Source: Streptomyces sp. NBC_01142 (GTDB lineage: Bacteria > Actinomycetota > Actinomycetes > Streptomycetales > Streptomycetaceae). From it: a stretch of DNA of 64,000 nt. The notes beneath the pieces are model-generated. The model was not told the DNA's origin. It saw only the letters and a list, made by a program, of their open reading frames with translations, and made no database searches. The position numbers and the translations under genes are program-made. Below, one piece after another: positions 1 to 64,000 of this stretch. The first letter of the stretch is position 1. Each line of letters begins with the position of its first letter. Location: positions 3,507,566-3,571,565 of the forward strand of contig NZ_JAPEOR010000002.1 of NCBI RefSeq assembly GCF_026341125.1, read 5' to 3'.

Positions 1-1
1 G

Positions 2-79
2 ATCACGACGATCACGGACTTCTGGCCGGAGGCGTACGAGCCCCCGCCGGGCCGCGAGCACCTGGTCGAGCGTTACTGA
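2..79 (+). CDS. C-terminal end of a probable NTF2/SnoaL-like protein (partial)
   Basis: Only the last 25 codons are inside the window, so the start lies upstream. The frame ends FWPEAYEPPPGREHLVERY and then TGA. Tails of this kind, with a DFWPE...PP.GREHLVERY pattern, are familiar to me from small actinobacterial NTF2/SnoaL-like proteins, which share a cone-shaped alpha+beta fold and often have unknown substrates. The assignment rests on that short tail alone and is tentative. The gene is tail-to-tail with the phosphopantetheinyl transferase gene that ends 55 bases downstream. Confidence 0.45.
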   Translation: MTTITDFWPEAYEPPPGREHLVERY

Positions 80-134
80 AGGCCCCCGTGCCGTCAACGG
101 TCTCTGTCACCGGGCCGGGCACGGCCAAGGGGTT

Positions 135-896
135 CTAGCCGTTTTCCCAGCCGCTGGTCCGGTCCGTTGGAGCCGCGCTGTCCGTGCGGTCCGTGCGGTC
201 CGAGTGGTCCGCGCTGTCCGCGCTGTCCGTACGGCGGCGCACCGCGAGGGCGGCGGCATAGCCGGGGTCGGTGGCCAGGTCGGCCACCAACCAGTCGGCG
301 TGCGTGGCCGGTTGGGGCCCGGCGCCGACATGAGTGAGCGAGAGATCCTCGTTCAGGCCGACCCCGGTGGCCTTCAGCAGGGCCTCCTTACGGGTCCAGC
401 AGCGGGCGAAGGCGGCCGGGCGCTCGGCGGCGGGCAGTGCCGCCAGTTCCGTACGCTCCCTGGGGTGCAGCCGGGCCGCGACCTCGCTGACCGTGGCGGG
501 GTCGGGGAGTGCTTCGACGTCGATACCGACGGGGGCTTCGGCGAGGGCGATCATCACGATGCCGCCCGTGTGCGAGAGCGAGAAGTGCACGGCGTAGCCG
601 GGCACGTGGGGCCGCCCGTGCGGGCCGGAGCAGTGGGTGCACGGTTCGCGCGCCATGGTGACCGCCTGCGGAGTCTGCCCGAGCCGCTCGCCGAGCAGCC
701 GGCGCAGGGTCACATGCGCGACCGCGTAGGCGTCGCGGTCCGCGCTCCGGTGGAAGGCGGCGAGGCGCGCGGCCTCGTCGGCGTCGAGGAGGCCGCGGTG
801 GGCGACGGCGTCCTCGGCGTGGTCGGACACCCGCCCGCACCACAGCAGTTCCACGCCGGGCAGCGTCGCCGGGCGGGGGGCGGGGAGGTGAACCAT
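135..896 (-). CDS. 4'-phosphopantetheinyl transferase (Sfp type)
   Basis: The 253-residue product should transfer the phosphopantetheine arm of CoA to the serine of acyl or peptidyl carrier proteins, activating polyketide, peptide or fatty acid synthases. The family signatures are present: GIDVEAL (magnesium and CoA binding) and, about 45 residues later, WTRKEALLKATG (the W..KEA catalytic motif). An FSLSHT histidine motif precedes them. Length matches the Sfp/EntD class. I chose the ATG at 896 because GGGAG sits five bases upstream; an ATG at 911 has no such signal. The reading frame stays open far upstream but that part is not family-like. The last 25 residues are Ser/Asp/Arg/Thr repeats made by 9-bp DNA repeats near 170-235. 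A TetR gene is divergent, with a shared palindrome between them. Confidence 0.85.
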   Translation of the reverse strand: MVHLPAPRPATLPGVELLWCGRVSDHAEDAVAHRGLLDADEAARLAAFHRSADRDAYAVAHVTLRRLLGERLGQTPQAVTMAREPCTHCSGPHGRPHVPGYAVHFSLSHTGGIVMIALAEAPVGIDVEALPDPATVSEVAARLHPRERTELAALPAAERPAAFARCWTRKEALLKATGVGLNEDLSLTHVGAGPQPATHADWLVADLATDPGYAAALAVRRRTDSADSADHSDRTDRTDSAAPTDRTSGWENG

Positions 897-955
897 GGTG
901 TCTCCCAACATCCTGTACGAGTACTGCACAGTGTGCCGTTTCGACGCCCAGACAT

Positions 956-979
956 TTAACAGATCCATGGTTCCGTTAA
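956..979. promoter_or_regulatory. 24-bp imperfect palindrome, likely TetR operator
   Basis: TTAAC at 956-960 and GTTAA at 975-979 are symmetric around CCATGG (965-970). In all, 10 of 12 half-site positions match. It lies between the divergent phosphopantetheinyl transferase and TetR genes, 43 bases before the TetR start. Size and position fit autoregulation plus control of the neighbour. No binding evidence is available from sequence alone. Confidence 0.55.
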
Positions 980-1022
980 GATGAAAGGTACTGCGTCGGA
1001 ACGTGAGAACTGGAGCCCCGTG

Positions 1023-1634
1023 ATGAATGCCGAGGATGCGGACCCGGGCACCGTCCGGCCCGGCGGGCGCACCGCACGCGTCCGGGCCTCCGTCCTGCGA
1101 GCGGCGGGTGACGCCCTGGTCGAGCACGGCTTCCACCGCCTCGACCTGACCGATGTGGCCCGCCGCGCGGAGGTGGGCAAGACAACCGTCTACCGCCGCT
1201 GGGGCACGACCACCGGCCTGGTCGCCGATCTGCTGGCCGACATGGCGGAACAGTCCGTACCGCGTTCGGACACGGGCTCGCTGACCGAGGACCTCAGGGC
1301 CAACGCCCGCCTCGTCGCCGGCACCCTGGGCGACCCCCGCCAGGGCCCCCTCTTCAAAGCCGTGATCGCCGCCGCCACCTGCGACGAACGCACCGCCGAG
1401 GCCCTGCACCGCTTCTACGCGACCCGGATCAAGGAGTGGGTGCCGTGCGTCGAGGGCGCGATCACCCGCGGTGAGCTGCCCGCGGGCACCGACGCCCATG
1501 AGGTGATCCGCGCGGTCTCGGCCCCGCTCTACTACCGCCTGCTGGCCAGCGGCGACCCTCTCGACGAGGCCGCCGCAGACCGCGCGGCCGCCGCCGCCGA
1601 GTCCGCCGCCCGGGCGGGTGCGTACGTTCCCTGA
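1023..1634 (+). CDS. TetR-family transcriptional regulator
   Basis: A 203-residue one-component repressor. Residues about 16-60 form the TetR helix-turn-helix region, with FHRLDLTDVARRAEVGKTTV (recognition helix) followed by YRRWG, a classic TetR signature. The C-terminal half is a variable ligand-binding and dimer domain ending in an alanine-rich helix. The ATG at 1023 has GGAG seven bases upstream. An in-frame ATG at 981 would add 14 residues but overlaps the operator region and lacks a ribosome site. It is divergent from the phosphopantetheinyl transferase gene and probably represses both. The effector is unknown. Confidence 0.85.
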   Translation: MNAEDADPGTVRPGGRTARVRASVLRAAGDALVEHGFHRLDLTDVARRAEVGKTTVYRRWGTTTGLVADLLADMAEQSVPRSDTGSLTEDLRANARLVAGTLGDPRQGPLFKAVIAAATCDERTAEALHRFYATRIKEWVPCVEGAITRGELPAGTDAHEVIRAVSAPLYYRLLASGDPLDEAAADRAAAAAESAARAGAYVP

Positions 1635-1653
1635 CACCTCACCCGGAACACGC

Positions 1654-1688
1654 CAAGGGCCTGACCCTCGATGAGGATCAGGCCCTTG
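1654..1688. terminator. bidirectional hairpin terminator
   Basis: An 11-bp perfect stem (CAAGGGCCTGA at 1654-1664 with its complement at 1678-1688) lies between the converging TetR and TerD genes. There is no long T run, which is usual for Streptomyces terminators. Confidence 0.7.
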
Positions 1689-1726
1689 AGCTGTTGGCCG
1701 GCAGACCGCAGACCGCAGACCGCGAC

Positions 1727-2302
1727 TTAGATGTTGACGCCGAAGTCCTGAGCGATACCGCGCAGACCGGAGGCGTACCCCTGGCCGACGGCGCGGAACT
1801 TCCACTCCGCCGCGTTGCGGTACAGCTCGCCGAAGACCATCGCGGTCTCGGTCGAGGCGTCCTCGCTCAGGTCGTAGCGCGCCAGCTCGGCGCCGCCGGC
1901 CTGGTTGACGACGCGAATGAACGCGTTGCGCACCTGGCCGAAGGACTGCTGACGGCTCTCGCCCTCGTGGATGGAGACCGGGAACACGATCTTGTCGACC
2001 TCGGCGGGCACGCCCGCCAGGTTCACCTTGATCTGCTCGTCGTCGCCCTCGCCCTCACCCGTGAGGTTGTCACCGGTGTGCTCGACGGAGCCCTCGGGGC
2101 TCTTGAGGTTGTTGAAGAACACGAAGTGCTGGTCGGACACGACCTTGCCGTTGGCGTCCACCAGCAGGGCACTGGCGTCGAGGTCGAAGTCGGTCCCGGT
2201 GGTGCTGCGTACGTCCCAGCCCAGACCCACGACGACCGCGGTCAGGCCCGGGGCCTCCTTGCTGAGCGAGACGTTGCCGCCCTTGGAAAGGCTGACACCC
2301 AT
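1727..2302 (-). CDS. TerD-family protein
   Basis: A 191-residue member of the calcium-binding TerD family, linked to tellurite, stress and phage-resistance phenotypes, and in Streptomyces to differentiation. The protein starts [20 protein letters not shown], the standard TerD N-terminus. [20 protein letters not shown] carries the acidic calcium site, and later come [12 protein letters not shown] and the conserved [20 protein letters not shown] region. Full family length. The ATG at 2302 is preceded by AGGGGA; an upstream ATG at 2359 would add 19 non-family residues. It stands alone, without other ter genes. Streptomyces genomes usually carry several scattered TerD paralogues, so a specific role cannot be assigned. 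Confidence 0.9.
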
Positions 2303-2401
2303 GGAAATCCCCTGCGCAATCCGGCGCGGGCCGCGCCTCTTGACGATTCCTTTGCCCACCGGCCCAACGAGTGACCACCGGCTCGGGTTCCCCTGTGGCC
2401 G

Positions 2402-2854
2402 TCAGGAATGGGCCAAGGGGCTGACGGGCTTGTCGGGCTGGGCCACGAGTCCGTCCGCGACCAGGCCGGCGAGCACGGCCTCACTCAGCGCCTGCACCGC
2501 GGACTGCGGCCGGACCATGACCGTGAACTCCTTGATCCGGCCTGCCTCGTCGAACTGGAGCAGGTCGATGCCGTGGATCTGCTTGCCGTTCACGGTGGCC
2601 CGGAAGAGCAGGATCTCCGACGGGGCTTCCTCGCCGTCCCCACTGGTCTCGGCGGCGCCCTCGAACTGTCCGACGTAACGGAAGTCCTTGAAGGTACGCA
2701 ACAGGACCCCGAAGAGCCCCACCACCATCGGCCGGCCCTCGAAGGGCTTGAACTTCACCGGGCTGTAGAGGCGGACGTCCTCGGTGAACAGGCCGTCCAG
2801 CGCGGTGAGATCCCGCTTCTCCACGGCGGCGCGGAATCCTTCGGCAGTCTCCAT
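2402..2854 (-). CDS. NTF2/SnoaL-like protein
   Basis: A 150-residue cytosolic protein of the NTF2-like superfamily. Helix one (METAEGFRAAVEKRDLTALD) is followed by LFTEDVRLYSPV, then a run of beta strands ending in GIDLLQFDEAGRIKEFTVMV. That is the pattern of single-domain SnoaL-like enzymes and binding proteins; substrate is unknown. The start codon has GAGGAGAG just upstream. It is divergent from a PadR regulator, and a large palindrome fills the gap, so this gene is the probable target of that regulator. The gene pair may form a small chemical-sensing and detoxification unit, but that is inference from arrangement only. Confidence 0.75.
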   Translation of the reverse strand: METAEGFRAAVEKRDLTALDGLFTEDVRLYSPVKFKPFEGRPMVVGLFGVLLRTFKDFRYVGQFEGAAETSGDGEEAPSEILLFRATVNGKQIHGIDLLQFDEAGRIKEFTVMVRPQSAVQALSEAVLAGLVADGLVAQPDKPVSPLAHS

Positions 2855-2874
2855 GGTCTCTCCTCGTACCTTGT

Positions 2875-2912
2875 CCTACTCAACAATCTGACTAGTCAGT
2901 TTCTTGAGTAGG
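2875..2912. promoter_or_regulatory. 38-bp palindromic operator between NTF2-like and padR genes
   Basis: The outer arms CCTACTCAA (2875-2883) and TTGAGTAGG (2904-2912) are perfect complements. The core CTGACTAGTCAG (2888-2899) is a perfect palindrome on the same centre (2893.5). Only two base pairs in the spacers mismatch. PadR proteins typically bind inverted repeats of this kind in a divergent promoter. Confidence 0.75.
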
Positions 2913-2953
2913 ATGATGCAGGGACGGACGAGGAAAGGGAAGGGGCTGCTGCG

Positions 2954-3523
2954 ATGGCCTTGCGACACGCGGTACTGGCGGCGCTGCTGGACGGCGAGTA
3001 CAGCGGATACCAGCTGGCCAAGGCGTTCGACGTCGGAGTGGCGAACTTCTGGCACGCCCTGCCCCAGCAGCTGTACGCCGAGCTGACCAGGCTGGAGAGG
3101 GAAGGGTTGGTCACGGGCCGCCAGGTGGTCCAGGAGACGCGGCCCAACAAGCGCCTGTTCAAGGTCACCGACGCCGGTCTCGCCGAGCTGGAACAGTTCG
3201 CGGCGGCCGCGTCGAAACCCTCGTTCATCCGCGACGACCTGCTGGTCAAGGTCCAGGCCGCCGACCGGATCAGCACCGGCCCGCTGATCGAACAGCTCGA
3301 GGAGCGAGCGTCCGTCGCCGAGGCCAAGATCGAGCTCTTCGGCAAGCTGCTGCGACAGATGCGCGGCGAACGGGACGAGGAGGAGTTCCTGCGCCGGGGC
3401 GAGCGGATCGGCCCGTATCTGACGTGCCTGCGCGGCCTGGCCTTCGAGACGGACAACCGGAACTGGTGTCTGCGGATCGCGGCCGTGCTGCGGGACAGGC
3501 GGACGGCTCGCGCCGAGCGGTGA
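2954..3523 (+). CDS. PadR-family transcriptional regulator
   Basis: A 189-residue winged-helix repressor. The N-terminus MALRHAVLAALLDGEYSGYQ with LAKAFD, then FWHALPQQLYAELTRLEREG, is the canonical PadR DNA-binding region. The C-terminal half (about 95-189) is the helical Vir_C domain used for dimerisation. A GGAAGGGG ribosome site precedes the ATG. It is divergent from the NTF2-like gene with a 38-bp palindrome in between, which argues for autorepression and repression of that neighbour. Ligand unknown; PadR proteins often respond to phenolics or other hydrophobic compounds. Confidence 0.9.
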   Translation: MALRHAVLAALLDGEYSGYQLAKAFDVGVANFWHALPQQLYAELTRLEREGLVTGRQVVQETRPNKRLFKVTDAGLAELEQFAAAASKPSFIRDDLLVKVQAADRISTGPLIEQLEERASVAEAKIELFGKLLRQMRGERDEEEFLRRGERIGPYLTCLRGLAFETDNRNWCLRIAAVLRDRRTARAER

Positions 3524-3807
3524 GCACCGGGCCGTACTGCTCACGACCCGATTCTCGTCCGTGTGCGTGTGAACGACGGCGTGGAACTGCTCAATCGATT
3601 CGTGGCGCAGCGCTGGATGAGGTTGAGGTTCTCCACGTAAAGTGCGGCGGCCCGGCCGTACGGCGCTGGAAAAGTTCGTACCAGACGTCGTTTCCCTTGA
3701 CCCATTGTCCGGTCGCTTTGCGTGGGATCCTGATTGTCCCGGGGGCGGATGCTGCCGAGTAATTCGGAGCGCGTGATGCGGGACCGCACGTTCAGGGACG
3801 ACGGGAA

Positions 3808-4299
3808 TCAGTGCACGAGATAGAGGGTGAAGGCTCCGCCTGACTCAGAGATGCGGGCGACGTGACCGTAGCCGCGGGCGGTGGCGTACGCGCCGGTGCC
3901 GCCGGTGACGGCGAGGTCGAAGTCGCTGGGCGGGGTGCCGATAGGGGTGGTCTGCAGATGCTGCCAGGTCACTTGTCCCCGGGGAAGGCTGAAAGTGCCT
4001 GTGCAGTGCGTGGTTTGGGCTGCCACCCGGGTGCACACCGCTCCCTCGGTGCCATAGCTGAGACCTCTGCGGTAGAGGTTCGCGGTGATGATGATCTGAT
4101 CGCCGACCCCGGGTCCGGGTGTGCCGTTGTCGACCACCGTGGTTCCTGTGCCCGTCGACGTGAGGCTGATGACCTCCGTGTACTTGTCCCTGCCCCGGTC
4201 CAGCGGATACGGGTCGCTGGACGCAGAGGCGGGACCGGCGACCGTCGCGAGCGACAACGCCGTTGCTGCCACCGCGCCCCACTTCGAAATTGAAAGCAT
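3808..4299 (-). CDS. secreted allene-oxide-cyclase/dirigent-like barrel protein
   Basis: A 163-residue exported protein. A Sec signal peptide of about 28 residues (MLSISKWGAVAATALSLATV, then ending ASA) precedes a beta-rich domain. The pattern VTGGTGAYATARGYGHV near the C-terminus is typical of the eight-stranded AOC/dirigent-type barrel found in small secreted Streptomyces proteins. Two cysteines in the middle could form a disulfide. I chose the ATG at 4299 because it starts a clean signal peptide and follows GAGGAAG; the frame stays open upstream but adds non-signal residues. Function is unknown; plant homologues guide ring closure or radical coupling. It appears monocistronic. Confidence 0.7.
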   Translation of the reverse strand: MLSISKWGAVAATALSLATVAGPASASSDPYPLDRGRDKYTEVISLTSTGTGTTVVDNGTPGPGVGDQIIITANLYRRGLSYGTEGAVCTRVAAQTTHCTGTFSLPRGQVTWQHLQTTPIGTPPSDFDLAVTGGTGAYATARGYGHVARISESGGAFTLYLVH

Positions 4300-4610
4300 T
4301 CTTCCTCGCCTGATGAACGCGGATTCTTTGATGCGCTCAAGAATTCTCATTGTGCGATGTAGTGTCAATTCTCAAACTCATCAAAAGTGCCTGGTTCATC
4401 CATCCGGCGGCATCTCCCACAACACGCCGAGGTCGCCGGCAGTATCACGCAGCCCGTGAAAATCAGTCCTGCTCGGCGCAGCCCGAGCGGCGCGCCCGCG
4501 CCACCTGCCGACCGGCGCTCGACGAGGAGGCCGTGGGACGGGACGACGTGCCGGGTCACACGGCGACGGGCCGGGAGACGTCTGTTCTCCCGACCCGTCG
4601 CTGAAAGGCC
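4300..4610. other. gene-poor stretch between secreted protein and P450 genes
   Basis: I see no convincing gene here. A minus-strand frame reads about 30 residues with protein-like composition near 4396-4490, but it has no start context and matches nothing I recognise. The terminator at 4564-4600 ends the P450 transcript. Confidence 0.4.
4564..4600 (-). terminator. terminator of the P450 operon
   Basis: Left arm 4564-4578 pairs with right arm 4586-4600 (15 positions, one mismatch) around a 7-base loop. It is immediately downstream of the P450 stop on the minus strand. Confidence 0.65.
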
Positions 4611-5849
4611 CTAGGCACGCAGACCGTCGAACGAGATGTTGAGGTGGCGGGGTCCACGCAGCACGGCGTTCTGGCGGTAAGGGGGCGGATCCTCCACCAG
4701 GCGGGGGTTGTCGAGCCTGCGGGCGAGCTCGGTCAGGGCGAGCTGTGCCTCCAGGCGGGCCAGCGGCGCGCCGAAGCAGCTGTGGATACCGCTGCCGAAG
4801 CCCAGGTGCTGGTTGTCCCTTCGGTCGGGGTCGAAGCGGTCGGGGTCGAGAAACCGTTGCGGGTCCCGGTTGCCGGAGGCCAGGAGGAGCCACACGGCTG
4901 CTCCCTTGGGGATGGTGGTGCCGGCGATGTCGATGTCATCGAGGGTGGTGCGCTGCGGAAGCAGCTGCACGGGCGGCTCGAAGCGCAGGAGCTCTTCCAC
5001 GAGCGGGACGGCCAGCCGGGGGTCGTTTCGCAGCCGCTGGAGAACGTCCGGGTTGCGCATAAGGGTGAGCATTCCGTTGGTGATGAGGTTGACCGTGGTC
5101 TCGTGGCCGGCGATCAGGAGCAGGGCGGCGGTGCTGAGCACCTCGATCGGGGTCATCTGCCCGTCCGGGCTGTGGTCGGTGACGAGGGCGGAGAGCATGT
5201 CGTCGCCGGGCGCGGCGCGGCGTTTCGCGACGAGCTCGGACAGGTACATGCCCAGCTCGTTGCGGGCCGACTGGGAGACCCGGTTCCGCTCGGCAGGGTC
5301 CTGGTCCGGGTCCGGATCGAGGCTGGCGGCGATGGTGTCGGCCCAGGAGTGGAAGCGCGCTTCGTCCTCGCGTGGAATCCCGAGCAGCCGGCAGATCACG
5401 GTCACGGGGAAGGGGTAGGAGAAATTGTCGACGAGGTCGATCCGGTCCCGGTCCCCGAAGCCGTCGATGAGGTCGGTGACGATCCCGGCGAGTTCGCCGT
5501 GCATGTTGTGGATCCGCCGGGGTGTGTGCGGCGGTCCGAAGGGGCGCGTCGTCATACGGCGCAACCGGTCGTGTTCCGGAGGGTCGAGCTTCAGGAAGGA
5601 GGGCGGCAGCGGCGATGCTTCCTCTTCCTGCTGGTCAAGTGCGCCGGTGGCCTGGGCGGAGAGGTTACGGGCGTCCGAACTGATCCGCGGATCGTGCAGG
5701 AGGCTCTTGATCTCCCAGTAGGTACTGGCGACGAACAGCCCCTCTCCCTGTTGGGACACGGGCGTCTTGCGCAGCTCGGCGTACAGGGGGTACGGGTCCG
5801 CGCGGTTGGCGTAGTCGGTGATCTGCCGAAGGAGCATGCCTTGCGTCAT
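4611..5849 (-). CDS. cytochrome P450
   Basis: A 412-residue soluble bacterial P450 monooxygenase. The I-helix oxygen-activation motif AGHETT is at 247-252, the K-helix ExxR at Glu286-Arg289, and the haem loop FGSGIHSCFGAPLAR has the cysteine ligand at 358. Length and motif spacing are typical of CYP105/107-like Streptomyces enzymes; I cannot name the subfamily or substrate. It is the last gene of a three-gene operon after the ferredoxin and ferredoxin reductase genes, so its complete electron-transfer chain is encoded locally. That is unusual in Streptomyces, where P450s mostly rely on distant reductases. Confidence 0.93.
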   Translation of the reverse strand: MTQGMLLRQITDYANRADPYPLYAELRKTPVSQQGEGLFVASTYWEIKSLLHDPRISSDARNLSAQATGALDQQEEEASPLPPSFLKLDPPEHDRLRRMTTRPFGPPHTPRRIHNMHGELAGIVTDLIDGFGDRDRIDLVDNFSYPFPVTVICRLLGIPREDEARFHSWADTIAASLDPDPDQDPAERNRVSQSARNELGMYLSELVAKRRAAPGDDMLSALVTDHSPDGQMTPIEVLSTAALLLIAGHETTVNLITNGMLTLMRNPDVLQRLRNDPRLAVPLVEELLRFEPPVQLLPQRTTLDDIDIAGTTIPKGAAVWLLLASGNRDPQRFLDPDRFDPDRRDNQHLGFGSGIHSCFGAPLARLEAQLALTELARRLDNPRLVEDPPPYRQNAVLRGPRHLNISFDGLRA

Positions 5850-5895
5850 GGTGGCGTCCTTGTGGGCGTTGGACAGCGGGCTTGCCGCGCCGTGG

Positions 5896-7290
5896 TCAGG
5901 CTCGGGCAGGGGTGAAGGTGATCCGCCGGTCGGTCGGCGAGTAGCCGCTGAGGGTGACGGACGGCCCGTGGGTGGGCACGGAGGGGTCGGGGAAATCTGC
6001 CGAGACCGGCCGCAGCCCTTCGGGACGCCGGTCCACCATGGGAAATGTCGGCGGGAAGGGCGCAGCCGATTCGATCATCCGCTGGTAGAACTCCAGCCAC
6101 TTCGTGTGGTCGAAGGTGACGGCGGCGATGACGCGGCCCTGGTACCCGTACACACCGGCGAAGCGGCGCTCGGCGAGTGACCCCTGGGCGATGAGGATCT
6201 CCTCGCCCAGGGACGGGACGCCCACCGACTTGATGCTGACCCCGAACTGGGAGGACCAGAAGGCCGGCACCCACAGGTGCGGACGGCGGTCCGAGCTGGC
6301 GCTGATCATGTTGTGCGCTGCGATCTCGGCCTGTGCGACGGCATTGCCCCAGTGCTCGAGGGACAGGAACTGGTACCCGAAGAGCGCGTGCGGGGAACGT
6401 GCGACGTCGCCGGCGACGAAGACGTCGTCCGTCACGATGCCCCGGACGTCGAAGGCGCGGCATCCGGCGTCGCAGGCGATTCCGCGCGGGCCGGCGCCCA
6501 GTCCGGAGTCTGCGAGCCATCCGGTGTTGCGCGTCGCGCCGAGCGAGACCACCGCGACATCCGCGTCGATCGTGCTGCCGTCGGACAGGTGCGCACAGCG
6601 CAGGCGTCCTGCGGAGTCGCCCTCCAGCCCCGTGACCATGATGTTGCAGCGCAGGTCCACGCCGTGCTCTCGTTGCAGCTCTGCGGCCGCATGGCCGATC
6701 ACGCCACCGAGCGCGCCCACCAAAGGCGCCGAGCCGCGTTCGACGACGGTGACCGGCAGCCCTCGCTCACGGCAGGCGGATGCGATCTCCGAGCCGGTGA
6801 AGCCGGCCCCGATGACGAGCACCCGGCGGGGGGTGGCCGCGAGCCGCCGGTGAAGGCTCGCCGCGTCGTCGCGCGTGCGCAGTACGAAGACCCCGTCCAG
6901 GTCGGCTTCTGTCTCATGCGGCCATGGCCGGGCACGAACGCCGGTCGCGATCAGCAGCCGGTCGTACTCCACCTCGTCACCGTCGGCCAGACGCACCCGT
7001 TTGGCCGCCATGTCCAGCCCGGTGGCGGCGACCCCGAGCCGCCACTGCGCGTCGAGCTCCATGCGCCGGGGCAGTGCGGTGTGGTCGGCGGACGCAACGC
7101 CCAGCAGTACCTGTTTGGAGAGCGGAGGCCGGTCGTACGGTTCGTGGGGCTCGTCGCCGATCAGTGTCAGTGATCCGGTGAAGCCCTCTGCCCGCAGGGT
7201 CTCCGCCGCCCGGAGGCCGGCCAGGGAAGCGCCCACGATCACGATCCGCCCCTCGCGCCTCAGCGACTCCAAGAACGCGTCACCGGACAC
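5896..7290 (-). CDS. FAD-dependent ferredoxin reductase
   Basis: A 464-residue flavoprotein of the putidaredoxin/rubredoxin reductase type that passes electrons from NAD(P)H to the adjacent ferredoxin. The FAD-binding Rossmann motif RIVIVGASLAGLRAAETLR lies at about 15-33, followed by EPYDRPPLSK, the usual active-site region. A second dinucleotide motif, RVLVIGAGFTGSEIA, binds NAD(P)H near residue 155, and VFVAGDVA near 290 is the second FAD contact. The C-terminus is about 50 residues longer than in camphor-type reductases. Its start overlaps the ferredoxin stop by 11 bases, so the two are translationally coupled. The P450 gene follows 46 bases later. Confidence 0.9.
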   Translation of the reverse strand: MSGDAFLESLRREGRIVIVGASLAGLRAAETLRAEGFTGSLTLIGDEPHEPYDRPPLSKQVLLGVASADHTALPRRMELDAQWRLGVAATGLDMAAKRVRLADGDEVEYDRLLIATGVRARPWPHETEADLDGVFVLRTRDDAASLHRRLAATPRRVLVIGAGFTGSEIASACRERGLPVTVVERGSAPLVGALGGVIGHAAAELQREHGVDLRCNIMVTGLEGDSAGRLRCAHLSDGSTIDADVAVVSLGATRNTGWLADSGLGAGPRGIACDAGCRAFDVRGIVTDDVFVAGDVARSPHALFGYQFLSLEHWGNAVAQAEIAAHNMISASSDRRPHLWVPAFWSSQFGVSIKSVGVPSLGEEILIAQGSLAERRFAGVYGYQGRVIAAVTFDHTKWLEFYQRMIESAAPFPPTFPMVDRRPEGLRPVSADFPDPSVPTHGPSVTLSGYSPTDRRITFTPARA

Positions 7291-7516
7291 CGGACAGGCC
7301 TTCCCTCACCGTGGCGGGGTCATCGCCCAGGTCGTCCACCAAGATGGCCTGGACCGGGCACGCCGCGGCGGCACGCGCCACATGCTCGCGCTGTGCGTCG
7401 TCGGCGTGCGGGTTGTACAGCAGCGCCTCGTCGCCGTGCATGGTGAATACATCGGGTGCGAGGAAGGCGCATTGCGCGTACCCCAGGCACCGGTTGAGAT
7501 CGACGACAAGTCTCAT
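7280..7516 (-). CDS. [3Fe-4S]-type ferredoxin
   Basis: A 78-residue ferredoxin. Cluster ligands are visible as Cys10 and Cys16 (RCLGYAQCAFLAPDVF) and Cys53 (AACPVQAI). A three-cysteine pattern with Ala14 in the usual fourth-ligand spot fits the Streptomyces P450-partner class binding a 3Fe-4S cluster. I place the start at 7516 (MRLVVDLNRC), the normal beginning for the family; an ATG at 7552 adds 12 residues. It is the first gene of the ferredoxin, reductase, P450 operon. Confidence 0.9.
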   Translation of the reverse strand: MRLVVDLNRCLGYAQCAFLAPDVFTMHGDEALLYNPHADDAQREHVARAAAACPVQAILVDDLGDDPATVREGLSGVR

Positions 7517-7624
7517 CAAGGCCGCCCTTCCAGTAGTTCCCTGCCTCAGCATGCGAGTGCCGTCGTGCTTGCGCGAGCACAGCGGGCCAGAAGGGTCATC
7601 GGACGACGCCGCGGGAGATGCCGG

Positions 7625-8293
7625 TCACGACTCGACGGTCGGCGCCGGCTGTCGGCGGAAACTGACGACGATGATGTGGACGCTGATGATCAGCGCCCAC
7701 AGGGGGAAGACCAGTTCGCACCAGGGGACGCTGCTCGCCGCGAAGAGCAGTGTGAGGGCGACCAGATAGCCCAGGGCCGAGAGCCAGCGGGGAAGGACCC
7801 CGAGACGGTGCCCGATGGCGGACGTCGAGAGGGTGAACACCGCGGCCATGCGCATCGAGTAGGTCATCAGAAGGTTGTAGGTGAAGTGCCGGCCGAAGGA
7901 CCACAGCTGAGACTGGGAATCGGCCCCGGCCTCGTCGGCCGCGGCCAACAGGCTTCCCGCTGCTGCCGCGGCCCCGAAAAGTGTCGCCACGAAGAGCAGA
8001 CCGCTGCCCAGGAACACCGTGGCGAGGAACTGGTCCTCCGCCTTCCCGATCCGCGCGCGCACCACGCCCATGAACCACAGAAAGAAAATGCCGGCGAACG
8101 GGATGAGGCTGAGCGCCGCCTGGACCGTGTGCAGGCGCGAGGAATCGGAGATCCAGTTGTTGTCCGCGGAAATCGGCCCGTCGGGCAGGGCCAGGCGGAC
8201 AAGGATGATGGCAGCAGTGAGCAGGAGGGCGAAGACGATCCCCACCACTCCCGCGGCTCGTGGAGTGCGCAGCGCCTGACTGGTCCTCTCCAT
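7625..8293 (-). CDS. multi-pass membrane protein of unknown function
   Basis: A 222-residue integral membrane protein with six hydrophobic stretches: GVVGIVFALLLTAAIILV, SLIPFAGIFFLWFMGVV, FLATVFLGSGLLFVATLF, a weaker one around RMAAVFTLSTSAIG, and two at the C-terminus (YLVALTLLFA and PLWALIISVHIIVV). I do not recognise a family; it recalls small Streptomyces membrane proteins of unknown role. The start is uncertain: the ATG at 8293 has an AGGGAGAGGAAG stretch 14 or more bases upstream, a rather long spacing. The frame stays open far upstream but that DNA is a tandem repeat. It lies upstream of the ferredoxin operon on the same strand, 108 bases away. Confidence 0.65.
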   Translation of the reverse strand: MERTSQALRTPRAAGVVGIVFALLLTAAIILVRLALPDGPISADNNWISDSSRLHTVQAALSLIPFAGIFFLWFMGVVRARIGKAEDQFLATVFLGSGLLFVATLFGAAAAAGSLLAAADEAGADSQSQLWSFGRHFTYNLLMTYSMRMAAVFTLSTSAIGHRLGVLPRWLSALGYLVALTLLFAASSVPWCELVFPLWALIISVHIIVVSFRRQPAPTVES

Positions 8294-8591
8294 GGGCTGT
8301 CGTTCGCTTCCTCTCCCTGTCCGTGCGTCAACCGGTCCCGTGACAGCCTGATCCCCGCTCGGCGGTGGCGGCAGGAAAGGACCGGGAGGCGCCGCTTCCG
8401 CGGCTCGTGTCACAGGGGCCGGACACGTACTGCGCCTGCGCGGGCCCCGGAGGACGACCTGGAACCAGGAAGCACCCGCGCACGCGGCCGCGCCACCCGG
8501 ACCACGCGTGAGGGTGACGCGCGGGGGCGGCGGCGCGTCGCCGCTCGTGACGATGGCGGCCCCTGGCACCGGTGGCGCCGGCGAATCCCCC

Positions 8592-8751
8592 GACCCGGCC
8601 GAGGAAGCCCCCGGTGAGCAACTGGAGGAACCGAGGAAGCCCCGGCCAAGCAGCCGGAGGAACCGAGGAAGCCCCGGCCAAGCAGCCGGAGGAACCGAGG
8701 AAGCCCCCGGTGAGCAACCGGAGGAACCGAGGAAACTCCCGCCGTCGGCTG
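8592..8751. repeat. five tandem copies of a 32-bp repeat
   Basis: The block GGAGGAACCGAGGAAGCCCC and its derivatives start at 8592 (degenerate), 8624, 8656, 8688 and 8720, exactly 32 bp apart. The two central copies share one 3' half and the flanking copies another. The period is not a multiple of three, so the repeat is unlikely to be coding despite open frames across it. Confidence 0.85.
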
Positions 8752-9017
8752 AAACCCAGTGACGCCCGGCTCCCGTCGGCACCAGAGGCACCCGCCCCGG
8801 CGGAGCCCGCTGTCCCGTGAGCGCGCTCACGCTCGTATCGCGTCCGGCAACCGGCTGACGGCTTTGATCAGTTGCGTCGAGCCACAGCGTCCGCGAGCGC
8901 CGCGACGGCCGCCATCGGCTCCTCGAAGGCGCGCGTCCGCCGCGCACACTCCTCAAAGGCGCGTGTGAGTCAGGTCCTGCCGGGACTCGGGTTGCCGGGC
9001 CAAGCTCGGACGCGTGC
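8752..9017. other. non-coding stretch
   Basis: Together with the region upstream of 8592, nothing gene-like is visible between the membrane protein and the integrase remnant except the 32-bp repeats. Several open frames exist on both strands but look like GC-rich noise. Confidence 0.4.
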
Positions 9018-9220
9018 CGGGTCCTGATCGCGAAGGGGCTGCCTCCTCACGGGCTGCGTCACACAGCCAAGACGCTCATGGAGGGTTCCGTGCCCCGCCG
9101 AAGCCGATGGACGAGCGGATGGGCCACCTGGACGGTTCGGTCCAGGCGCGCTGCACGCACATCACTCGGCAGATGCGCGAGGGCCTGATGGCGGATCTCG
9201 CAGGTTCTCGACCAGCCGGC
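9018..9220 (+). pseudogene. C-terminal remnant of a tyrosine integrase
   Basis: Two fragments in different frames read as the end of an actinomycete element integrase. First (9021-9090) comes VLIAKGLPPHGLRHTAKTLM, containing the catalytic HxLRH. Then, after a frameshift near 9090-9100, PKPMDERMGHLDGSVQARCT follows, containing the conserved GH, and continues HITRQMREGLMADL. This matches the C-terminal order in pSAM2-like integrases. The catalytic tyrosine is replaced (ARCTHIT where ARYSHIT is normal), and everything upstream is missing. It marks an old integration event. Confidence 0.75.
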
Positions 9221-9598
9221 GGCGGCCCGGCCGGCCACTGGGTCGCCGGGGCGCCCATCCCCGACGGCGACGCCAACGCCGGTCTGGATCAACGGCACCC
9301 GGGCGATGAATCCGCGATCCTCGGTGGCTGTGCCCGACAGGGTGCTCGGCATACGCGGGTAGTGGTGCCGAACGGGCGGCGTCCGTCGGGGCGTGAAAGT
9401 GCCCTCGTGAGCCACTCGAGCGCGAAGAAGACAGTGAGCCCACAGAAAGGCAGGTCTGCCCACAGTCCGCCGTATCCGCGGTGACCGGAGCGCATGGCCG
9501 AAGTTGTCCGGAACGGACGCGCTCTCTCCATCGTGCGCCCTGCCGTGCCCGTCGCTGACCGTTCTATGATCGCTACTCCTTGCACGAGGGGGCGTGGC

Positions 9599-11510
9599 AT
9601 GACGGCTGGCGGATCGGCGTCGCGGCGGGCGCAGGAGGCACGGCGGCAGGAGCGGCTGCTGCGGGAGCAGTGGCAGGCGGCCCGGGAGCAGGCGCGCAGG
9701 TGGGAAGCCGCCAGCGAGGGGGAACGCCGCGTCGCTGCCCAGCTGTTGATCCTGACCGAGCGTGGGTGGCGGCTCCTGGTCGACCGCAGATGGCCGGGCA
9801 CGCGAGCAGCCAACGTGGACATGCTGCTGATCGGCCCCGGCGGTGTATTCGTTCTCGATGTAAAGAACTGGCGCTCCGCACCGGAGACTTCGGACGGGAA
9901 GCTCCGAGCAGGAGGCGAGCCGCGCGACGAGCACGTGGCCAAACTCCTGGCCGTGACGAAGGCGGCCGAAGGCGCGGTGGCTTCGCTGGGGCTGTCCCCG
10001 GTGGCGGTCCAGCCCCTCATGGTCTTCGCGGGGCAGCGGGTCGACGCCGAGTCGGGCCGGGTCCGGCTCCTGGGGGAGCGCGAGGTCGGTCCCGCACTGC
10101 TGTCGGAGCGTCACAGGCTGCGGGCCGAATCCGTACGGGCCATCGCCGACCACCTGGAACGGGTCTTCCCCGAGTACGAGGGATCGACCGTCACGCGGAC
10201 GGTACCGCTACGGGCCCAGCCCCCAGAAGAGCCCACCGATGGCCTGTTCGACATCGACGGCCTGCGAGAGGCGGCCCTGGAAGAGGCGCTGCGGGCCCCG
10301 ATCGAGCAGTGGATGACCTTCCTCCACCCCGACCAGGTCGCACTGGTGCGCCGCAACTGGGCCGGCCCCGCCCGGATCAGCGGCCCGGCCGGCACCGGCA
10401 AGACGGTCGTCGGCCTGCACCGCGCGGCCTATCTCGCCCGGCGCACCAACGGCCGGATCCTGTACGTTCAGCCTCGCGTGGAAGCACATGGGGCGCGACA
10501 GCTGTCTGGCGGAGATCGACCCGGCACCGGGCTACTGGCGCGAAGAGATCGCCCACGTCATCAAGGGCCGCGGCATCGCTTCCTTCGAGGAGTACGCCAC
10601 GGTGCCCCGCCGACGCCGTCGCGCGAGCTTACGGCGTCCGCACCGGCAGGCCGTATGGGCTCTGTACGAGGCATACGAATCCATCCGCACCGAGCGCGGA
10701 GTGCACGACTTCAACGACGTGCTCTCCCTCGCACTGACAGAAGCGCGCCGCCGCACAGGCCCGCCTCGCTACGCGGCCGTGATCGTGGACGAGGTCCAGG
10801 ATCTGACCCTCGTCGGAGTACGGCTTCTGCACGCCCTGGTCGGCGATGCCCCCAACGGACTGCTATTGGTCGGTGATGGCCAACAAGCCGTCTACCCCGG
10901 CGGATTCCGCCTGTCCGATGCCGGTATCGACGTCCGCGGGGATCGCGGACAAGTGCTGCGGACCAACTACCGCAACAGCAAGGAGATCCTTGACGCGGCG
11001 CTCGCGGTCGTCGCCGAGGACGCCTTCGAGGACATCGACGGACTGCGCACGCCGGGCCGCCGAGATGTCGACATGACATACCACGACGGTCAAGTGATCC
11101 GTGTTTCGAAGTCGGCACTGGACGAGCACGACCAGGCACTCCTGGAGGCGCTGCACGGCCTGCCGCCCGGAGCTCGCGCCGACACTGCGGTGCTGTGCCC
11201 CTCCATGCGCGCCATCGGCCACTACCAGCGGCTCCTCGAACGGGCGGGCATCTCCGTATGCCAGCTGGAGCACTACGACGGACGGCCCGTCGACGCCGTG
11301 AAGCTCGGCAGCTACCGCCGGGCAAAGGGCCTGGAGTTCAAGCGCGTGTACCTGCCGGAGCACGATGCTGCCCTGTCCCAGAGTTCCGCGGCGGGCAACG
11401 AGGGACTGTCCGAGACGGCGCACGAACGCAACGAGCTGTCCCGCAGCCAGCTCTTCGTTGCGATGACGCGGGCTCGCGACGTGCTGTGGCTGGGCAGCGT
11501 GAACCGGTAA
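9599..11510 (+). pseudogene. NERD-domain / UvrD-type helicase, broken by an internal deletion
   Basis: The 5' part (9599 to about 10466) encodes a NERD nuclease-related domain (AANVDMLLIGPGGVFVLDVK, followed by NW) and the helicase Walker A motif GPAGTGKTVVGLHR. The frame then shifts at about 10466. The rest (10467-11510) encodes FSLAWKHMGRDS, the DEVQD box (VIVDEVQDLT), LLVGDGQQAVY, LRTNYRNS, KGLEFKRVYLP and QLFVAMTRARD, i.e. helicase motifs II to VI. At the junction RILYV runs straight into FSLAWKH. Intact relatives have several dozen residues between these points, so an out-of-frame deletion is likely. The ATG at 9599 follows GAGGGGG. Such proteins act in DNA repair or element defence; this copy should be inactive unless frameshifting occurs. 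Confidence 0.8.
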
Positions 11511-11720
11511 CGAAGAGGGCTCCCCGTACGTGATCAGTCGGGGGTGCGATCGCGGACCGAGCCAGAGGCGGGTGCAGCCGTGGGACTCATGGTGGCCGTG
11601 CGTCTGGTCGGATGCCTCGTCCTGGCTTTACCAGGGGCGTCGAGTGGGTGATGCTGACCCGGCGTTGGAGGAATGATCGACACGGCGGGGCCGGTCGGTG
11701 CAGAGGGGGAGGCCGTGGTC

Positions 11721-14700
11721 GTGCGCGTAGTGCTGCTTGGACCGATTCATGTGTACGCCGATGATGGGACGCCGGTCGAGGTGGGTGGCGTCCGGCTGCG
11801 GATGCTCCTCGCCAGGCTCGCCCTCGAAGAGGGCAGGACCGTGTCCGTCGACTCGCTCATCGACGGCCTGTGGGGCGAGGAACCGCCCGCCGACGCGGCC
11901 AACGCGCTGCAGGCGCTGGTGTCCCGGCTGCGCAGGGTGCTGCGCGGGTCCGCGGCGGTGGAGTCCGCGTCCGGCGGCTACCGGCTCTCGGTACGGGCCG
12001 AGGACGTGGACGTTCACCGCTTCGAGGATCTGGCCGCCCGGGGCAGACGGGCACTCGCAGCCGGGCGGCCCGACGAGGCGGCCTCGCTGCTCGGAACGGC
12101 GCTCGGGCTGTGGCAGGGCGCGGCGCTCGCCGATGTCCTCGACGCCCCGTTCGCCGGGCCCGTCGCGACCCGGCTCGATGATCTGCGGACCGTGGCGGCC
12201 GAGGACCGCTGCGATGCCGAGCTGCGGCTCGGACGGTACGGAGAGGTGCTGGCCGACCTCGAAGCGGCCGGGGCTGAGCGGCCGTTGAGCGAGCGGGTCG
12301 CCGGGCTGCGGATTCGGGCGCTGTCCGCGGCCGGACGGCAGTCCGACGCCCTCTCGGTGTACGAGGCGATACGCAAGCGGCTCGGCGACGAACTCGGCGT
12401 CGATCCGTCGGCCGAACTGCGGGAGATCCATCTGGTCCTGCTGCGAGGCGAGTTGGAGACGCCGGCCGAGCGGGCCGAGGCCGCCCCGAGCCGCCTCCCG
12501 GCCCGGCTGACCAGCTTCGTCGGCCGAGACAGTGAACTGGACCGGCTCGCGGGGCAGTTGGACCACAGTCGGCTCGTCACCATCGTCGGCCCCGGCGGCT
12601 CGGGCAAGACCCGGCTCTCCCTCGAAGCGGCCACCCGGGACCGCGCCCACGCGCGCCGCCGGATCTGGTTCGTGCCGCTCGCCGGTGTGAGCGCACCGGA
12701 CCAGCTGGCCGACGCGGTACTCGGCGCCCTCAGCTCCACCGACGGCCGCCTCTACGACGCCGGCCAGGGGCAGCGGACCACCCCGGTCGAGCGCATGGCC
12801 GGACTCTTCGGCAGCGGCGACGCCCTGCTCCTGCTCGACAACTGCGAGCACCTCGTCGAGGCGGCCGCGGAACTCACCGCCGAACTTCTCGAGCAGATAC
12901 CGGAGTTGCGGATCCTCGCCACCAGCCGCGAGGCCCTCGCCATCACCGGCGAGGCCCTGTGCCACCTCGGCCCCCTCGACATACCGATGGGATCACCGGA
13001 GCCTGCCGAGGCCGCGCAGTCGCCCGCCGTCCGCCTCTTCGTCGACCGGGCCGCCGGAGTCCGGCCGGACTTCACGCTCGACGACTCGACCCTCGACGCC
13101 GTGGTCGAGGTCTGCCGACGGCTCGACGGGATGCCGCTCGCCCTCGAACTGGCCGCGGCGAAGCTCCGCTCGATGAGCGTCGAGCAGATCGCACGCCGCC
13201 TCGACGACCGCTTCCGCCTCCTCGCCTCGGGCAGCCGCACGGCCCTGCCCCGCCAGCGCACCCTGCTCGCCCTGGTTGACTGGAGCTGGGACCTGCTCGA
13301 CGAACCCGAGCGGATCCTCGCCCGCAGACTGTCGGTGTTCCCGGGCGGCGCGACCGTCCCCGCGCTCGAAGCGGTCTGCGCGGACCCGTCGCTGCCGGCC
13401 GCCGACATCCCGTACGTCCTGGACGCCCTGGTCGAGAAATCACTGGTCCACACCGTCGACGAAGGGGTGGGCGAGCCGCGCTACCGGATGCTTGAGACGG
13501 TACGTGCGTACGCGGCGAGGCAGCTCGCCGACGCCGAGTCCGGGGACGCCGTCACCAAGCGCTATGCCGCGTACTTCCTGGCCCTCGCGGAAGAACACGA
13601 ACCCCGCCTTCGTACCGGCGAACAGCTGCGCGCGATCGAGGTCTTCGACGCCGAACACGACAACCTCGTCCTCGCGCTGCGCTCGGTCGTCGACGCCCGG
13701 GACGGGAACCTGGCCGCGCGCTTCGCCGGGGCGATGTTCTGGTACTGGGGGATCAGGGGGATGAGTACCCGGCTCGACACATATCTGGAGGAGGCAGCCG
13801 GGCCCGGCGGGCCGGATTCCGTACAGGCGCGAGATTCCGTACGGGCAGCGGGCAGCGAACGTCCGGCCGCCGAGGGTGAATCGGCGACGGCGCGTGAGTT
13901 CCACCCGGCCGTACTGCTCCTGCGGATGTCCCAAGCCTCCTTCCCCGCACGCGTATCAGGACCGGGCGGAACCGCGGACCAGGACCCCCTCGACTCGCCC
14001 GACCCCTGGGTCCGGGCCAGCGCCCACCTGGCACGGGACTTCGCGCTCACCGAACAGGGCGACCTGGTCACCGGCGCCGAGTCCCGGATCGAGGCCCTGC
14101 GCGGCTTTGAGGAGGTGGGCGACCGCTGGGGGCTCGTGATGAGCCTGCTCCCGATCGGCCGCGACCACTCCCTGCGCGGCGAGTACCCCCAGGCCATCGC
14201 CACCTTCGAACGGACCGTGGCACTCAGCTCCGAACTCGGCACCGAGGACTACCTCTACCTCAGCAAGGCCAGACTCGCCCGCGAACGCCGGCGCAGCGGC
14301 GACCTGGAAGGCGCCTTCCGCGATCTGCACGCCGCACACCGGCAGGCCCGCGAGCGCGGACAGCTGCGCCTGGAGGCCAACATCCTCGTGGGCCTGGCCA
14401 ATGTGCACCGCAGGGCCGGTGACCTGGCGCAGTCCGACGCGACCCTCGACCGTCTCGAGGCGCTGAGCGCCCGGCGCCCCTCCCTCAGAGAACTGGCCCG
14501 CGACCTGATCGTCAGCACCCGCATCGAGAACCGTCTCGCTGAGGGTGATGCCGTGCAGGCCAGGGCCCTGCTGCCGGAGGCGGCGGGCGCCCTGCTCGGC
14601 CAGGGCGCGGGCGCCGCGCTCGCCTGGGTGGCCGAATTGCTGGGCGGGCTAGGGACATTGGAGGGCGCTCCCGAAGAGGGCGCCAGGTCGCTCGGCATGA

Positions 14701-14885
14701 GCCAGGTGATGCGCGGCGCCTTCGACTGGGGCGAGCCGGAGCGGTGCGAGCTGGTCGACCGCATCGTGACGACACTGGGCGAGGAGGGCTTCAAGCAGGC
14801 GTACGAGGAGGGGGCTGCGTACTCCCGTGAGGACGCGCTGCGGTGGCTGGAGGCAGAGACCTTGCGGGCAGTGCAGCGGATCTGA
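11721..14885 (+). CDS. AfsR/SARP-family regulator with NB-ARC ATPase and TPR-like region
   Basis: A large (about 1054 residues) regulator. The N-terminus is an OmpR-like winged helix (VRVVLLGPIHVYADD onwards, to about 95), followed by a bacterial transcriptional activation domain (to about 245). A STAND ATPase follows, with Walker A IVGPGGSGKTRLSLEA and Walker B LLLLDNCEHLVEAA. The C-terminal third is helical, TPR-like, and interrupted by a Gly/Pro/Ser-rich linker. Proteins of this layout sense unknown signals and activate antibiotic or transport genes. I chose GTG 11721 because AGGGGGAGG lies eight bases upstream; ATG 11673 and GTG 11715 are alternatives. It converges on an ABC exporter operon. 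Confidence 0.85.
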   Translation: MRVVLLGPIHVYADDGTPVEVGGVRLRMLLARLALEEGRTVSVDSLIDGLWGEEPPADAANALQALVSRLRRVLRGSAAVESASGGYRLSVRAEDVDVHRFEDLAARGRRALAAGRPDEAASLLGTALGLWQGAALADVLDAPFAGPVATRLDDLRTVAAEDRCDAELRLGRYGEVLADLEAAGAERPLSERVAGLRIRALSAAGRQSDALSVYEAIRKRLGDELGVDPSAELREIHLVLLRGELETPAERAEAAPSRLPARLTSFVGRDSELDRLAGQLDHSRLVTIVGPGGSGKTRLSLEAATRDRAHARRRIWFVPLAGVSAPDQLADAVLGALSSTDGRLYDAGQGQRTTPVERMAGLFGSGDALLLLDNCEHLVEAAAELTAELLEQIPELRILATSREALAITGEALCHLGPLDIPMGSPEPAEAAQSPAVRLFVDRAAGVRPDFTLDDSTLDAVVEVCRRLDGMPLALELAAAKLRSMSVEQIARRLDDRFRLLASGSRTALPRQRTLLALVDWSWDLLDEPERILARRLSVFPGGATVPALEAVCADPSLPAADIPYVLDALVEKSLVHTVDEGVGEPRYRMLETVRAYAARQLADAESGDAVTKRYAAYFLALAEEHEPRLRTGEQLRAIEVFDAEHDNLVLALRSVVDARDGNLAARFAGAMFWYWGIRGMSTRLDTYLEEAAGPGGPDSVQARDSVRAAGSERPAAEGESATAREFHPAVLLLRMSQASFPARVSGPGGTADQDPLDSPDPWVRASAHLARDFALTEQGDLVTGAESRIEALRGFEEVGDRWGLVMSLLPIGRDHSLRGEYPQAIATFERTVALSSELGTEDYLYLSKARLARERRRSGDLEGAFRDLHAAHRQARERGQLRLEANILVGLANVHRRAGDLAQSDATLDRLEALSARRPSLRELARDLIVSTRIENRLAEGDAVQARALLPEAAGALLGQGAGAALAWVAELLGGLGTLEGAPEEGARSLGMSQVMRGAFDWGEPERCELVDRIVTTLGEEGFKQAYEEGAAYSREDALRWLEAETLRAVQRI

Positions 14886-14910
14886 CGAGGCGCGCGCGGT
14901 CATGCGGACA

Positions 14911-14951
14911 GCCGGGCGGGGTCCGCACTGTGGGTGCGGACCCCGCCCGGC
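14911..14951. terminator. strong bidirectional terminator
   Basis: An 18-bp perfect GC-rich stem (14911-14928 with 14934-14951) and a 5-base loop lie between the converging AfsR-like and ABC permease genes. Confidence 0.85.
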
Positions 14952-14970
14952 CGGGCTTGTCACCGGAGGA

Positions 14971-15786
14971 TCATTCGGCGTTCTTGCGGTAGGCGCGCAT
15001 GGCCAGCGGGAAGAAGACCACGATGACGCCGGCCATCCAGGCGAAGGTGCCGACGAGCGAGTCGGCGACCGGGCCGCCGTTGAGCAGGCCGCGGACCGCG
15101 TCGGCCACCAGGGAGACGGGGTTGACGTCGGACCAGGCCTGGAGCCAGTCGGCCATCTTGTCGGTGGGGACGAACACGTTGCTGGCGAAGGTGAGCGGCA
15201 GGATCAGGATGGTCATCAGGCCCTGTACGGAGGCGGGGTTCTTGATCAGCATGCCGAGATACACCGAGATCCAGGAGAAGCTGAGAGCGAAGCCGACGAG
15301 CAGGGCGAGAGCGGCCAGTGTGGCGACCGGGCCGGTCTCGACGCGGTAGCCCATGACCAGGGCGAGGACGACCAGGGTGCCCAGGCAGACGACATAGCGG
15401 ACGATGTCGGCAAGGACGGCGCCGATCAGGGGGCTGGAGCGGGCGATCGGCATGCTCCGGAACCGGTCGAAGATCCCGGTACTGGCGTCCGCGCAGAGCG
15501 AGGCGCCGATGCCGACGCTGGCCTGGAAGACGGCCATGACCATGACGCCGGGGGTGACGAGCTGTAGGTAGCGGTCGGTGTCGCCGCCGGACATGGCGTC
15601 CCCGAAGAGATAGATGAACATCAGCAGGCTGATGATCGGGGTGAGGATCACATCGACCAGCTGGATCGGCGACTTCATGAACCGGGTGACGCCGCGGCCG
15701 GCGAGGGCGAGGCTGTGCTGGGCGGTCTGCGCGAGGCCGATACGGCTGGGGAGCTCGGCGTGGGCGCTGAGGGGCTGGGTGCTCAT
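14971..15786 (-). CDS. ABC-2 type exporter permease (DrrB-like)
   Basis: A 271-residue membrane subunit with six predicted helices (for example LTPIISLLMFIYLFG, TPGVMVMAVFQASVGIG, VVCLGTLVVLALVMGY, and GTFAWMAGVIVVFFPLAM near the end). FDRFRSMPIARSSPLIGAVL is the conserved cytoplasmic loop typical of DrrB and other ABC-2 drug exporters. GAGAGG precedes the ATG at 15786. It is the second gene of an operon, 48 bases after its ATPase partner. The substrate is likely a hydrophobic drug or metabolite, by family only. Confidence 0.88.
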   Translation of the reverse strand: MSTQPLSAHAELPSRIGLAQTAQHSLALAGRGVTRFMKSPIQLVDVILTPIISLLMFIYLFGDAMSGGDTDRYLQLVTPGVMVMAVFQASVGIGASLCADASTGIFDRFRSMPIARSSPLIGAVLADIVRYVVCLGTLVVLALVMGYRVETGPVATLAALALLVGFALSFSWISVYLGMLIKNPASVQGLMTILILPLTFASNVFVPTDKMADWLQAWSDVNPVSLVADAVRGLLNGGPVADSLVGTFAWMAGVIVVFFPLAMRAYRKNAE

Positions 15787-15834
15787 GACGGGGTCCTCTC
15801 GGGAAAGTCTGCGCGGAACGGGGGAGCCGGGGGC

Positions 15835-16794
15835 TCAGACGGCGACGGGCTGTTCGTCGGTGACGGCGGGCGCGTGTCCGGTCAGGGCGAGGAAGACCTC
15901 GTCGAGGCTGGGCAGGCGCAGGCCGAGCTCGTCGGCGGTGATGCCGGCGCCGTCCAGGCGGCGGGCGACCGCGGCGACGAGCAGCGGGTCGTCGGCCGGG
16001 ACGGTCAGCACGCCGGAGTCCTGCGCGGGGGAGTGGCCGGACAACTCGGCGAGCAGCTGCTCGACCTGCGGCACATCGGCGGCCATGGCGGGCCGGACCT
16101 GGAGGATCTGGCCGCCGACGCGGCGCTTGAGCTCGCCGGGCCGGCCTTCGGCGACCTTGCGGCCCTTGTCGAAGACGGTGATGGAGTCGGCGAGCTGGTC
16201 GGCCTCTTCGAGGTACTGCGTGGTCAGCAGCACCGTGGAGCCGTCCGCGACCAACTGCCGTACGACATCCCAGACTTCCTGCCGGGCGTGCGGGTCCAGG
16301 CCGGTGGTGGGCTCGTCCAGGTAGAGCACCTGCGGCCGGCCGACCAAGGAGGCGGCCAGGTCCAGGCGCCGCCGCATACCGCCGGAGAAGGTGGCGATCG
16401 GCTTGCGGGCCGCCTCGGTGAGGGAGAAGTTCTCCAGGAGCTCGGCGGCCCGCGCCTTCGCATCGCGCCGGGACAGGCCGAGCAGCCGCCCGATGAGCAC
16501 CAGGTTCTCGGCGCCGGACAGGGTCTCGTCCACGGAGGCGTACTGACCGGTCAGCCCGATCAACTGCCGGACCTTGACCGGGTCCTTGACGATGTCGTGG
16601 CCGCCGATGCTGGCGTGCCCGGCGTCGGGGCGCATCAGCGTGGCCAGGATGCGCACGGTGGTGGTCTTCCCGGCGCCGTTGGGGCCCAGGACGCCGACGA
16701 CCTTGCCGGCCGGGACCTCCAGGTCGACGCCGTCCAGGGCGGTGAAGTCGCCGTACTTCTTGACCAGTCCCTCGGCCCGGATTGCGTACGCCAT
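15835..16794 (-). CDS. ABC exporter ATPase (DrrA-like)
   Basis: A 319-residue cytoplasmic ATPase. Walker A is VLGPNGAGKTTTVRILATL, the signature is TFSGGMRRRLDLAASLVGRP, Walker B is VLYLDEPTTGLDP, and the switch histidine is replaced in LLTTQYLEEADQLAD (Gln in place of the usual His), as in DrrA-type proteins. The C-terminal extension (after about 235) is the DrrA regulatory tail, ending in LPSLDEVFLALTGH. The ATG at 16794 follows GAGGAG; the open frame to 16941 is not family-like. It pairs with the permease gene downstream to make a daunorubicin-resistance-like exporter. Confidence 0.9.
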   Translation of the reverse strand: MAYAIRAEGLVKKYGDFTALDGVDLEVPAGKVVGVLGPNGAGKTTTVRILATLMRPDAGHASIGGHDIVKDPVKVRQLIGLTGQYASVDETLSGAENLVLIGRLLGLSRRDAKARAAELLENFSLTEAARKPIATFSGGMRRRLDLAASLVGRPQVLYLDEPTTGLDPHARQEVWDVVRQLVADGSTVLLTTQYLEEADQLADSITVFDKGRKVAEGRPGELKRRVGGQILQVRPAMAADVPQVEQLLAELSGHSPAQDSGVLTVPADDPLLVAAVARRLDGAGITADELGLRLPSLDEVFLALTGHAPAVTDEQPVAV

Positions 16795-17364
16795 GTTCAA
16801 CAACTCCTCGTCAGGTCCTCGTCGTTCTCGATGACCATGACGATGCCGGGGCCCGCTGACAGTCCGCGGACAGCACGCTGACAGCGGTCGCCGACAGCTG
16901 TCAGGCGGCATCAGAGGCTTGCGCGAACGGGCGCCCGGCACACGCTCCCCGAGGAACGTGTGCCGGGCCGAATGAGCCGGTGGTTGACCAAGGGGAGGTG
17001 TTGCGTCTCGATGTGTGTGCGGCAGCGGGGGCTACTTCATTCCGGAGATTCTGAACAACACATGTGCGGTCTCGCCGTCGATCCGCCGGGACAGCTGACG
17101 CAGCGCGGTTACGACGCAAGTCGGCAGCCCTGTCTCGGAGGAGCCCATCCAGCGCCGGGCGGTGAGGAAGGTCCGCGTCGTACCCCCAATCCGACGAGGG
17201 GCCGCGCTCCGGTCGGTCAAGGACCGCACCGCAACCCAGTTCACGTACTGGCCGCACCTGCCGACCGCGATGCAGGCCGCCCACGACGAGCGGGCTCTGG
17301 ACACCGCGGCGGCGAGGCCGCCCACCCCATGACCCCAACACCTCGCAAGGAGGAGGTGAGCACC
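16795..17364. other. long stretch without a recognisable gene
   Basis: Open frames on both strands (the longest about 150 codons) have no ribosome site or family features. I see nothing conclusive until the strong Shine-Dalgarno sequence at 17347-17357, which belongs to the short frame at 17365. Confidence 0.4.
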
Positions 17365-17442
17365 ATGACCACCCTCATCGCGGCCGTGGCTACGTCCATG
17401 AGAACGGACAGCAGATGTTCACGACTTCGGGAGGCGCCATGA
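17365..17442 (+). CDS. possible 25-residue leader peptide
   Basis: A near-ideal ribosome site (AAGGAGGAGGTGA at 17347-17359) precedes an ATG and 25 codons ending SMRTDSRCSRLREAP. The stop overlaps the ATG of a further 31-codon frame (17440) by ATGA. The peptide core SMRTDSRCS.LREAP recurs in the inverted copy at 17991-18035, in the same reading frame. The excellent ribosome site and the recurrence suggest a translated leader or small peptide, but function is unknown. Confidence 0.4.
   Translation: MTTLIAAVATSMRTDSRCSRLREAP
17394..17438 (+). repeat. 45-bp inverted repeat, left copy
   Basis: It begins GTCCATGAGAACGGACAGCA and matches the reverse complement of 17991-18035 at 43 of 45 positions. 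It overlaps the 25-residue leader frame. The pair flanks the 131-residue gene at 17467-17862. Confidence 0.85.
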
Positions 17443-17466
17443 GTCGAACAGGCGGCCTGGACGTGG

Positions 17467-17862
17467 TCAGTGGTCGCCCGTGTGCGGGCGCACGGGGCGT
17501 GGCAGTGGCTGACGCCAGTCGCCCAGGGTCGTGAGGAGAAACTGGCGGGCGAGAGAACGTATTTCGTCCCACTCCGGATCTGTGGCCAGTGCGTTGGCCC
17601 AGAGGCCGACGCGGCAGGCGGCATCGATCTCGCCGAGGCGACGGCCGATGGCCTGAAGATCGCGCAGATTCCTGGGTTCGAAGGCTCCGCGCTCCGCGAG
17701 TCCTTCGGAGATGCGGCAGAGGAGCTCCACCTCTTCAACGACGGGCTCCGTCTCCAGCTCACGCTCGCCCAGCCAGGCAAGCTGATCCTGGGTGTCGGCT
17801 GCGAGGAGGGCCATAAATCGCAGCGTCCAGGTGCGCAGGTGCGCGTCGCCGAGATGGTTCAT
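17467..17862 (-). CDS. hypothetical 131-residue acidic helical protein
   Basis: The frame reads as a normal, mostly helical cytoplasmic protein (TWTLRFMALLAADTQDQLAW, later IGRRLGEIDAACRVGLWANA and a C-terminal QFLLTTLGDWRQPLPRP). It has no membrane segment, signal or motif I recognise. Composition is protein-like, unlike the surrounding frames, and I have an impression of similar conserved Streptomyces hypotheticals, which I cannot verify. No Shine-Dalgarno sequence precedes the ATG at 17862, so it may be leaderless. It sits between 45-bp inverted repeats, which hints that it travels with them or is controlled by them. Confidence 0.55.
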   Translation of the reverse strand: MNHLGDAHLRTWTLRFMALLAADTQDQLAWLGERELETEPVVEEVELLCRISEGLAERGAFEPRNLRDLQAIGRRLGEIDAACRVGLWANALATDPEWDEIRSLARQFLLTTLGDWRQPLPRPVRPHTGDH

Positions 17863-17990
17863 ACATGCAGGATCGCACCTAGCTCCCGCCGGACCGTGTT
17901 CGATGGCACGGATGGGAGGAAATGGCCGCGCGGCGCCCGCGGAGGTTGAAGCGCGAGTGCTGCTGCCGCAATCGAACAGTGCCAGACAGC

Positions 17991-18035
17991 GGTGCCTCCC
18001 GAAGTGGTGAACATCTGCTGTCCGTTCTCATGGAC
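17991..18035 (-). repeat. 45-bp inverted repeat, right copy
   Basis: Reverse-complement partner of 17394-17438 with two mismatches. Read on the minus strand it encodes SMRTDSRCSPLREAP, preserving the peptide of the left copy, and it is preceded by related degenerate repeats. Confidence 0.85.
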
Positions 18036-18042
18036 ATAACCA

Positions 18043-18203
18043 GCCGCAGCACCATCACGGGTACCTGATCGGCGACTGGCAGGCCATGGAAGCCGACTGT
18101 CTCTGCCGCTGTCAGCTGCAGCACCATTACGGCATGAGCAGACAGCGGGTAGTGGCGACCGCCCGTGCTGTTTCTGCGGCTATCGGCCGCAGCCCCATCA
18201 CGG
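18043..18203 (-). repeat. three degenerate repeats, about 71-72 bp apart
   Basis: GCCGCAGCACCATCACGG at 18043, GCTGCAGCACCATTACGG at 18115 and GCCGCAGCCCCATCACGG at 18186 are related. On the minus strand the units read VMVLRL, VMVLQLTAAET and VMGLRPIAAET. Two of them contain a short hairpin, e.g. CTGCGGC-N5-GCCGCAG. The copy at 18043 is directly followed, on the minus strand, by the 45-bp repeat. Confidence 0.65.
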
Positions 18204-18334
18204 ACCCGTTGTCGTGGTACTCAGTCCGTCGTTTGACTTGGGGTCGGCGGTGGCGCCTTTTCAGCGTGGCGCGCGTGGACTCGCGGTCCTAGAGTTTCCT
18301 TGATCCACTCCCCAGGGCACTCAGAAAAACGAAT

Positions 18335-18368
18335 CAGGCCCGGTCTCCAATGAAGGAGACCGGGCCTG
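18335..18368 (-). terminator. rho-independent terminator of tRNA-Pro
   Basis: A perfect 14-bp stem (18335-18348 with 18355-18368) has a 6-base loop and is followed on the minus strand by ATTCGTTTTTC. It lies 17 bases beyond the tRNA 3' end. Confidence 0.9.
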
Positions 18369-18385
18369 ACCTGGTGTTTCAGCTG

Positions 18386-18459
18386 TCGGGGTGGCGGGAT
18401 TTGAACCCACGACCTCTTCGTCCCGAACGAAGCGCGCTGCCAAGCTGCGCTACACCCCG
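18386..18459 (-). tRNA. tRNA-Pro (anticodon CGG)
   Basis: The reverse complement folds as a 74-nt cloverleaf. The acceptor stem CGGGGTG pairs with CACCCCG and A is the discriminator base. The anticodon stem CTTCG/CGAAG encloses the loop TTCGGGA with anticodon CGG, and the T arm contains GGTTCAAATCC. CCA is not encoded. tRNA 3' ends are common integration sites in Streptomyces, and accessory DNA lies immediately beyond this one, which fits an island boundary here. Confidence 0.95.
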
Positions 18460-18546
18460 ATGTCACCGGCGTCGCGGCGACATCGATTACTTTAGCCCAC
18501 CCGCGCCGGGAGGCGAAATCCGGTTTTCGCGCCCCCTCGGCGGCCG

Positions 18547-19473
18547 TCAGTCGCGCGCGGTCAGCGTCAGGAGTGTTGCCTCCGGCGGGCAGGCGAACCG
18601 CACCGGTGTGTAGCGGCTCGTGCCGCAACCTGCCGAAACGTGCAGGTACGAGACGTTTCCTGCCATCTGGTGGGTGGAGAGGCCCTTGACCCGGTCCGTG
18701 TCCAGGTCGCAGTTGGTGACCAGCGCCCCGTAGAAGGGGATGCACAGCTGGCCGCCGTGCGTGTGGCCCGCCAGGATCAGGGGGTAGCCGTCGGCCGTGA
18801 AGGCGTCCAGTGTGCGCAGATACGGGGCGTGGACGACGGCCACTGACAGATCGGCGTCCGGTTCCGGGCCGCCCGCGACCTCCTCGTAGCGGTCCCGCTT
18901 GATGTGCGGGTCGTCGAGGCCGGTGAAGGCGAGCTCGTAGCCCTCCAGCTTCAGCCGGCCGCGGGTGTTGCTCAGGTCCACCCAGCCCGCCGAGTCGAAG
19001 GCGTCGCGCAGGTCCTCCCACGGGTTGTGGACCACGCCGACGGCCGGTGCGTTGCCGTTCAGGCCGTGGCGGCCCTGCGCCTTCTCCAACAGATAGCGGG
19101 CCGGGTTGCGGAGCGTGGGGCCGTAGTAGTCGTTGGAGCCGAAGACGTAGACGCCGGGGAAATCCATCAGCGGGCCGAGAGCGTCGAGGACCTCCGGCAC
19201 GCCGTCCGGGTCGGAGAGGTTGTCGCCGGTGTTGACCACGAAGTCCGGGCGCAGACCGGCCAGGGACTGCAGCCATGCCCGCTTCTTGCGCTGGCCGCTC
19301 ACCATGTGGATGTCGGAGACCTGGAGCACGCGCAGCGGCCGCATTCCGCGCGGCAGCACGGGAACGGTGATCCGTCGGAGCCGGAAGGAGCGGGCCTCGA
19401 TGCCGGCGGCGTAGGCGAGACCGGCGGCGCCGACTGCCGTGATTCCCAGGGGTACTTTGTAGCGTGCGCGCAT
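18547..19473 (-). CDS. metallophosphoesterase
   Basis: A 308-residue calcineurin-like phosphoesterase with an N-terminal hydrophobic segment (GITAVGAAGLAYAAGIEA), probably membrane-anchored and facing outward. Metal-site motifs run in order: VSDIHM, NTGDNL, GSNDYYG, and LILAGHTHGGQLCIPFYG. The layout matches the YkuE/YaeI-like group common in actinobacteria, some of which act on phospholipid or nucleotide derivatives. Start MRARYKVPLG at 19473 is the usual N-terminus and is preceded by GGAAGGG. The upstream membrane glycosyltransferase frame overlaps it by 175 bases. The tRNA-Pro gene follows downstream on the same strand. Confidence 0.9.
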   Translation of the reverse strand: MRARYKVPLGITAVGAAGLAYAAGIEARSFRLRRITVPVLPRGMRPLRVLQVSDIHMVSGQRKKRAWLQSLAGLRPDFVVNTGDNLSDPDGVPEVLDALGPLMDFPGVYVFGSNDYYGPTLRNPARYLLEKAQGRHGLNGNAPAVGVVHNPWEDLRDAFDSAGWVDLSNTRGRLKLEGYELAFTGLDDPHIKRDRYEEVAGGPEPDADLSVAVVHAPYLRTLDAFTADGYPLILAGHTHGGQLCIPFYGALVTNCDLDTDRVKGLSTHQMAGNVSYLHVSAGCGTSRYTPVRFACPPEATLLTLTARD

Positions 19474-20708
19474 GCGCCCATCGTTGCAGACCCTTCCGGG
19501 TGCGGGCCGGGGTGGGCGGATTCCTCCACCGCGATCTCCACCGCGCTCTCGCGCAGGGGAAGGGCGAGCAGCAGGCCGAGCGAGATCCAGACGTACGTAT
19601 TGCTGCCGAGGAAGCCGTCGATGCCCGTGGCGTCCCAGCTCCACAGCCAGACGACGCTGCTGCACAGTACGACGTAGATCGCGACGGCCCACGTCAGCAG
19701 CCGCCGTCGGCGCACGCTGCCCTCCCCGGAGCGGAGTCCCGCGTCGATGAGTACGGCGAGGGCCGGGAACAGCCAGACCAGGTGGTGCACCCAGGTGACC
19801 GGGCTGATGAGGCAGGCCGTGAGACCGGTCAGGGCGAAGCCCGCCCACTCGTCGCCGGCGGCGACCGCCCGGCGCACCCGCCATGCCCAGACGCACAGGA
19901 GCACGATCACGCCGAGCGCCCACACCGTACGGCTGGGGGCGGCGGGTTCCGTCAGGCGTGCCAGGACTCCCTGCCAGGACTGGTTGGAGACGTACGCGAG
20001 TGAGCCGACGCGGTCGGTGTCCCACATCGCCTCGGTCCAGTACACCCGGGACGCGTCGGGGGCCGTCCACAGGGCGAGCAGTGTGGCGCAGATCGCGACG
20101 GCCCCGGCCGTACCCGCTGCCCGCCAGCGCCGGGTGATCAGCAGATAGCCGATGAAGACGGCAGGCGTGAGCTTGATCGCGGCGGCGAGGCCGATGCCGA
20201 GGCCCGCGAACCGCTCGCGCCCCCGCCCCGTGGACAGCAGCCAGGCATCGGCGAGAACCAGCGCCAGCAGCAGCAGATTGACCTGCCCGAAGCTGATGGT
20301 GTCCCGGACCGGTTCCAGCAGGGCGAACAGACAGCCCGCGACGGCGAAGGTGAACCATCGGCTCCAGCCCTGCCGGCGGACGAAGGATGCGGCCGACCAG
20401 TACAGCGCAGCGGCCGCCGCCACTGCGTTCAGCAGCAGACTGATCGCGACGGCGCTCCGCCAGCCGACCAGCGTCATCGGCAGCATGGTCACGGCGGCGA
20501 ACGGCGGATAGGTGAAGCCGTAGTGCGTGCCCGGCACCAGATAGTCGTAGATACGGCCGCCGTGGACCCAGTGGTCGACGGTTCCGTAGTAGACGCCGAG
20601 ATCGAACCAGTCCCGGTGCAGCGGGACCGTCGCCAGGAAGAGTCCGACGGCTGCCGCCAGCCCCACCACGAGAAGCAGCCGTCCGCGGGTGCCCGTCGGC
20701 CATGTCAT
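19299..20708 (-). CDS. GT87-type membrane glycosyltransferase
   Basis: A protein of up to 469 residues with about ten transmembrane helices. It belongs to the polyprenol-phosphate-mannose-dependent glycosyltransferase 87 group (PimE-like). RDWFDLGVYYGTVDHWVHGG and YDYLVPGTHYGFTYPPFAA near the N-terminus form the conserved periplasmic loop with the catalytic aspartate region. ISPVTWVHHLVWLFPALAVL is a further family hallmark. The start ATG overlaps the previous gene's stop (ATGA). Odd: the last 58 codons overlap the metallophosphoesterase start in another frame and read as Cys/Ser/Pro-rich noise, suggesting a lost stop codon or a recent frameshift at the 3' end. Confidence 0.8.
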   Translation of the reverse strand: MTWPTGTRGRLLLVVGLAAAVGLFLATVPLHRDWFDLGVYYGTVDHWVHGGRIYDYLVPGTHYGFTYPPFAAVTMLPMTLVGWRSAVAISLLLNAVAAAAALYWSAASFVRRQGWSRWFTFAVAGCLFALLEPVRDTISFGQVNLLLLALVLADAWLLSTGRGRERFAGLGIGLAAAIKLTPAVFIGYLLITRRWRAAGTAGAVAICATLLALWTAPDASRVYWTEAMWDTDRVGSLAYVSNQSWQGVLARLTEPAAPSRTVWALGVIVLLCVWAWRVRRAVAAGDEWAGFALTGLTACLISPVTWVHHLVWLFPALAVLIDAGLRSGEGSVRRRRLLTWAVAIYVVLCSSVVWLWSWDATGIDGFLGSNTYVWISLGLLLALPLRESAVEIAVEESAHPGPHPEGSATMGACAHATKYPWESRQSAPPVSPTPPASRPAPSGSDGSPFPCCRAECGRCACSRSPTSTW

Positions 20709-22165
20709 GCCGTGCTCCCCACCGGGCCGGTCCCGGTACCAGTACCAGTCCCTGTCCCGGCGCCTGCCCCGGTGCGTCCCGCGATGCGGTGCGTGCACCA
20801 CAGCGTCAGCACCGCGAGTGCCCCGCCGCAGGTGGCCAGCGCCAGCTGCGCCCTGTCCGGTGCGAATCCACTGGGCAGTACGGCCAGGGCCAGTACCGCG
20901 CTCGCTACGGCGACCGCGCGGCGTACCGAGGTGCCCGGCCCGGCGGCGGCTATCAGGAACAGCCCCCACAGCACGTACCAGGGCCGGATCGCGGGTCCGA
21001 GCACAGCCACTGCCGTCAGGCTCAGCCCGAGTGCGTAGACCGGGCGCAGCAGATGGTGGCGCCGCCAGGCGATCAGTACGGCGAGTGCGGTGGCGGCCAG
21101 CCCCGCCAAGTGCCAGGCAGGGGTGGCGAATGGGGCGAGACCGCTGTCGGCGCTCTCCAGCAGGGCGCCGGTCAACCGGCCCAGCGAGGAGGTGAGTGAC
21201 CAGTTCTGGGGTGAGACGGGGGTGTTCAGTGCGGCTATCCACCCGTATCCCGTGCCTGCCAGGGCGGTTGTCGCCGCGGTGGTGGCGGCGCAGACTCCGA
21301 GCACGGCCAGCGCCGCCTTCAGCCGCCCCGCCCGGCCGCCGAGCTGCCGGCCCCAGAGCAGGGCGACGGCCAGCAGTCCCAGCACGGCGGGCGCCTTCAC
21401 CAGGGTGGCGAGGGTGATCAGTACGGCAGCCGTCACCGGCCACCGGCCCAGCGCGGCCACCAGCCCAGCACCCAGCAGGCCGAGCATGATCGCGTCATTG
21501 TGGGCCCCGCCGACGAGATGCAGCAGCACCAGCGGGTTGAGCGCCCCGAGCCAGAGCGCTGCGGCCGGATCCGCGCCGCAGCGCCGGGCCAGCGCGGGCA
21601 GACAGAGGACCATCACGGCGACCCCGAGCAGCGCGACGAGCCGCATGCCGAGCACTCCCGCGGACACCTCGGTACGGGAGAAGCCGGTTATGGCGGTCGC
21701 GCAGGCGAGGAAGACCGGGCCGTACGGAGTCGGGGTGTGCTGCCAGAGCGGCGCCACCTCTGCGGTGAGCGGTCCGCCGAGCCGGGAGGGGCCGTACGCA
21801 TACACATCGATCTGCGCGTCGACCATCGCGCCCTGGGCGAGATAGCTGTACACATCCCGGCTGAACAGCGGCGGCGCCAGCAGCAGCGGCGCCGCCCACA
21901 GCCCGAGCGTGAGCAGCAGGGTACGGCGGTCCGGTGGCTCGGGACCGCGCACCGCCCGCCCCAGCAACGCCCAGGCCGCGACCAGGAGTACGAGTCCGAA
22001 GTACGCGCCGACCAGGCCGAGCGCAGCCCGGCCGGACTCCGGGGCGAGGGCCTCCCGGACGGGCAGTGCACCCGCGGTCACGCCACCCGCGGCGAGCGCT
22101 GCCGAACCCAGCAGCCCCAGCAGTTGGCAGCGGCGGGTGTCGAGGGGGAGGGGAACGGCCGGCAT
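20705..22165 (-). CDS. MptB-like polyprenol-phosphomannose alpha-1,6-mannosyltransferase
   Basis: A 486-residue multi-pass membrane protein (about 12 helices). The conserved loop FSRDVYSYLAQGAMVDAQID and YAYGPSRLGG, then WQHTPTPYGPVFL, are hallmarks of the actinobacterial MptA/MptB family, which extends mannan chains on the outer membrane face using polyprenol-phosphomannose. ALNPLVLLHLVGGAHNDAIM is a further family block. It is coupled by an ATGA overlap to the GT87 gene, so the two likely act in the same envelope glycan pathway. The C-terminus ends in Gly-Thr repeats encoded by short tandem repeats at about 20716-20770. Confidence 0.85.
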   Translation of the reverse strand: MPAVPLPLDTRRCQLLGLLGSAALAAGGVTAGALPVREALAPESGRAALGLVGAYFGLVLLVAAWALLGRAVRGPEPPDRRTLLLTLGLWAAPLLLAPPLFSRDVYSYLAQGAMVDAQIDVYAYGPSRLGGPLTAEVAPLWQHTPTPYGPVFLACATAITGFSRTEVSAGVLGMRLVALLGVAVMVLCLPALARRCGADPAAALWLGALNPLVLLHLVGGAHNDAIMLGLLGAGLVAALGRWPVTAAVLITLATLVKAPAVLGLLAVALLWGRQLGGRAGRLKAALAVLGVCAATTAATTALAGTGYGWIAALNTPVSPQNWSLTSSLGRLTGALLESADSGLAPFATPAWHLAGLAATALAVLIAWRRHHLLRPVYALGLSLTAVAVLGPAIRPWYVLWGLFLIAAAGPGTSVRRAVAVASAVLALAVLPSGFAPDRAQLALATCGGALAVLTLWCTHRIAGRTGAGAGTGTGTGTGTGPVGSTA

Positions 22166-22950
22166 CTGAGCAGACTGTCAACGGGCGGTGTCGGCGAGGC
22201 GACGCAGGCACCGCCGTCGAGCGGCCGCCGTATGTCGGCCGTCTTACGGCAGGCAGGGGAACCGCGTTCCGGCCTGCGCAAGCCACACGAGTCGAGACTC
22301 GGGACGCGGGCGAACCTGCCGCCGGATGCGGGCGAACCCGGCGCTCTGGTCGGCGAACTACTGAGCCATCGCCCCGCTGACCGTTGACCGTGGGCGGGGT
22401 GCCGCAGATCGTATGCTCAGCCGTGCTCCCGTCATCAGCCGCCGCCCGCGGTGCGACTACCGGACGGTGGGCACCCGGCTGCCCACGGGGGACCTGCTCC
22501 ATCACGGCAGCCCAGTGATCGGCGGTGGCGCGACGGCGCTCTGTCAGCAGGGGCGGCGCATCGTCCCGGCGACCGTCGGCGCCCTCCCTCTGCGGTACAC
22601 GCTGCGGCGCGGGCCGGTATCGAGCAGGGCATCACACCCCTTCCGCTTCCTGTTGCGCCGCCACGCCGAGCGGATGTTGCCCACGAAGAGCGTGCGCTGA
22701 TCGGCCATCACACCGGGACGCTGCGCGATGTCGCGGCGATACGCTCTTGTCGGTCGACACCTGTCCGGCCGTCGTCGTTGACGTGCGAGATCCGGCAACA
22801 GATCGCTGCCGGGTCCCCGGTCCCGTCGGTGCGGCTGCGCTTGCCTCGCTGGGCGCCGGTCATCCGGCCGGCTTGCGGAGACGTTCCGAGTCGCTGCTGA
22901 CCTGCGAAAACTCGTTTGCCGGGTCCATGGAACAAGGCTATGAAGGAACT
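22166..22950. other. 785-bp stretch without a convincing gene
   Basis: It separates the mannosyltransferase start from the YqeY gene. Several frames are open on the plus strand, including one in phase with YqeY, but none shows a ribosome site or family sequence. Its first part must hold the promoter of the mannosyltransferase operon; I could not single out elements. Confidence 0.4.
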
Positions 22951-23415
22951 ATGACAACGCTCAAGTCCAAGCTGCAGGAAGACCTCACGGCCGCCATCAG
23001 AGCGCGCGACGAGCTGCGCTCGTCCACGCTCCGGCTCACCCTCACCGCGATCACCAAGGAGGAGGTCGGCGGCAAGACGGCGCGCGAGCTCTCCGACGAC
23101 GAGGTGCAGAAGGTGATCGCCAAGGAGGCGAAGAAGCGCCGTGAGGCGGCCGAGGCATTCGCGCAGGGCGGTCGGACCGAGTCGGCCGAGCGGGAGAAGG
23201 CCGAGGGCGAGCTGCTCGACGCGTATCTGCCGAAGCAGCTCTCCGACGACGAGCTGAACGCCATCGTCGCGCAGGCCGTCGCAGAGGCGAAGGCCGCCGG
23301 CGCCGAGGGCCCGCGTGCGATGGGTGCCGTCATGAAGATCGTGAACCCGAAGGTGGCGGGCCGCGCCGAGGGCGGCAGGGTCGCCTCCGCGGTGAAGCAG
23401 CTCCTCGCGGGCTGA
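22951..23415 (+). CDS. GatB/YqeY domain protein
   Basis: A 154-residue cytosolic protein of the YqeY family, related to the tail domain of the GatB amidotransferase subunit that contacts tRNA. The sequence starts MTTLKSKLQEDLTAAIRARD and shows the hallmark LRLTLTAITKEEV, EKAEGELLDAYLPKQLSDDE and GPRAMGAVMKIVNPKVAGRA blocks. Full family length. AAGGA precedes the ATG. The precise role is unsettled in the family. It converges on the penicillin-binding protein gene, with a strong terminator between. Confidence 0.9.
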   Translation: MTTLKSKLQEDLTAAIRARDELRSSTLRLTLTAITKEEVGGKTARELSDDEVQKVIAKEAKKRREAAEAFAQGGRTESAEREKAEGELLDAYLPKQLSDDELNAIVAQAVAEAKAAGAEGPRAMGAVMKIVNPKVAGRAEGGRVASAVKQLLAG

Positions 23416-23453
23416 GCGCGTACGAAGACGCGGGAGAGCGCGCACGGAGTGAA

Positions 23454-23488
23454 TGAGGGGGACCCGGCCACCGGCCGGGTCCCCCTCA
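23454..23488. terminator. bidirectional terminator
   Basis: A 16-bp perfect stem (23454-23469 with 23473-23488) and 3-base loop lie between the converging yqeY and PBP genes. CTTTG follows on the plus strand. Confidence 0.85.
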
Positions 23489-23570
23489 CTTTGCCTGCGG
23501 CCGAGCTTGCCGGCCGTCGTTACGGCCCTTGCCGTTGCCCTGCTCGACGGCCCTGCTCGACGGCCGAGCG

Positions 23571-25847
23571 TTACGGCCCGTCGCCGCCGTCGCCGTTCCC
23601 GCCGCCGTTGCCCTGACCGCGGTTCGTCCCGCCGCCGATCAGGTCCGGCGGAATGGAGATGCCGGGGAAGGGCTCCTGACCACCGGCGCCGCCGATGTCA
23701 CGGGGCTTGTCGTCGTGCCGGTCCCTGTCCCGGCCCCTGCCCCTGTCCTCGTCGTCCTCGCCCTCCGGCTCGGTGTTTCCACGGGGTACGGAGACGGGGT
23801 TGAAGGACGGGGTCTCCGCGGCGTCCAGCGCCCCGGTCATCGCGATCTTCCAGATGGGACCGGGCAGGCAGCCGCCGCAGACCTTGTCGTAGTACTGGCC
23901 GCCGATGGTGACCCGGTACATCGACGACTTCTCGCCGATGTCGTCACCCACCCACACCGCCGTGGAGAGATTCGGGGTGTAGCCGACGAACCAGGCGTCC
24001 TTGCGGTCGTTGGTGGTACCGGTCTTGCCCGCGTTGTCGCGGTCGCTGAGACCGGCCTGGGTACCGGTGCCGTCCTCGACGACGCCCTTGAGCATCTGGT
24101 TGATGGAGTCCGCGGTGCCCTGGCTCATCGCCTGCGAGCACGAGGACCCCGACACCTTGAGGCGCTTGCCCTCCGCGTTGGTGATGGACTCTATGGCGAC
24201 CGGCGTGCAGTACGTACCGCGGTTGGCGAACGTGGCGTACGCGGCGGCCATCGAGAGCGGCGTGCTCTCCTCACCGCCGAGCGTGATCGACGGGTTCTCG
24301 CCGAGCTTCTTGCCGTCGCCCCGCTCGTAGCCCATCTTCTTCGCCATCTCGACCGTCTCGCACAGCCCGGTCTTCTGCTCCAGCAGCGCGAAGTAGGTGT
24401 TGATGGACTTGCCGAGCGCGCTCGTCATGTCCCAGGAGCCGGTCTCCGACGCCACCTCGTTCTGCAGGTCCCAGTTGCCGCTTCCGGCAGTGCCGCCCGA
24501 ACAGTTGGTGAAGGAGTTCATCGGCACCGAGAGCTTCCACCCGCTGGAGAATGCCTGGGCCGGGCTGATGCCCTTCTCCAGTGCTGCCGCGGCCGTGATC
24601 GGCTTGAAGGTCGAACCGACCTGGAAGCCGTAGGTGGTGCCGCCCATCCTGTTGTCGACGGCGAGGTTGAGCACCGACTCGTTCTGACTCTGGTCCAGGC
24701 CGTACGGGCGGGACTGGCCCATCGACAGAATCTTGCCGCTGCCGGGCTGGACCTGAACCACCGACGCCGCGACCTTGTCGTCCTTGTTGACCTTCGAGGT
24801 GGCGGCCTCGTTGGCGGCCTCCTGTGCTCGCGGATCGAGGGTGGTCCTGATGGTCAGGCCGCCCAGGTTCCACAGCTTCTGCCGCTCCTCCTCCGTCTTC
24901 CCGTAGACGGGGTCGGCGAGGATGACCTTGCGTACGTAGTCGCAGAAGTAGCCCGCGCCGTCGACCGCCGTGATGCAGCCGTTCTTCGGCCGGCTGACCT
25001 TGAGCTTGATCGGGGCCGCCTTCGCCCGGTCCGCCTCGGCCTGCGAGATTTCGTGGACCTCGGCCATGCGCTGCAGCACGGTGTTGCGACGCTTGGTCGC
25101 CTCCTGCATGTCATTGACCGGGTCGTAGCGGCTCGGCGACTGGACGACACCCGCGAGCAGCGCCGCCTCCTCGAGCTTCAGGTCCTTGGCCGACTTGGAG
25201 AAGTAGCGCTTGGACGCCGCCTCGATGCCGTACGCCTGCTGCCCGAAGAAGGTGATGTTGAGGTAGTTCTCGAGGATCTTCTTCTTCCCCAGCTCCTCCT
25301 CGACCTGGATCGCGTACTTGAGCTCGCGGATCTTACGGCCGATGGTCTGCTGGGTGGCGTGGGCGACCTTGTCCGGGTCGTCGCCGGCCTCTTCCACGAA
25401 GACGTTCTTCACATACTGCTGGGTGAGGGTGGAAGCACCCTGGGACACGCCGCCCGACTGGGCGTTGCGGTTGAGGGCGCGCAGCACACCCTTGAGGTCG
25501 ATCGCCCCGTGCTCGTAGAAGCGCGAATCCTCGATCGCGACGATCGCCTTCTGCATGTACGGGGAGATGTCCGTGAGCGGTACCACCGTGCGGTCACGGG
25601 AGTAGACCGTGGCGATCGGCCCGCCCTTCGCGTCCAGGATGGTGGTGCGCTGACTCAGCGGCGGCGTCTTGAGATTGGAGGGGATCTCGTCGAATCCCTC
25701 GATCGTTCCCTTGGCCGCGAGTCCCAGGGCTCCGGCGGCGGGCAGGGCGATGCCTGCCAGCACGGCTCCCGAGAGAACGCTGACACCGAGGAACTTGGCG
25801 GCCTGCTGGGTCCCGGTCAGACCTCCGCCCGAGCGCTTCTTTGGCAT
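23571..25847 (-). CDS. bifunctional class A penicillin-binding protein
   Basis: A 758-residue cell-wall synthase that polymerises lipid II and cross-links peptidoglycan. A short cytoplasmic start (MPKKRSGGG) precedes one membrane anchor (FLGVSVLSGAVLAGIALPAA). The GT51 glycosyltransferase domain shows AIVAIEDSRFYEHGAID with the catalytic glutamate, and GASTLTQQYVKN. The transpeptidase domain shows GSTFKPI (SxxK), SINTYF (SxN) and AGKTGTTND (KTG). The tail is Gly/Asp/Arg-rich and probably disordered. It is divergent from wblA, an arrangement conserved in Streptomyces (SCO3580/SCO3579, from memory). Confidence 0.95.
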   Translation of the reverse strand: MPKKRSGGGLTGTQQAAKFLGVSVLSGAVLAGIALPAAGALGLAAKGTIEGFDEIPSNLKTPPLSQRTTILDAKGGPIATVYSRDRTVVPLTDISPYMQKAIVAIEDSRFYEHGAIDLKGVLRALNRNAQSGGVSQGASTLTQQYVKNVFVEEAGDDPDKVAHATQQTIGRKIRELKYAIQVEEELGKKKILENYLNITFFGQQAYGIEAASKRYFSKSAKDLKLEEAALLAGVVQSPSRYDPVNDMQEATKRRNTVLQRMAEVHEISQAEADRAKAAPIKLKVSRPKNGCITAVDGAGYFCDYVRKVILADPVYGKTEEERQKLWNLGGLTIRTTLDPRAQEAANEAATSKVNKDDKVAASVVQVQPGSGKILSMGQSRPYGLDQSQNESVLNLAVDNRMGGTTYGFQVGSTFKPITAAAALEKGISPAQAFSSGWKLSVPMNSFTNCSGGTAGSGNWDLQNEVASETGSWDMTSALGKSINTYFALLEQKTGLCETVEMAKKMGYERGDGKKLGENPSITLGGEESTPLSMAAAYATFANRGTYCTPVAIESITNAEGKRLKVSGSSCSQAMSQGTADSINQMLKGVVEDGTGTQAGLSDRDNAGKTGTTNDRKDAWFVGYTPNLSTAVWVGDDIGEKSSMYRVTIGGQYYDKVCGGCLPGPIWKIAMTGALDAAETPSFNPVSVPRGNTEPEGEDDEDRGRGRDRDRHDDKPRDIGGAGGQEPFPGISIPPDLIGGGTNRGQGNGGGNGDGGDGP

Positions 25848-26242
25848 GGGGGCAGCCTACGTTCTCATTCGCCGGACACGCGTATAGGCCTTGGCCTAAG
25901 CTGCTCACAACTGTCACAGCAGTGCTGTTTTGTACCAAGCACGCGACATGACCTCCGCTGCCCCCGAATCCGGCGGACCCATGTCCGAATCCGCCTCATC
26001 CGTCATCAGACGTCCTTTGTGACTCTACTGAACCGTCCCGGATTGCCGGAATAGTCTTGTATGCCCTCAGGTCACTCCCCTGGGTGATCTGCCGCGTACG
26101 CATAGTCCGTTCGGGCCATTCAAGAGTGGGCCCCACGGGGGTGTTGCGCTGCACCCACCTTCCGTAACGTCCTCAACTGGTAGCGGTGAATATGCCGCTG
26201 CCGCCGTGGGGGAGCCTCGATTCGGGAGAGGACGGCGCCGGC
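25848..26242. promoter_or_regulatory. divergent regulatory region between PBP gene and wblA
   Basis: This 395-bp gap carries the promoters for both genes. Its composition is less GC-rich than the surroundings. Visible repeats include an AACTGTCACAGCAGTGCTGT stretch at about 25909-25930 with half-site symmetry. wblA in S. coelicolor is known to have a long leader and several regulators; I cannot assign binding sites here. Confidence 0.45.
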
Positions 26243-26587
26243 ATGGGCTGGGTAACCGACTGGAGTGCGCAGGCAGCCTGCCGCACTACCGATCCGGATG
26301 AACTGTTCGTACAAGGAGCAGCGCAGAACAGGGCCAAGGCGGTGTGCACCGGATGCCCGGTGCGGACCGAGTGCCTGGCCGATGCGCTCGACAACCGCGT
26401 CGAGTTCGGCGTGTGGGGGGGAATGACCGAACGGGAGCGGCGCGCACTGTTGCGCAGGCGCCCCACGGTCACCTCCTGGCGCAGACTGCTCGAGACCGCG
26501 CGTACGGAGTACGAGCGCAGCGCGGGCATCCTGCCCGTGGGCCTCGACGACGACGAGACGTACGAGACGTACGCAGCGGTGGGGTAG
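26243..26587 (+). CDS. wblA: WhiB-family iron-sulfur regulator WblA
   Basis: A 114-residue WhiB-like protein. Four cysteines bind a 4Fe-4S cluster: one in AACRTTDPD and three in VCTGCPVRTEC. The GVWGG turn and the basic TERERRALLRRRP region follow, and the tail is acidic. Sequence and neighbours (class A PBP upstream, paired ArsA-like ATPases downstream) identify it as WblA, which in Streptomyces is known to promote sporulation and repress antibiotic production through partnership with sigma factors. I chose ATG 26243 (MGWVTDWSAQ), the usual start; the frame is open to 26186. Confidence 0.92.
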   Translation: MGWVTDWSAQAACRTTDPDELFVQGAAQNRAKAVCTGCPVRTECLADALDNRVEFGVWGGMTERERRALLRRRPTVTSWRRLLETARTEYERSAGILPVGLDDDETYETYAAVG

Positions 26588-26635
26588 CCACCCCGTAGGC
26601 AGCGGTGGGGCGGACGACCGTCACCTGCTGCGGCT

Positions 26636-28039
26636 CTACGCAGCTCCGGCCGGGGTACGACCACCGGTCGCGAGTCGATCACCGATGGCCCGAAGCCCCG
26701 CGAGATCGTGTACATCGCCGGGCAGAGCGGGCACGTGGGCCACCGGCACCTCCGGGTGGAGGGCGGTGAAGCGGTCGCGCGTTCGCTGTTCACGCGCGAG
26801 CACCTGCATCCGTTCGGCGTGCAGGCGCAGCAGACCCGCCGTCAGCTGCTCCGTCGTGTGATCTGCCGTGCCGTCTGTCGTGCGGTCCCCGTTGGCGTGG
26901 TCTCCGTTGGCGTGGTCCCCGGATTCGGGATTCTCGGGGGCGTGATCCTCGGGCGGGGATTCGGGAAGGGACTCTGCAGAGGGCTCGGATGAAGACTCGG
27001 GAAAAGGCTTGGAAGAGGGCTCGGACGAAGGCTCGGAAGAGACGCCCGTGGCGTCACGAACACCAGTCTTCCCGGACGCCTGATCCACAATGCGGCCCTC
27101 ATCAAGATTTTCTGCCGCGGCCAGTGCGCGCTCGGCCGACAGCCGGGCGGCGCCGCTCCCGTGGACCCGGTTGAGGACCAGACCGGCCAGCGGCATGTCC
27201 TCCGCGGCCAGCCGCTCCACGAAGTACGCCGCCTCGCGCAGCGCGTCCCGCTCGGGCGCCGCGACCACCAGGAAGGCCGTGCCGGGGGCCTGGAGCAGCC
27301 GGTAGGTCGCGTCCGCACGGGTGCGGAAGCCGCCGAACATCGTGTCCATCGCGGCCACAAAGGTCTGTACGTCGCGCAGGAGTTGGCCCCCCAGCAGCTT
27401 GCCGAGCGTCCCCGTCATCATCGACATGCCGACATTGAGGAACTTCATCCCGGCCCGGCCGCCCATCTTCGCCGGGGCCATCAGCAGCTTGATGAACTTC
27501 CCGTCCAGGAAGGACCCCAGTCGCTTGGGTGCGTCCAGGAAATCCAGCGCCGAGCGCGAGGGCGGGGTGTCGACGACGATCAGATCCCACTCGTCGCGGG
27601 CGCGCAGCTGCCCCAGCTTCTCCATCGCCATGTACTCCTGCGTGCCCGCGAAACCGGCCGACAAGGACTGGTAGAAGGGGTTCTCCAGGATCGCGCGGGC
27701 CCGCTCACCCTCCGCGTGCGACTCGACGATCTCGTCGAACGTCCGCTTCATGTCGAGCATCATGGCGTGCAGTTCGCCGTTGCCCGTCGGGTCCTCGATG
27801 CCCTTGACCCTGCGCGGGATGTTGTCGAGCGAGTCGATGCCCATGGACTGGGCGAGCCGGCGGGCCGGGTCGATGGTCAGGACGACCACCTTGCGGCCGC
27901 GCTCCGCCGCGCGTACGCCCAGAGCCGCCGCGGTCGTCGTCTTGCCGACACCTCCCGCGCCGCAGCACACGATGATGCGGGTGCCCGGGTCGTCGATCAA
28001 CGGATCGACCTCGAGAGAAGCCGAGGCGTCCAGAGTCAT
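26636..28039 (-). CDS. ArsA-like ATPase, second of a pair, with a Ser/Glu/Pro insert
   Basis: A 467-residue deviant-Walker ATPase of the ArsA/Get3 group. The P-loop is CGAGGVGKTTTAAALGVRAA, followed by VVVLTIDPARRLAQSMGI and LIVVDTPPSRSALDFLDAP. After about residue 340 it has a low-complexity insert rich in Ser, Glu and Pro (SSEPSSEPSSKPFPESSSEP), then Asp/His/Asn repeats. The conserved VAHVPALPGDVHDLAGLRAI closes the fold. The insert is likely disordered and variable. Start and previous stop overlap by ATGA. Arsenite pumping is unlikely because no ArsB lies nearby; targeting or partition roles are possible. Matches the SCO3578 position from memory. Confidence 0.85.
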   Translation of the reverse strand: MTLDASASLEVDPLIDDPGTRIIVCCGAGGVGKTTTAAALGVRAAERGRKVVVLTIDPARRLAQSMGIDSLDNIPRRVKGIEDPTGNGELHAMMLDMKRTFDEIVESHAEGERARAILENPFYQSLSAGFAGTQEYMAMEKLGQLRARDEWDLIVVDTPPSRSALDFLDAPKRLGSFLDGKFIKLLMAPAKMGGRAGMKFLNVGMSMMTGTLGKLLGGQLLRDVQTFVAAMDTMFGGFRTRADATYRLLQAPGTAFLVVAAPERDALREAAYFVERLAAEDMPLAGLVLNRVHGSGAARLSAERALAAAENLDEGRIVDQASGKTGVRDATGVSSEPSSEPSSKPFPESSSEPSAESLPESPPEDHAPENPESGDHANGDHANGDRTTDGTADHTTEQLTAGLLRLHAERMQVLAREQRTRDRFTALHPEVPVAHVPALPGDVHDLAGLRAIGDRLATGGRTPAGAA

Positions 28040-28998
28040 GAGCCGGCCCCTTGCTTTCGCAGTTGCTTCGCCAGTTGATAGAGCCCGGCCAGGTCGACGC
28101 CCTCGCTCAGCAGGGGGAGTTCGTACGAGGCCAGATCCAGGCCGGTCAGCGCCGCGCGCTGTTCGCGCTCCAGCTCGACGCGCTGGGCGTGGTCCGCGGC
28201 CTGCTCGAGCAGGGGGGAGACGAGCTTCGCGGAGCCGCTGACGCCCGCCGCCGTGAGCGCCTTGGCGATGTCCGCCCGCCGGTCGCCCGCCGCACTGCGC
28301 ACCGCCTCCTCGTCGAGGAGGTGCGGCCGCACCATGTTCACGATGACATTGCCGACGGGCAGGTCGGCGGCGCGCAGTTCGGCGACGCCGTCCGCGGTCT
28401 CCTGGACCGGCATCTCCTCCAGGAGGGTGACCAGATGGACCGCCGTCTCGGGGGACTTCAGTACGCGCATCACGGCCTGTGCCTGATTGTGTATCGGGCC
28501 GATTCGGGCCAGGCCGGCCACCTCGTCGTTGACATTGAGGAAGCGGGTGATGCGGCCGGTGGGCGGGGCATCCATCACCACGTAGTCGTACGCGTACTTC
28601 CCCTGCTTCGTCCTGCGGCGTACGGCCTCGCATGCCTTGCCGGTCAGCAGTACGTCCCGCACGCCCGGCGCGATGGTCGTCGCGAAGTCGATCGCGCCGA
28701 GCTTTTTGAGGGCACGGCCGGCGCCGCCGAGTTTGTAGAACATCTGGAGGTAGTCGAGGAGCGCCCGCTCGGCGTCGATGGCCAGCGCGAACACCTCTCC
28801 GCCGCCCGAGGAGACGGCGATCTTCCGCTCCTCGTACGGAAGCGCTTCCGTCTCGAAGAGCTGTGCGATGCCCTGCCTCCCTTCGACCTCGACGAGGAGA
28901 GTGCGCTTTCCCTCGGTCGCGAGGGCGAGCGCGAGGGCAGCGGCCACCGTCGTCTTACCGGTACCGCCCTTGCCGCTGACGACCTGGAGCCTGCTCAC
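28036..28998 (-). CDS. ArsA-like ATPase, first of a pair
   Basis: A 320-residue ATPase of the SIMIBI class. The N-terminal P-loop is VVSGKGGTGKTTVAAALALA (signature lysine present), then LLVEVEGRQGIAQLFETEAL and YVVMDAPPTGRITRFLNVN, the switch II region. It lacks the cysteine pairs that bind arsenite in classic ArsA. Coupled by an ATGA overlap to the second ArsA-like gene, so the two probably form a heterodimer, as in the actinobacterial ArsA pairs (SCO3577/3578 from memory). Function is not established. The start has little ribosome-site signal and may be leaderless. Confidence 0.85.
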   Translation of the reverse strand: MSRLQVVSGKGGTGKTTVAAALALALATEGKRTLLVEVEGRQGIAQLFETEALPYEERKIAVSSGGGEVFALAIDAERALLDYLQMFYKLGGAGRALKKLGAIDFATTIAPGVRDVLLTGKACEAVRRRTKQGKYAYDYVVMDAPPTGRITRFLNVNDEVAGLARIGPIHNQAQAVMRVLKSPETAVHLVTLLEEMPVQETADGVAELRAADLPVGNVIVNMVRPHLLDEEAVRSAAGDRRADIAKALTAAGVSGSAKLVSPLLEQAADHAQRVELEREQRAALTGLDLASYELPLLSEGVDLAGLYQLAKQLRKQGAGS

Positions 28999-29070
28999 AT
29001 ATTCGAGCCTAACCAGTCGGGCCGCCGCCTACGCACGAGGCTGCCCGTCGGTGCGACTACAGTCGGCTCC

Positions 29071-29232
29071 ATGACCAAGTGGGAATACGCGACCGTGCCC
29101 CTTCTCGTGCACGCGACCAAGCAGATTCTGGACACCTGGGGCGAGGACGGCTGGGAGCTCGTCCAGGTCGTGCCCGGGCCGAACAACCCCGAGCAGCTCG
29201 TGGCGTACCTGAAGCGGGAGAAGCAGGCGTGA
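29071..29232 (+). CDS. DUF4177-family small protein
   Basis: A 53-residue protein, MTKWEYATVPLLVHATKQIL then DTWGEDGWELVQVVPGPN, which is the compact DUF4177 pattern (WEY...G..GWELV.V). Function unknown. It is coupled to the RidA gene by a GTGA overlap, a conserved arrangement in Streptomyces, and is divergent from the ArsA pair. Confidence 0.85.
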   Translation: MTKWEYATVPLLVHATKQILDTWGEDGWELVQVVPGPNNPEQLVAYLKREKQA

Positions 29233-29699
29233 GCGGCGCTGTCGAGGCGAAGCTGGCCGAGCTGGGGCTGACGCTCCCCGAGGTCGTGCCGCCGATCGCC
29301 ACGTACCAGCCGGCCGTGCGGTCCGGCGTCTACGTCTACACCGCGGGCCAGCTCCCGATGGTGGAGGGCAAGCTTCCGGTCACCGGCAAGGTGGGCGGCG
29401 AGGTCACCCCGGAAGAGGCCAAGGAGCTTGCGCGGACCTGCGCGTTGAACGCCCTGGCCGCCGTGAAGTCGGTCATCGGCGATCTGGACCGGATTGCCCG
29501 GGTTGTGAAGGTCGTCGGATTCGTGGCGTCCGCCCCGGACTTCACCGGGCAGCCCGGCGTGATCAACGGCGCGAGTGAGCTGCTGGGCGCGGTGCTGGGC
29601 GACAAGGGTGTGCACGCGCGCAGCGCGGTGGGCGCGGCGGTGCTGCCGCTGGACGCTCCGGTCGAGGTCGAGATCCAGGTGGAGCTCGTTCAGGACTGA
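29229..29699 (+). CDS. RidA/YjgF/UK114-family protein
   Basis: A 156-residue member of the RidA superfamily, whose best-known members hydrolyse reactive enamine/imine intermediates from PLP enzymes. The fold signatures are VYVYTAGQLPMVEGKLPVTG, NALAAVKSVIGDLDRI, VKVVGFVASAPDFTGQP, and a final VGAAVLPLDAPVEVEIQVEL. The canonical catalytic arginine of RidA (CRVT/ARA region) is not evident; RSAVGAAVLPL takes its place, so it may belong to a sister subgroup. GTG start overlapping the previous TGA. Confidence 0.88.
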   Translation: MSGAVEAKLAELGLTLPEVVPPIATYQPAVRSGVYVYTAGQLPMVEGKLPVTGKVGGEVTPEEAKELARTCALNALAAVKSVIGDLDRIARVVKVVGFVASAPDFTGQPGVINGASELLGAVLGDKGVHARSAVGAAVLPLDAPVEVEIQVELVQD

Positions 29700-29739
29700 G
29701 TGGTGTTCGTCCGGCGCTGAACCGCCGGTCAGTACGTAT

Positions 29740-29781
29740 GCGGCCCCGTGTCCGCCGGTCCGCCGGCGGGTGCGGGGCCGC
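29740..29781 (+). terminator. terminator after the ridA-like gene
   Basis: The nested hairpin has outer arms 29740-29748 and 29773-29781 (9 bp) and inner arms 29752-29758 and 29763-29769 (7 bp). It lies 40 bases after the stop. Confidence 0.7.
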
Positions 29782-29819
29782 GGCATGTGTGTGGCAATCT
29801 CTTGCGCTTCTCTTGACGT

Positions 29820-29990
29820 GGGCGCGTCGACTTCGACTCCGAGGGACGGCTCTGGCAGGCGGAGTTCGGCAACAGCGTCATGGACGAGGTCAATCTCATC
29901 CAGGAGGGCGGCAACTACGGCTGGCCCAACTGCGAGGGAACCAGCGGCAGCTGCGCCGGCTGCAGCGCCCCCAAGCAGACCAGGGGACGT
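29820..29990 (+). pseudogene. fragment of a PQQ-type sugar dehydrogenase
   Basis: An uninterrupted stretch reads FDSEGRLWQAEFGNSVMDEV, then NLIQEGGNYGWPNCEGTSGS and CAG. This is the conserved blade of soluble aldose sugar dehydrogenases (glucose/sorbosone dehydrogenase family). No start, no flanking domain and a frame break after it show it to be a relic. Confidence 0.7.
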
Positions 29991-30334
29991 ACGACCGACT
30001 GCTCACCGTAGAGGTCGACCATGACGGCGGCATCCGGCTCACCATGTCGAGGGACAAGGACGGCACGAACGACAACGACCGGGTCCTGCTGATCGGCATC
30101 GTCTGCCCGGGCGGCACGCTCGGGGCACCTTCACGCTGTACGCGGTGAATACCGTGACCGTGTCAGGCGTCACCTCCGGCTCGTCGACGGCCCGGATCGT
30201 AGCGGCGATCAAGAACGCGAGCGCCGCGAAGGTGACGCTGCGCGGCAGCTCCGACGCACCTGCCTGAGCGGTCGAGAGGCAGCCCGCCCCGGCCGCCCCT
30301 CGAACATCAGGACAGATGCGCATAGCATCCGTCC
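29991..30334. other. degraded coding remnant before the Nudix gene
   Basis: Protein-like segments persist here, e.g. VEVDHDGGIRLTMSRDKDGT (about 30010-30065) and VNTVTVSGVTSGSSTARIVA (about 30146-30205) ending in a TGA at 30267. They are in different frames with no clear start. They may continue the dehydrogenase relic. Nothing intact is visible. Confidence 0.4.
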
Positions 30335-31201
30335 ATGTCCAATGGTCAGTGGTACCCGCCGGAGTGGCCGGACCGGATTCGCGCCCTCGCGAACGGCGAA
30401 CTCACCGCCGTGACGCCGAAGCGGGCCGCGACGGTGATGCTGCTGCGCGACACGGCGGACGGCCCAGCTGTCCATATGCTGCGCCGACGCGCCTCCATGG
30501 CTTTCGCCGGAGGCGCGTACGCATACCCCGGCGGGGGAGTCGACCCCCGCGACGACGACCACCTGGTGCGCTGGGCGGGCCCGCCGCTGGACGCCTGGGC
30601 GTCCCGTCTCGGAACCGACCCCTCCGCCGCGCAGGCGATCGTCTGCGCGGCGGTGCGGGAGACGTACGAGGAGGCGGGCGTCCTGCTCGCCGGCGAGACC
30701 CCGGACTCGGTGGTGAGCGACACGAGGGGCGCGGAGTGGGAGGCGGACCGCGAGGCGCTGGTCGCCCGCGACCTCTCCTTCGCGGACTTCCTGGACCGGC
30801 GCGGCCTGGTGCTGCGCTCGGACCTGCTGGGCGCGTGGGCGCGGTGGATCACTCCGGAGTTCGAGCCGCGCCGCTACGACACCTGGTTCTTCGTGGCGGC
30901 ACTCCCCGAGGGCCAGCGCACCCGGAACGCCTCGACGGAGGCAGATCGCACGGTGTGGATCCGCCCCTCGGAGGCGGTGGCGGGCTACGACAAGGGTGAC
31001 CTGCTGATGATGCCGCCGACGGTCTCCACGCTGCGGGCACTGCAGCCGCACACGACGGCAGCGGCGGCGCTGTCGGCGGCGCGGGAGCAGGACCTCACTC
31101 CCGTACTGGCGCAGGCGCGCCTGGAGGCGGGAAAGCTGGTCCTGAGCTGGCCGGGCCACGAAGAATTCACGAAGCACATCCCGATGGAGGGCCCGCGATG
31201 A
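30335..31201 (+). CDS. Nudix hydrolase, NUDT19-like
   Basis: A 288-residue Nudix protein. The Nudix box is split by an insertion: AYPGGGVDPRDDD comes at about 65-78 and AAVRETYEEAGVLLAGE, carrying the RExxEExG metal site, about 30 residues later. This layout with a long insert is that of the NUDT19/RP2p group, known in animals to hydrolyse CoA and acyl-CoA. The bacterial substrate is not known. The stop overlaps a 15-codon mini-frame that in turn overlaps the MBL gene, so the three are probably translated in series. Confidence 0.85.
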   Translation: MSNGQWYPPEWPDRIRALANGELTAVTPKRAATVMLLRDTADGPAVHMLRRRASMAFAGGAYAYPGGGVDPRDDDHLVRWAGPPLDAWASRLGTDPSAAQAIVCAAVRETYEEAGVLLAGETPDSVVSDTRGAEWEADREALVARDLSFADFLDRRGLVLRSDLLGAWARWITPEFEPRRYDTWFFVAALPEGQRTRNASTEADRTVWIRPSEAVAGYDKGDLLMMPPTVSTLRALQPHTTAAAALSAAREQDLTPVLAQARLEAGKLVLSWPGHEEFTKHIPMEGPR

Positions 31202-31245
31202 CCGACGCCGGAGCGGCAGTGGTTCCCGTGGGAGGCACCCGATGA
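31198..31245 (+). CDS. 15-codon coupling mini-ORF
   Basis: Its ATG overlaps the Nudix stop (ATGA at 31198) and its TGA overlaps the MBL start (ATGA at 31242). It encodes MTDAGAAVVPVGGTR. The first codons resemble the MBL start (ATGACCGAYGCC), suggesting a small duplication of the start region. It may only relay ribosomes. Confidence 0.35.
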   Translation: MTDAGAAVVPVGGTR

Positions 31246-32072
31246 CCGATGCCGCAGCGCTGCCCGGGCAGCCCCGTGGGGGCGTGCTCTCCGGACCCGC
31301 CACAGCCCGTGCCGTCAACGTCCTCGCGCCCAATCCGTCGGCGATGACCCTCGACGGCACGAACACCTGGATCGTCTCCGAGCCCGACTCCGAGCTCGCC
31401 GTCGTCATCGACCCCGGCCCCTTGGACGACGGGCACCTCCAGGCCGTCATCGCCACCGCCGAGAAGGCGGGCAAACGGGTCGCCCTGACCCTCCTCACCC
31501 ACGGCCACCCCGACCACGCCGAGGGTGCCGCGCGCCTGGCCGAGCTGACGCGTACGGACGTCCGGGCACTCGACCCGGCTCTCCGGCTCGGCGACGAGGG
31601 GCTCGCCGCCGGGGACGTCATCACCACCGGCGGGCTGGAGATGCGCGTCGTCCCCACACCCGGCCACACCGCCGACTCGCTCTGCTTCCACCTTCCCGCC
31701 GACCGGGCCGTGCTGACCGGTGACACGGTCCTCGGCCGCGGCACGACGGTGGTCGCGCATCCGGACGGGCGGCTCGGCGACTACCTCGACTCGCTGCGGC
31801 GGCTGCGCTCGCTGACGGTCGACGACGGGGTGCACACGGTGCTGCCGGGTCACGGCCCCGTACTCGACGACGCCCAGGGCGCGGTCGAGTTCTATCTGGC
31901 CCACCGCGCGCACCGCCTGGCCCAGGTGGAGACGGCGGTCGAGGCCGGGCACGTCACCGCGGCCGCGGTGGTGGAGCAGGTGTACGTGGATGTGGACAGG
32001 TCGCTGTGGCCGGCGGCGGAACTGTCTGTGCGGGCGCAGCTGGAGTATCTGCGGGAGCACGGGCTGATCTAG
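31242..32072 (+). CDS. metallo-beta-lactamase-fold hydrolase
   Basis: A 276-residue MBL-fold enzyme. The zinc motif THGHPDHAEGA, then VVPTPGHTADSLCFHLP, LTGDTVLGRG and VLPGHGPVLDD give all metal ligands. The C-terminal region after about 215 is the helical LACTB2-like extension (YLAHRAHRLAQVETAVEAGH), found in endoribonuclease-like and RNase-related members. Activity is probably hydrolysis of an ester or nucleic acid, not beta-lactams. Located in a series with the Nudix gene, an arrangement I recall as conserved in Streptomyces. Confidence 0.88.
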   Translation: MTDAAALPGQPRGGVLSGPATARAVNVLAPNPSAMTLDGTNTWIVSEPDSELAVVIDPGPLDDGHLQAVIATAEKAGKRVALTLLTHGHPDHAEGAARLAELTRTDVRALDPALRLGDEGLAAGDVITTGGLEMRVVPTPGHTADSLCFHLPADRAVLTGDTVLGRGTTVVAHPDGRLGDYLDSLRRLRSLTVDDGVHTVLPGHGPVLDDAQGAVEFYLAHRAHRLAQVETAVEAGHVTAAAVVEQVYVDVDRSLWPAAELSVRAQLEYLREHGLI

Positions 32073-32084
32073 TACGGGCCGGGT

Positions 32085-32152
32085 GCTGATCCCGTACGGG
32101 CTGATCCCGTACGGCTGGGTCCCGTACGGCTGGGTCCCGTACGGCTGGATCC
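32085..32152. repeat. tandem 14-15-bp repeats containing CCGTACGG
   Basis: Two copies of GCTGATCCCGTACGG (32085, 32100) and two of GCTGGGTCCCGTACG (32114, 32129), then a partial copy at 32144. Each holds the palindrome CCGTACGG. They sit between the MBL stop and the SPFH promoter. Confidence 0.75.
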
Positions 32153-32266
32153 AGGCTGGGCCCGATCCTGGGGTGCCCGATCCACGTGCGGGCTGACCCA
32201 CTACGGCAGGCTCCGGGAGGCCGGAACCGGGGTGCCCGCTCCCTTGGACCCCTCGCGCAGGATGCA

Positions 32267-32295
32267 TTGACTCATGCTTTACGCTCCGTTTACTT
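32267..32295 (+). promoter_or_regulatory. candidate promoter of the SPFH gene
   Basis: TTGACT (32267-32272) and TTACTT (32290-32295) are 17 bases apart, a fair match to housekeeping -35 and -10 boxes. The GTG start is 28 bases beyond the -10 box. Confidence 0.45.
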
Positions 32296-32323
32296 CTGGC
32301 ATCCGTTCCTGGGGGGAACCGTC

Positions 32324-33208
32324 GTGTTTGTCCTGTTCATCGTGCTCATTCTCGCTGCGATCGTGATGTATTTCGTCGCGCGCAGCGGCGACCTCCGCGG
32401 CCTCAAGCTCGGCGCTCTCGGCGCCCTGATCGCCGGTCTGTTCGCCGGTGTCGCCAGCTGTGTGCACATCGTCAGCGCCTACGAGGTCGGCGTCCCCGTC
32501 ACCTTCGGCAAGGTCGGCACGCCCATGACCCCCGGGGTGAACGTCACCTCGCCGTTCACCAACGTCACCACGTTCTCCACCCGCCCGGTGGACCTCAACC
32601 TCTCCGACAAGGACGTCGTCGAGGTGCGCTCCTCGCAGGGCGGCGTGATGTACGTGGAGCTCACCGTGAAGTGGGCGGTGACCCCGGCCAAGTCCGTCGA
32701 GCTCTACCGGCTCGCCGGCAGCGAGAGTGCGATCCAGCAGCGGCTGGTCTTCCCGGACAGCCGGGAGATCATCCGCAATGTCTTCGCCCGCCACACCAGC
32801 GAGGAGGGCTACTCCTCCGCCCGCGAGAAGATCAACTCTGAGATCGGTGATCTGATCAAGGACCGGCTCGCCCCCCGCGGCATCGACGTCACCACCGTCA
32901 ATCTGCGCAATGTGAAGCCGTCCGACCGTCTGCAGGACCAGATCGACCGCAAGATCCAGCAGCAGCAGGCGACGGAGCGGGCGACCGAGGCGGCGCGTAC
33001 GGCGAAGGCCGAGGCGGAGCGCCGCAGGATCGAGGCCGAGGGCATCGCCAAGGCCAACAGGATCCTGAACGACTCGCTCACCGACAAGGTCCTGACCAAC
33101 CAGTGCATCGACGCCTACAAGCACGCGGCGGCGAAGAACCCGGTGTACGCCGTGCCGTGCGGCGGGGGCTCGGGGAACCCGCTGATCGTGGACGGCACCA
33201 AGAACTGA
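32324..33208 (+). CDS. SPFH/band 7 membrane protein
   Basis: A 294-residue protein with two N-terminal membrane segments (VFVLFIVLILAAIVMYFV and LGALGALIAGLFAGVASCVH) followed by a band 7 domain (SAYEVGVPVTFGKVGTPMTP onward). A coiled coil rich in Ala, Glu, Gln and Arg follows (about 195-250, KIQQQQATERATEAARTAKA). SPFH proteins form ring-like scaffolds in membranes and often guard proteases or organise lipid domains. GTG 32324 is preceded by GGGGGGAA; the frame is open upstream to 32186 but without family sequence. A strong terminator follows. Confidence 0.88.
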   Translation: MFVLFIVLILAAIVMYFVARSGDLRGLKLGALGALIAGLFAGVASCVHIVSAYEVGVPVTFGKVGTPMTPGVNVTSPFTNVTTFSTRPVDLNLSDKDVVEVRSSQGGVMYVELTVKWAVTPAKSVELYRLAGSESAIQQRLVFPDSREIIRNVFARHTSEEGYSSAREKINSEIGDLIKDRLAPRGIDVTTVNLRNVKPSDRLQDQIDRKIQQQQATERATEAARTAKAEAERRRIEAEGIAKANRILNDSLTDKVLTNQCIDAYKHAAAKNPVYAVPCGGGSGNPLIVDGTKN

Positions 33209-33227
33209 CCTCAGGTACGCGTACGAC

Positions 33228-33261
33228 AAGGGCCGCCCCGGAATCGACCGGGACGGCCCTT
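33228..33261. terminator. bidirectional terminator
   Basis: A 14-pair stem with one mismatch (33228-33241 with 33248-33261) and a 6-base loop lie between the converging SPFH and crp genes. Confidence 0.85.
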
Positions 33262-33277
33262 CTCGTGCGTATGCGTA

Positions 33278-33952
33278 CTAGCGCGAACGCTTGGCGAGGC
33301 GCTCCACGTCCAGCAGGATCACCGCACGCGCCTCCAGTCGCAGCCAGCCGCGCTGCGCGAAGTCCGCGAGGGCCTTGTTCACGGTCTCGCGGGAGGCGCC
33401 GACCAGCTGGGCCAGCTCCTCCTGGGTGAGGTCGTGCACGACGTGGATGCCCTCCTCCGACTGCACACCGAAGCGGCGTGACAGGTCGAGGAGCGCGCGG
33501 GCCACGCGGCCCGGAACGTCGGAGAAGACCAGGTCGGACATCTGGTCGTTGGTTTTGCGCAGCCGACGGGCGACTGCGCGCAGCAGGGCGGTGGCCACCT
33601 CGGGGCGCACGTTCAGCCAGGGCTGCAGATCGCCGTGGCCGAGGCCGAGGAGCTTGACCTCGGTCAGAGCGGAGGCGGTAGCCGTGCGCGGGCCCGGGTC
33701 GAAGAGCGACAGCTCACCGATCAGCTCGCCCGGGCCGAGGACGGCGAGCATGTTCTCGCGGCCGTCGGGGGAGGTGCGGTGGAGCTTTACCTTGCCTTCG
33801 GTGACCACGTACAGGCGGTCGCCCGGGTCGCCCTCGTGGAAGAGCGCATCGCCGCGGGCGAGCGTCACTTCACTCATCGAGGCGCGGAGCTCCGCGGCCT
33901 GCTCGTCATCGAGCGCCGCGAAGAGCGGGGCGCGCCGCAGAACGTCGTCCAC
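33278..33952 (-). CDS. crp: Crp/Fnr-family global regulator Crp
   Basis: A 224-residue cAMP receptor-type regulator. The cyclic-nucleotide domain (about 1-125) has the phosphate-binding loop GPGELIGELSLFDPGPRTATA with the Arg and Thr/Ser pattern typical of cAMP binders. The winged helix has DLTQEELAQLVGASRETVNK as the recognition region. The length equals the S. coelicolor Crp, which is known to influence germination and antibiotic production. GTG at 33952 follows AAGGAGAG. It is divergent from the endonuclease III gene, as in S. coelicolor (SCO3571, from memory). Confidence 0.93.
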   Translation of the reverse strand: MDDVLRRAPLFAALDDEQAAELRASMSEVTLARGDALFHEGDPGDRLYVVTEGKVKLHRTSPDGRENMLAVLGPGELIGELSLFDPGPRTATASALTEVKLLGLGHGDLQPWLNVRPEVATALLRAVARRLRKTNDQMSDLVFSDVPGRVARALLDLSRRFGVQSEEGIHVVHDLTQEELAQLVGASRETVNKALADFAQRGWLRLEARAVILLDVERLAKRSR

Positions 33953-34181
33953 GAGTTCTCTCCTTGTCGACCTGCTCAGGGGACCGTCGGCCCCCCATGA
34001 TGCCGGACTGCGGTGTGCAGGTCCGGAGGGCAACCCTCCGGACCCCCGGCAGTAAAAATTCGTGCGATCAGTCACAACAAGTTTGACGCACGGGAGCGCC
34101 TGTTCGTGCGGCAGGGGCCCGATTGGGTCCTGATTGGCGGTGACCGGGGCGGATGTCAGTGGTGGCCCTTAGGCTGGCCGG

Positions 34182-35069
34182 GTGTCCAATTCGCCGGTGA
34201 GAGCGCAGGCCAAGGGGGCTGGGAGAGTGTCCGGAAAGCAGAATTCCGCTGTGGGCGAACAGTCCTCACCCGGCCCTAAGAAAGCGACGAAAACGCCCAA
34301 ACAGGAATCAAGACTGGCGATGGTCCGCCGTGCCCGCCGGATCAATCGGGAGCTGGCCGAGGTCTTTCCGTACGCCCATCCGGAGCTGGACTTCGAGAAC
34401 CCCTTCCAGCTTCTGATCGCCACGGTCCTCTCCGCCCAGACGACGGACCTGCGGGTGAACCAGACCACCCCCGCGCTCTTCGTGAAGTACCCGACGCCCG
34501 AGGACCTGGCCGCCGCCGTGCCCGAGGAGGTCGAGGAGATCATCCGCCCGACCGGATTCTTCCGGGCCAAGACCAAGTCGATCATGGGCCTCGCCAGGGC
34601 TCTGCGGGACGACTTCGGCGGGGAGGTCCCGGGCCGCCTCGACGATCTGGTCAAGCTGCCGGGAGTCGGCCGCAAGACCGCCTTCGTGGTGCTCGGCAAT
34701 GCCTTCGGCGTCCCCGGGATCACGGTCGACACGCACTTCATGCGGCTGGTGCGGCGCTGGAAGTGGACCGAGCTGGAGGACCCGGTGAAGATCGAGGCGG
34801 AGATCGCCGCCATCTTCCCGAAGTCCGAGTGGACGATGCTCTCGCACCGGATCATCTTTCACGGCCGCCGCATCTGCCACGCCCGTAAACCCGCCTGCGG
34901 CGCCTGCCCCATCGCGCACCTCTGCCCTTCGTACGGCGAGGGGGAGACGGATCCGGAGAAGGCGAAGCTGCTGCTGAAGTACGAGATGGCCGGCCGGCCG
35001 GGCCAGCGTCTGAACCCGCCCCCGGACTACCCGGGCAAACCGGCCCCGGCGCTGAGCGCGGCCGAGTGA
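34182..35069 (+). CDS. nth: endonuclease III (DNA glycosylase/AP lyase)
   Basis: A 295-residue base-excision repair enzyme that removes oxidised pyrimidines. The helix-hairpin-helix [18 protein letters not shown] contains the catalytic lysine, [13 protein letters not shown] the catalytic aspartate, and [17 protein letters not shown] the C-x6-C-x2-C-x5-C 4Fe-4S site. The first 45 residues are a basic, disordered extension not found in E. coli Nth. The GTG at 34182 is the longest plausible start; a GTG at the RVSGKQ position with a GGGAGA upstream is an alternative. Divergent from crp. Confidence 0.93.
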
Positions 35070-35154
35070 CGCCCTGCCCCGGAGCCGTACGGCGGCGCAG
35101 AACTCACGGAACGATCCATGCGCCCCATGGCGTTGGGAACGAGGGGGTGCACTG

Positions 35155-35862
35155 ATGCGCGCTGGAGAAGAGACGTACGAAGGAATGCACGACGGCGAGG
35201 TGGCCGTCACGACCGACGGTCTGCCCGAGTGGCTCGATCCCGTCGTGCGCGCCGCGCACACCGTCGAGCCCGAGCAGCTCAGCCGCTTCCTGCCGCCCGA
35301 GAGCGGGCGCGGCCGGCAGTCCGCCGTCCTCGTCCTGTTCGGCGAGGGCGCCAGGGGCCCCGAGCTGCTGCTGATGGAGCGCGCCAGCAGCCTGCGCTCG
35401 CACGCCGGGCAGCCCTCCTTCCCCGGCGGTGCGCTCGACCCGGACGACGGCGACCCGGAGACGACGGGCCCGCTGCGGGCCGCGCTGCGCGAGGCCGAGG
35501 AGGAGACCGGCCTCGACCCGTCGGGCGTCCAGACCTTCGGCGTGCTGCCCAAGCTGTACATCCCGGTGAGCAGTTTCGTCGTCACACCCGTATTGGGTTG
35601 GTGGCGGACGCCGAGCCCTGTCGGAGCCGTCGATCCCGCGGAGACCGCCCGGGTCTTCACGGTGCCCGTGGCGGATCTCACGGACCCGGCCAACCGCGCG
35701 ACGGCCGTGCACCCGAGTGGCCACCGCGGACCGGCATTCATGGTTGAGGGGGCTCTGGTCTGGGGTTTCACCGCCGGTGTGATCGACCGGATTCTGCACT
35801 TCGCCGAGTGGGAGCAGCCGTGGGACCGCACGAAGCAGGTCCCGCTGGACTGGCGCTCATGA
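35155..35862 (+). CDS. Nudix CoA pyrophosphatase (NudL-like)
   Basis: A 235-residue Nudix hydrolase. LRSHAGQPSFPGGALDPDDG is the CoA-family motif that precedes the Nudix box, and ALREAEEETGLDP is the catalytic REx2EExG helix. NudL/PCD1 relatives cleave CoA or its oxidised forms to 3',5'-ADP and phosphopantetheine. GAGGGGG precedes the ATG. It follows nth by 85 bases on the same strand and precedes the MarP-like gene by 108. Confidence 0.9.
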   Translation: MRAGEETYEGMHDGEVAVTTDGLPEWLDPVVRAAHTVEPEQLSRFLPPESGRGRQSAVLVLFGEGARGPELLLMERASSLRSHAGQPSFPGGALDPDDGDPETTGPLRAALREAEEETGLDPSGVQTFGVLPKLYIPVSSFVVTPVLGWWRTPSPVGAVDPAETARVFTVPVADLTDPANRATAVHPSGHRGPAFMVEGALVWGFTAGVIDRILHFAEWEQPWDRTKQVPLDWRS

Positions 35863-35970
35863 CAGGCTGACCCAGTACTGCGCTTCCGGGGGCGCAGCAT
35901 CGCAGGCGGCTCCGCCGCCGGCCCGGACCCCCAGCCGGACGGAGCACCCGGCGACGAAACTGCGAGGCTA

Positions 35971-37176
35971 ATGACGGTGAACGTGCTGGACATCCTGTTG
36001 CTGCTCGCCGCCGTATGGTTCGCGATCGTCGGCTACCGCCAGGGTTTTGTCGTCGGCATTCTGTCGGTGATCGGCTTTCTCGGTGGCGGTCTCGTCGCGG
36101 TCTACCTGCTCCCCGTGATCTGGGGCTGGCTGACGGACGACTCGGACGTGTCCTCCACGGCCGCGGTCGTCGCCGTCGTGATCGTGATCGTGTGTGCTTC
36201 GGTCGGCCAGGCCTTCACCACCCACCTGGGCAACAAACTGCGCCGGTACATCACCTGGTCACCCGCCCGCGCTCTGGACGCAACGGGCGGCGCGCTGGTC
36301 AATGTGGTCGCGATGCTGCTGGTCGCCTGGCTGATCGGCTCCGCCCTCGCCGGCACCTCCCTGCCCACGCTCGGCAAGGAGGTCCGCAACTCCAAGGTCC
36401 TGCTCGGGGTCTCCCGGGTGATGCCCACTCAGGCCTCCACCTGGTTCACGGACTTCTCCTCCGTCCTTGCCCAGAACGGCTTCCCGCAGGTCTTCAGCCC
36501 GTTCGCCAACGAACCCATCACCGAGGTCCAGGCGCCGGACCCGGCGCTCGTGGGCAGCCCGGTCGCAGCCCGCGCCCAGCAGTCCATCGTCAAGGTCGTC
36601 GGTACGGCCCAGAGCTGCAGCAAGGTCCTGGAAGGCACCGGGTTCGTCTTCTCCGATCGCCGGGTGATGACCAACGCCCATGTCGTCGGCGGCGTCGACG
36701 AGCCGACCGTGCAGGTAGGCGGCGAGGGCAGGCTCTACGACGCGAAGGTCGTGCTCTACGACTGGCAGCGCGACATCGCCGTGCTGGACGTGCCCGATCT
36801 CAAGGCGCGGCCGCTCCAGTTCGCCGACGCCGACGCGCGCAGCGGCAACAGCGCGATCGTCGCGGGCTTCCCGGAGAACGGCTCGTACGACGTGCGCTCG
36901 GCCCGCGTCCGTGGCCGCATCAACGCCAACGGCCCGGACATCTACCACCGCGGCACCGTGCGCCGCGATGTGTACTCCCTGTTCGCGACGGTGCGTCAGG
37001 GCAACTCAGGCGGCCCGCTGCTCACCACGGACGGCAAGGTCTACGGCGTCATCTTCGCGAGGTCGCTGGACGATGCCGACACCGGGTACGCCCTGACGGC
37101 CGACGAGATCCGCGAGGACATCACGCGGGGCCTGGCCGCCAACCAGCAGGTCGACAGCCAGGCATGCGCGCTGTAG
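35971..37176 (+). CDS. MarP-like membrane serine protease (CvpA plus trypsin domain)
   Basis: A 401-residue membrane protease. The N-terminal third is a CvpA-like four-helix membrane domain (VLDILLLLAAVWFAIVGYRQ and GFVVGILSVIGFLGGGLVAV onward). The periplasmic chymotrypsin-fold domain has His in VMTNAHVVGGV, Asp in DIAVLDV and Ser in QGNSGGPLLT. In M. tuberculosis the homologue MarP is needed for acid resistance and processes the peptidoglycan hydrolase RipA. Two cysteines (SCSKV and the C-terminal QACAL) match the regulatory disulfide pair seen in that family. It is the third of a codirectional set with nth and the CoA Nudix gene. Confidence 0.93.
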   Translation: MTVNVLDILLLLAAVWFAIVGYRQGFVVGILSVIGFLGGGLVAVYLLPVIWGWLTDDSDVSSTAAVVAVVIVIVCASVGQAFTTHLGNKLRRYITWSPARALDATGGALVNVVAMLLVAWLIGSALAGTSLPTLGKEVRNSKVLLGVSRVMPTQASTWFTDFSSVLAQNGFPQVFSPFANEPITEVQAPDPALVGSPVAARAQQSIVKVVGTAQSCSKVLEGTGFVFSDRRVMTNAHVVGGVDEPTVQVGGEGRLYDAKVVLYDWQRDIAVLDVPDLKARPLQFADADARSGNSAIVAGFPENGSYDVRSARVRGRINANGPDIYHRGTVRRDVYSLFATVRQGNSGGPLLTTDGKVYGVIFARSLDDADTGYALTADEIREDITRGLAANQQVDSQACAL

Positions 37177-37640
37177 AGGCGGCTTGTGGAGCGACGGCAG
37201 AGGGAGAGCCGGGCGTCAGCCGCGGGTATGACGCAACCGCGCAGAGACCCAGCGGGCCCGGCGCCTGAGGATGCGGGGAATGCCGATCCCCTGCCCCGTA
37301 TGCTCGTGGCCTTCGCCCGGGGGGCCGCCCCTTTCGTGGGTGATCGGCCCACTGGCCGAGCGGCGGTTGCGTGCTGCGTCACCGTAGTCGTGCGTCCAGC
37401 CCATACCTCGACCTGTGCCCGTGCCCCATGGTCGGTAACCGCGTCAGGGGCGGCCAATTGGCCTATGCGCCAGGCAATTGGCTGTTCGTCGTACAAGCGT
37501 TCCCTGTGCTTGACGGGGAGTGGCTTACGGCCGCGACACGGGACGTGCGGGGGCTGCCCGCGGGACGTGCGGGGATTGCAAACGGGACGTGCGGGGATTG
37601 CCCACGGCATGCGGGGATTGCATACGGGCCGCGTCCGGAC
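37177..37640. other. intergenic stretch with tandem repeats, no gene seen
   Basis: Between the converging protease and hydrolase genes I find no gene. The first 350 bases are unremarkable and the last 100 consist largely of the 22-bp repeats listed separately. Confidence 0.45.
37539..37626. repeat. 22-bp tandem repeats
   Basis: Units starting CGGGACGTGCGGGG begin at 37539, 37561 and 37583, exactly 22 bp apart. A degenerate unit follows at 37605 (CGGCATGCGGGGATTG). Copies two to four share GCGGGGATTGC. The array ends about 15 bases from the hydrolase stop. Confidence 0.8.
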
Positions 37641-38588
37641 CTAGCGGTCGGGTTCGGGGTCCTTGAGCCAGTTGATGAGCTCCGTGGAGAACGCCACCGG
37701 ATCCTCCTCATGAGGGAAGTGGCCGAGGCCGTCGAACAGGCGCCAGCGGTACGGCGCTTCGACGTACTCTCCCGAACCCGCCGCGCTGCGCGTCCGCATC
37801 GCCGGGTCCAGCGAGCCGTGCAGATGCAGTGTCGGCACCCGCACCGGGCGCTTCATCCGCCGGTTGAACTGGATCCCGTCCGGCCGTGCCATCGACCGCA
37901 CCATCCACCGGTACGGCTCGATCGAGCAGTGCGCCGTCGACGGGATGGACATCGCCCGCCGGTAGACCTCGACCGCGTCCTCGTCCGGCAGCTGCGGCCC
38001 GGACCAGTCGTTGATCAGCTTGCCCACCAAGGCCGCGTCGTCCGCGACGAGCTGACGCTCCGGCAGCCACGGCCGCTGGAAGCCCCAGATGTACGACCCC
38101 GCGCGGCTCTGCGAGAAGTCGGAGAGCATCGCCGAGCGCCACCGGCGCGGATGCGGCATCGAGGAGACCGCGAGCCGGCGCACCAGCTTGGGCCGCATCA
38201 CCGCCGCGGTCCACGCCAGATACCCGCCCAGGTCGTGCCCGACCAGCGCCGCGTCCGGCTCGCCCAGCGACCGCACGACGCCCGTGATGTCGAGCGCGAG
38301 GTTCGCGGGGTCGTAACCCCGTGGCGTACGGTCGCTGCCGCCCACACCCCGCAGGTCCATCGCCACCGCCCGGAATCCCGCGTCGGCGAGCGCGGTCAGC
38401 TGATGCCGCCACGTCCACCAGAACTGCGGAAAGCCGTGGAGCAGCAACACCAGAGGCCCGTCGCCCACCTCGGCGATATGGAAGCGCGCACCATTGGCCG
38501 CCACGTCGCGGTGGGTCCAGGGACCATCGAGGCGTACGGGACTGCCGAGGCTGCCGAAGCCGCCGGGGTTGGTATCAAGGGCCGTCAT
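37641..38588 (-). CDS. alpha/beta hydrolase, epoxide-hydrolase type
   Basis: A 315-residue cytosolic hydrolase. The nucleophile is Asp119 in VGHDLGGYLAW, not serine, which points to the epoxide hydrolase/haloalkane dehalogenase branch. LLLHGFPQFWWTWRHQ supplies the oxyanion hole, with the HGxP motif typical of epoxide hydrolases. FDGLGHFPHEEDP carries the catalytic histidine. Cap-domain tyrosines cannot be fixed by eye. It is likely detoxifying or acting on an epoxide metabolite; haloalkane dehalogenase remains possible. It is preceded by the holin-like gene on the same strand. Confidence 0.85.
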   Translation of the reverse strand: MTALDTNPGGFGSLGSPVRLDGPWTHRDVAANGARFHIAEVGDGPLVLLLHGFPQFWWTWRHQLTALADAGFRAVAMDLRGVGGSDRTPRGYDPANLALDITGVVRSLGEPDAALVGHDLGGYLAWTAAVMRPKLVRRLAVSSMPHPRRWRSAMLSDFSQSRAGSYIWGFQRPWLPERQLVADDAALVGKLINDWSGPQLPDEDAVEVYRRAMSIPSTAHCSIEPYRWMVRSMARPDGIQFNRRMKRPVRVPTLHLHGSLDPAMRTRSAAGSGEYVEAPYRWRLFDGLGHFPHEEDPVAFSTELINWLKDPEPDR

Positions 38589-38703
38589 GCTGACGAGCGT
38601 GCCACACCTGGACGCCTCCCGGTCGCCACCGGCCGCTCACCCGGGCCCCGTACACCCCGTCAACGCGACGGAGCCGCAGATCGACCCGGGCGCGCCCGCC
38701 TTC

Positions 38704-39153
38704 TCACACGGTGAGTTTGTCCTGAGCCGGTCGGGTATGCGGCTTGACGCCCTGCAGTACAGCCGCCGTCTGCTTGGCCGAGGCGATCGACTTCTCCGGT
38801 GGCTTGACCTTCTTGAACTTGGACACGGCGAGCAGCGCCAGCAGCGCTGCCAGCAGCAGAAACGCTGCGCCCACAATCAGGAAGGACCAGGCGAGGCCGA
38901 GGCCCAGATTGTGGATCCCGTACGCCGCCGCGAAGCTCAGCACGGGAAGCGAGAAGAGCGCGAACACTCCCGCAATGCTGATGGCCGTACCACCGATCGC
39001 GCCGCGCTTGACGTCCTGTCGCAGTTCGGCCTTGGCCAGGGCGATCTCGTCGTGCACGAGCGCGGACATCTCGGCGGTCGCCGAGGCGACCAACTGGCCG
39101 AGACTGCGGTCGGCGCCTACAGCGATTGCCGCGCTGTTGCCGGGGTCGCTCAT
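38704..39153 (-). CDS. phage-holin-family membrane protein (holin superfamily III type)
   Basis: A 149-residue protein of the actinobacterial putative holin family. An amphipathic N-terminus (LGQLVASATAEMSALVHDEI and ALAKAELRQDVK) precedes two membrane helices (ISIAGVFALFSLPVLSFAAA and WSFLIVGAAFLLLAALLALL) and a basic tail. Despite the name these are mostly chromosomal housekeeping proteins of unknown role in Streptomyces, not lysis proteins. No phage genes are adjacent except the integrase relic beyond 39.4 kb. Confidence 0.85.
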   Translation of the reverse strand: MSDPGNSAAIAVGADRSLGQLVASATAEMSALVHDEIALAKAELRQDVKRGAIGGTAISIAGVFALFSLPVLSFAAAYGIHNLGLGLAWSFLIVGAAFLLLAALLALLAVSKFKKVKPPEKSIASAKQTAAVLQGVKPHTRPAQDKLTV

Positions 39154-39419
39154 CGCTGACTCCCTCTCCTCATCTACGGATCCGATGTCAGATCATGCCG
39201 GACTGCCGAGCATTCTGCCCCGGCAGGGGGCTTGTGGCCCTGCCTGCCCCTGACGTGCCGCCGGGTGGTGGACGTCGGTCGTCGTTGGTCGCCACTGGCT
39301 GCCTTCTGACGGCCCACAGACGGCCCGGCCTGCCCACCGAGGCTCGCTCAGCGACTGGACGGCAACTGTTCAGGGGCAGCGGTTTCCTCCATGAATCCGT
39401 GATCTGTCGGGCGGGCGGC

Positions 39420-39680
39420 GTGAAGCCATGGCCTGCTGTGCGGGTGTTCCGGGTGCGTGCAGGTCTGCCCGGCCGGTACCGCGCCACGGCCGATCTCGGG
39501 GGCGGCTGCGGGCTTCGGCAAGGGGAGATCTTCGGGCTCCCGCCGACGAAACCGGCGTTCGCGGTGGCCGGCTGCACGTGGCTTGTCAGGTAGAGCTGGT
39601 GAGGGGGCAGCCGGTATTCGCCCCGCCGAAGGGCGGCAAGGAGCGGCTCGACATGTGCGCCTCGCGCCCCTGCCACACGC
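39420..39680 (+). pseudogene. central fragment of a tyrosine integrase
   Basis: In one frame RYRATADLGGGCGLRQGEIF then GL is the box 1 region with the catalytic Arg. After a frameshift near 39540 the next frame reads RLHVACQVELVRGQPVFAPP then KGGKER, the beta-hairpin with the catalytic Lys. These are typical of actinomycete element integrases. The N-terminus and the C-terminal catalytic His/Tyr part are absent here, while a C-terminal relic of the same type occurs at 9.0-9.2 kb. Confidence 0.75.
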
Positions 39681-39687
39681 TGTAAGC

Positions 39688-39942
39688 ATGACCAACGATG
39701 CTGAAGAGGCATTCCACCCCGCCCCCCTGGTCGTCCTCGGTGTCGTGCCGGACGACCCGCCGTACCGCCTGGTGGAGATCAACGGGGAGTTGGCCGGGCG
39801 TGCCTTCGACATGGTGGATGTGATCAGCCTGGCGCACCGGGCGGGGCTGACCCATCTCGACCTCGACGATCCCGCGGACGTGAGATGGGTCGGCGGAGAC
39901 AAGTACAAGTGGGTCCCCTTGGCGGGCGGGTTTCTGGCGTAA
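39688..39942 (+). CDS. conserved hypothetical 84-residue protein
   Basis: A small cytosolic protein beginning MTNDAEEAFHPAPLVVLGVV, followed by PDDPPYRLVEINGELAGRAF and a helical DMVDVISLAHRAGL segment, ending with WVGGDKYKWVPL. Composition and codon use look genuine. It resembles small Streptomyces proteins found beside mobile DNA, from memory only. It lies directly after the integrase relic, so it is probably cargo of the same lost element. No function can be given. Confidence 0.6.
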   Translation: MTNDAEEAFHPAPLVVLGVVPDDPPYRLVEINGELAGRAFDMVDVISLAHRAGLTHLDLDDPADVRWVGGDKYKWVPLAGGFLA

Positions 39943-40235
39943 CCGGGTCATGCCCCGATAACACCCACCCGCTTCCGCACCACGGTCCCGGGCCCCGATC
40001 TCGGACACCAGGGACAAGTAACCGGCGAGCCGGTCCGTGGGAGTCCACCGTTTGTCGACGATGACTCCCCGCAGGGGTTGCTTCGCCCCTGGGATCAGAG
40101 AGAGGAGTTCCGGGCCCTGTAGGACGACCACCGAGGCGAACGACGGCCCGGAGACGGCCCAGGCAGCGTGACCGAGCCCCCTCCTGGTGGGAAATCCGCT
40201 GGTAGGGGGCTTCTTCATGGCCGTCTGCCGTCAGA
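39943..40235. other. intergenic stretch with an unrecognised minus-strand frame
   Basis: A minus-strand frame (about 39960-40218) reads protein-like segments such as GVIVDKRWTPTDRLAGYLSL and VSEIGARD, but it runs antisense into the previous gene and has no recognised family. It may be another relic of the mobile element. Confidence 0.35.
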
Positions 40236-41633
40236 TCACGCCGGACTGTCGCCGTCGTTGCGCGACGCCCCCGCCACTTCGGCCTTCCGACGGTGCTCCG
40301 CGGCCTTCTCCTCGTAGATGGCCGCCATCCGCAGATGGAACTCGGGCTTGTCCTCCTCGTAGACGTCGGGGATACCGTCGCGGTCGTCGTCGCGCTCCTC
40401 CTCCTCGTACAGCGCCTGGTACTTGCGTACCCGCAGCTTGAGCAGAATCCCGGCGAGTACGGCGGCGATCAGCGAGCCCATCAGGACCGCGGCCTTGACC
40501 TCGTCGGTCAGTGTCGCGTCGCCGGAGAAGGCGAGCTCTCCGATGAGGAGAGAGACGGTGAAGCCGATTCCGGCGAGCGCGGAGATGGCGAAGACGTCGG
40601 GCCACGCCAGGTCGTCGTTGAGCTCGGCTCTGGTGAAGCGCGCGGCGAGCCATGTGCCGCCGAAGATGCCGACGGCCTTGCCGACCACCAGGCCGAGAAC
40701 GACACCGAGGGTCTCGGGCCGGCTGAAGACATCGGTGAGCGCGCTGCCGGAGATCGAGACACCCGCTGAGAGCAGCGCGAACAGCGGAACGGCGAGTCCC
40801 GCCGAGATCGGCCGCGCGAGGTGCTCGATGTGTTCGCCGGGGGAGTACTGCTCGCCCTCCCGCCGGGTGCAGCGGAGCATCAGGCCCATCGCGACACCGG
40901 CGATGGTGGCGTGGACGCCGCTGTTGTACATCAGCCCCCAGATGACCAGGGCCAGCGGTATGTACACGTACCAGCCGTGCACCCCCTTGCGCAGCAGCAG
41001 CCAGAAGACGAAGAGTCCGACGACGGCTCCGCCGAGCGCCGCGAAGTTCAGGTCACTGGTGAAGAAGACCGCGATGATCAGGATCGCGAAGAGGTCGTCG
41101 ACGACGGCGAGGGTCAGCAGGAACGCGCGCAGCGCGGACGGCAACGAGGTGCCGATGACCGCGAGAACGGCCAGCGCGAAGGCGATGTCGGTGGCGGTCG
41201 GTACGGCCCAGCCGGCGGTGGACCCACCGCCGACGGTGACCGTCAGGGTGTAGACGAGCGCGGGCACCGCCATGCCGCAGATCGCGGCGATCACGGGGAG
41301 GGCGGCGGCCTTGGGGTCGCGCAGCTCACCGGCCACCAGTTCACGCTTGAGCTCGATGCCGGCGACGAAGAAGAAGATCGCGAGCAGCCCGTCGGCGGCC
41401 CAGTGCTGCAGGGAGAGGTCCAGGCCGAGCGAGGCGGGACCTATGTGGAAGTCGAGTACGGACTCGTAACTGTCGCCCAGCGGGGTGTTCGCCCAGATCA
41501 GGGCGGCGATCGCGGCGACGAGGAGAAGTACGCCACCGACGGTCTCGGTGCGCAGCGCGTCCGCCACGTACGTCCGCTCGGGCAGAGGAAGGCGTCCGAG
41601 GAACTTGCGGTGGGTGGGGGTGGGCGCGGCCAC
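40236..41633 (-). CDS. nhaA: Na+/H+ antiporter NhaA
   Basis: A 465-residue inner-membrane antiporter that exports sodium in exchange for protons. The family core is intact: GLLAIFFFVAGIELKRELVA, PTATDIAFALAVLAVIG and LTLAVVDDLFAILIIAVFF with the paired ion-binding aspartates. GIGFTVSLLIGELAF (helix X) is also present. About 12 helices, then a charged C-terminal tail (EEEERDDDRDG...) longer than in E. coli. GTG at 41633 has GGAGG nine bases upstream; the frame is open to 41696. Confidence 0.95.
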   Translation of the reverse strand: MAAPTPTHRKFLGRLPLPERTYVADALRTETVGGVLLLVAAIAALIWANTPLGDSYESVLDFHIGPASLGLDLSLQHWAADGLLAIFFFVAGIELKRELVAGELRDPKAAALPVIAAICGMAVPALVYTLTVTVGGGSTAGWAVPTATDIAFALAVLAVIGTSLPSALRAFLLTLAVVDDLFAILIIAVFFTSDLNFAALGGAVVGLFVFWLLLRKGVHGWYVYIPLALVIWGLMYNSGVHATIAGVAMGLMLRCTRREGEQYSPGEHIEHLARPISAGLAVPLFALLSAGVSISGSALTDVFSRPETLGVVLGLVVGKAVGIFGGTWLAARFTRAELNDDLAWPDVFAISALAGIGFTVSLLIGELAFSGDATLTDEVKAAVLMGSLIAAVLAGILLKLRVRKYQALYEEEERDDDRDGIPDVYEEDKPEFHLRMAAIYEEKAAEHRRKAEVAGASRNDGDSPA

Positions 41634-41793
41634 GTCGGCGGACCTCCGGTCGGGTGGGCAGGACAAAGCACATGCCGACCAGACTTCCCGGCGCACCTGG
41701 GTCTTTCTTGTCGCGTCATTGACGCGGTGAAGCGGTCCTCACCTTACCCAAGTGCGCAAGGACGTATCCGGTGAACGTCACTTTAGGTGCGAA

Positions 41794-41827
41794 AGGGGCA
41801 CCCGGCGCGTTCTTGCCGAGTGCCCCT
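41794..41827. terminator. hairpin between acs and nhaA genes
   Basis: AGGGGCAC (41794-41801) pairs with GTGCCCCT (41820-41827); short inner pairing CGGC/GCCG adds to the stem. Weaker than the hairpin at 41860-41893. Confidence 0.5.
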
Positions 41828-41859
41828 CCAGGGAATCCGAACCCGGCCAGTCTCCTGGC

Positions 41860-41893
41860 CAGTCCCCCGATCGGTCTCTTGATCGGGGGACTG
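41860..41893 (-). terminator. terminator of acs
   Basis: A perfect 13-bp stem (CAGTCCCCCGATC at 41860-41872 with 41881-41893) and an 8-base loop, 25 bases beyond the acs stop on the minus strand. Confidence 0.8.
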
Positions 41894-41918
41894 ATCGGTC
41901 TCCTGGTCGGTCCCCTGC

Positions 41919-43874
41919 TCAGTCCTCGCTGGCGGCGCTCGGCAGCCTGGTCTGGATGAGGTCCATCACCGATGAGTCCGTGAGCGTCGTGACATCGCCC
42001 AGCTGACGGTTCTCGGCGACATCACGCAGCAGCCGGCGCATGATCTTTCCGGAACGGGTCTTCGGCAGCTCCGCCACCGGCAGGATCCGCTTCGGCTTGG
42101 CGATCGGGCCGAGCGTCGCACCCACGTGGTTGCGCAGATCGCTCACGAGGTTCTCGTCCTCGCTCGCCGTACCGCGCAGGATCACAAACGCCACGATCGC
42201 CTGGCCGGTCGTCTCGTCCGCCGCGCCCACGACCGCGGCCTCGGCGACCTTCGGGTGTGAGACCAGCGCCGACTCCACCTCCGTGGTCGAGATGTTGTGG
42301 CCGGACACCAGCATCACGTCGTCGACGCGGCCGAGCAGCCAGATGTCGCCGTCGTCGTCCTTCTTGGCGCCGTCGCCTGCGAAGTACCTGCCTTCGAAGC
42401 GCGACCAGTACGTGTCGATGAAGCGCTGGTCGTCGCCCCAGATGGTGCGCAGCATCGACGGCCACGGCTCGGTGAGGACGAGGTAGCCGCCGCCTCCGTT
42501 GGGAACCTCGTTGGCGTCGTCGTCCACGACGGTTGCCGAGATGCCGGGCAGCGCGCGCTGCGCCGAGCCGGGCTTGGTCTCGGTGACGCCGGGCAGCGGC
42601 GAGATCATCATCGCGCCGGTCTCGGTCTGCCACCAGGTGTCCACGATCGGCGTCTTGCCTGCGCCGATGTGCTCCCGGTACCAGATCCACGCCTCCGGGT
42701 TGATCGGCTCACCGACCGACCCGAGGAGCCGCAGCGACGACAGGTCGAACTTCGCGGGGATGTCGTCGCCCCACTTCATGAACGTACGGATCGCGGTCGG
42801 CGCGGTGTAGAGGATCGTGACGCCGTACTTCTGCACGATCTCCCAGAAGCGGCCCTGGTGCGGGGTGTCGGGCGTGCCCTCGTACATCACCTGGGTCGCG
42901 CCGTTGGCCAGCGGTCCGTACACGATGTACGAGTGACCGGTCACCCAGCCGACGTCGGCGGTGCACCAGTAGACGTCCGACTCCGGCTTGAGGTCGAAGA
43001 CGGCGTGGTGGGTGTAGGCCGCCTGGGTGAGGTAGCCGCCGGAGGTGTGCAGGATGCCCTTCGGCTTACCCGTCGTACCGGAGGTGTAGAGGATGAACAG
43101 CGGCTGCTCCGCCTCGAAGGCCTCCGGGGTGTGCTCGGCGGACTGCCGGGCGACGATGTCGTGCCACCACACGTCCCGACCCTCGCTGAAGGCGGTGTCC
43201 TGGCCGGTGCGCCGTACCACCAGGACGTGCTCGACCTGCGGGCACTTGGCGACGGCCTCGTCGATCGCGGGCTTGAGCGCGCTGGGCTTGCCGCGCCGGT
43301 AGCCGCCGTCCGCGGTGATGACCAGTTTGGCGTCGGCGTCCTGGATACGGGAGGCGACGGCGTCGGCGGAGAAGCCGCCGAAGACCACCGAGTGCGCGGC
43401 GCCGATGCGGGCGCAGGCCAGCATCGCCACGGCGGCCTCGGGGATCATCGGGAGGTAGACGGCGACCCGGTCGCCCTTGCCGATTCCCAGCTCGGTCAGG
43501 GCGTTGGCGGCCCGGGAGACCTCGTCCTTGAGTTCGGCGTAGGTGAGGGCGCGGCTGTCGCCCGGCTCGCCCTCGAAGTGGATGGCGACCCGGTCGCCGT
43601 TGCCCGCTTCGACATGACGGTCCACGCAGTTGTACGCGACGTTCAGCTTGCCGTCCGCGAACCACTTCGCGAAGGGTGGGTTGCTCCAGTCGAGGGTCTC
43701 GGTCGGCTCGGTGGCCCAGGTGAGCCGCCTCGCCTGCTCGGCCCAGAAGCCAAGCCTGTCCGCCTTTGCCTGCTCGTACGCCTCCGCCGTCACGTTGGCG
43801 TTGGCGGCCAGCTCGGTCGGCGGCGCGAACCGCCGCTCTTCCTTGAGCAGGTTGGCCAGGCTTTCGTTGCTCAC
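41919..43874 (-). CDS. acs: acetyl-CoA synthetase
   Basis: A 651-residue AMP-forming ligase that activates acetate to acetyl-CoA. FILYTSGTTGKPKGILHTSG is the adenylate P-loop, DTWWQTETGAMMISPLPG the A5 region, and GHNISTTEVESALVSHP the hinge area. PKTRSGKIMRRLLRD contains the C-terminal lysine known to be acetylated to switch Acs off. Full family length. It is transcribed alone, with terminators on its 3' side and the SulP gene's terminator upstream. From memory it matches SCO3563. Confidence 0.96.
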   Translation of the reverse strand: MSNESLANLLKEERRFAPPTELAANANVTAEAYEQAKADRLGFWAEQARRLTWATEPTETLDWSNPPFAKWFADGKLNVAYNCVDRHVEAGNGDRVAIHFEGEPGDSRALTYAELKDEVSRAANALTELGIGKGDRVAVYLPMIPEAAVAMLACARIGAAHSVVFGGFSADAVASRIQDADAKLVITADGGYRRGKPSALKPAIDEAVAKCPQVEHVLVVRRTGQDTAFSEGRDVWWHDIVARQSAEHTPEAFEAEQPLFILYTSGTTGKPKGILHTSGGYLTQAAYTHHAVFDLKPESDVYWCTADVGWVTGHSYIVYGPLANGATQVMYEGTPDTPHQGRFWEIVQKYGVTILYTAPTAIRTFMKWGDDIPAKFDLSSLRLLGSVGEPINPEAWIWYREHIGAGKTPIVDTWWQTETGAMMISPLPGVTETKPGSAQRALPGISATVVDDDANEVPNGGGGYLVLTEPWPSMLRTIWGDDQRFIDTYWSRFEGRYFAGDGAKKDDDGDIWLLGRVDDVMLVSGHNISTTEVESALVSHPKVAEAAVVGAADETTGQAIVAFVILRGTASEDENLVSDLRNHVGATLGPIAKPKRILPVAELPKTRSGKIMRRLLRDVAENRQLGDVTTLTDSSVMDLIQTRLPSAASED

Positions 43875-43984
43875 GACATCTCCCTTTCCCAGGGCGTCCT
43901 ATGTGCCTATGTGTCCCAGGCCATAGCTCATCAGCCAGACGGCCGGGTGACAAGGGCCTTCCGGAAATTGGTTTAGACCTGTGG

Positions 43985-44022
43985 GTGGCCCCTCTCCCCG
44001 GGCAGTGGGAAAGAGGGGCCAC
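43985..44022 (-). terminator. terminator of the SulP-carbonic anhydrase gene
   Basis: An 11-bp perfect stem (GTGGCCCCTCT at 43985-43995 with 44012-44022) and a 16-base loop, located 31 bases after the stop codon on the minus strand. Confidence 0.75.
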
Positions 44023-44052
44023 ACGTTCTCACGGACAAGGCGGGCGAGAAGT

Positions 44053-46440
44053 TCAGACGCGCGCCTTCTGGAGCGCCGAGGGGGCAGGGGCAACCCGGTC
44101 GAAGACCTCGTCGATCTCGTGCTCGTCGCTGCTCGCCAGCAGATACGCCTGCGCCTCGCCGACATGGAAATACATGCCGTGCAGCTGCAGCCTGCCGTCG
44201 GCCAGCCGCTGGGCCACCGCCTCATGGGCGCGCAGATGCTCCAACTGCTGGATCACATTGGTCAGACACAGCTGCTCCACGGCGTCGGTGGGCAGCCGTC
44301 CGGAGATCCTGGCCCAGGAATGGTTGCGGCTCCTCATCCGCTCGAGGCTTGGAAGCCCGTGCCGCAGCCAGCGTCCCAGCGGGGTCCGGGCGTTCCGGGG
44401 CGGGCTGCTCAGCAAGGCCTGCATCGCGCCGCAGCCGGAGTGCCCGCAGATGGTGATCGAGTCGACCTCCAGCACCTCGATGGCGTACTCGATCGCGGCC
44501 GCCACCGAATCGTCGCTGCTCTCGGCGCCGGGCAGAGGCACCAGATTGCCGATATTCCGCACGGTGAAGAGATCGCCGGGACCGCTGGCCGTGATCATGC
44601 TGGTGACCAGGCGGGAGTCGGCGCAGGTGAGAAAGAGCTGCGAGGGCCGCTGACCCTCGCGCGCCAGCCGTGCCAGCTCGTCGCGCACCAGCGGAGCCGT
44701 ATTGCGCTGGAACGAGCTGAGGCCGCTCGCCAGTTGATGCGAGGCTGTGCGCCGGGGCTGCTCGTCGCAGTGGTGGTTGCGCCAGGGAGTCCAGGGGCGG
44801 CAGCAGCCATGCGTCTCGGAGGCGGGCTCACTGATCCGGCCCCCGGCGCGGCCGGTGAACTCCACCGTCCCGCCCTGCGCCACATGCGAGGCCTGCCAGT
44901 CGTGCAGTGCTTCGTACGCGGCATGGTCCATGAAGGAGCCGTCCAACTCGACGACGCAGTCGGCCCCCTGGGGCACCTGCCCCAGCATCCGGCTCAGCCG
45001 CGGCACGGCCAGGAAGGTCAGCTGGCCCCGCACCCGCACCCGGTGGAGCCGCTCCTGCTCGTCCACGGTGATCCGGGTTCGGGTCAGCCGGTGCAGCGCG
45101 ACCGCGACCGCCACCGCGACCCCGATCAGCACGCCTTCCAGTACGCCGGTGACAAGGACCGCGGCCAGTGTCATTGCGTACACCAGCATCTCCCGGTTCC
45201 GCTTCACGCTGCGCATATGCGTGATGTTGACCATCTGGACGCCCACGACCATCACCAGCGCGGCCAGGGTGGCCAGCGGGATCAGATCGAGCAGAGGCAC
45301 CAGTAGCAGCGCGGCGACCGCGATCCACAGGCCGTGCAGCATCGTGGAGTTACGGCTCACGCCGCCCGCGGACACATTGGCGGCGCTACGGACGGCGACC
45401 CCGGTGACGGGGAGCCCGCCGAGCGCGCCGGAGACGACGTTCGCCGCACCCTGCCCGGCCAGTTCCCGGTCGAGATGGGTGCGCGGAAGGCGGACGTCCG
45501 GCTCTTTGCGGGCGGCCGCCAGCTTGTCGACCGCCACGGCCGACAGCAGCGACTCCACGCTGCCCACCAGGGTGATGGTGAGGACAGCGGCGAGGATGCC
45601 GAGCACCGGCCCCTCGGGCAGCTCGGGCAGGGCATGGTTGCGCCAGGACGGCAGATCGACACGCGGCAGGCTCAGCCCGGCGAGCGCGGCGAGGACGGTC
45701 GCGCCCGCCACTGCGGCGAGGGCGGCCGGGATCTTCCGTGCGATCCGGCCCGTGCGCCCCGGAATCCGTGGCCACAGCAGTAGTAGGGCAACGGTCAGGA
45801 CGCTGACCGAGAGTGCGGCCGGATGGAGATCGGCCAACTGGGCGGGCAGACCGCGGACGTTCTCGATCGCGGAGCTCTGGGGGGTGCCGCCGAGGACGAT
45901 ATGGAGTTGGGCGAAGGCGATTGTGGCGCCGATGCCGGCCAGCATGCCGTGCACGATCGCCGGGCTGACGGCGAGAGCCGACCGGGCCACCCGCAGGGCA
46001 GCCAGACCGAGTTGGGCGAATCCGGCGAGGACAGTGATGGCGCAGGTGGTGCGCCAGCCGTACCGCTGGATCAGGTCGGCGACGACGACGGTCAGCCCGG
46101 CTGCCGGGCCGCTGACCTGCAGCGGTGACCCGCCGAGCCGGCCGGCGACGATGCCGCCGACAGCGGCGGCCACCAGCCCGGCCTGGAGCGGTGCGCCGGT
46201 GGCGAGCGCGATGCCGAGGGAGAGCGGCAGCGCGATCAGAAAGACGGAGATCGAGGCGGACAGGTCGGCGCCGGCGATACGGAATCGGCGGGGGCGGCCG
46301 CCTCCGGGCGGTGGCGGGCCGTGCGGTCGGTTTGGGCGGTTCAGGCGCTGGAAGCGCGCGGCGATGTAGGTGCGAGATGAACGCTTCTTGCGGGGCTTGC
46401 GCGAAGGGTCATCGGTGCGAGTGGGGACGCAGGCGGACAT
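44053..46440 (-). CDS. SulP-family anion transporter fused to a beta-carbonic anhydrase
   Basis: A 795-residue fusion. Residues about 1-55 are a basic cytoplasmic tail. About 58-450 form a SulP membrane domain (ISVFLIALPLSLGIALATGA, GSPLQVSGPAAGLTVVVADL). A STAS-like segment follows (GADCVVELDGSFMDHAAYEA, then LHDWQ). From about 575 comes a beta-class carbonic anhydrase with zinc ligands in LTCADSRLV and CGHSGCGAM. SulP proteins of this kind carry bicarbonate or sulfate; the fused enzyme points to bicarbonate or CO2 handling, coupling transport with interconversion. The ATG at 46440 follows GGAGGAG. Confidence 0.9.
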   Translation of the reverse strand: MSACVPTRTDDPSRKPRKKRSSRTYIAARFQRLNRPNRPHGPPPPGGGRPRRFRIAGADLSASISVFLIALPLSLGIALATGAPLQAGLVAAAVGGIVAGRLGGSPLQVSGPAAGLTVVVADLIQRYGWRTTCAITVLAGFAQLGLAALRVARSALAVSPAIVHGMLAGIGATIAFAQLHIVLGGTPQSSAIENVRGLPAQLADLHPAALSVSVLTVALLLLWPRIPGRTGRIARKIPAALAAVAGATVLAALAGLSLPRVDLPSWRNHALPELPEGPVLGILAAVLTITLVGSVESLLSAVAVDKLAAARKEPDVRLPRTHLDRELAGQGAANVVSGALGGLPVTGVAVRSAANVSAGGVSRNSTMLHGLWIAVAALLLVPLLDLIPLATLAALVMVVGVQMVNITHMRSVKRNREMLVYAMTLAAVLVTGVLEGVLIGVAVAVAVALHRLTRTRITVDEQERLHRVRVRGQLTFLAVPRLSRMLGQVPQGADCVVELDGSFMDHAAYEALHDWQASHVAQGGTVEFTGRAGGRISEPASETHGCCRPWTPWRNHHCDEQPRRTASHQLASGLSSFQRNTAPLVRDELARLAREGQRPSQLFLTCADSRLVTSMITASGPGDLFTVRNIGNLVPLPGAESSDDSVAAAIEYAIEVLEVDSITICGHSGCGAMQALLSSPPRNARTPLGRWLRHGLPSLERMRSRNHSWARISGRLPTDAVEQLCLTNVIQQLEHLRAHEAVAQRLADGRLQLHGMYFHVGEAQAYLLASSDEHEIDEVFDRVAPAPSALQKARV

Positions 46441-46716
46441 GGTTCCCGTCTCCTCCGGGGCAGCGCGGTCGCGGGATGGGGCGCGGCCGTGGGTCACGGC
46501 GTGCAGTGGCGGGATGCTTCAACTCTCGGTAAATGGATCGTAATGCAGAGTAAAGAATCAGGCATGATTTTCGGGGCAAATAGGGCAGTTGTTCACCCGA
46601 TTCAGTGATTAGTAATTTCATCGCGGCTCGTCGCGCCTCCCCCTCAGCACCGCGATGCAACTTTGTCGGCGCCGCAGGAACCCGCGTCGTACAGGGAGAG
46701 GGAAAGAGGTGGGCGG
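46441..46716. promoter_or_regulatory. AT-rich divergent promoter region
   Basis: Between the SulP fusion and the lipoprotein gene, 46515-46625 is markedly AT-rich for this genome (e.g. AGTAAAGAATCAGGCATGAT, and GTGATTAGTAATTTCATC). This should contain both promoters. No clear -35/-10 pair could be chosen. Confidence 0.5.
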
Positions 46717-47982
46717 ATGTTGGCCGCCACGAAGAGGATCGCCGTCGCCGCAGTTGCCGCGGCGCTGGTCGCAGGACTCACCGGATGTTCCGGCTCGGAC
46801 GAGTCGGACCCCAAAATGGGCTCCCCGGAGGCGGAAGAGGGCGCCGCCGCCCCCAAGAGCTCGGCACGCCTCATCGGCGACGGCTCCACCGCGGTCACCG
46901 GAGCCCAGCCGGGCCTGCTCAAACCGGAGCGACTGAAGCCCGGCGAGAAGCCGCCGCAGTTCGTTGTTTTCTCGTGGGACGGAGCCGGCGAGGACAACCA
47001 GAAGCTCTTCTCCCACTTCCGCCGGGTGGGCAAGAAGTACAACGCGACGATGACGTACTTCCTCAGCGGTGTGTATCTGCTCCCCGAGGAGAAGTCGGAC
47101 CTCTACGACCCGCCCAAGCACGCGGCCGGGCGCTCGGACATCGGCTTCAACGACGTCCAGGGAGTCAAGAACACCGTGCGGGAGCTGCGCGGGGCCTGGT
47201 ACGACGGCAACGAGGTGGGCACCCACTTCAACGGCCACTTCTGCGGCAAGGACGGCGGGGTGGGCACCTGGTCGGTCGCGGAGTGGAAGAGCGAGATCAG
47301 CCAGGCCAAGTCCTTCGTGAGGAACTGGAAGACGAACGCCGGCCTGAAGAAAGAGAAGCCGCTGCCCTTCGACTACGAGAAGGAGCTCATCGGCGCCCGC
47401 ACCCCGTGCCTGGAGGGCCGGCCGAACTTCCTGCGCGCCGCGAGTGAACTCGGCTTCCGCTACGACACCAGCGGCATCAACCCCCAGGTCTGGCCCGAGA
47501 AGGAACTGGGCCTGTGGAACCTCTCGTTGCAGATGGTCCCGGTGCCGGGTCGCGCGTTCGAGACGCTTTCCATGGACTACAACTTCATGGTCAACCAGTC
47601 CGGCACCGCCAGTGGCGCCCCGTCGATGCACAGGTACTGGGGCAACCAGATGCGTGATGGCCTGCTGCAGGCCTTCGACCGCGCGTACCGGGGCAACCGG
47701 GCACCGCTGATCGCCGGCAACCACTTCGAGTCCTGGAACGGCGGCACGTACATGCGCGCTGTCGAGGAGACGATCGCGACGGTCTGTGTGAAGCCCGACG
47801 TGAAGTGCGTGTCGTTCCGGCAACTCGCCGACTGGCTGGACGCCCAGGATCCGAAGGTGGTGCAGAAGATGCGCACCCTGAAGGTCGGCCAGGCACCGAA
47901 GGGCGGCTGGGCGAGCTTCCTCGCCGCCCAGCCGCCGGTCCGGCCCGCCTCGACCGAGGTCAAGCGGGCTGAGCGGCGCTGA
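46717..47982 (+). CDS. lipoprotein with polysaccharide-deacetylase-like domain
   Basis: A 421-residue lipoprotein. The signal peptide ends in the lipobox LTGC (MLAATKRIAVAAVAAALVAG, then LTGCSGSDES), giving a membrane-anchored exported protein. After a disordered linker, PPQFVVFSWDGAGEDNQKLF and EVGTHFNGHFCG resemble the NodB-type deacetylase start (SWDxxxED... and THxxxH), and RTPCLEGRPNFLRAASELGF then RYDTSG matches a later deacetylase block. The first metal motif is SWDGAG instead of the usual TFDDG, so activity is uncertain. The ATG at 46717 follows AAAGAGGTG. Its 3' end overlaps the opposing ATPase gene by 23 bases. Confidence 0.8.
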   Translation: MLAATKRIAVAAVAAALVAGLTGCSGSDESDPKMGSPEAEEGAAAPKSSARLIGDGSTAVTGAQPGLLKPERLKPGEKPPQFVVFSWDGAGEDNQKLFSHFRRVGKKYNATMTYFLSGVYLLPEEKSDLYDPPKHAAGRSDIGFNDVQGVKNTVRELRGAWYDGNEVGTHFNGHFCGKDGGVGTWSVAEWKSEISQAKSFVRNWKTNAGLKKEKPLPFDYEKELIGARTPCLEGRPNFLRAASELGFRYDTSGINPQVWPEKELGLWNLSLQMVPVPGRAFETLSMDYNFMVNQSGTASGAPSMHRYWGNQMRDGLLQAFDRAYRGNRAPLIAGNHFESWNGGTYMRAVEETIATVCVKPDVKCVSFRQLADWLDAQDPKVVQKMRTLKVGQAPKGGWASFLAAQPPVRPASTEVKRAERR

Positions 47983-48955
47983 CCCCTGACATGGGCTCAC
48001 CGAGCACGAAGGCGGGGTCGACCTGCGCAGCCAGGTCGGCCCCGGTCTTCGCGTTCCCCCAGCTCTCCGCGTTCTTCAGGTGGAAGTGCACCATCTGGCG
48101 TGTGTAGCGCTCCCAGTCGCGGTTCTCGTACGAGTCCTCCGCGGCGTTCTGCAGGACCTGGAGCGACATGCGGTTGTCCACCTCCAGCAGCTCGAAGTGG
48201 GACGGCCGTCCCTTCTCCATCGCCCGCACCCATTCGGAGTGCCCGAGGGTGACCAGCAGGTCGTCGCCCACCTCGTCGCGCAGGAAGTCCACGTCGTCCT
48301 GGCCCTGGACCTTGTTGCCGATGACCTTCAGCGCGACGCCGAAGTCCCGCGCGTACTCCTTGTACTGGCGGTAGACCGAGACGCCCTTGCGGGTCGGCTC
48401 GGCCACCAGGAACGTCATGTCGAAGCGGGTGAACATCCCGGAGGCGAAGGAGTCCGATCCCGCGGTCATGTCCACGACCACGTACTCGTCGGGGCCGTCG
48501 ACGAGGTGGTTGAGGCAGAGCTCGACCGCGCCGACCTTCGAGTGATAGCAGGACACCCCCAGGTCCGACTCGGTGAACGGGCCGGTCGCCATCAGCCGGA
48601 TGTCCCCGTCGTCGAGGCGGACGGTGCGGGCGCAGGCGTCGTAGACCGGGTTGTCCTCGTCGACACGCAGCAGCTGCGAGCCCTCCCCGGGCGGCGTGGT
48701 CTTGATCATCGTTGCGGCGGAGGCGATCCGGGGGTTGGAGCCGCGCAGGTACTCCTTGATGAGCGGCAGGTGCGCGCCCATCGCGGGCAGCGCGGCGGCC
48801 TCCGCCTCGTCGAGGCCGAGCGCGGCCCCCAGATGCTGATTGATGTCGGCGTCCACCGCGACGACGGGAGCCTCATTGGCGGCAAGGTGGCGGATGAAGA
48901 GCGAGGACAGCGTGGTCTTGCCGCTGCCGCCCTTCCCTACGAAAGCGATCTTCAT
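47960..48955 (-). CDS. CooC/MinD-type ATPase
   Basis: A 331-residue SIMIBI ATPase. The N-terminal deviant Walker A is IAFVGKGGSGKTTLSSLFIR, then VVAVDADINQHLGAALGLDE and YVVVDMTAGSDSFASGMFTR. It resembles the CooC family of nickel-insertion ATPases and MinD relatives but lacks the CxC metal site of CooC. No hydrogenase or CO dehydrogenase genes lie nearby. The start is the ATG at 48955; a GTG six bases earlier is possible. Tail-to-tail overlap with the lipoprotein gene. Matches the SCO3560-like position, from memory. Confidence 0.8.
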   Translation of the reverse strand: MKIAFVGKGGSGKTTLSSLFIRHLAANEAPVVAVDADINQHLGAALGLDEAEAAALPAMGAHLPLIKEYLRGSNPRIASAATMIKTTPPGEGSQLLRVDEDNPVYDACARTVRLDDGDIRLMATGPFTESDLGVSCYHSKVGAVELCLNHLVDGPDEYVVVDMTAGSDSFASGMFTRFDMTFLVAEPTRKGVSVYRQYKEYARDFGVALKVIGNKVQGQDDVDFLRDEVGDDLLVTLGHSEWVRAMEKGRPSHFELLEVDNRMSLQVLQNAAEDSYENRDWERYTRQMVHFHLKNAESWGNAKTGADLAAQVDPAFVLGEPMSGVSAAQPA

Positions 48956-49057
48956 GTTCACCTAGGGTAGTGGTTCGATCGCATGGTGTGGTCGAAGTGC
49001 GTGAAGAAGACCACTCCAAGGTGGGGCGTGCGCCGTGGGCGCGTAGCCTCGCTACCT

Positions 49058-49888
49058 ATGAGTACGAATGCCTCGTCGGCCGACCCCCTCGCGGCTCTCG
49101 GCACCCTGCCGGGTGTCGCCGACGCCGTGGACTCCGTGCGCAAGGCCGTCGACCGGGTCTACGGACACCGGGTCATGCGGCGCCGCAGCAACGAGGTCAC
49201 CTCGGAGGCGGCGCTGCGCGGAGCGCGCGGTTCCGCCGCGCTCTCCGGCGCCGACTGGGCGCTGGAAGAGGTGCGGCGGCGCACCGACTTCAGCGTCGAG
49301 CCCGAGGCACGCACGGTCGGCGCGGCGCTGCGGTTGACCGCCGAATCCGGTCAACTGCTCTCCATCTGGCGGCAGTCGCCGCTGCGGGTGCTGGCCAGGC
49401 TGCATCTGGTCGCGGCGTCCGGCGCCGACGACGAGGAGAGTGTGGGACGCCCGCGCCTCGACGGCGAAAAGGTCGACGAGCCGCTGATCGAGGCGCCGCT
49501 GCCGGACGCGAGTGAGGTGAATGGCCGGCTGGACGGCCTGGCGGAGCTGATCATCGCGGGCGGTTCCGCGCCGGCGCTGGTGACGGCGGCCGTGGTCCAT
49601 GGGGAACTGCTGGCGCTGCGCCCCTTCGGCTCGTACAACGGCCTAGTCGCGCGGGCGGCCGAGCGCATCGTGCTGATCGGCAGCGGTCTCGACCCCAAGT
49701 CGATCTGTCCGGCCGAGGTCGGTCACGCGGAGCAGGGCCGGGCGGCGTACGTCGCGGCTTTCGAGAGTTACCTGACGGGGACCCCTGAGGGCATGGCCGC
49801 CTGGATCGCGCACTGCGGGCGGGCGGTGGAGCTGGGAGTCAGGGAGTCGACGGCGGTATGCGAGGCGCTGCAGCGCGGCGCTGCCTGA
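49058..49888 (+). CDS. Fic-like protein with a degenerate active-site motif
   Basis: A 276-residue protein. The helical C-terminal half contains VVHGELLALRPFGSYNGLVA then RAAERIVLIG, which aligns with the Fic motif HPFxxGNGRxxR. The catalytic histidine is Arg (RPF) and the phosphate-binding G-N-G-R becomes SYNGLVAR. AMP transfer is therefore unlikely; the fold may be reused for binding. It is sometimes annotated as an oxidoreductase in Streptomyces (SCO3559, from memory), without support here. The ATG at 49058 gives the conserved start MSTNASSADP. Confidence 0.7.
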   Translation: MSTNASSADPLAALGTLPGVADAVDSVRKAVDRVYGHRVMRRRSNEVTSEAALRGARGSAALSGADWALEEVRRRTDFSVEPEARTVGAALRLTAESGQLLSIWRQSPLRVLARLHLVAASGADDEESVGRPRLDGEKVDEPLIEAPLPDASEVNGRLDGLAELIIAGGSAPALVTAAVVHGELLALRPFGSYNGLVARAAERIVLIGSGLDPKSICPAEVGHAEQGRAAYVAAFESYLTGTPEGMAAWIAHCGRAVELGVRESTAVCEALQRGAA

Positions 49889-49914
49889 ACCACTCCTGCA
49901 GAGTCCCCGGAAAA

Positions 49915-50215
49915 AGCCCCTGAACAGGGTTGCGGCGGTACCGGAATTGGTACCGCCGCTGGCACGTCCACCGTGTTACCAAGCGTCCTCGAAGTGTTGC
50001 CCATCAGGTCGGGAACTTCTGCCCGTCACCTGGTGCGGCTGGCCCGTAATCGACGGGTCGACGTCGCGTGGGTACTCGGTTTTCATGCTTCGGTCCGTGG
50101 GGCCTTCATGCGTTAAAGGTGATCCTTTCGGATGTCCTTGGTCTCGCGGGCCGTTGACTCCTTTCTACTCCTGTCCGCCGGGAAGCGGAACCCCTGCCTG
50201 CACTTCTTTACTTTT
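49915..50215 (-). ncRNA. probable 6S-like small RNA region
   Basis: This 330-base gap between the Fic-like and HAD genes corresponds to the SCO3559-SCO3558 gap of S. coelicolor, where I recall the 6S-like RNA scr3559 being reported. The sequence has several local hairpins (ATCC-GAAA-GGAT, CCCGT-CGATT-ACGGG). At one end a GC hairpin (49932-49959) is followed on the minus strand by CAGGGGCTTTTT, a terminator-like end. Ends and strand are uncertain; the identification rests on synteny, not on a computed fold. Confidence 0.4.
49932..49959 (-). terminator. GC hairpin with downstream T run
   Basis: A perfect 11-bp stem (GCGGCGGTACC at 49932-49942 with 49949-49959) and a 6-base loop. On the minus strand a small second palindrome (CCCTGTTCAGGG) and TTTTT follow. 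It could end the small RNA or stop readthrough from the HAD gene. Confidence 0.55.
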
Positions 50216-50219
50216 AGGT

Positions 50220-51074
50220 TCAAATGCGGACGAACTGATTCATAGCGGCCGCCTGGGAAGCGGCACTGCGTCGACGGCTGGCGTACCAGACCAGGCCGGC
50301 GGTCGCGGCCGCCGCACCCACGGCGGCCGCGGCGACCAGGGCGGGGCGCGGCGGCATGGAGAAGGCGGGCAGTCGCTGTTTCAGTCGTACCGGCCGGTTG
50401 AAAACGAGAATCGGCCATTCTCGGGCGGTCGCCTCGCGGCGCAGCGTACGGTCCGGATTGACGGCGTACGGGTGGCCGACCGACGCCAGCATCGGCACGT
50501 CGGTGGCCGAGTCGCTGTACGCGTAGCAGCGCGACAGGTCGTATCCCTCGGACGCGGCGAGCTCTCTGATCGCCTCTGCCTTCGTCGGCCCGTACGCGTA
50601 GTACTCCACCTCGCCGGTGAAGCAGCCGTCGTCGCCGACCACCATGCGCGTGGCCACCACCCGGTCCGCGCCGAGGAGCTCGCCGATCGGCTCGACGACC
50701 TCCGCGCCCGACGTGGAGACGATGACGACGTCGCGGCCCGCGGTGTGGTGCTCCTCGATGAGCGAGGCGGCCTCGTCGTAGATGATCGGGTCGATCAGGT
50801 CATGGAGGGTCTCGGCGACGATTTCCTTGACCTGCTGGACGTTCCAGCCCCGGCAGAGGGCGGAGAGGTACTGGCGCATCCGCTCCATCTGGTCGTGGTC
50901 GGCTCCGCCGGCGAGAAAAACGAACTGGGCATAGGCCGTGCGCAGCACGGCGCGGCGGTTGATCAGCCCGCCTTGGTAGAAGGACTTGCTGAAGGTCAGA
51001 GTCGATGACTTCGCAATGACCGTCTTGTCCAGGTCAAAGAAGGCGGCTGTGCGCGGCAAGGAGTGGTTTTCCAC
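50220..51074 (-). CDS. HAD-IB family phosphatase with C-terminal membrane anchor
   Basis: A 284-residue HAD hydrolase. FFDLDKTVIAKSS contains the nucleophile Asp14 and general acid Asp16, VIVSTSGAEVV motif II, and YAYSDSATDVPMLASVG motif IV. MRQYLSALCRGWNVQQVKEI is the cap region of the SerB-like IB group. It ends in a membrane helix (ALVAAAAVGAAAATAGLVWY). In S. coelicolor the equivalent gene is annotated as morphology-associated (SCO3558, from memory); the substrate is unknown. GTG at 51074 has no Shine-Dalgarno sequence and may be leaderless. An ATG at 51098 is the alternative. Divergent from ssd. Confidence 0.85.
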   Translation of the reverse strand: MENHSLPRTAAFFDLDKTVIAKSSTLTFSKSFYQGGLINRRAVLRTAYAQFVFLAGGADHDQMERMRQYLSALCRGWNVQQVKEIVAETLHDLIDPIIYDEAASLIEEHHTAGRDVVIVSTSGAEVVEPIGELLGADRVVATRMVVGDDGCFTGEVEYYAYGPTKAEAIRELAASEGYDLSRCYAYSDSATDVPMLASVGHPYAVNPDRTLRREATAREWPILVFNRPVRLKQRLPAFSMPPRPALVAAAAVGAAAATAGLVWYASRRRSAASQAAAMNQFVRI

Positions 51075-51565
51075 GAGCCGAGCATAGGTGCCCGCCATTC
51101 GGCGTACGCTCGGGCGCGTGGGTTTGCCTGAGAAGGCTCTCGGGTACACCATGGAAGTCACGGATCGTTCGCGACCGTGCTAACCCGGTCCGGCTCCTCC
51201 CCCCCCCGAGTCGGCCGGAGAGACGACCCCCGCTCTCCCCCCCGGCGGGGGTCGTCGCATGTCCGGACGCGTTTCGTCCGCCTTTCGCGATCGACTCCGA
51301 TCGTTCTTCCCTTGTTCGGGCCGTGCAGGCACTGGCTCCCCACTGCCCAGACTTGTCACTGTGCGTAGTGGTTGCGCTGCTCTCCGGGAGTCACCGGTAT
51401 GAGCTAGCGGGATATTCACAAGTGGCTAGTTGTCCACAGTTTTTCAGCAAGATCCACACGATTTGCCGGTGCGCTGCACGGTGATTCCACCCGCGCAGTT
51501 CGCGGACCGAAGGAATCGCAGATCTCGGCGTGAAGCGAGATCGCAGTAATGAGGGGGTGGAGATC
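51075..51565. promoter_or_regulatory. divergent intergenic region with C-tracts and a hairpin
   Basis: About 490 bases between the HAD and ssd genes. It holds two C homopolymer runs (51200-51207 and 51237-51243) and the 12-bp hairpin at 51222-51256. From about 51410 to 51480 it becomes AT-richer with TTGTCCACAGTTTTTC, a likely promoter area for ssd. No gene is seen. Confidence 0.45.
51222..51256. terminator. 12-bp stem hairpin (attenuator or terminator-like)
   Basis: GACGACCCCCGC (51222-51233) pairs perfectly with 51245-51256 around an 11-base C-rich loop. Sitting in a divergent promoter region, it may be an attenuator rather than an ordinary terminator. Confidence 0.5.
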
Positions 51566-52669
51566 GTGGCTGGATCCATCACATCTGATCGACCGCCGGT
51601 CGCCGAAGGGCGGCGGGACGGACCGCTGATCGTCACTGAAGATGTGGAACTGCTCGACGATCTGCTGCGGCTGTGCGCCGCGGCGGGAGCCGAGCCGGAC
51701 GTTCATCATTCGGTGCCGGAGCGCAGGGGAAGCTGGGAGGGCGCGCCACTGGTCCTCGTCGGCGACGACGCGGCCGCGCGCTGCCGCGGAGCCACGCGCA
51801 GACGCGGTGTGCTGCTCGTCGGGCGTGATCAGGACGACCCGGACGTCTGGCGGCGGGCGGTGGAGATCGGGGCCGACTGTGTGCTGCGGCTGCCCGATGC
51901 GGAGGGATGGCTCGTCGACCGGATCGCCGATGTGGTCGAGGGGGTGGGGCGCCAGGCGCTGACCGTCGGGGTGATCGGCGGACGAGGCGGCGCCGGCGCA
52001 TCGACGCTGGCCTGCGCCCTGGCAGTGACCTCGGCCCGTACGGGGCGGCGCACCATGCTCGTCGACGGCGACCCGCTGGGCGGAGGCCTCGACATCCTGC
52101 TCGGCGGGGAACAAGCGGAAGGCAGGCGATGGCCGGATTTCGCCGCTTCCAAGGGCCGGGTCGCCGGCGGCGCGCTGGAGGAGTCGCTGCCCGAGCTGCA
52201 TGCGCTGCGGGTGCTCAGCTGGGATCGCGGCGACTCGGTGGTGATCCCGCCGGAAGCGATGCGGTCGGTGCTGGCCGCTGCCCGCAGGCGCGGCGGGGTG
52301 GTGGTCGTGGATCTGCCGCGCCGGGTCGACGAGGGTGTGGTGGAGGCGCTCGCCCAGCTGGATCTCGGACTGCTGGTGGTGCCCGGCGAGCTGCGGGCGG
52401 TCGCCGCGGCCAACCGGGTGGCGTCGACGGTGGGCATGGTCCTTGAGGACCTGCGAGCGGTGGTGCGCGGTCCGTACGCCGCAGGGCTGGACGAGCAGTG
52501 GGTTGCGGACGCGCTGGGGCTGCCACTGGCGGGCGAACTGCCCCTGGAAGCAGGGTTGCTGGCCGCGCAGGACGGGGGAGCTCCGCCGGGCGGGAGCGCG
52601 CGCGGGCCGCTGGCCCGGTTCTGTACGGCCTTCTGGGAGCGGGCGCTGGCCGGGGGTGGGGTCTCATGA
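51566..52669 (+). CDS. ssd: septum-site-determining protein Ssd (CpaE/MinD-like)
   Basis: A 367-residue protein. A receiver-like N-terminal half (GPLIVTEDVELLDDLLRLCA) precedes a MinD/ParA ATPase-like half with a degenerate P-loop VIGGRGGAGASTLACALAVT (no conserved GK[TS]), then MLVDGDPLGGGLDILLGGEQ and VVVVDLPRRVDEG. This is the actinobacterial Ssd/CpaE type, found at the head of tad pilus-like loci and linked to cell-division inhibition in mycobacteria. I take GTG 51566 (VAGSITSDRP) as the start; GTG 51557 is possible. It overlaps the TadA ATPase gene by ATGA. Confidence 0.85.
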   Translation: MAGSITSDRPPVAEGRRDGPLIVTEDVELLDDLLRLCAAAGAEPDVHHSVPERRGSWEGAPLVLVGDDAAARCRGATRRRGVLLVGRDQDDPDVWRRAVEIGADCVLRLPDAEGWLVDRIADVVEGVGRQALTVGVIGGRGGAGASTLACALAVTSARTGRRTMLVDGDPLGGGLDILLGGEQAEGRRWPDFAASKGRVAGGALEESLPELHALRVLSWDRGDSVVIPPEAMRSVLAAARRRGGVVVVDLPRRVDEGVVEALAQLDLGLLVVPGELRAVAAANRVASTVGMVLEDLRAVVRGPYAAGLDEQWVADALGLPLAGELPLEAGLLAAQDGGAPPGGSARGPLARFCTAFWERALAGGGVS

Positions 52670-53538
52670 GCGCCGGGCTGCTGGATGCCGTACGGCAGCG
52701 GCTCGCCCAGAGCGGTGCCGAGCCGACGCCGGCGCGGGTGGCGGCCGCCCTGCGAGCACAGGGGCGGTTGCTCGGGGACACGGAAGTGCTGGGCGGTACC
52801 GAGGAGTTGCGGTGCGACCTGGTCGGCGCGGGGCCGCTGGAGCCGCTGCTGGCCGACCCGGCGGTGACGGATGTGCTGGTGTCCGCGCCGGACCGGGTGT
52901 GGGTGGACCGGGGCGGTGGGCTCGAGCTCACTGAGGTGACGTTCGCGGACGCGGCCTCGGTACGCAGGCTGGCTCAGCGGCTCGCGGGGCTGGCGGAGCG
53001 GCGGCTGGACGACGCGCGGCCGTGGGTGGATGCCCGGCTTCCGGACGGTACCCGGCTGCATGCGGTGCTGCCACCGGTCGCGGTCGGCTCGACGTGCCTG
53101 TCGCTGCGGGTGGTGCGGCCCAGGGCGTTCTCGGTAGGGGAACTGGTGGCGGCGGGGACGGTGCCGCCGGGCGGGGACCGGGTGCTGCGGGCTCTCATCG
53201 AGGCCCGGCTGTCGTTCCTGATCAGCGGTGGTACGGGATCGGGGAAGACGACCCTGCTCTCGAGTCTGCTGGGGCTGGTGGGGGTGCGCGAGCGGATCGT
53301 GCTGGCCGAGGACTCGGCGGAGCTCAGGCCCGAGCACCCGCACGTGGTGCGGCTGGAGTCGCGGACGGCCAACCAAGAGGGCGCGGGCCGGGTGACGCTG
53401 CGGGACCTGGTGCGACAGGCGCTGCGGATGCGGCCCGACCGGCTGGTGGTGGGGGAAGTGCGGGGAGCCGAGGTGACGGAGCTCCTCAGCGCCTTGAACA
53501 CCGGCCACGAAGGCGGCTGCGGTGTCGGGTGGCTCTGA
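52666..53538 (+). CDS. tadA: TadA/CpaF-family secretion ATPase, 3' end lost
   Basis: A 290-residue ATPase fragment. The N-terminal domain (GPLEPLLADPAVTDVLVSAP), Walker A (FLISGGTGSGKTTLLSSLLG), the Asp box (VLAEDSAELRPEHPHVVRLE) and Walker B region (QALRMRPDRLVVGEVRGAEV then TELLSALNTGHEG) are all present. Right after NTGHEGGCG the family sequence stops: the usual ...T.HANsp..... block and about 90-100 C-terminal residues are replaced by unrelated DNA ending at TGA 53536-53538. The TadB/TadC genes expected downstream are also missing. The protein is probably inactive. ATGA coupling to ssd. Confidence 0.85.
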   Translation: MSAGLLDAVRQRLAQSGAEPTPARVAAALRAQGRLLGDTEVLGGTEELRCDLVGAGPLEPLLADPAVTDVLVSAPDRVWVDRGGGLELTEVTFADAASVRRLAQRLAGLAERRLDDARPWVDARLPDGTRLHAVLPPVAVGSTCLSLRVVRPRAFSVGELVAAGTVPPGGDRVLRALIEARLSFLISGGTGSGKTTLLSSLLGLVGVRERIVLAEDSAELRPEHPHVVRLESRTANQEGAGRVTLRDLVRQALRMRPDRLVVGEVRGAEVTELLSALNTGHEGGCGVGWL

Positions 53539-53540
53539 AG

Positions 53541-53604
53541 ATTTCAGTAGCGCAAGATTCATTTCAGTAGAGATTTCAGTAGCGCACGAAAGATTTCAGT
53601 GCGA
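53541..53604. repeat. direct repeats of ATTTCAGTAG at the tadA breakpoint
   Basis: ATTTCAGT occurs at 53541, 53561, 53573 and 53593. The spacing (20, 12, 20) means a 32-bp unit is duplicated, each half containing the motif, followed by AGCGCA in the first of each pair. The block begins three bases after the truncated tadA stop and borders the metabolite operon. Confidence 0.8.
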
Positions 53605-53687
53605 CCACCAAGGGTGACGGTGACTGGTGCGCCCTTGCCGCAGCTCGGGTGCGTGACGGGCGCAAGCTGTCGTACGGTGCAGCGTGG

Positions 53688-54659
53688 TTAGGGGCTGCTG
53701 CCCACCTTTCCCTTGACCCCACCCGTGTCCTTTCCCGCGGGCGGGCCGCTGGAGCTGGCGCGGTGTTCGGTTCGGGCGACGACGATGGCCGCCACGATCA
53801 GGAAGAGGACGGCAATGGTGCCGGTCCAGGTAAGTGGGTAGCCGAGTACGCCTTGCACGAGGTAAGCGAGGCCGGGTTGGGTGGCGAGGAGAGCCATGGT
53901 GACGGCGGCCGGAGTCCGTTGGACACCGATCTGCAGGATGTACAGAGGCAGGACCACGCCGACGAGGGCGATCAGCGCGGTCACCGTCCAGCTGAGGCGA
54001 GGGGGTTGGGTCAGGCCGTCGCTGGTCAGGGCGAGGGCGGCGAGCAGGTAGGTCAGGTGAAAGCGGTGAGCCATCACGACGGCTGGTGCGATTCCGTGTG
54101 CACCGAGCTGCAGGGACAGGTGGGCGATGGCCGCGGCGCCCACCCCGGCCAGTACCGCGAGCCCGGCGCCGACCGCGCTGGCGGCTGGCCCGGACTGCCA
54201 AGTGGAGGTGTCCAGGAGGGAGGGCTGGACGGCCGCAGCGGTGATCACGGAGGCGGCGAACAGACCTGCGGAGCGCAGCCAGCTCGCCGCCGTGTGGCGT
54301 CGGCCTGACAGGGTGGCGAGCACCGTCGCGGCGGTCGGGCCGACCCCCGCCATCAGGCTGGCGGCGAACGCAGCTGGCACCCACACCAGCGCCAGGTACA
54401 GGCCCAGGAACGTCACCGCGCTGGCTACGTTGAGGGCCGCGAACAGGCGCAGTTTCCCCGGCCCGGCATGCGGCTCTGCCGCCCGGCGAGCCGGTGTGCG
54501 GCGTATCCGGCTCACAGCCAGGAACAGCAGCGTGCAGCCGAAGAAGGCCACCAGAGAGAAGCGCAGGCTGTCGCCGCTACTGATGCGGCCGGACAGGAAC
54601 GCCTCAGCGGCGGCCTGAAGCAGCACCGAGAGGGCGATGAGTGCGGGTGCCCCTGCCAT
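53688..54659 (-). CDS. EamA-family exporter
   Basis: A 323-residue membrane protein with ten helices in two EamA halves (for example IALSVLLQAAAEAFLSGRIS, LALVWVPAAFAASLMAGVGP, GLAVLAGVGAAAIAHLSLQL, and TGTIAVLFLIVAAIVVARTE at the end). EamA carriers export amino acids and small metabolites. Its start codon overlaps the ATP-grasp stop (TGATG), so it is the last gene of the eight-gene operon and the obvious efflux or self-protection step for the product. It ends 84 bases from the repeats at the tadA breakpoint. Confidence 0.85.
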   Translation of the reverse strand: MAGAPALIALSVLLQAAAEAFLSGRISSGDSLRFSLVAFFGCTLLFLAVSRIRRTPARRAAEPHAGPGKLRLFAALNVASAVTFLGLYLALVWVPAAFAASLMAGVGPTAATVLATLSGRRHTAASWLRSAGLFAASVITAAAVQPSLLDTSTWQSGPAASAVGAGLAVLAGVGAAAIAHLSLQLGAHGIAPAVVMAHRFHLTYLLAALALTSDGLTQPPRLSWTVTALIALVGVVLPLYILQIGVQRTPAAVTMALLATQPGLAYLVQGVLGYPLTWTGTIAVLFLIVAAIVVARTEHRASSSGPPAGKDTGGVKGKVGSSP

Positions 54660-55954
54660 CAGGCCGCCGTCCGCTGCAGCGGCTCGCTGGCGTCGTGCCG
54701 TTGGCCGGGGTCGGCCATGCGGTAGAAGGCGCCGTCGTCCTCCAGGTGGTGGATGAACCCCAGGGAGCTGTAAAGAAGTTCCTCGTCATCGTGGACGAGG
54801 TAGGCGATGCCGGAGGCGCCGGTGGTCAGCGTCGGGTCCGGGATCGGCACGCCGGTCGCGGGCAGCCGGTCGATGGAGTGGAAGCCGGGCAGTCGGCGCA
54901 GGATGCGCGCTCCGTCCACGGCGGCCAGTACCCCCTCCCGGAAGGTGCGCAGGAAGATCTTGGCGAGGGTACGGCCTCCCCCGTAGGGCAGCTCGAAGCG
55001 CTGGGCGAAGTCGTCCGGGCGCAGAAAACGCTCGGCGACCAGGTGCTGGTGGCTGTAGCCGAAGGCGGCGTGGTACGGGTCGGGTGCCAGGGACGGCCCC
55101 ATCACCCGGGAGTTGACCTCCACCAGGCGTGGTCCGGCCGTGGTGAGCATCACCTCGGTGTGCGCGGCGCCTTCCCGGATGCCGAGGGCGTCCAGACAGC
55201 GCAGCACGTACGCGACGAGGTCCTGCTCGCGGTCGTCGAGTTGGGGTCGGGAGACGATGTGGCGCAGGACCGGCGCCCCGGCGATGGTGTCGATGCGCTC
55301 CCGGTACACCTCCGAGAGCAGGTGGCGGCCGTCCATGCTGACGGTGTTGACGATGTACTGGGTCCCCTCCAGGTACTCCTGAAGCAGCACGTCGGTATTG
55401 GTCTCGCCCATCAGATTGGGCTGGAGCAGGGTGGCCTCGGCCGCTGCGCGGGCTTCGGCGCGGCTGGCGACCACGGTGCAGCCGTCGCTGCCCGCGCTGT
55501 TGCGCGGCTTGACCACCAGCGGGGTGCCGGGGGCAGCGCCCCAGGCGTCGAGGGTCTCGTCGAGCTCCGTGAGCGAGCTGATTGCCCGGGTGCGGGCGGC
55601 CGGCACGCTCTCGGCCTCGAGGGCGCGCACCATGAGTTCCTTGTCACGGCGGGCGGCGGCCAGCTGGACGTCGTGGTGCGGCAGTCCGAGTGCGTGAGCG
55701 AGGGCGTCGGCCAGCAGCACCCCGCGTTCGCTGGCCGCGATCACCGCGGTGATCTGCTTGTCGCGCAGCAGCTCTGCGGCCTCGGCAACGGCTTGCGGTC
55801 CGGTGGCAGTCAGCAGGCCGGTGTGCGGGGCCGGGTCGCTCGCGTGCTCGGCGTGCAGGGCGGCCTCGTAGAGATGCAGGCAGTCCGCACCCTCCTCGCG
55901 GAAGGCGGCGGCCAGCTCACGGCCGGTGGAGACGGGATCGACGAGCACGTACAT
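54659..55954 (-). CDS. ATP-grasp carboxylate-amine ligase
   Basis: A 431-residue ATP-grasp enzyme. The N-terminal Rossmann-like domain starts MYVLVDPVSTGRELAAAFRE. ATP-binding features include PLVVKPRNSAGSDGCTVVAS, VLLQEYLEGTQYIVNTVSMD and the metal site HTEVMLTTAGPRLVEVNSRV, with the E..xN pair. This is the layout of BacD/DdaF-like L-amino acid ligases and related C-N or C-O bond formers used to join amino acids without ribosomes. In this operon it probably joins the product of the earlier steps to another amino acid. Overlaps the exporter start by one base. Confidence 0.88.
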   Translation of the reverse strand: MYVLVDPVSTGRELAAAFREEGADCLHLYEAALHAEHASDPAPHTGLLTATGPQAVAEAAELLRDKQITAVIAASERGVLLADALAHALGLPHHDVQLAAARRDKELMVRALEAESVPAARTRAISSLTELDETLDAWGAAPGTPLVVKPRNSAGSDGCTVVASRAEARAAAEATLLQPNLMGETNTDVLLQEYLEGTQYIVNTVSMDGRHLLSEVYRERIDTIAGAPVLRHIVSRPQLDDREQDLVAYVLRCLDALGIREGAAHTEVMLTTAGPRLVEVNSRVMGPSLAPDPYHAAFGYSHQHLVAERFLRPDDFAQRFELPYGGGRTLAKIFLRTFREGVLAAVDGARILRRLPGFHSIDRLPATGVPIPDPTLTTGASGIAYLVHDDEELLYSSLGFIHHLEDDGAFYRMADPGQRHDASEPLQRTAA

Positions 55955-55977
55955 GGGCGGCGTCCTTTCGACAGGAT

Positions 55978-57471
55978 TCAACGGGTGGAGACGGCGAGGG
56001 CCTGGGCGACGGTGCCCGCCTGGCCAGCCGCGGTCCACAGGTAGTTGACGATGGCGGTGCGGGCGGCCCCCATGGCTCCGACCATCCAGATGCGTTCCGG
56101 GTCGGCTCCGCCGGGACGCAGCAGCCGTAGGTCCGGGCCGGTGAGCGGTGGAGCGCAGTGCGGGGAGCAGGCGGCGGGACCGAGGGCGAGCAGCGCGGGG
56201 CCGTGCGTGCACACGGCAGGCCTGAGGTATCCGGAGGCCGACAGCACATGAGTGTGGTGCTCGGCCGGGCCGGCGGCCGTCCAGCGCACCTGCCAGCCGC
56301 CGTCCGGGTCCGGTGTGAGCGCCGCAGGGGTGCCGCGGCGCACGGCGAGCCGTCCGGCCAGGCCGTGCCCGGCCAGGGCGCGGGCGCTGGACACCGGGAT
56401 GGCCGAGATGTGGCGGGCGATCAGCGGGCGGAAGCGCGTGAGCAGACGGTCTCGCTCGGCGGAGGGCCAGCCCTCGGTCCAGTCGTTCACCGCCTCGATG
56501 AGTTCGGCGATCACGTCTTGCCAGGCATTGTCGCCCGCCTCGGTCTGCCGCAGTTCTGTGGTGAGCCGCTCCAGCGCCTTGGGTTCGGTGCCGAATTGCC
56601 GACGCAGCGCGGCCGCCGGGTGCCCCCAGCCGGCCCTGGCGCTCCGGACGGCGCGCGCCAGGACCCGGGTGAGCGTCCGGTCGAAATCCGGGGTGCCGGG
56701 GTTCAGTTCGCGCAAGTCGGCCAACAGCCCGGTCGGCCGGGCCGTACGGCACAGCCGGTTGCGGACGGCTGGCAGTTCGCCGGAAGGCGAGCACAAGGTG
56801 ACCTGCCGGTCAGCCCCGCACAGCACCAGAGCGGCATCCACCGCGGACAGCTTGCTGCCGACGACCAGCACTCTGGCGTCGGTGGGCAGTGCCCGGAGCC
56901 GGTCCGTGGGGTAGGGGCCGGCAAGTAGATCCGGATGGTCCGCATACGCGCGCAGCAGCTCGGGCAGGTGCGGCTGGTCGCCACCGGCCGCCACCACCAC
57001 ATCGGTGGCCTCCAGCGTGCTGCCGTCGTCCAGGGTGACCCGGTATCCCTCGCCCGCGCGTTCTGCCGGGAGTACCGTACGGGCCCGCGTGGTCACCTGG
57101 CGCACCTGGGCCCCCCGCGCCTGAAGCTCCCGGCTCAGCTGCCCGAACCGTTCCCGGCAGTACTGCCCGACCAGCGCACGCGGGACGAAGTCGGCGCGGC
57201 CCACCGGCCAGCCCCGTGCCGCCAGGTAGCGCTGGAGGTCAGAGCGGTCAGCGCGGTACAGCGAGGTGACATCGACCGAGGTGTTGCAGCGCAGCTTTGG
57301 GTCGGTGGTGCCGAAGGCCACGCCGAACCCGGCCGGCCGCGGGTCCACCACCGTCACCGATCCGGGCCGGAACCCGGCGTGCTCCGTCAGTTGGTGCAGC
57401 ACCGCCGTCGCGGCGGCACCACCGCCGATAACCACCAGGTGCCCGCCCGCGGTGAGGGGACGGCTGTTCAC
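55978..57471 (-). CDS. FAD/NAD(P)-binding protein (FAD_NAD_binding_9 type)
   Basis: A 497-residue flavoprotein-like protein. HLVVIGGGAAATAVLHQLTE is an N-terminal FAD-binding motif, followed by VTVVDPRPAGFGVAFGTTDP and KLRCNTSV, the marker of this subgroup. DVVVAAGGDQPHLPELLRAY and ARVLVVGSKLSAVDAALVLC provide further dinucleotide sites. The family is related to lysine/ornithine N-hydroxylases but without proven activity in most members. In context it may oxidise the carrier-bound or free amino acid. GTG at 57471 follows AAAGGAGAT; the frame is open to 57531. Confidence 0.78.
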   Translation of the reverse strand: MNSRPLTAGGHLVVIGGGAAATAVLHQLTEHAGFRPGSVTVVDPRPAGFGVAFGTTDPKLRCNTSVDVTSLYRADRSDLQRYLAARGWPVGRADFVPRALVGQYCRERFGQLSRELQARGAQVRQVTTRARTVLPAERAGEGYRVTLDDGSTLEATDVVVAAGGDQPHLPELLRAYADHPDLLAGPYPTDRLRALPTDARVLVVGSKLSAVDAALVLCGADRQVTLCSPSGELPAVRNRLCRTARPTGLLADLRELNPGTPDFDRTLTRVLARAVRSARAGWGHPAAALRRQFGTEPKALERLTTELRQTEAGDNAWQDVIAELIEAVNDWTEGWPSAERDRLLTRFRPLIARHISAIPVSSARALAGHGLAGRLAVRRGTPAALTPDPDGGWQVRWTAAGPAEHHTHVLSASGYLRPAVCTHGPALLALGPAACSPHCAPPLTGPDLRLLRPGGADPERIWMVGAMGAARTAIVNYLWTAAGQAGTVAQALAVSTR

Positions 57472-57508
57472 AGGACAGATCTCCTTTCCCGCCAGGGACG
57501 GCGTTTGC

Positions 57509-58198
57509 TCAGCCGCGTACACGTATCTCACGCAGCCATGCGGCGAATTCGGGCGAGTTCAGCAGGGCCGAGTGACCGCCTGGGAATTCCCGGTGGATAC
57601 ACCCCTTGGCAGTGACACCGGCCCATGCGCCGATTCCGCCTGCGGACGTGAGCGGGTCCTCTTCACCACGCACGGCGAAGACCGGACACCGCACTTCCGG
57701 ATGGGCCGAGGCGGTGAATTCCCTGAGTACCCGGAGGTCCTCCCCCGCGGTGTCCACAACGATGTCCCGCCACTCATCGGACTCGTCCGGCAGCAGGCCA
57801 GGGTCGATACCGTCCAGGTAGGCCGCAGTGTCCGACCGGCTCCGACACGCCTGCTCTGGCACCGTGAGCAGGGCCGGCGCGGTGGCTCCGGCGACCACCA
57901 GTGCGGAGACCTCCGTCCCGCGGTCCTCCAGTTCCCTTGCCGTGGCATAGGCGACGTAGGCGCCGAAGCTGTGCCCGACGAGAACCGGGCGATACGGCTG
58001 AAGCCGCCCCACCTGGGTGACGCACGACTCCACGACCTTCTGGAACGATGCCGCCGCCTTGCCGAAATCCCTACCGAAACGGCCTGGATACCGGGCGAGC
58101 CACGCGGAGGGTTCCAGCTCACGCAGCAGTGGACGGAGCTCACTGCCGAACGAACCGGCACCCGGGAAGACGATGATGCCTGGGCTCTCGGGACTCAC
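57509..58198 (-). CDS. type II thioesterase
   Basis: A 229-residue alpha/beta hydrolase of the external thioesterase class that clears misloaded carrier proteins or releases products. IIVFPGAGSFGSELRPLLRE supplies the oxyanion loop, VLVGHSFGAYVAYATARELE the nucleophile Ser77, and IHREFPGGHSALLNSPEFAA the histidine. The acid Asp lies in AVRGEEDPLTSAGG. GTG 58198 follows GGAG; an upstream TTG at 58210 is less likely. Located directly after the AsnB gene in the operon; the only carrier domain it can serve locally is the A-T protein. Confidence 0.88.
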   Translation of the reverse strand: MSPESPGIIVFPGAGSFGSELRPLLRELEPSAWLARYPGRFGRDFGKAAASFQKVVESCVTQVGRLQPYRPVLVGHSFGAYVAYATARELEDRGTEVSALVVAGATAPALLTVPEQACRSRSDTAAYLDGIDPGLLPDESDEWRDIVVDTAGEDLRVLREFTASAHPEVRCPVFAVRGEEDPLTSAGGIGAWAGVTAKGCIHREFPGGHSALLNSPEFAAWLREIRVRG

Positions 58199-58249
58199 TG
58201 AATTCTCCAATCCTCAGACACGAGTGCGCGCGTATCGGGGCCACGGGAG

Positions 58250-60022
58250 TCAGAGTCCAAGGCCGAGCTCGTCCATGACCATGGCGATGCTGATCGCGCT
58301 GAGCCTGAAGTCCCACTTCTCCGCGCCCTGACCGGCGCGTGTGCCGAGACAGCCGGGAGTGAAGATGCCACTGGCCTCGACGAGGCCGCGCCACTCGTCC
58401 CAGGTCCGCGCATCCGTGACCGAGCGCAGATCGTATGCGGTGAATCCGTGCTTCCCACGGCGGAGAACCGAGTCCGGGACGATTCCCTCGTACGCCGATT
58501 TCAGGCAGGCCTTCCCCTCGAAGTCGACCACCTTCGCGCTGTCTTCGACTTGCAGGGCGAGTGAGACGACCGCATTGCCGAGGAACGGGTAGCGCCCCTC
58601 AATGGAATTTCCCATGAGCATCGAGTCGCCGTGATCGCCGAGCAGGTGGCCCGACAGCTGGACGTACACGTCGGCGATGGAGCGCAACTGCATCGGTGAA
58701 AGCGACTTCACCTCGTCCTCGGAGAACGGGATGAGCCTCGTACGCCAGAACTCGTCGCCTTCCAGCGCTTCTTGCGCCACAGGGGCGAGGTAGTCGTCCC
58801 GCCGCTGGCCCACCTTGCGCCAGTCGACCTCCCAGCTGAAGTCCGCCCTGCCCCACGCCCGCTCGTTCTCCGCGCGGGAAGTCCGGCTCGAGCGGGTCGC
58901 ACTGTCGAAGGCGTAGGAGTCATAGCCGAAGAACAGCTCGTCCGCGCCTTCGCCGGACACCACTCCCTTGATTCCGGAGAAGCGCACGCTATCGGCCAGC
59001 ATCATGGCGGCCACGTTGTACGTCTCACGCTGCGGATAGCAGCAGTGCCGGACCATCTGCTCGAACTTCGAGGCGATGTCGGTCTGCCGGCACAGGATCT
59101 GCTCGTGTTTGCTTCCGACTGCCTGCGCCACTTCCCGCTGGAAACGTCCCTCGTCGAGGCCCGGATCGTCGAAGACTACCGAGAACGTCCGGACAGGCCG
59201 GGCAGTGAGAGCCACCGCTTCCGTCAGAATCGCGGTGGAGTCGAATCCTCCGCTCAGATAGGCGCCGATCTCCACGTCGGCATGCAGGCGGTCCCGGACC
59301 GACCGCTGCAGTCCCTCGCGCAGCGCCTCGCCGGATACGGGTTCCGCGGCCGGTGCGAAGTCGCCGTAGCGCCAGTAACGCAGGGTCTCCCGGCCACTGG
59401 CGTCGAACCGGACGGCGCAGCCGGGGGGAACGGCCTGCACCTCTTTCACGAGAGTGCGCGGCGCGACGATGTTGCCCATCGAGAAATACTGGTCGACCGC
59501 CCCCATATCCACCTTCCAGGACCGGCTGACGCACTGAACCAGCGGCTTGATCTCCGAGGCGAAGTGCACGTCCGGACCCGTAGCGGTGTAGTACATCGGG
59601 CAGATGCCGAACCGGTCCCTGGCCAGGAACATCGCATTCTCGGCGCGGTCGAGAACGACCGTGGCGAACTGTCCGTCCACCAGTCGGAGTCCCTCGATCC
59701 CGTACTGTGCGACTAGCTCTGGGATGACGGATACGTCGACGCCGTTGTTCTGCCGGTCGGCGCCCACTCTGGCGCGCAGATCCCGAGCGTTGAACACTTC
59801 GCCGTTCGTCATGGCCACGTAGCGGCCGCTGCGGTCCTCGGCCGGCTGCCACCCGTCGGTCAGGCCGGTGAAGCCGAGGCGGCCGAGCTTCGCGGAGATC
59901 GTCTCGGTGTTCAGCGAGTAGGTCTCGTCGGGCCCACGGTGGATGAGCCGGGAGTGCATGGCAGCGGCAATGCTGCGATCAACCCCACCGTTCGGGGAAA
60001 AAGTCCCGCATACGCCACACAT
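58250..60022 (-). CDS. glutamine-dependent asparagine-synthetase-like amidotransferase
   Basis: A 590-residue AsnB-family enzyme. The N-terminal MCGVCGTF places Cys2 ready for glutaminase activity, with RLIHRGPDETYS and AMTNGEVFN completing the class II amidotransferase site. The synthase domain shows the PP-loop IGAYLSGGFDSTAILTEAVA and SGEGADELFFGYDSY. I start at ATG 60022 so that Cys follows the initiator Met; a GTG three codons earlier overlaps the previous stop (GTGA). The active glutaminase argues against a beta-lactam-synthetase-like role, which normally lacks that cysteine, and for amide formation on an acid. Confidence 0.88.
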   Translation of the reverse strand: MCGVCGTFSPNGGVDRSIAAAMHSRLIHRGPDETYSLNTETISAKLGRLGFTGLTDGWQPAEDRSGRYVAMTNGEVFNARDLRARVGADRQNNGVDVSVIPELVAQYGIEGLRLVDGQFATVVLDRAENAMFLARDRFGICPMYYTATGPDVHFASEIKPLVQCVSRSWKVDMGAVDQYFSMGNIVAPRTLVKEVQAVPPGCAVRFDASGRETLRYWRYGDFAPAAEPVSGEALREGLQRSVRDRLHADVEIGAYLSGGFDSTAILTEAVALTARPVRTFSVVFDDPGLDEGRFQREVAQAVGSKHEQILCRQTDIASKFEQMVRHCCYPQRETYNVAAMMLADSVRFSGIKGVVSGEGADELFFGYDSYAFDSATRSSRTSRAENERAWGRADFSWEVDWRKVGQRRDDYLAPVAQEALEGDEFWRTRLIPFSEDEVKSLSPMQLRSIADVYVQLSGHLLGDHGDSMLMGNSIEGRYPFLGNAVVSLALQVEDSAKVVDFEGKACLKSAYEGIVPDSVLRRGKHGFTAYDLRSVTDARTWDEWRGLVEASGIFTPGCLGTRAGQGAEKWDFRLSAISIAMVMDELGLGL

Positions 60023-60027
60023 CGCTT

Positions 60028-61767
60028 TCACACACCCCGGTCACGAAGTTCGTCGGCAAGGACCTTCAAGTTCTCCGCCCGGAGTACGTCCCGGACACCG
60101 GCATCCATCCAGCCGAGTTCCTTCAGCTTGTTGACGAGGATCACCGTGGAGGCCGAATCGCCACCGATGTCATAGAAGTTGTCGTTGAGGGCGGCGTCGT
60201 TCACACCGGTGAGGTGGCGCACCAGATCGAGGATCTGCTCCTCCGGCGGGACGGTTTTGCCGCCGGTCTCACCAACTTCCGGCGCGGAATGACGGCTGGC
60301 CTTGAGAGCGTCGCGATCGACCTTGCCGTTACGCGTGTAGGGAAGCGACTCGATCTGCTGGATCACCGAGGGGACCTTGTAGGAGTCGAGGACCGTCTCC
60401 AGGTGCGCACGCAGCGCCCGGGGGGTGACGGTGCCCTGGTAGTAGCAGACCAGAGCCTCAGCGGCGTAGTCGTCCGCGCCCTCATGCGACTCTGCGGTCA
60501 CCACCGCCTCCACGACTCCGTCGAGCCGGCATGCCGCGCTCTCGATCTCGCCGGGATCGAGCCGGTAGCCCCGGATCTTCAGCTGCCGGTCCAGCCGTTC
60601 GACGAAGAAGACCTGCCCGCCGCGGCGTTCGACGATGTCGCCGGTCCGGTAGACCCGGCTCGCCGCGCCGTCGGTGAAGGGCCGCAGGCCCTGCGCGGTC
60701 AGATAGCCGATCGCGACGCTCTCGCCGGTGATGACCAGCTCACCACGGGTGACTTGCGATCCGGTGGGCCCGTCCCCGCCCGCCGTCGGCAGGGGGAGGA
60801 TGTCGTAACTGCAATCGCCCACCACCGCGCCGAGCGGCACGGACTCGGTGCAGTCGTCCGGGTCCAGCGGGTCGCTGAGGAAGTTGCAGACGGTGGTCTC
60901 CGTGGTCCCGTACGCGTTGTGGAGCGCCGCCTCCGACGACCACTTCTGTACCACCGCCTGGCGGCAGGCTCCGCCGCCGTTGATGACGTGCTCCAGGCTC
61001 ATCGCGCTCGACGGCTCGGTCGCCGTCAGCGCGAACGGAGTCGTCTTCAGATGAGTGATGCGGAACTTCTCCAGAGTGGCCTGGAGCACCGTTCCTGGGC
61101 TGAGCTGCTCCTCACCGAGAACCACCAGGCACGCGCCTGCGGTCAGGGTCCACAGGATCTCCGTGATGCATCCGTCGAAGGTCAGTCGGGCGAACTGCAG
61201 CGTACGGCTCTTTGTGCCCAACTCCAGAGAGCGCACATGGTCCTGGACCATCCGGGCCAGCGGTCCGGTGCGCACCAGCACACACTTGGGCTCCCCCGTC
61301 GATCCCGAGGTGTGGATCGCGTAACCCACACTGCCCTGGTACGGCGCAAGCTCCGCAGGTGCCCGCAGCTGCCGCTCTCCCGCGTCCCCGCGCCACTCGG
61401 CCGGCGTGTCGACGAGCTCTGGCGGGTGCGACAAGGCAGGGCTCTTGGCGACCCTGTTGATACCGAGCGAGGACACCTTGGTCCTGTTCGAGGACCCGCT
61501 GTCACGGGGGTCGATGAACACGAACGGGCGTCCGGCCCGCAATGCGCCCACCATGGCGACAATGGAGCCCGAGGTACGTATGGCCTCGATCCCGATGAAC
61601 TCACCGGGCGCGGTCAGTGCTTCGAGCTGCCCGATGAACTCCCGCACTTGCTCGCCGAATTCCCGGTAGCTGAGCACCCCGTCCGCGGTCTCCAGGGCAG
61701 TGCATTCGGGACGCTCCTGGATGGTGTGCTCGATCGCGTCTGCCACTGATATCTGCTGTACGGGCAC
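60028..61767 (-). CDS. free-standing NRPS adenylation-carrier didomain
   Basis: A 579-residue NRPS-type module without condensation domain. Core motifs: A3 HTSGSTGEPKCVLVRTG (152-168), A5 NAYGTTETT, A7 YRTGD, A8 ERLDRQLKIRGYRLDPGEIE, A10 NGKVDR. The carrier site is NFYDIGGDSAST with Ser538. By hand alignment to PheA the pocket reads D198, G199, T202, K241, I262, G264, A285, V293, C294 and the A10 Lys. That is closest, to my knowledge, to Asp/Asn-type codes (D-L-T-K-x-G), tentatively. It should load an amino acid onto its own carrier for modification by neighbours. GTG start, four bases after the FAH stop. Confidence 0.92.
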   Translation of the reverse strand: MPVQQISVADAIEHTIQERPECTALETADGVLSYREFGEQVREFIGQLEALTAPGEFIGIEAIRTSGSIVAMVGALRAGRPFVFIDPRDSGSSNRTKVSSLGINRVAKSPALSHPPELVDTPAEWRGDAGERQLRAPAELAPYQGSVGYAIHTSGSTGEPKCVLVRTGPLARMVQDHVRSLELGTKSRTLQFARLTFDGCITEILWTLTAGACLVVLGEEQLSPGTVLQATLEKFRITHLKTTPFALTATEPSSAMSLEHVINGGGACRQAVVQKWSSEAALHNAYGTTETTVCNFLSDPLDPDDCTESVPLGAVVGDCSYDILPLPTAGGDGPTGSQVTRGELVITGESVAIGYLTAQGLRPFTDGAASRVYRTGDIVERRGGQVFFVERLDRQLKIRGYRLDPGEIESAACRLDGVVEAVVTAESHEGADDYAAEALVCYYQGTVTPRALRAHLETVLDSYKVPSVIQQIESLPYTRNGKVDRDALKASRHSAPEVGETGGKTVPPEEQILDLVRHLTGVNDAALNDNFYDIGGDSASTVILVNKLKELGWMDAGVRDVLRAENLKVLADELRDRGV

Positions 61768-61771
61768 GCCT

Positions 61772-62611
61772 TCAGCCCTTCACGGAGTGGGAGAGGGTGC
61801 CGATGCCCTCTACGACAGAGGTGATGGAATCGCCGGAGTTGATCACTGCGGCTCCCGGAGTTCCCGTGCAGATGACGGTTCCGGGCACGAGGGTGCGGCC
61901 GGCCGTGAAGTACTCGACCAGGTAGCCGAGGTCGTACTTCATGTCGGAGACCTGTGCGGAGGCGACGACCTCACCGTTGCGCACGGTCGAGACCCGGATC
62001 GACTGAAGGTCCGCGTCTTCGAACTCGTCGAGGGTCACCAGCTGCGGGCCCACGCTGCAGAACGTGTCGAATCCCTTGGCCCACGGAATGTAGCGGGGGT
62101 TCTCTCGGATGACGTCTTCCGCAGTCATGTCGAGGACGGCCGTGACACCCGCGATGACCGACCTCCACTCGTCGCGCCGCACGTTCTTGCATTCCGTCCC
62201 GACGACGAGGCCCAGTTCCGCTTCCGCGGTCACCCGCTTGCTCTGCGACGGAAGCTCGATCACCCCGCCGTTTCCGATGAGGCAGTTGGCCGGCCGCAGA
62301 TACGAGCCGGGCCCGGACGAGGGCTGCTGTGCGCTCAGGTCCTGGGAGTGCCCCTTGTAGTTGAGGCCGGCCCCCCAGATGTCGCCGGCGTCGATGATGG
62401 TCGCGGCCTCCTCCAGGCGGACGTCGGCCGGCTCGGCGTCCGGCCGGGACTCGAGCAGCCCGGCGAGCTCGCTCCTGCGGGACGCGTCCAGCAGGTCGGC
62501 CAGGCGGTGCGGGGCTTTGTAGCCTTCGATGCCGGACAGTGAAATCCAGCCGCCGCGGTGGCTCGCCAGAATCTGGTGCCCGTCTTCGGTGTTGAACCGT
62601 GCCAGTCGCAC
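61772..62611 (-). CDS. fumarylacetoacetate-hydrolase-family protein
   Basis: A 279-residue FAH-superfamily enzyme. GAGLNYKGHSQDLSAQQPSS, TAEAELGLVVGTECKNV (the acidic metal-binding cluster) and KGFDTFCSVGPQLVTLDEFE then VICTGTPGAAVINSGDSITS match the COG0179 fold. Members hydrolyse, isomerise, decarboxylate or hydrate 2-oxo and 2-hydroxydienoate compounds. Placed next to a DRE-TIM aldolase, it recalls the hydratase/aldolase pairs of catechol meta-cleavage, used here in biosynthesis or in the reverse sense; that is inference. GTG 62611 has GGGAG seven bases upstream. Confidence 0.85.
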   Translation of the reverse strand: MRLARFNTEDGHQILASHRGGWISLSGIEGYKAPHRLADLLDASRRSELAGLLESRPDAEPADVRLEEAATIIDAGDIWGAGLNYKGHSQDLSAQQPSSGPGSYLRPANCLIGNGGVIELPSQSKRVTAEAELGLVVGTECKNVRRDEWRSVIAGVTAVLDMTAEDVIRENPRYIPWAKGFDTFCSVGPQLVTLDEFEDADLQSIRVSTVRNGEVVASAQVSDMKYDLGYLVEYFTAGRTLVPGTVICTGTPGAAVINSGDSITSVVEGIGTLSHSVKG

Positions 62612-62644
62612 TTTGTTGCTCCCTATTCGCGTGGTTTGAAGGGG

Positions 62645-63673
62645 TCAGGCCACGGCCGTGCGCTGGGAAATTCGCTGAGCCGCGGCACGGATGTCGTTCT
62701 TGCCCGCGCTCCGCGGGGCCAGCTCGACGGCGGCCTCCATCAAGGAAGCCGGGTCGACGATGAGCTCGGAGCACAACTGCTCGATGAGCGGGAAGAATCC
62801 GGAGTGCATGCCGATCACGCCGCCGAGCACCTGCATGTTCCGGTCTTCGGGCAGGAGGTCCAGGCTGGTCCGGCAGAAGTGCGCGAGCCTGGCCAGCTGC
62901 TTGTAGTCGAACCGATCTTCACCGAGAGTGCTGATGATCCCGGCCAGCGACTCGGTCTCCGCGTTGCCGGCGCCGCGGCCTATTCCGTCGAGCGTTCCGT
63001 CGACGATCGCGGCGCCCGCCTCGATCGCGGCGATGCTGTTCGCGTTTGCCATGCCCAGGTTGTCATGGCCGTGGAATCCGATGACGGAGAAGCTCTCCTT
63101 CGCGACGGCCACGTAGCGGTGGACGTCGCTGGGAAGCATGGAGCCGTACGAGTCCACCACGTACACACCGGCGATGGCGGGAGTGACGCCACTCAGCAGG
63201 CCGGGAATCTCCTCAGCGGGCGTGCCGCTCGTCTTCATCAGGTTGAGGTAGACCTCGCCACAGATCTCGGTGGCGCGCTCGATGTACTCGAGGTGGTCCG
63301 GGACCCGCTCGGGCTCCATGCCGATGCGGACGAACGACATTCCCTCGTCACAAAGTTCGCGGAGCGTGGAGAGCCGGCTGAACTCTGGCTGCGCGAACAT
63401 GCCCCACGAGGTGGCCGTCAGCTCCTCCCGCGCGATCGCGCACCAGCGCGCGAGATCGATGTTGCAGGCCTTGATGCCGGACCGCTCCGCCTCGAAGCCG
63501 AGGCCGTGTCCGATCTCGACCTTGCCGATCGGCGTCTCATTGAGCCGGCCGAGGAGCTCACCGACGAACTTCTCGTCGAGCTGGAAGTCGACTGCGTAGG
63601 AACCATCACGCAGTGTCGCGTCAAGAATTTCCGCCTTCCGCGGCTGGAACGGCGGGGTATGTACTGCAGACAT
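62645..63673 (-). CDS. DRE-TIM metallolyase, 4-hydroxy-2-oxovalerate aldolase-like
   Basis: A 342-residue TIM-barrel enzyme. LDATLRDGSYAVDF (Asp18, Arg22, Asp23) gives the DRE-TIM active site. GFHGHDNLGMANANSIAAIE provides the metal-binding His201/His203, and DGIGRGAGNAET follows. This is the pattern of HOA aldolases and of homologous Claisen-type lyases. Such enzymes make or break carbon-carbon bonds between pyruvate-type donors and aldehydes. No acetaldehyde dehydrogenase partner (DmpF) is visible in the window. The ATG follows a strong GGAGGAAA. It is the first gene of the operon. Confidence 0.88.
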   Translation of the reverse strand: MSAVHTPPFQPRKAEILDATLRDGSYAVDFQLDEKFVGELLGRLNETPIGKVEIGHGLGFEAERSGIKACNIDLARWCAIAREELTATSWGMFAQPEFSRLSTLRELCDEGMSFVRIGMEPERVPDHLEYIERATEICGEVYLNLMKTSGTPAEEIPGLLSGVTPAIAGVYVVDSYGSMLPSDVHRYVAVAKESFSVIGFHGHDNLGMANANSIAAIEAGAAIVDGTLDGIGRGAGNAETESLAGIISTLGEDRFDYKQLARLAHFCRTSLDLLPEDRNMQVLGGVIGMHSGFFPLIEQLCSELIVDPASLMEAAVELAPRSAGKNDIRAAAQRISQRTAVA

Positions 63674-64000
63674 ATGTTTCCTCCGGAGCTCGGAAGTGTG
63701 GACATGGACTTGGTCTACCGTCGCGAATTGAGCGCCGACAGCACAAGAACCAGGAGTAGAGCAGGAGATTGACCCCTGATTCCGCGAAACCGTTATGGAA
63801 TCCGCGGACTTCACATCGACGCAGTGCGCACCGGTACTCCAGGGCGACGCCTGTATTCCGCCGCGTCCGGTGCGGCATGGCAACACATAGCGCACGGACT
63901 CATCAGAGAGCGACGCGACGGCGCGCCCTTCACGGAGGATTCTGTGGAGGAGTTCAGAGCGGAGTTCCCATGTAATCCAGGCCTACCCGGCCAGGCAGTG
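63674..64000. promoter_or_regulatory. upstream region of the metabolite operon
   Basis: No complete gene is visible in the last 327 bases. It should contain the operon promoter, reading leftward. On the plus strand a TTGACC (63763) opens a possible -35 box, but I cannot assign it. The remaining frames are short. The next gene lies outside the window. Confidence 0.45.

Follow-up and report, generated by a model that had tools for sequence, protein, structure and literature searches.

A Tn7-like transposon in Streptomyces sp. NBC_01142 carries a divergent gene cluster that probably specifies a toxic leucine-like amino acid

The window, a 64,000-nucleotide stretch of the Streptomyces sp. NBC_01142 genome, contains eight leftward genes at its right-hand end. 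All eight ORFs were located on the minus strand with zero internal stops, and the intergenic gaps from the aldolase gene to the EamA gene are 33, 4, 5, 39, −23, 23, and −1 bases, taking ATG 60022 and ATG 55954 as the AsnB and ATP-grasp starts, respectively. Pfam and NCBIfam assignments for all eight agree with the families named in the preliminary description, and the ORFs and gaps bear out the coupling that it reported. The first gene (62645..63673; ATG start with GGAGG upstream) encodes a DRE-TIM (HMGL-like) enzyme of the pyruvate-aldolase type (342 aa). Its nearest family is 4-hydroxy-2-oxovalerate aldolase (TIGR03217), at 124.3 bits and therefore below the cut-off of 286. The aldolase alignment comprised 32 rows, its own sequence included, and Tyr stands where the classic family has a catalytic His. 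The second gene (61772..62611) encodes an FAH-superfamily enzyme (FAA_hydrolase; 279 aa) whose nearest group, the HpaG/HpcE isomerase-decarboxylases, is also matched below cut-off. It is followed by a free-standing adenylation-thiolation (A-T) didomain (60028..61767; AMP-binding and PP-binding; 579 aa), so adenylation and carrier domains of the NRPS type are present. The specificity pocket reads D-G-T-K-I-G-A-V-C-K, an Asp/Asn-like code. The fourth gene (58250..60022) encodes a glutamine-dependent asparagine-synthetase-like enzyme (AsnB; GATase and Asn_synthase; 590 aa) that retains the N-terminal Cys and an SGGFDS motif, and the fifth (57509..58210) a type II thioesterase (233 aa). The remaining three encode a FAD/NAD(P)-binding oxidoreductase (55978..57531; NAD_binding_9; 517 aa), an ATP-grasp ligase (54659..55954; 431 aa), and an EamA-type transporter (53688..54659; 323 aa). 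The models nearest to the ligase, PRK07206 and dapdiamide synthase DdaF, both scored under their cut-offs, and a plasmid search with its gene gave 184 records, all below 60% identity.

The right edge of the window coincides with the end of its contig (C2), and bases 53522-63672 are repeated at 100% identity on contigs C10 and C11. Hence the window shows an incomplete operon, and the genome has more than one copy of it. Extension past position 64,000, suggested in the preliminary description, was possible on C10, which carries the continuation as a divergent arm. The arm, on the minus strand of C10 locus L034, encodes a PP-loop ATPase (11134-9617), a second EamA exporter (9454-8468), a short-chain dehydrogenase/reductase (SDR; 8468-7695), an ACP (7644-7396), a LeuRS paralogue (7252-5759), and a PPTase (5781-4954). 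The eight window genes are one arm, the left one, of a divergent biosynthetic cluster. No condensation domain was found in the eight window genes or in the part of the C10 ORFs that was scanned, in keeping with the earlier observation that a condensation gene is missing. Nor was a PEP mutase (phosphonate) gene seen among the scanned ORFs.

The neighborhood comparison, also proposed earlier, started from two aldolase peptide patterns. Of 61 loci retrieved from named genomes, 29 have the aldolase, FAH, A-T, and AsnB genes together, which excludes chance grouping. The possibility that the eight are independent housekeeping genes was rejected, the set being conserved as a cassette among relatives. 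A core of nine genes (aldolase, FAH, A-T, AsnB, thioesterase, PP-loop ATPase, EamA of the divergent arm, LeuRS-like, and SDR) recurs outside Streptomyces. It was found in Actinomycetes; in Desulfoluna (Thermodesulfobacteriota), with nine of nine genes, the SDR being weak; and in Pseudoalteromonas (Gammaproteobacteria), with seven of nine in the DNA examined. In two Desulfoluna genomes, all nine share a strand. Among the 13 relatives that contain the PP-loop gene, the SDR occurs in 11 (both Desulfoluna SDRs are 34-38% identical and cut off), and the core EamA and LeuRS-like genes occur in nine and eight, respectively, in the DNA examined around the loci. A coupled small-molecule pathway around a carrier-bound amino acid, as envisaged in the preliminary description, is supported by these data, and its statement that the set matches no described pathway stands, since searches of open-access papers found no pathway with a matching gene set.

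The composition of the cluster suggests a route to its product. The aldolase and FAH enzyme would supply a 2-oxo diacid for amination by a housekeeping aminotransferase; this amination step is assumed because no aminotransferase was recognized among the annotated ORFs (a subset of all ORFs) or the recurring gene groups. The resulting amino diacid would be loaded by the A-T didomain and its side-chain carboxylate converted on the carrier to an amide by AsnB. The PP-loop enzyme would then use ATP to activate the carrier-bound amide, the most likely outcome being dehydration to a nitrile, with the SDR setting the oxidation level, the thioesterase freeing the product, and EamA exporting it. The ATP-grasp ligase and FAD enzyme of this strain probably couple the amino acid with a partner and oxidize it, respectively. 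The product is probably a toxic leucine-like amino acid, and the LeuRS-like protein would confer self-resistance on the producer by hydrolyzing tRNA(Leu) mischarged with this look-alike.

The PP-loop enzyme belongs to a family of at least 585 proteins. At E 0.001 it matched nothing in Pfam or NCBIfam, QueC and AsnB models included, and its profile gave zero matches to PDB sequences. The modeled protein (491 residues) carries the ATP-binding motif GGGKD, and four Cys, a CxxC among them, are invariant in 51 of 51 aligned rows. A four-Cys pattern with CxxC is also known from Fe-S tRNA thiolases, so the enzyme may be a thiolating one; formation of a thioamide, thioacid, or amidine instead of a nitrile, which would leave the cluster and resistance logic unchanged, is a less likely alternative. 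The invariant CxxC and later Cys favor it, as do the fold neighbors of the model, which include the [4Fe-4S] tRNA thiolase NcsA and N-acetyl sugar amidotransferase, an enzyme that makes amidines. Against it, nitrilase-family genes adjoin distant PP-loop genes in two loci, L129 (Pfam and NCBIfam; nearest the Nit6803 family, below its cut-off) and L130 (84% identical to the L129 gene). Among the distant PP-loop loci, some have tRNA-editing genes of other kinds, an asparagine synthetase, or a nitrilase. The asparagine synthetases near PP-loop genes belong to two unrelated types and fit any amide chemistry equally well. One NRPS-fused PP-loop sits after an A domain with a code unlike that for Asn, which weakens an Asn-only view; other fusions have glutamate-synthase-like and N-oxygenase-like partners. 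A search with an NRPS-fused relative returned eight proteins, none named as the AMDH domain of CysH/AlbIV.

The LeuRS-like protein contains the LeuRS CP1 editing fold, and structures 5ah5 and 3zgz appear in the fold list for its model. A search for the HIGH signature as H[IMLV]GH found no match, whereas the strain's own LeuRS has HVGH. An HPGH sequence in the LeuRS-like protein falls inside the editing domain. The KMSKS pattern matched neither the LeuRS-like protein nor the own LeuRS. A proofreading protein of this kind, lacking the HIGH signature and keeping the editing domain, likely protects its owner. It is unlikely that it instead serves as a biosynthetic or proofreading enzyme, for example by clearing wrong aminoacyl groups off the carrier or by using Leu-tRNA. 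Such a role would suit the position of its gene inside the core run in Desulfoluna and the classic editing pocket, which is kept in part only (FTTDWSP vs fttrpdt in the own LeuRS), but the predicted model follows LeuRS along the whole length, past the editing domain, and YbaK-type editing genes lie beside distant PP-loop enzymes in four of four loci of one type. A third PP-loop type gave an editing-domain match in none of six loci.

The view of the eight genes as a compact operon held for their coupling but not for the eight as an entire pathway; the core is made up of the first five together with the PP-loop ATPase, EamA, LeuRS-like, and SDR genes, all four located outside the window. Their tight coupling, and the fact that the ATP-grasp neighbor DdaF makes dapdiamide, might suggest that the eight by themselves produce an oligopeptide by rhizocticin-like aldolase/FAH/ATP-grasp logic. 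This is improbable: the FAD enzyme, ATP-grasp ligase, and last EamA occur jointly in only three of the 13 relatives with the PP-loop gene (a fourth case, L058, is truncated where its contig stops), whereas the five upstream window genes, the thioesterase match included, accompany the PP-loop gene in all 13. These three genes are accessory and lie outside the core. The rhizocticin analogy drawn earlier was based only on generic aldolase, hydratase, and ATP-grasp logic and gained no support.

Both arms of the cluster ride on a 42,139-bp Tn7-like transposon that is inserted twice in this genome, a mobile-element setting absent from the preliminary description. The window holds 10,478 bp of it (53523..64000), and the element continues on C10. 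Its four junctions with flanking DNA are at window position 53522, C11:32136, C1:7703, and C3:15224. Its left end (53523..53602, plus strand) consists of a TGTCGGG terminus followed by ATTTCAGT-type repeats; the same elements were found at both ends in inverted TGT...ACA orientation. Each insertion has its own pair of 5-bp target duplications, TGCGG or TCAAG. The TGCGG copy at 53518..53522 (plus strand) has its partner beside the right end on C1, and this insertion splits a tadA/cpaF-type T2SSE ATPase gene at 53522, leaving the 5' part in the window (52498..53522, plus strand, counted from the listed ORF start; the real start codon may lie farther inside) and the 3' part on C1 (L172:7703-8008). 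The transposon genes (C10, L033:13768-7883, minus strand) comprise tnsA (NF033179 TnsA_like_Actin, 190.3 bits; cut-off 110), tnsC/TniB (52.2 bits; cut-off 22.4), tniQ (69.8 bits; cut-off 27), and, between the TnsA-like and TniB genes, a candidate DDE (TnsB) gene whose 740-aa product gave weak matches to rve (21.3 bits; cut-off 32.6) and IS481 (47.1 bits; cut-off 224). The TGTCGGG ends and 5-bp duplications led to the rejection of another source for the identical copies, the terminal inverted repeats of a linear chromosome. It is barely credible that faulty assembly produced three identical copies from one ordinary chromosomal locus, for although the interior appears in the assembly a single time (C10) and contigs C2 and C11 extend into the element by a similar length, each element end has two different flanks, which form two pairs with their own matching duplications, and one pair rejoins both tadA halves. 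Transposase genes were found in none of 85 other loci, whose flanks of ~10 kb are too short to reach them (the tns genes here lie 18-24 kb from the aldolase gene), and end-like repeats did not cluster in 13 loci of family I. A literature search for a Tn7-like transposon with cluster cargo in Streptomyces listed one paper, PMC12915292, which concerns Rhodococcus.

For the whole scheme (a transposon-borne divergent cluster, amide-on-carrier chemistry, a toxic leucine look-alike, and self-resistance through an editing-only LeuRS), in which we infer the chemistry and the resistance, we estimate a probability of about 0.55. More tentatively, and with some doubt, the transposon may carry and copy a complete antimetabolite cluster for a nitrile-bearing leucine mimic made via a carrier-bound amide and tolerated through the editing-only LeuRS, and the new PP-loop family may be nitrile synthetases, with a dedicated tRNA-editing protein of the LeuRS CP1 or YbaK type often encoded in their clusters. 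Because PP-loop clusters would then often encode such a protein, editing domains could guide genome searches for toxic amino acids. If the proposal is true, a separate tRNA-proofreading protein for self-resistance is a searchable marker for toxic amino acids, the uncharacterized PP-loop family gains a testable chemistry, and movement of a metabolite cluster as Tn7-like cargo provides a direct route of horizontal transfer.

Parts of the proposed system resemble known ones. Carrier-bound asparagine is dehydrated by the CysH AMDH domain (cystobactamid) and by its homologue AlbIV (PMC7966384); they share with the scheme proposed here an amide on a carrier-bound Asp/Asn-type residue, an ATP-binding motif (SGGKD vs GGGKD here), and a free-standing NRPS module. 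In those systems, however, Asn itself serves as substrate, and the A domain contains the 38-kDa domain as an insertion. The PP-loop enzyme here is a separate protein with its own AsnB, aldolase, and FAH partners. The ATP-dependent nitrile synthetases QueC/ToyM, ArtA/NitB, and PesC (the last AsnB-like) convert a carboxylate or amide to a nitrile by ATP activation (PMC13060819), as proposed here. None of the Pfam or NCBIfam models, those for QueC and AsnB among them, matches the PP-loop protein of this cluster. Structures 5ah5 and 3zgz in the fold list lead to another parallel: agrocin 84 has LeuRS-linked toxicity, and its producer encodes the LeuRS paralogue AgnB2, a working synthetase. The present cluster also encodes a LeuRS paralogue, which differs from AgnB2 in having no HIGH signature while keeping the editing domain. 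The MetRS-paralogue system of PMC2922099 involves another synthetase and another gene set and was rejected. Dapdiamide DdaF is similar as a free-standing ATP-grasp ligase that shares an operon with an A-T unit, whereas the ligase here is accessory and reaches 148.5 of 840 bits, below the cut-off. The element shares with Tn7-like transposons the TnsA-like, TnsC/TniB, and TniQ genes, repeated sites within TGT...ACA ends, and a 5-bp target duplication, and it has a candidate DDE gene. Tn7 targets a site beside glmS; the element described here differs in that one copy has tadA as its target and in that its cargo includes a metabolite cluster.

All eight minus-strand ORFs at 53688-63673 are present and open, and their tight coupling was borne out by intergenic gaps of 33, 4, 5, 39, -23, 23 and -1 bases from the aldolase to the EamA gene. 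Profile matches agreed with the families assigned in the preliminary description (aldolase, FAH, A-T, AsnB, thioesterase, FAD, ATP-grasp and EamA). The aldolase is closest to 4-hydroxy-2-oxovalerate aldolases (TIGR03217, 124 bits, below the cut-off of 286), with 4lrs its closest structure by sequence, and the FAH protein is closest to the HpaG/HpcE group, scoring under that group's cut-off. In an alignment of 30 rows, 95% or more conserve the N-terminal Cys and SGGFDS motif of AsnB; its closest structure by sequence is a hydroxyamidotransferase (7ylz).

The genome comprises 10.1 Mb in 15 contigs, and contig C2 stops at the last base of the window (C2:3507566-3571565). The preliminary description had called for extension past 64000, and the missing sequence was obtained from contig C10, where window 53522-64000 recurs reversed (C10:31818-42296). 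Window 53522-63672 also forms the end of contig C11. The genome has three copies of the aldolase gene, all 100% identical, one of them truncated at its start. A divergent arm on C10, leading away from the aldolase, encodes a PP-loop protein, EamA, an SDR, a FAS-type ACP, a LeuRS-editing-domain protein and a PPTase. The PP-loop protein (505 aa, GGGKDS motif) matched no family in Pfam or NCBIfam. We propose that the LeuRS-like protein is an unusual resistance-like component of the cluster.

The cluster family is real and conserved, and a search of the open-access literature found no description of it. Two aldolase peptide patterns, used to seed one scan across named genomes, yielded 61 loci; in the neighbourhood search proposed earlier, 29 of these contain all four of aldolase, FAH, A-T and AsnB (tblastn table). 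Three of the four genes are present at L071, on a short contig; L087 has aldolase and FAH, and L077 the aldolase and otherwise just a weak A-domain match. The remaining 29 loci contain a distant aldolase only (32-40% identity), nine with a weak AsnB match. Thirteen four-gene loci (family I) carry the PP-loop gene (59-89% identity), and another 13 (family II; L066-L070, L073-L076, L079, L081, L083 and L085) carry a P450 group, with an AMP-ligase group in 7/13 and a 77-aa ACP group in 6/13; the Pfam check of these groups covered L066 and L067. At L067 an amino acid permease gene is present as well. L072, L078 and L080 fall outside both families. Within the stretches fetched, family I loci encode the thioesterase (13/13), SDR (11/13), EamA (9/13) and LeuRS-like protein (8/13), and five of the 13 (L057, L058, L082, L084 and L089) contain the complete nine-gene core (aldolase, FAH, A-T, AsnB, thioesterase, PP-loop, EamA, LeuRS-like and SDR). 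All nine core genes are co-directional in Desulfoluna spongiiphila and D. butyratoxydans, where the SDR (34-38% identity) runs off the end of the sequence fetched. The FAD, ATP-grasp and EamA trio is found in L057, L061 and L089, and L058 is cut off at its FAD gene. Another Streptomyces locus (L149, genome G272) retains PP-loop, LeuRS-like, SDR, ACP, ATP-grasp and two EamA genes, but nothing in the 20 kb fetched matches aldolase, FAH, A-T, AsnB or thioesterase; it is apparently a remnant cluster.

In this genome the cluster is carried, and is probably mobile, on a Tn7-like transposon. TGTCGGG termini at window 53523 and C10:157 bound an element of 42,139 bp, with repeated ATTTCAGT-type sites inside both ends. 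Its arms in C2 (10.48 kb), C11 (10.15 kb), C1 (7.70 kb) and C3 (15.22 kb) match C10 without a difference. A single assembly covers the interior, so identity between the two copies' interiors is assumed. At copy one, TGCGG closes the window flank and directly follows the right end on C1. T2SSE pieces are encoded on both sides (window ORF residues 110-338, profile positions 4-238; C1 piece residues 1-47, positions 240-280), and the insertion interrupts a tadA-type gene. At copy two, TCAAG ends the C11 flank before the left end and follows the right end on C3; contig C9 starts with the same flank, without the element. A TnsA-like protein, a TniB ATPase and TniQ scored above cut-off and a DDE-type protein below it, and additional TniQ genes and several IS transposases lie within the element. 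An ABC-3C (CTD6)/Mrr-type gene on the transposon (L033:18486-19607, on C10) is probably a defence system. The left flank of copy two contains an AbiJ_NTD4-type gene (L036:8691-9656, on C11), AbiJ_NTD4 being a domain of abortive-infection proteins.

The structural findings are firm; for the chemistry of the cluster as a whole we offer a proposal. We take the A-T pocket code to be D-G-T-K-I-G-A-V-C-K, which is presumably similar to Asp/Asn codes, with more room in the pocket. Eight of the ten positions are conserved in at least 95% of 31 rows, the I and V positions being more variable. That both tailoring families share this pocket points to a single common substrate, which is probably an acidic amino acid subsequently amidated by AsnB. 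None of the ORFs scanned was recognisable as an aminotransferase, and amination by a host enzyme is therefore assumed.

PP-loop genes also occur in other settings. At L129 and L130, PP-loop, ATP-grasp and nitrilase genes form a small cluster with a YbaK-type tRNA-editing gene. A separate conserved Streptomyces cluster (L131, L132, L150 and L151) combines PP-loop and methylaspartate mutase E with an A-type asparagine synthetase, a luciferase-like monooxygenase, a flavin reductase and ATP-grasp. In the fusion proteins P0236-P0243, the PP-loop domain is joined to NRPS modules or to glutamate-synthase-related, ornithine-N5-oxygenase-like or FAD/FMN-dehydrogenase proteins.

Two unrelated kinds of asparagine synthetase near the PP-loop gene suggest that the enzyme acts on a side-chain amide, and nitrilases at two PP-loop loci suggest that its product is a nitrile; a thioamide or amidine is a possible alternative. 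The putatively editing-only LeuRS of the cluster would fit a product that LeuRS mischarges; one leucine-shaped candidate, put forward as speculation, is a 4-methyleneglutamine-derived amino acid built from two pyruvates. Nitrile formation of the kind suggested here has counterparts in known systems. PesC is described as an AsnB-like enzyme that forms nitriles (PMC13060819). The CysH AMDH domain has an SGGKD motif and converts carrier-bound asparagine to beta-cyanoalanine (PMC7966384); in motif (GGGKDS and SGGKD) and proposed reaction, the PP-loop protein may be comparable to it.
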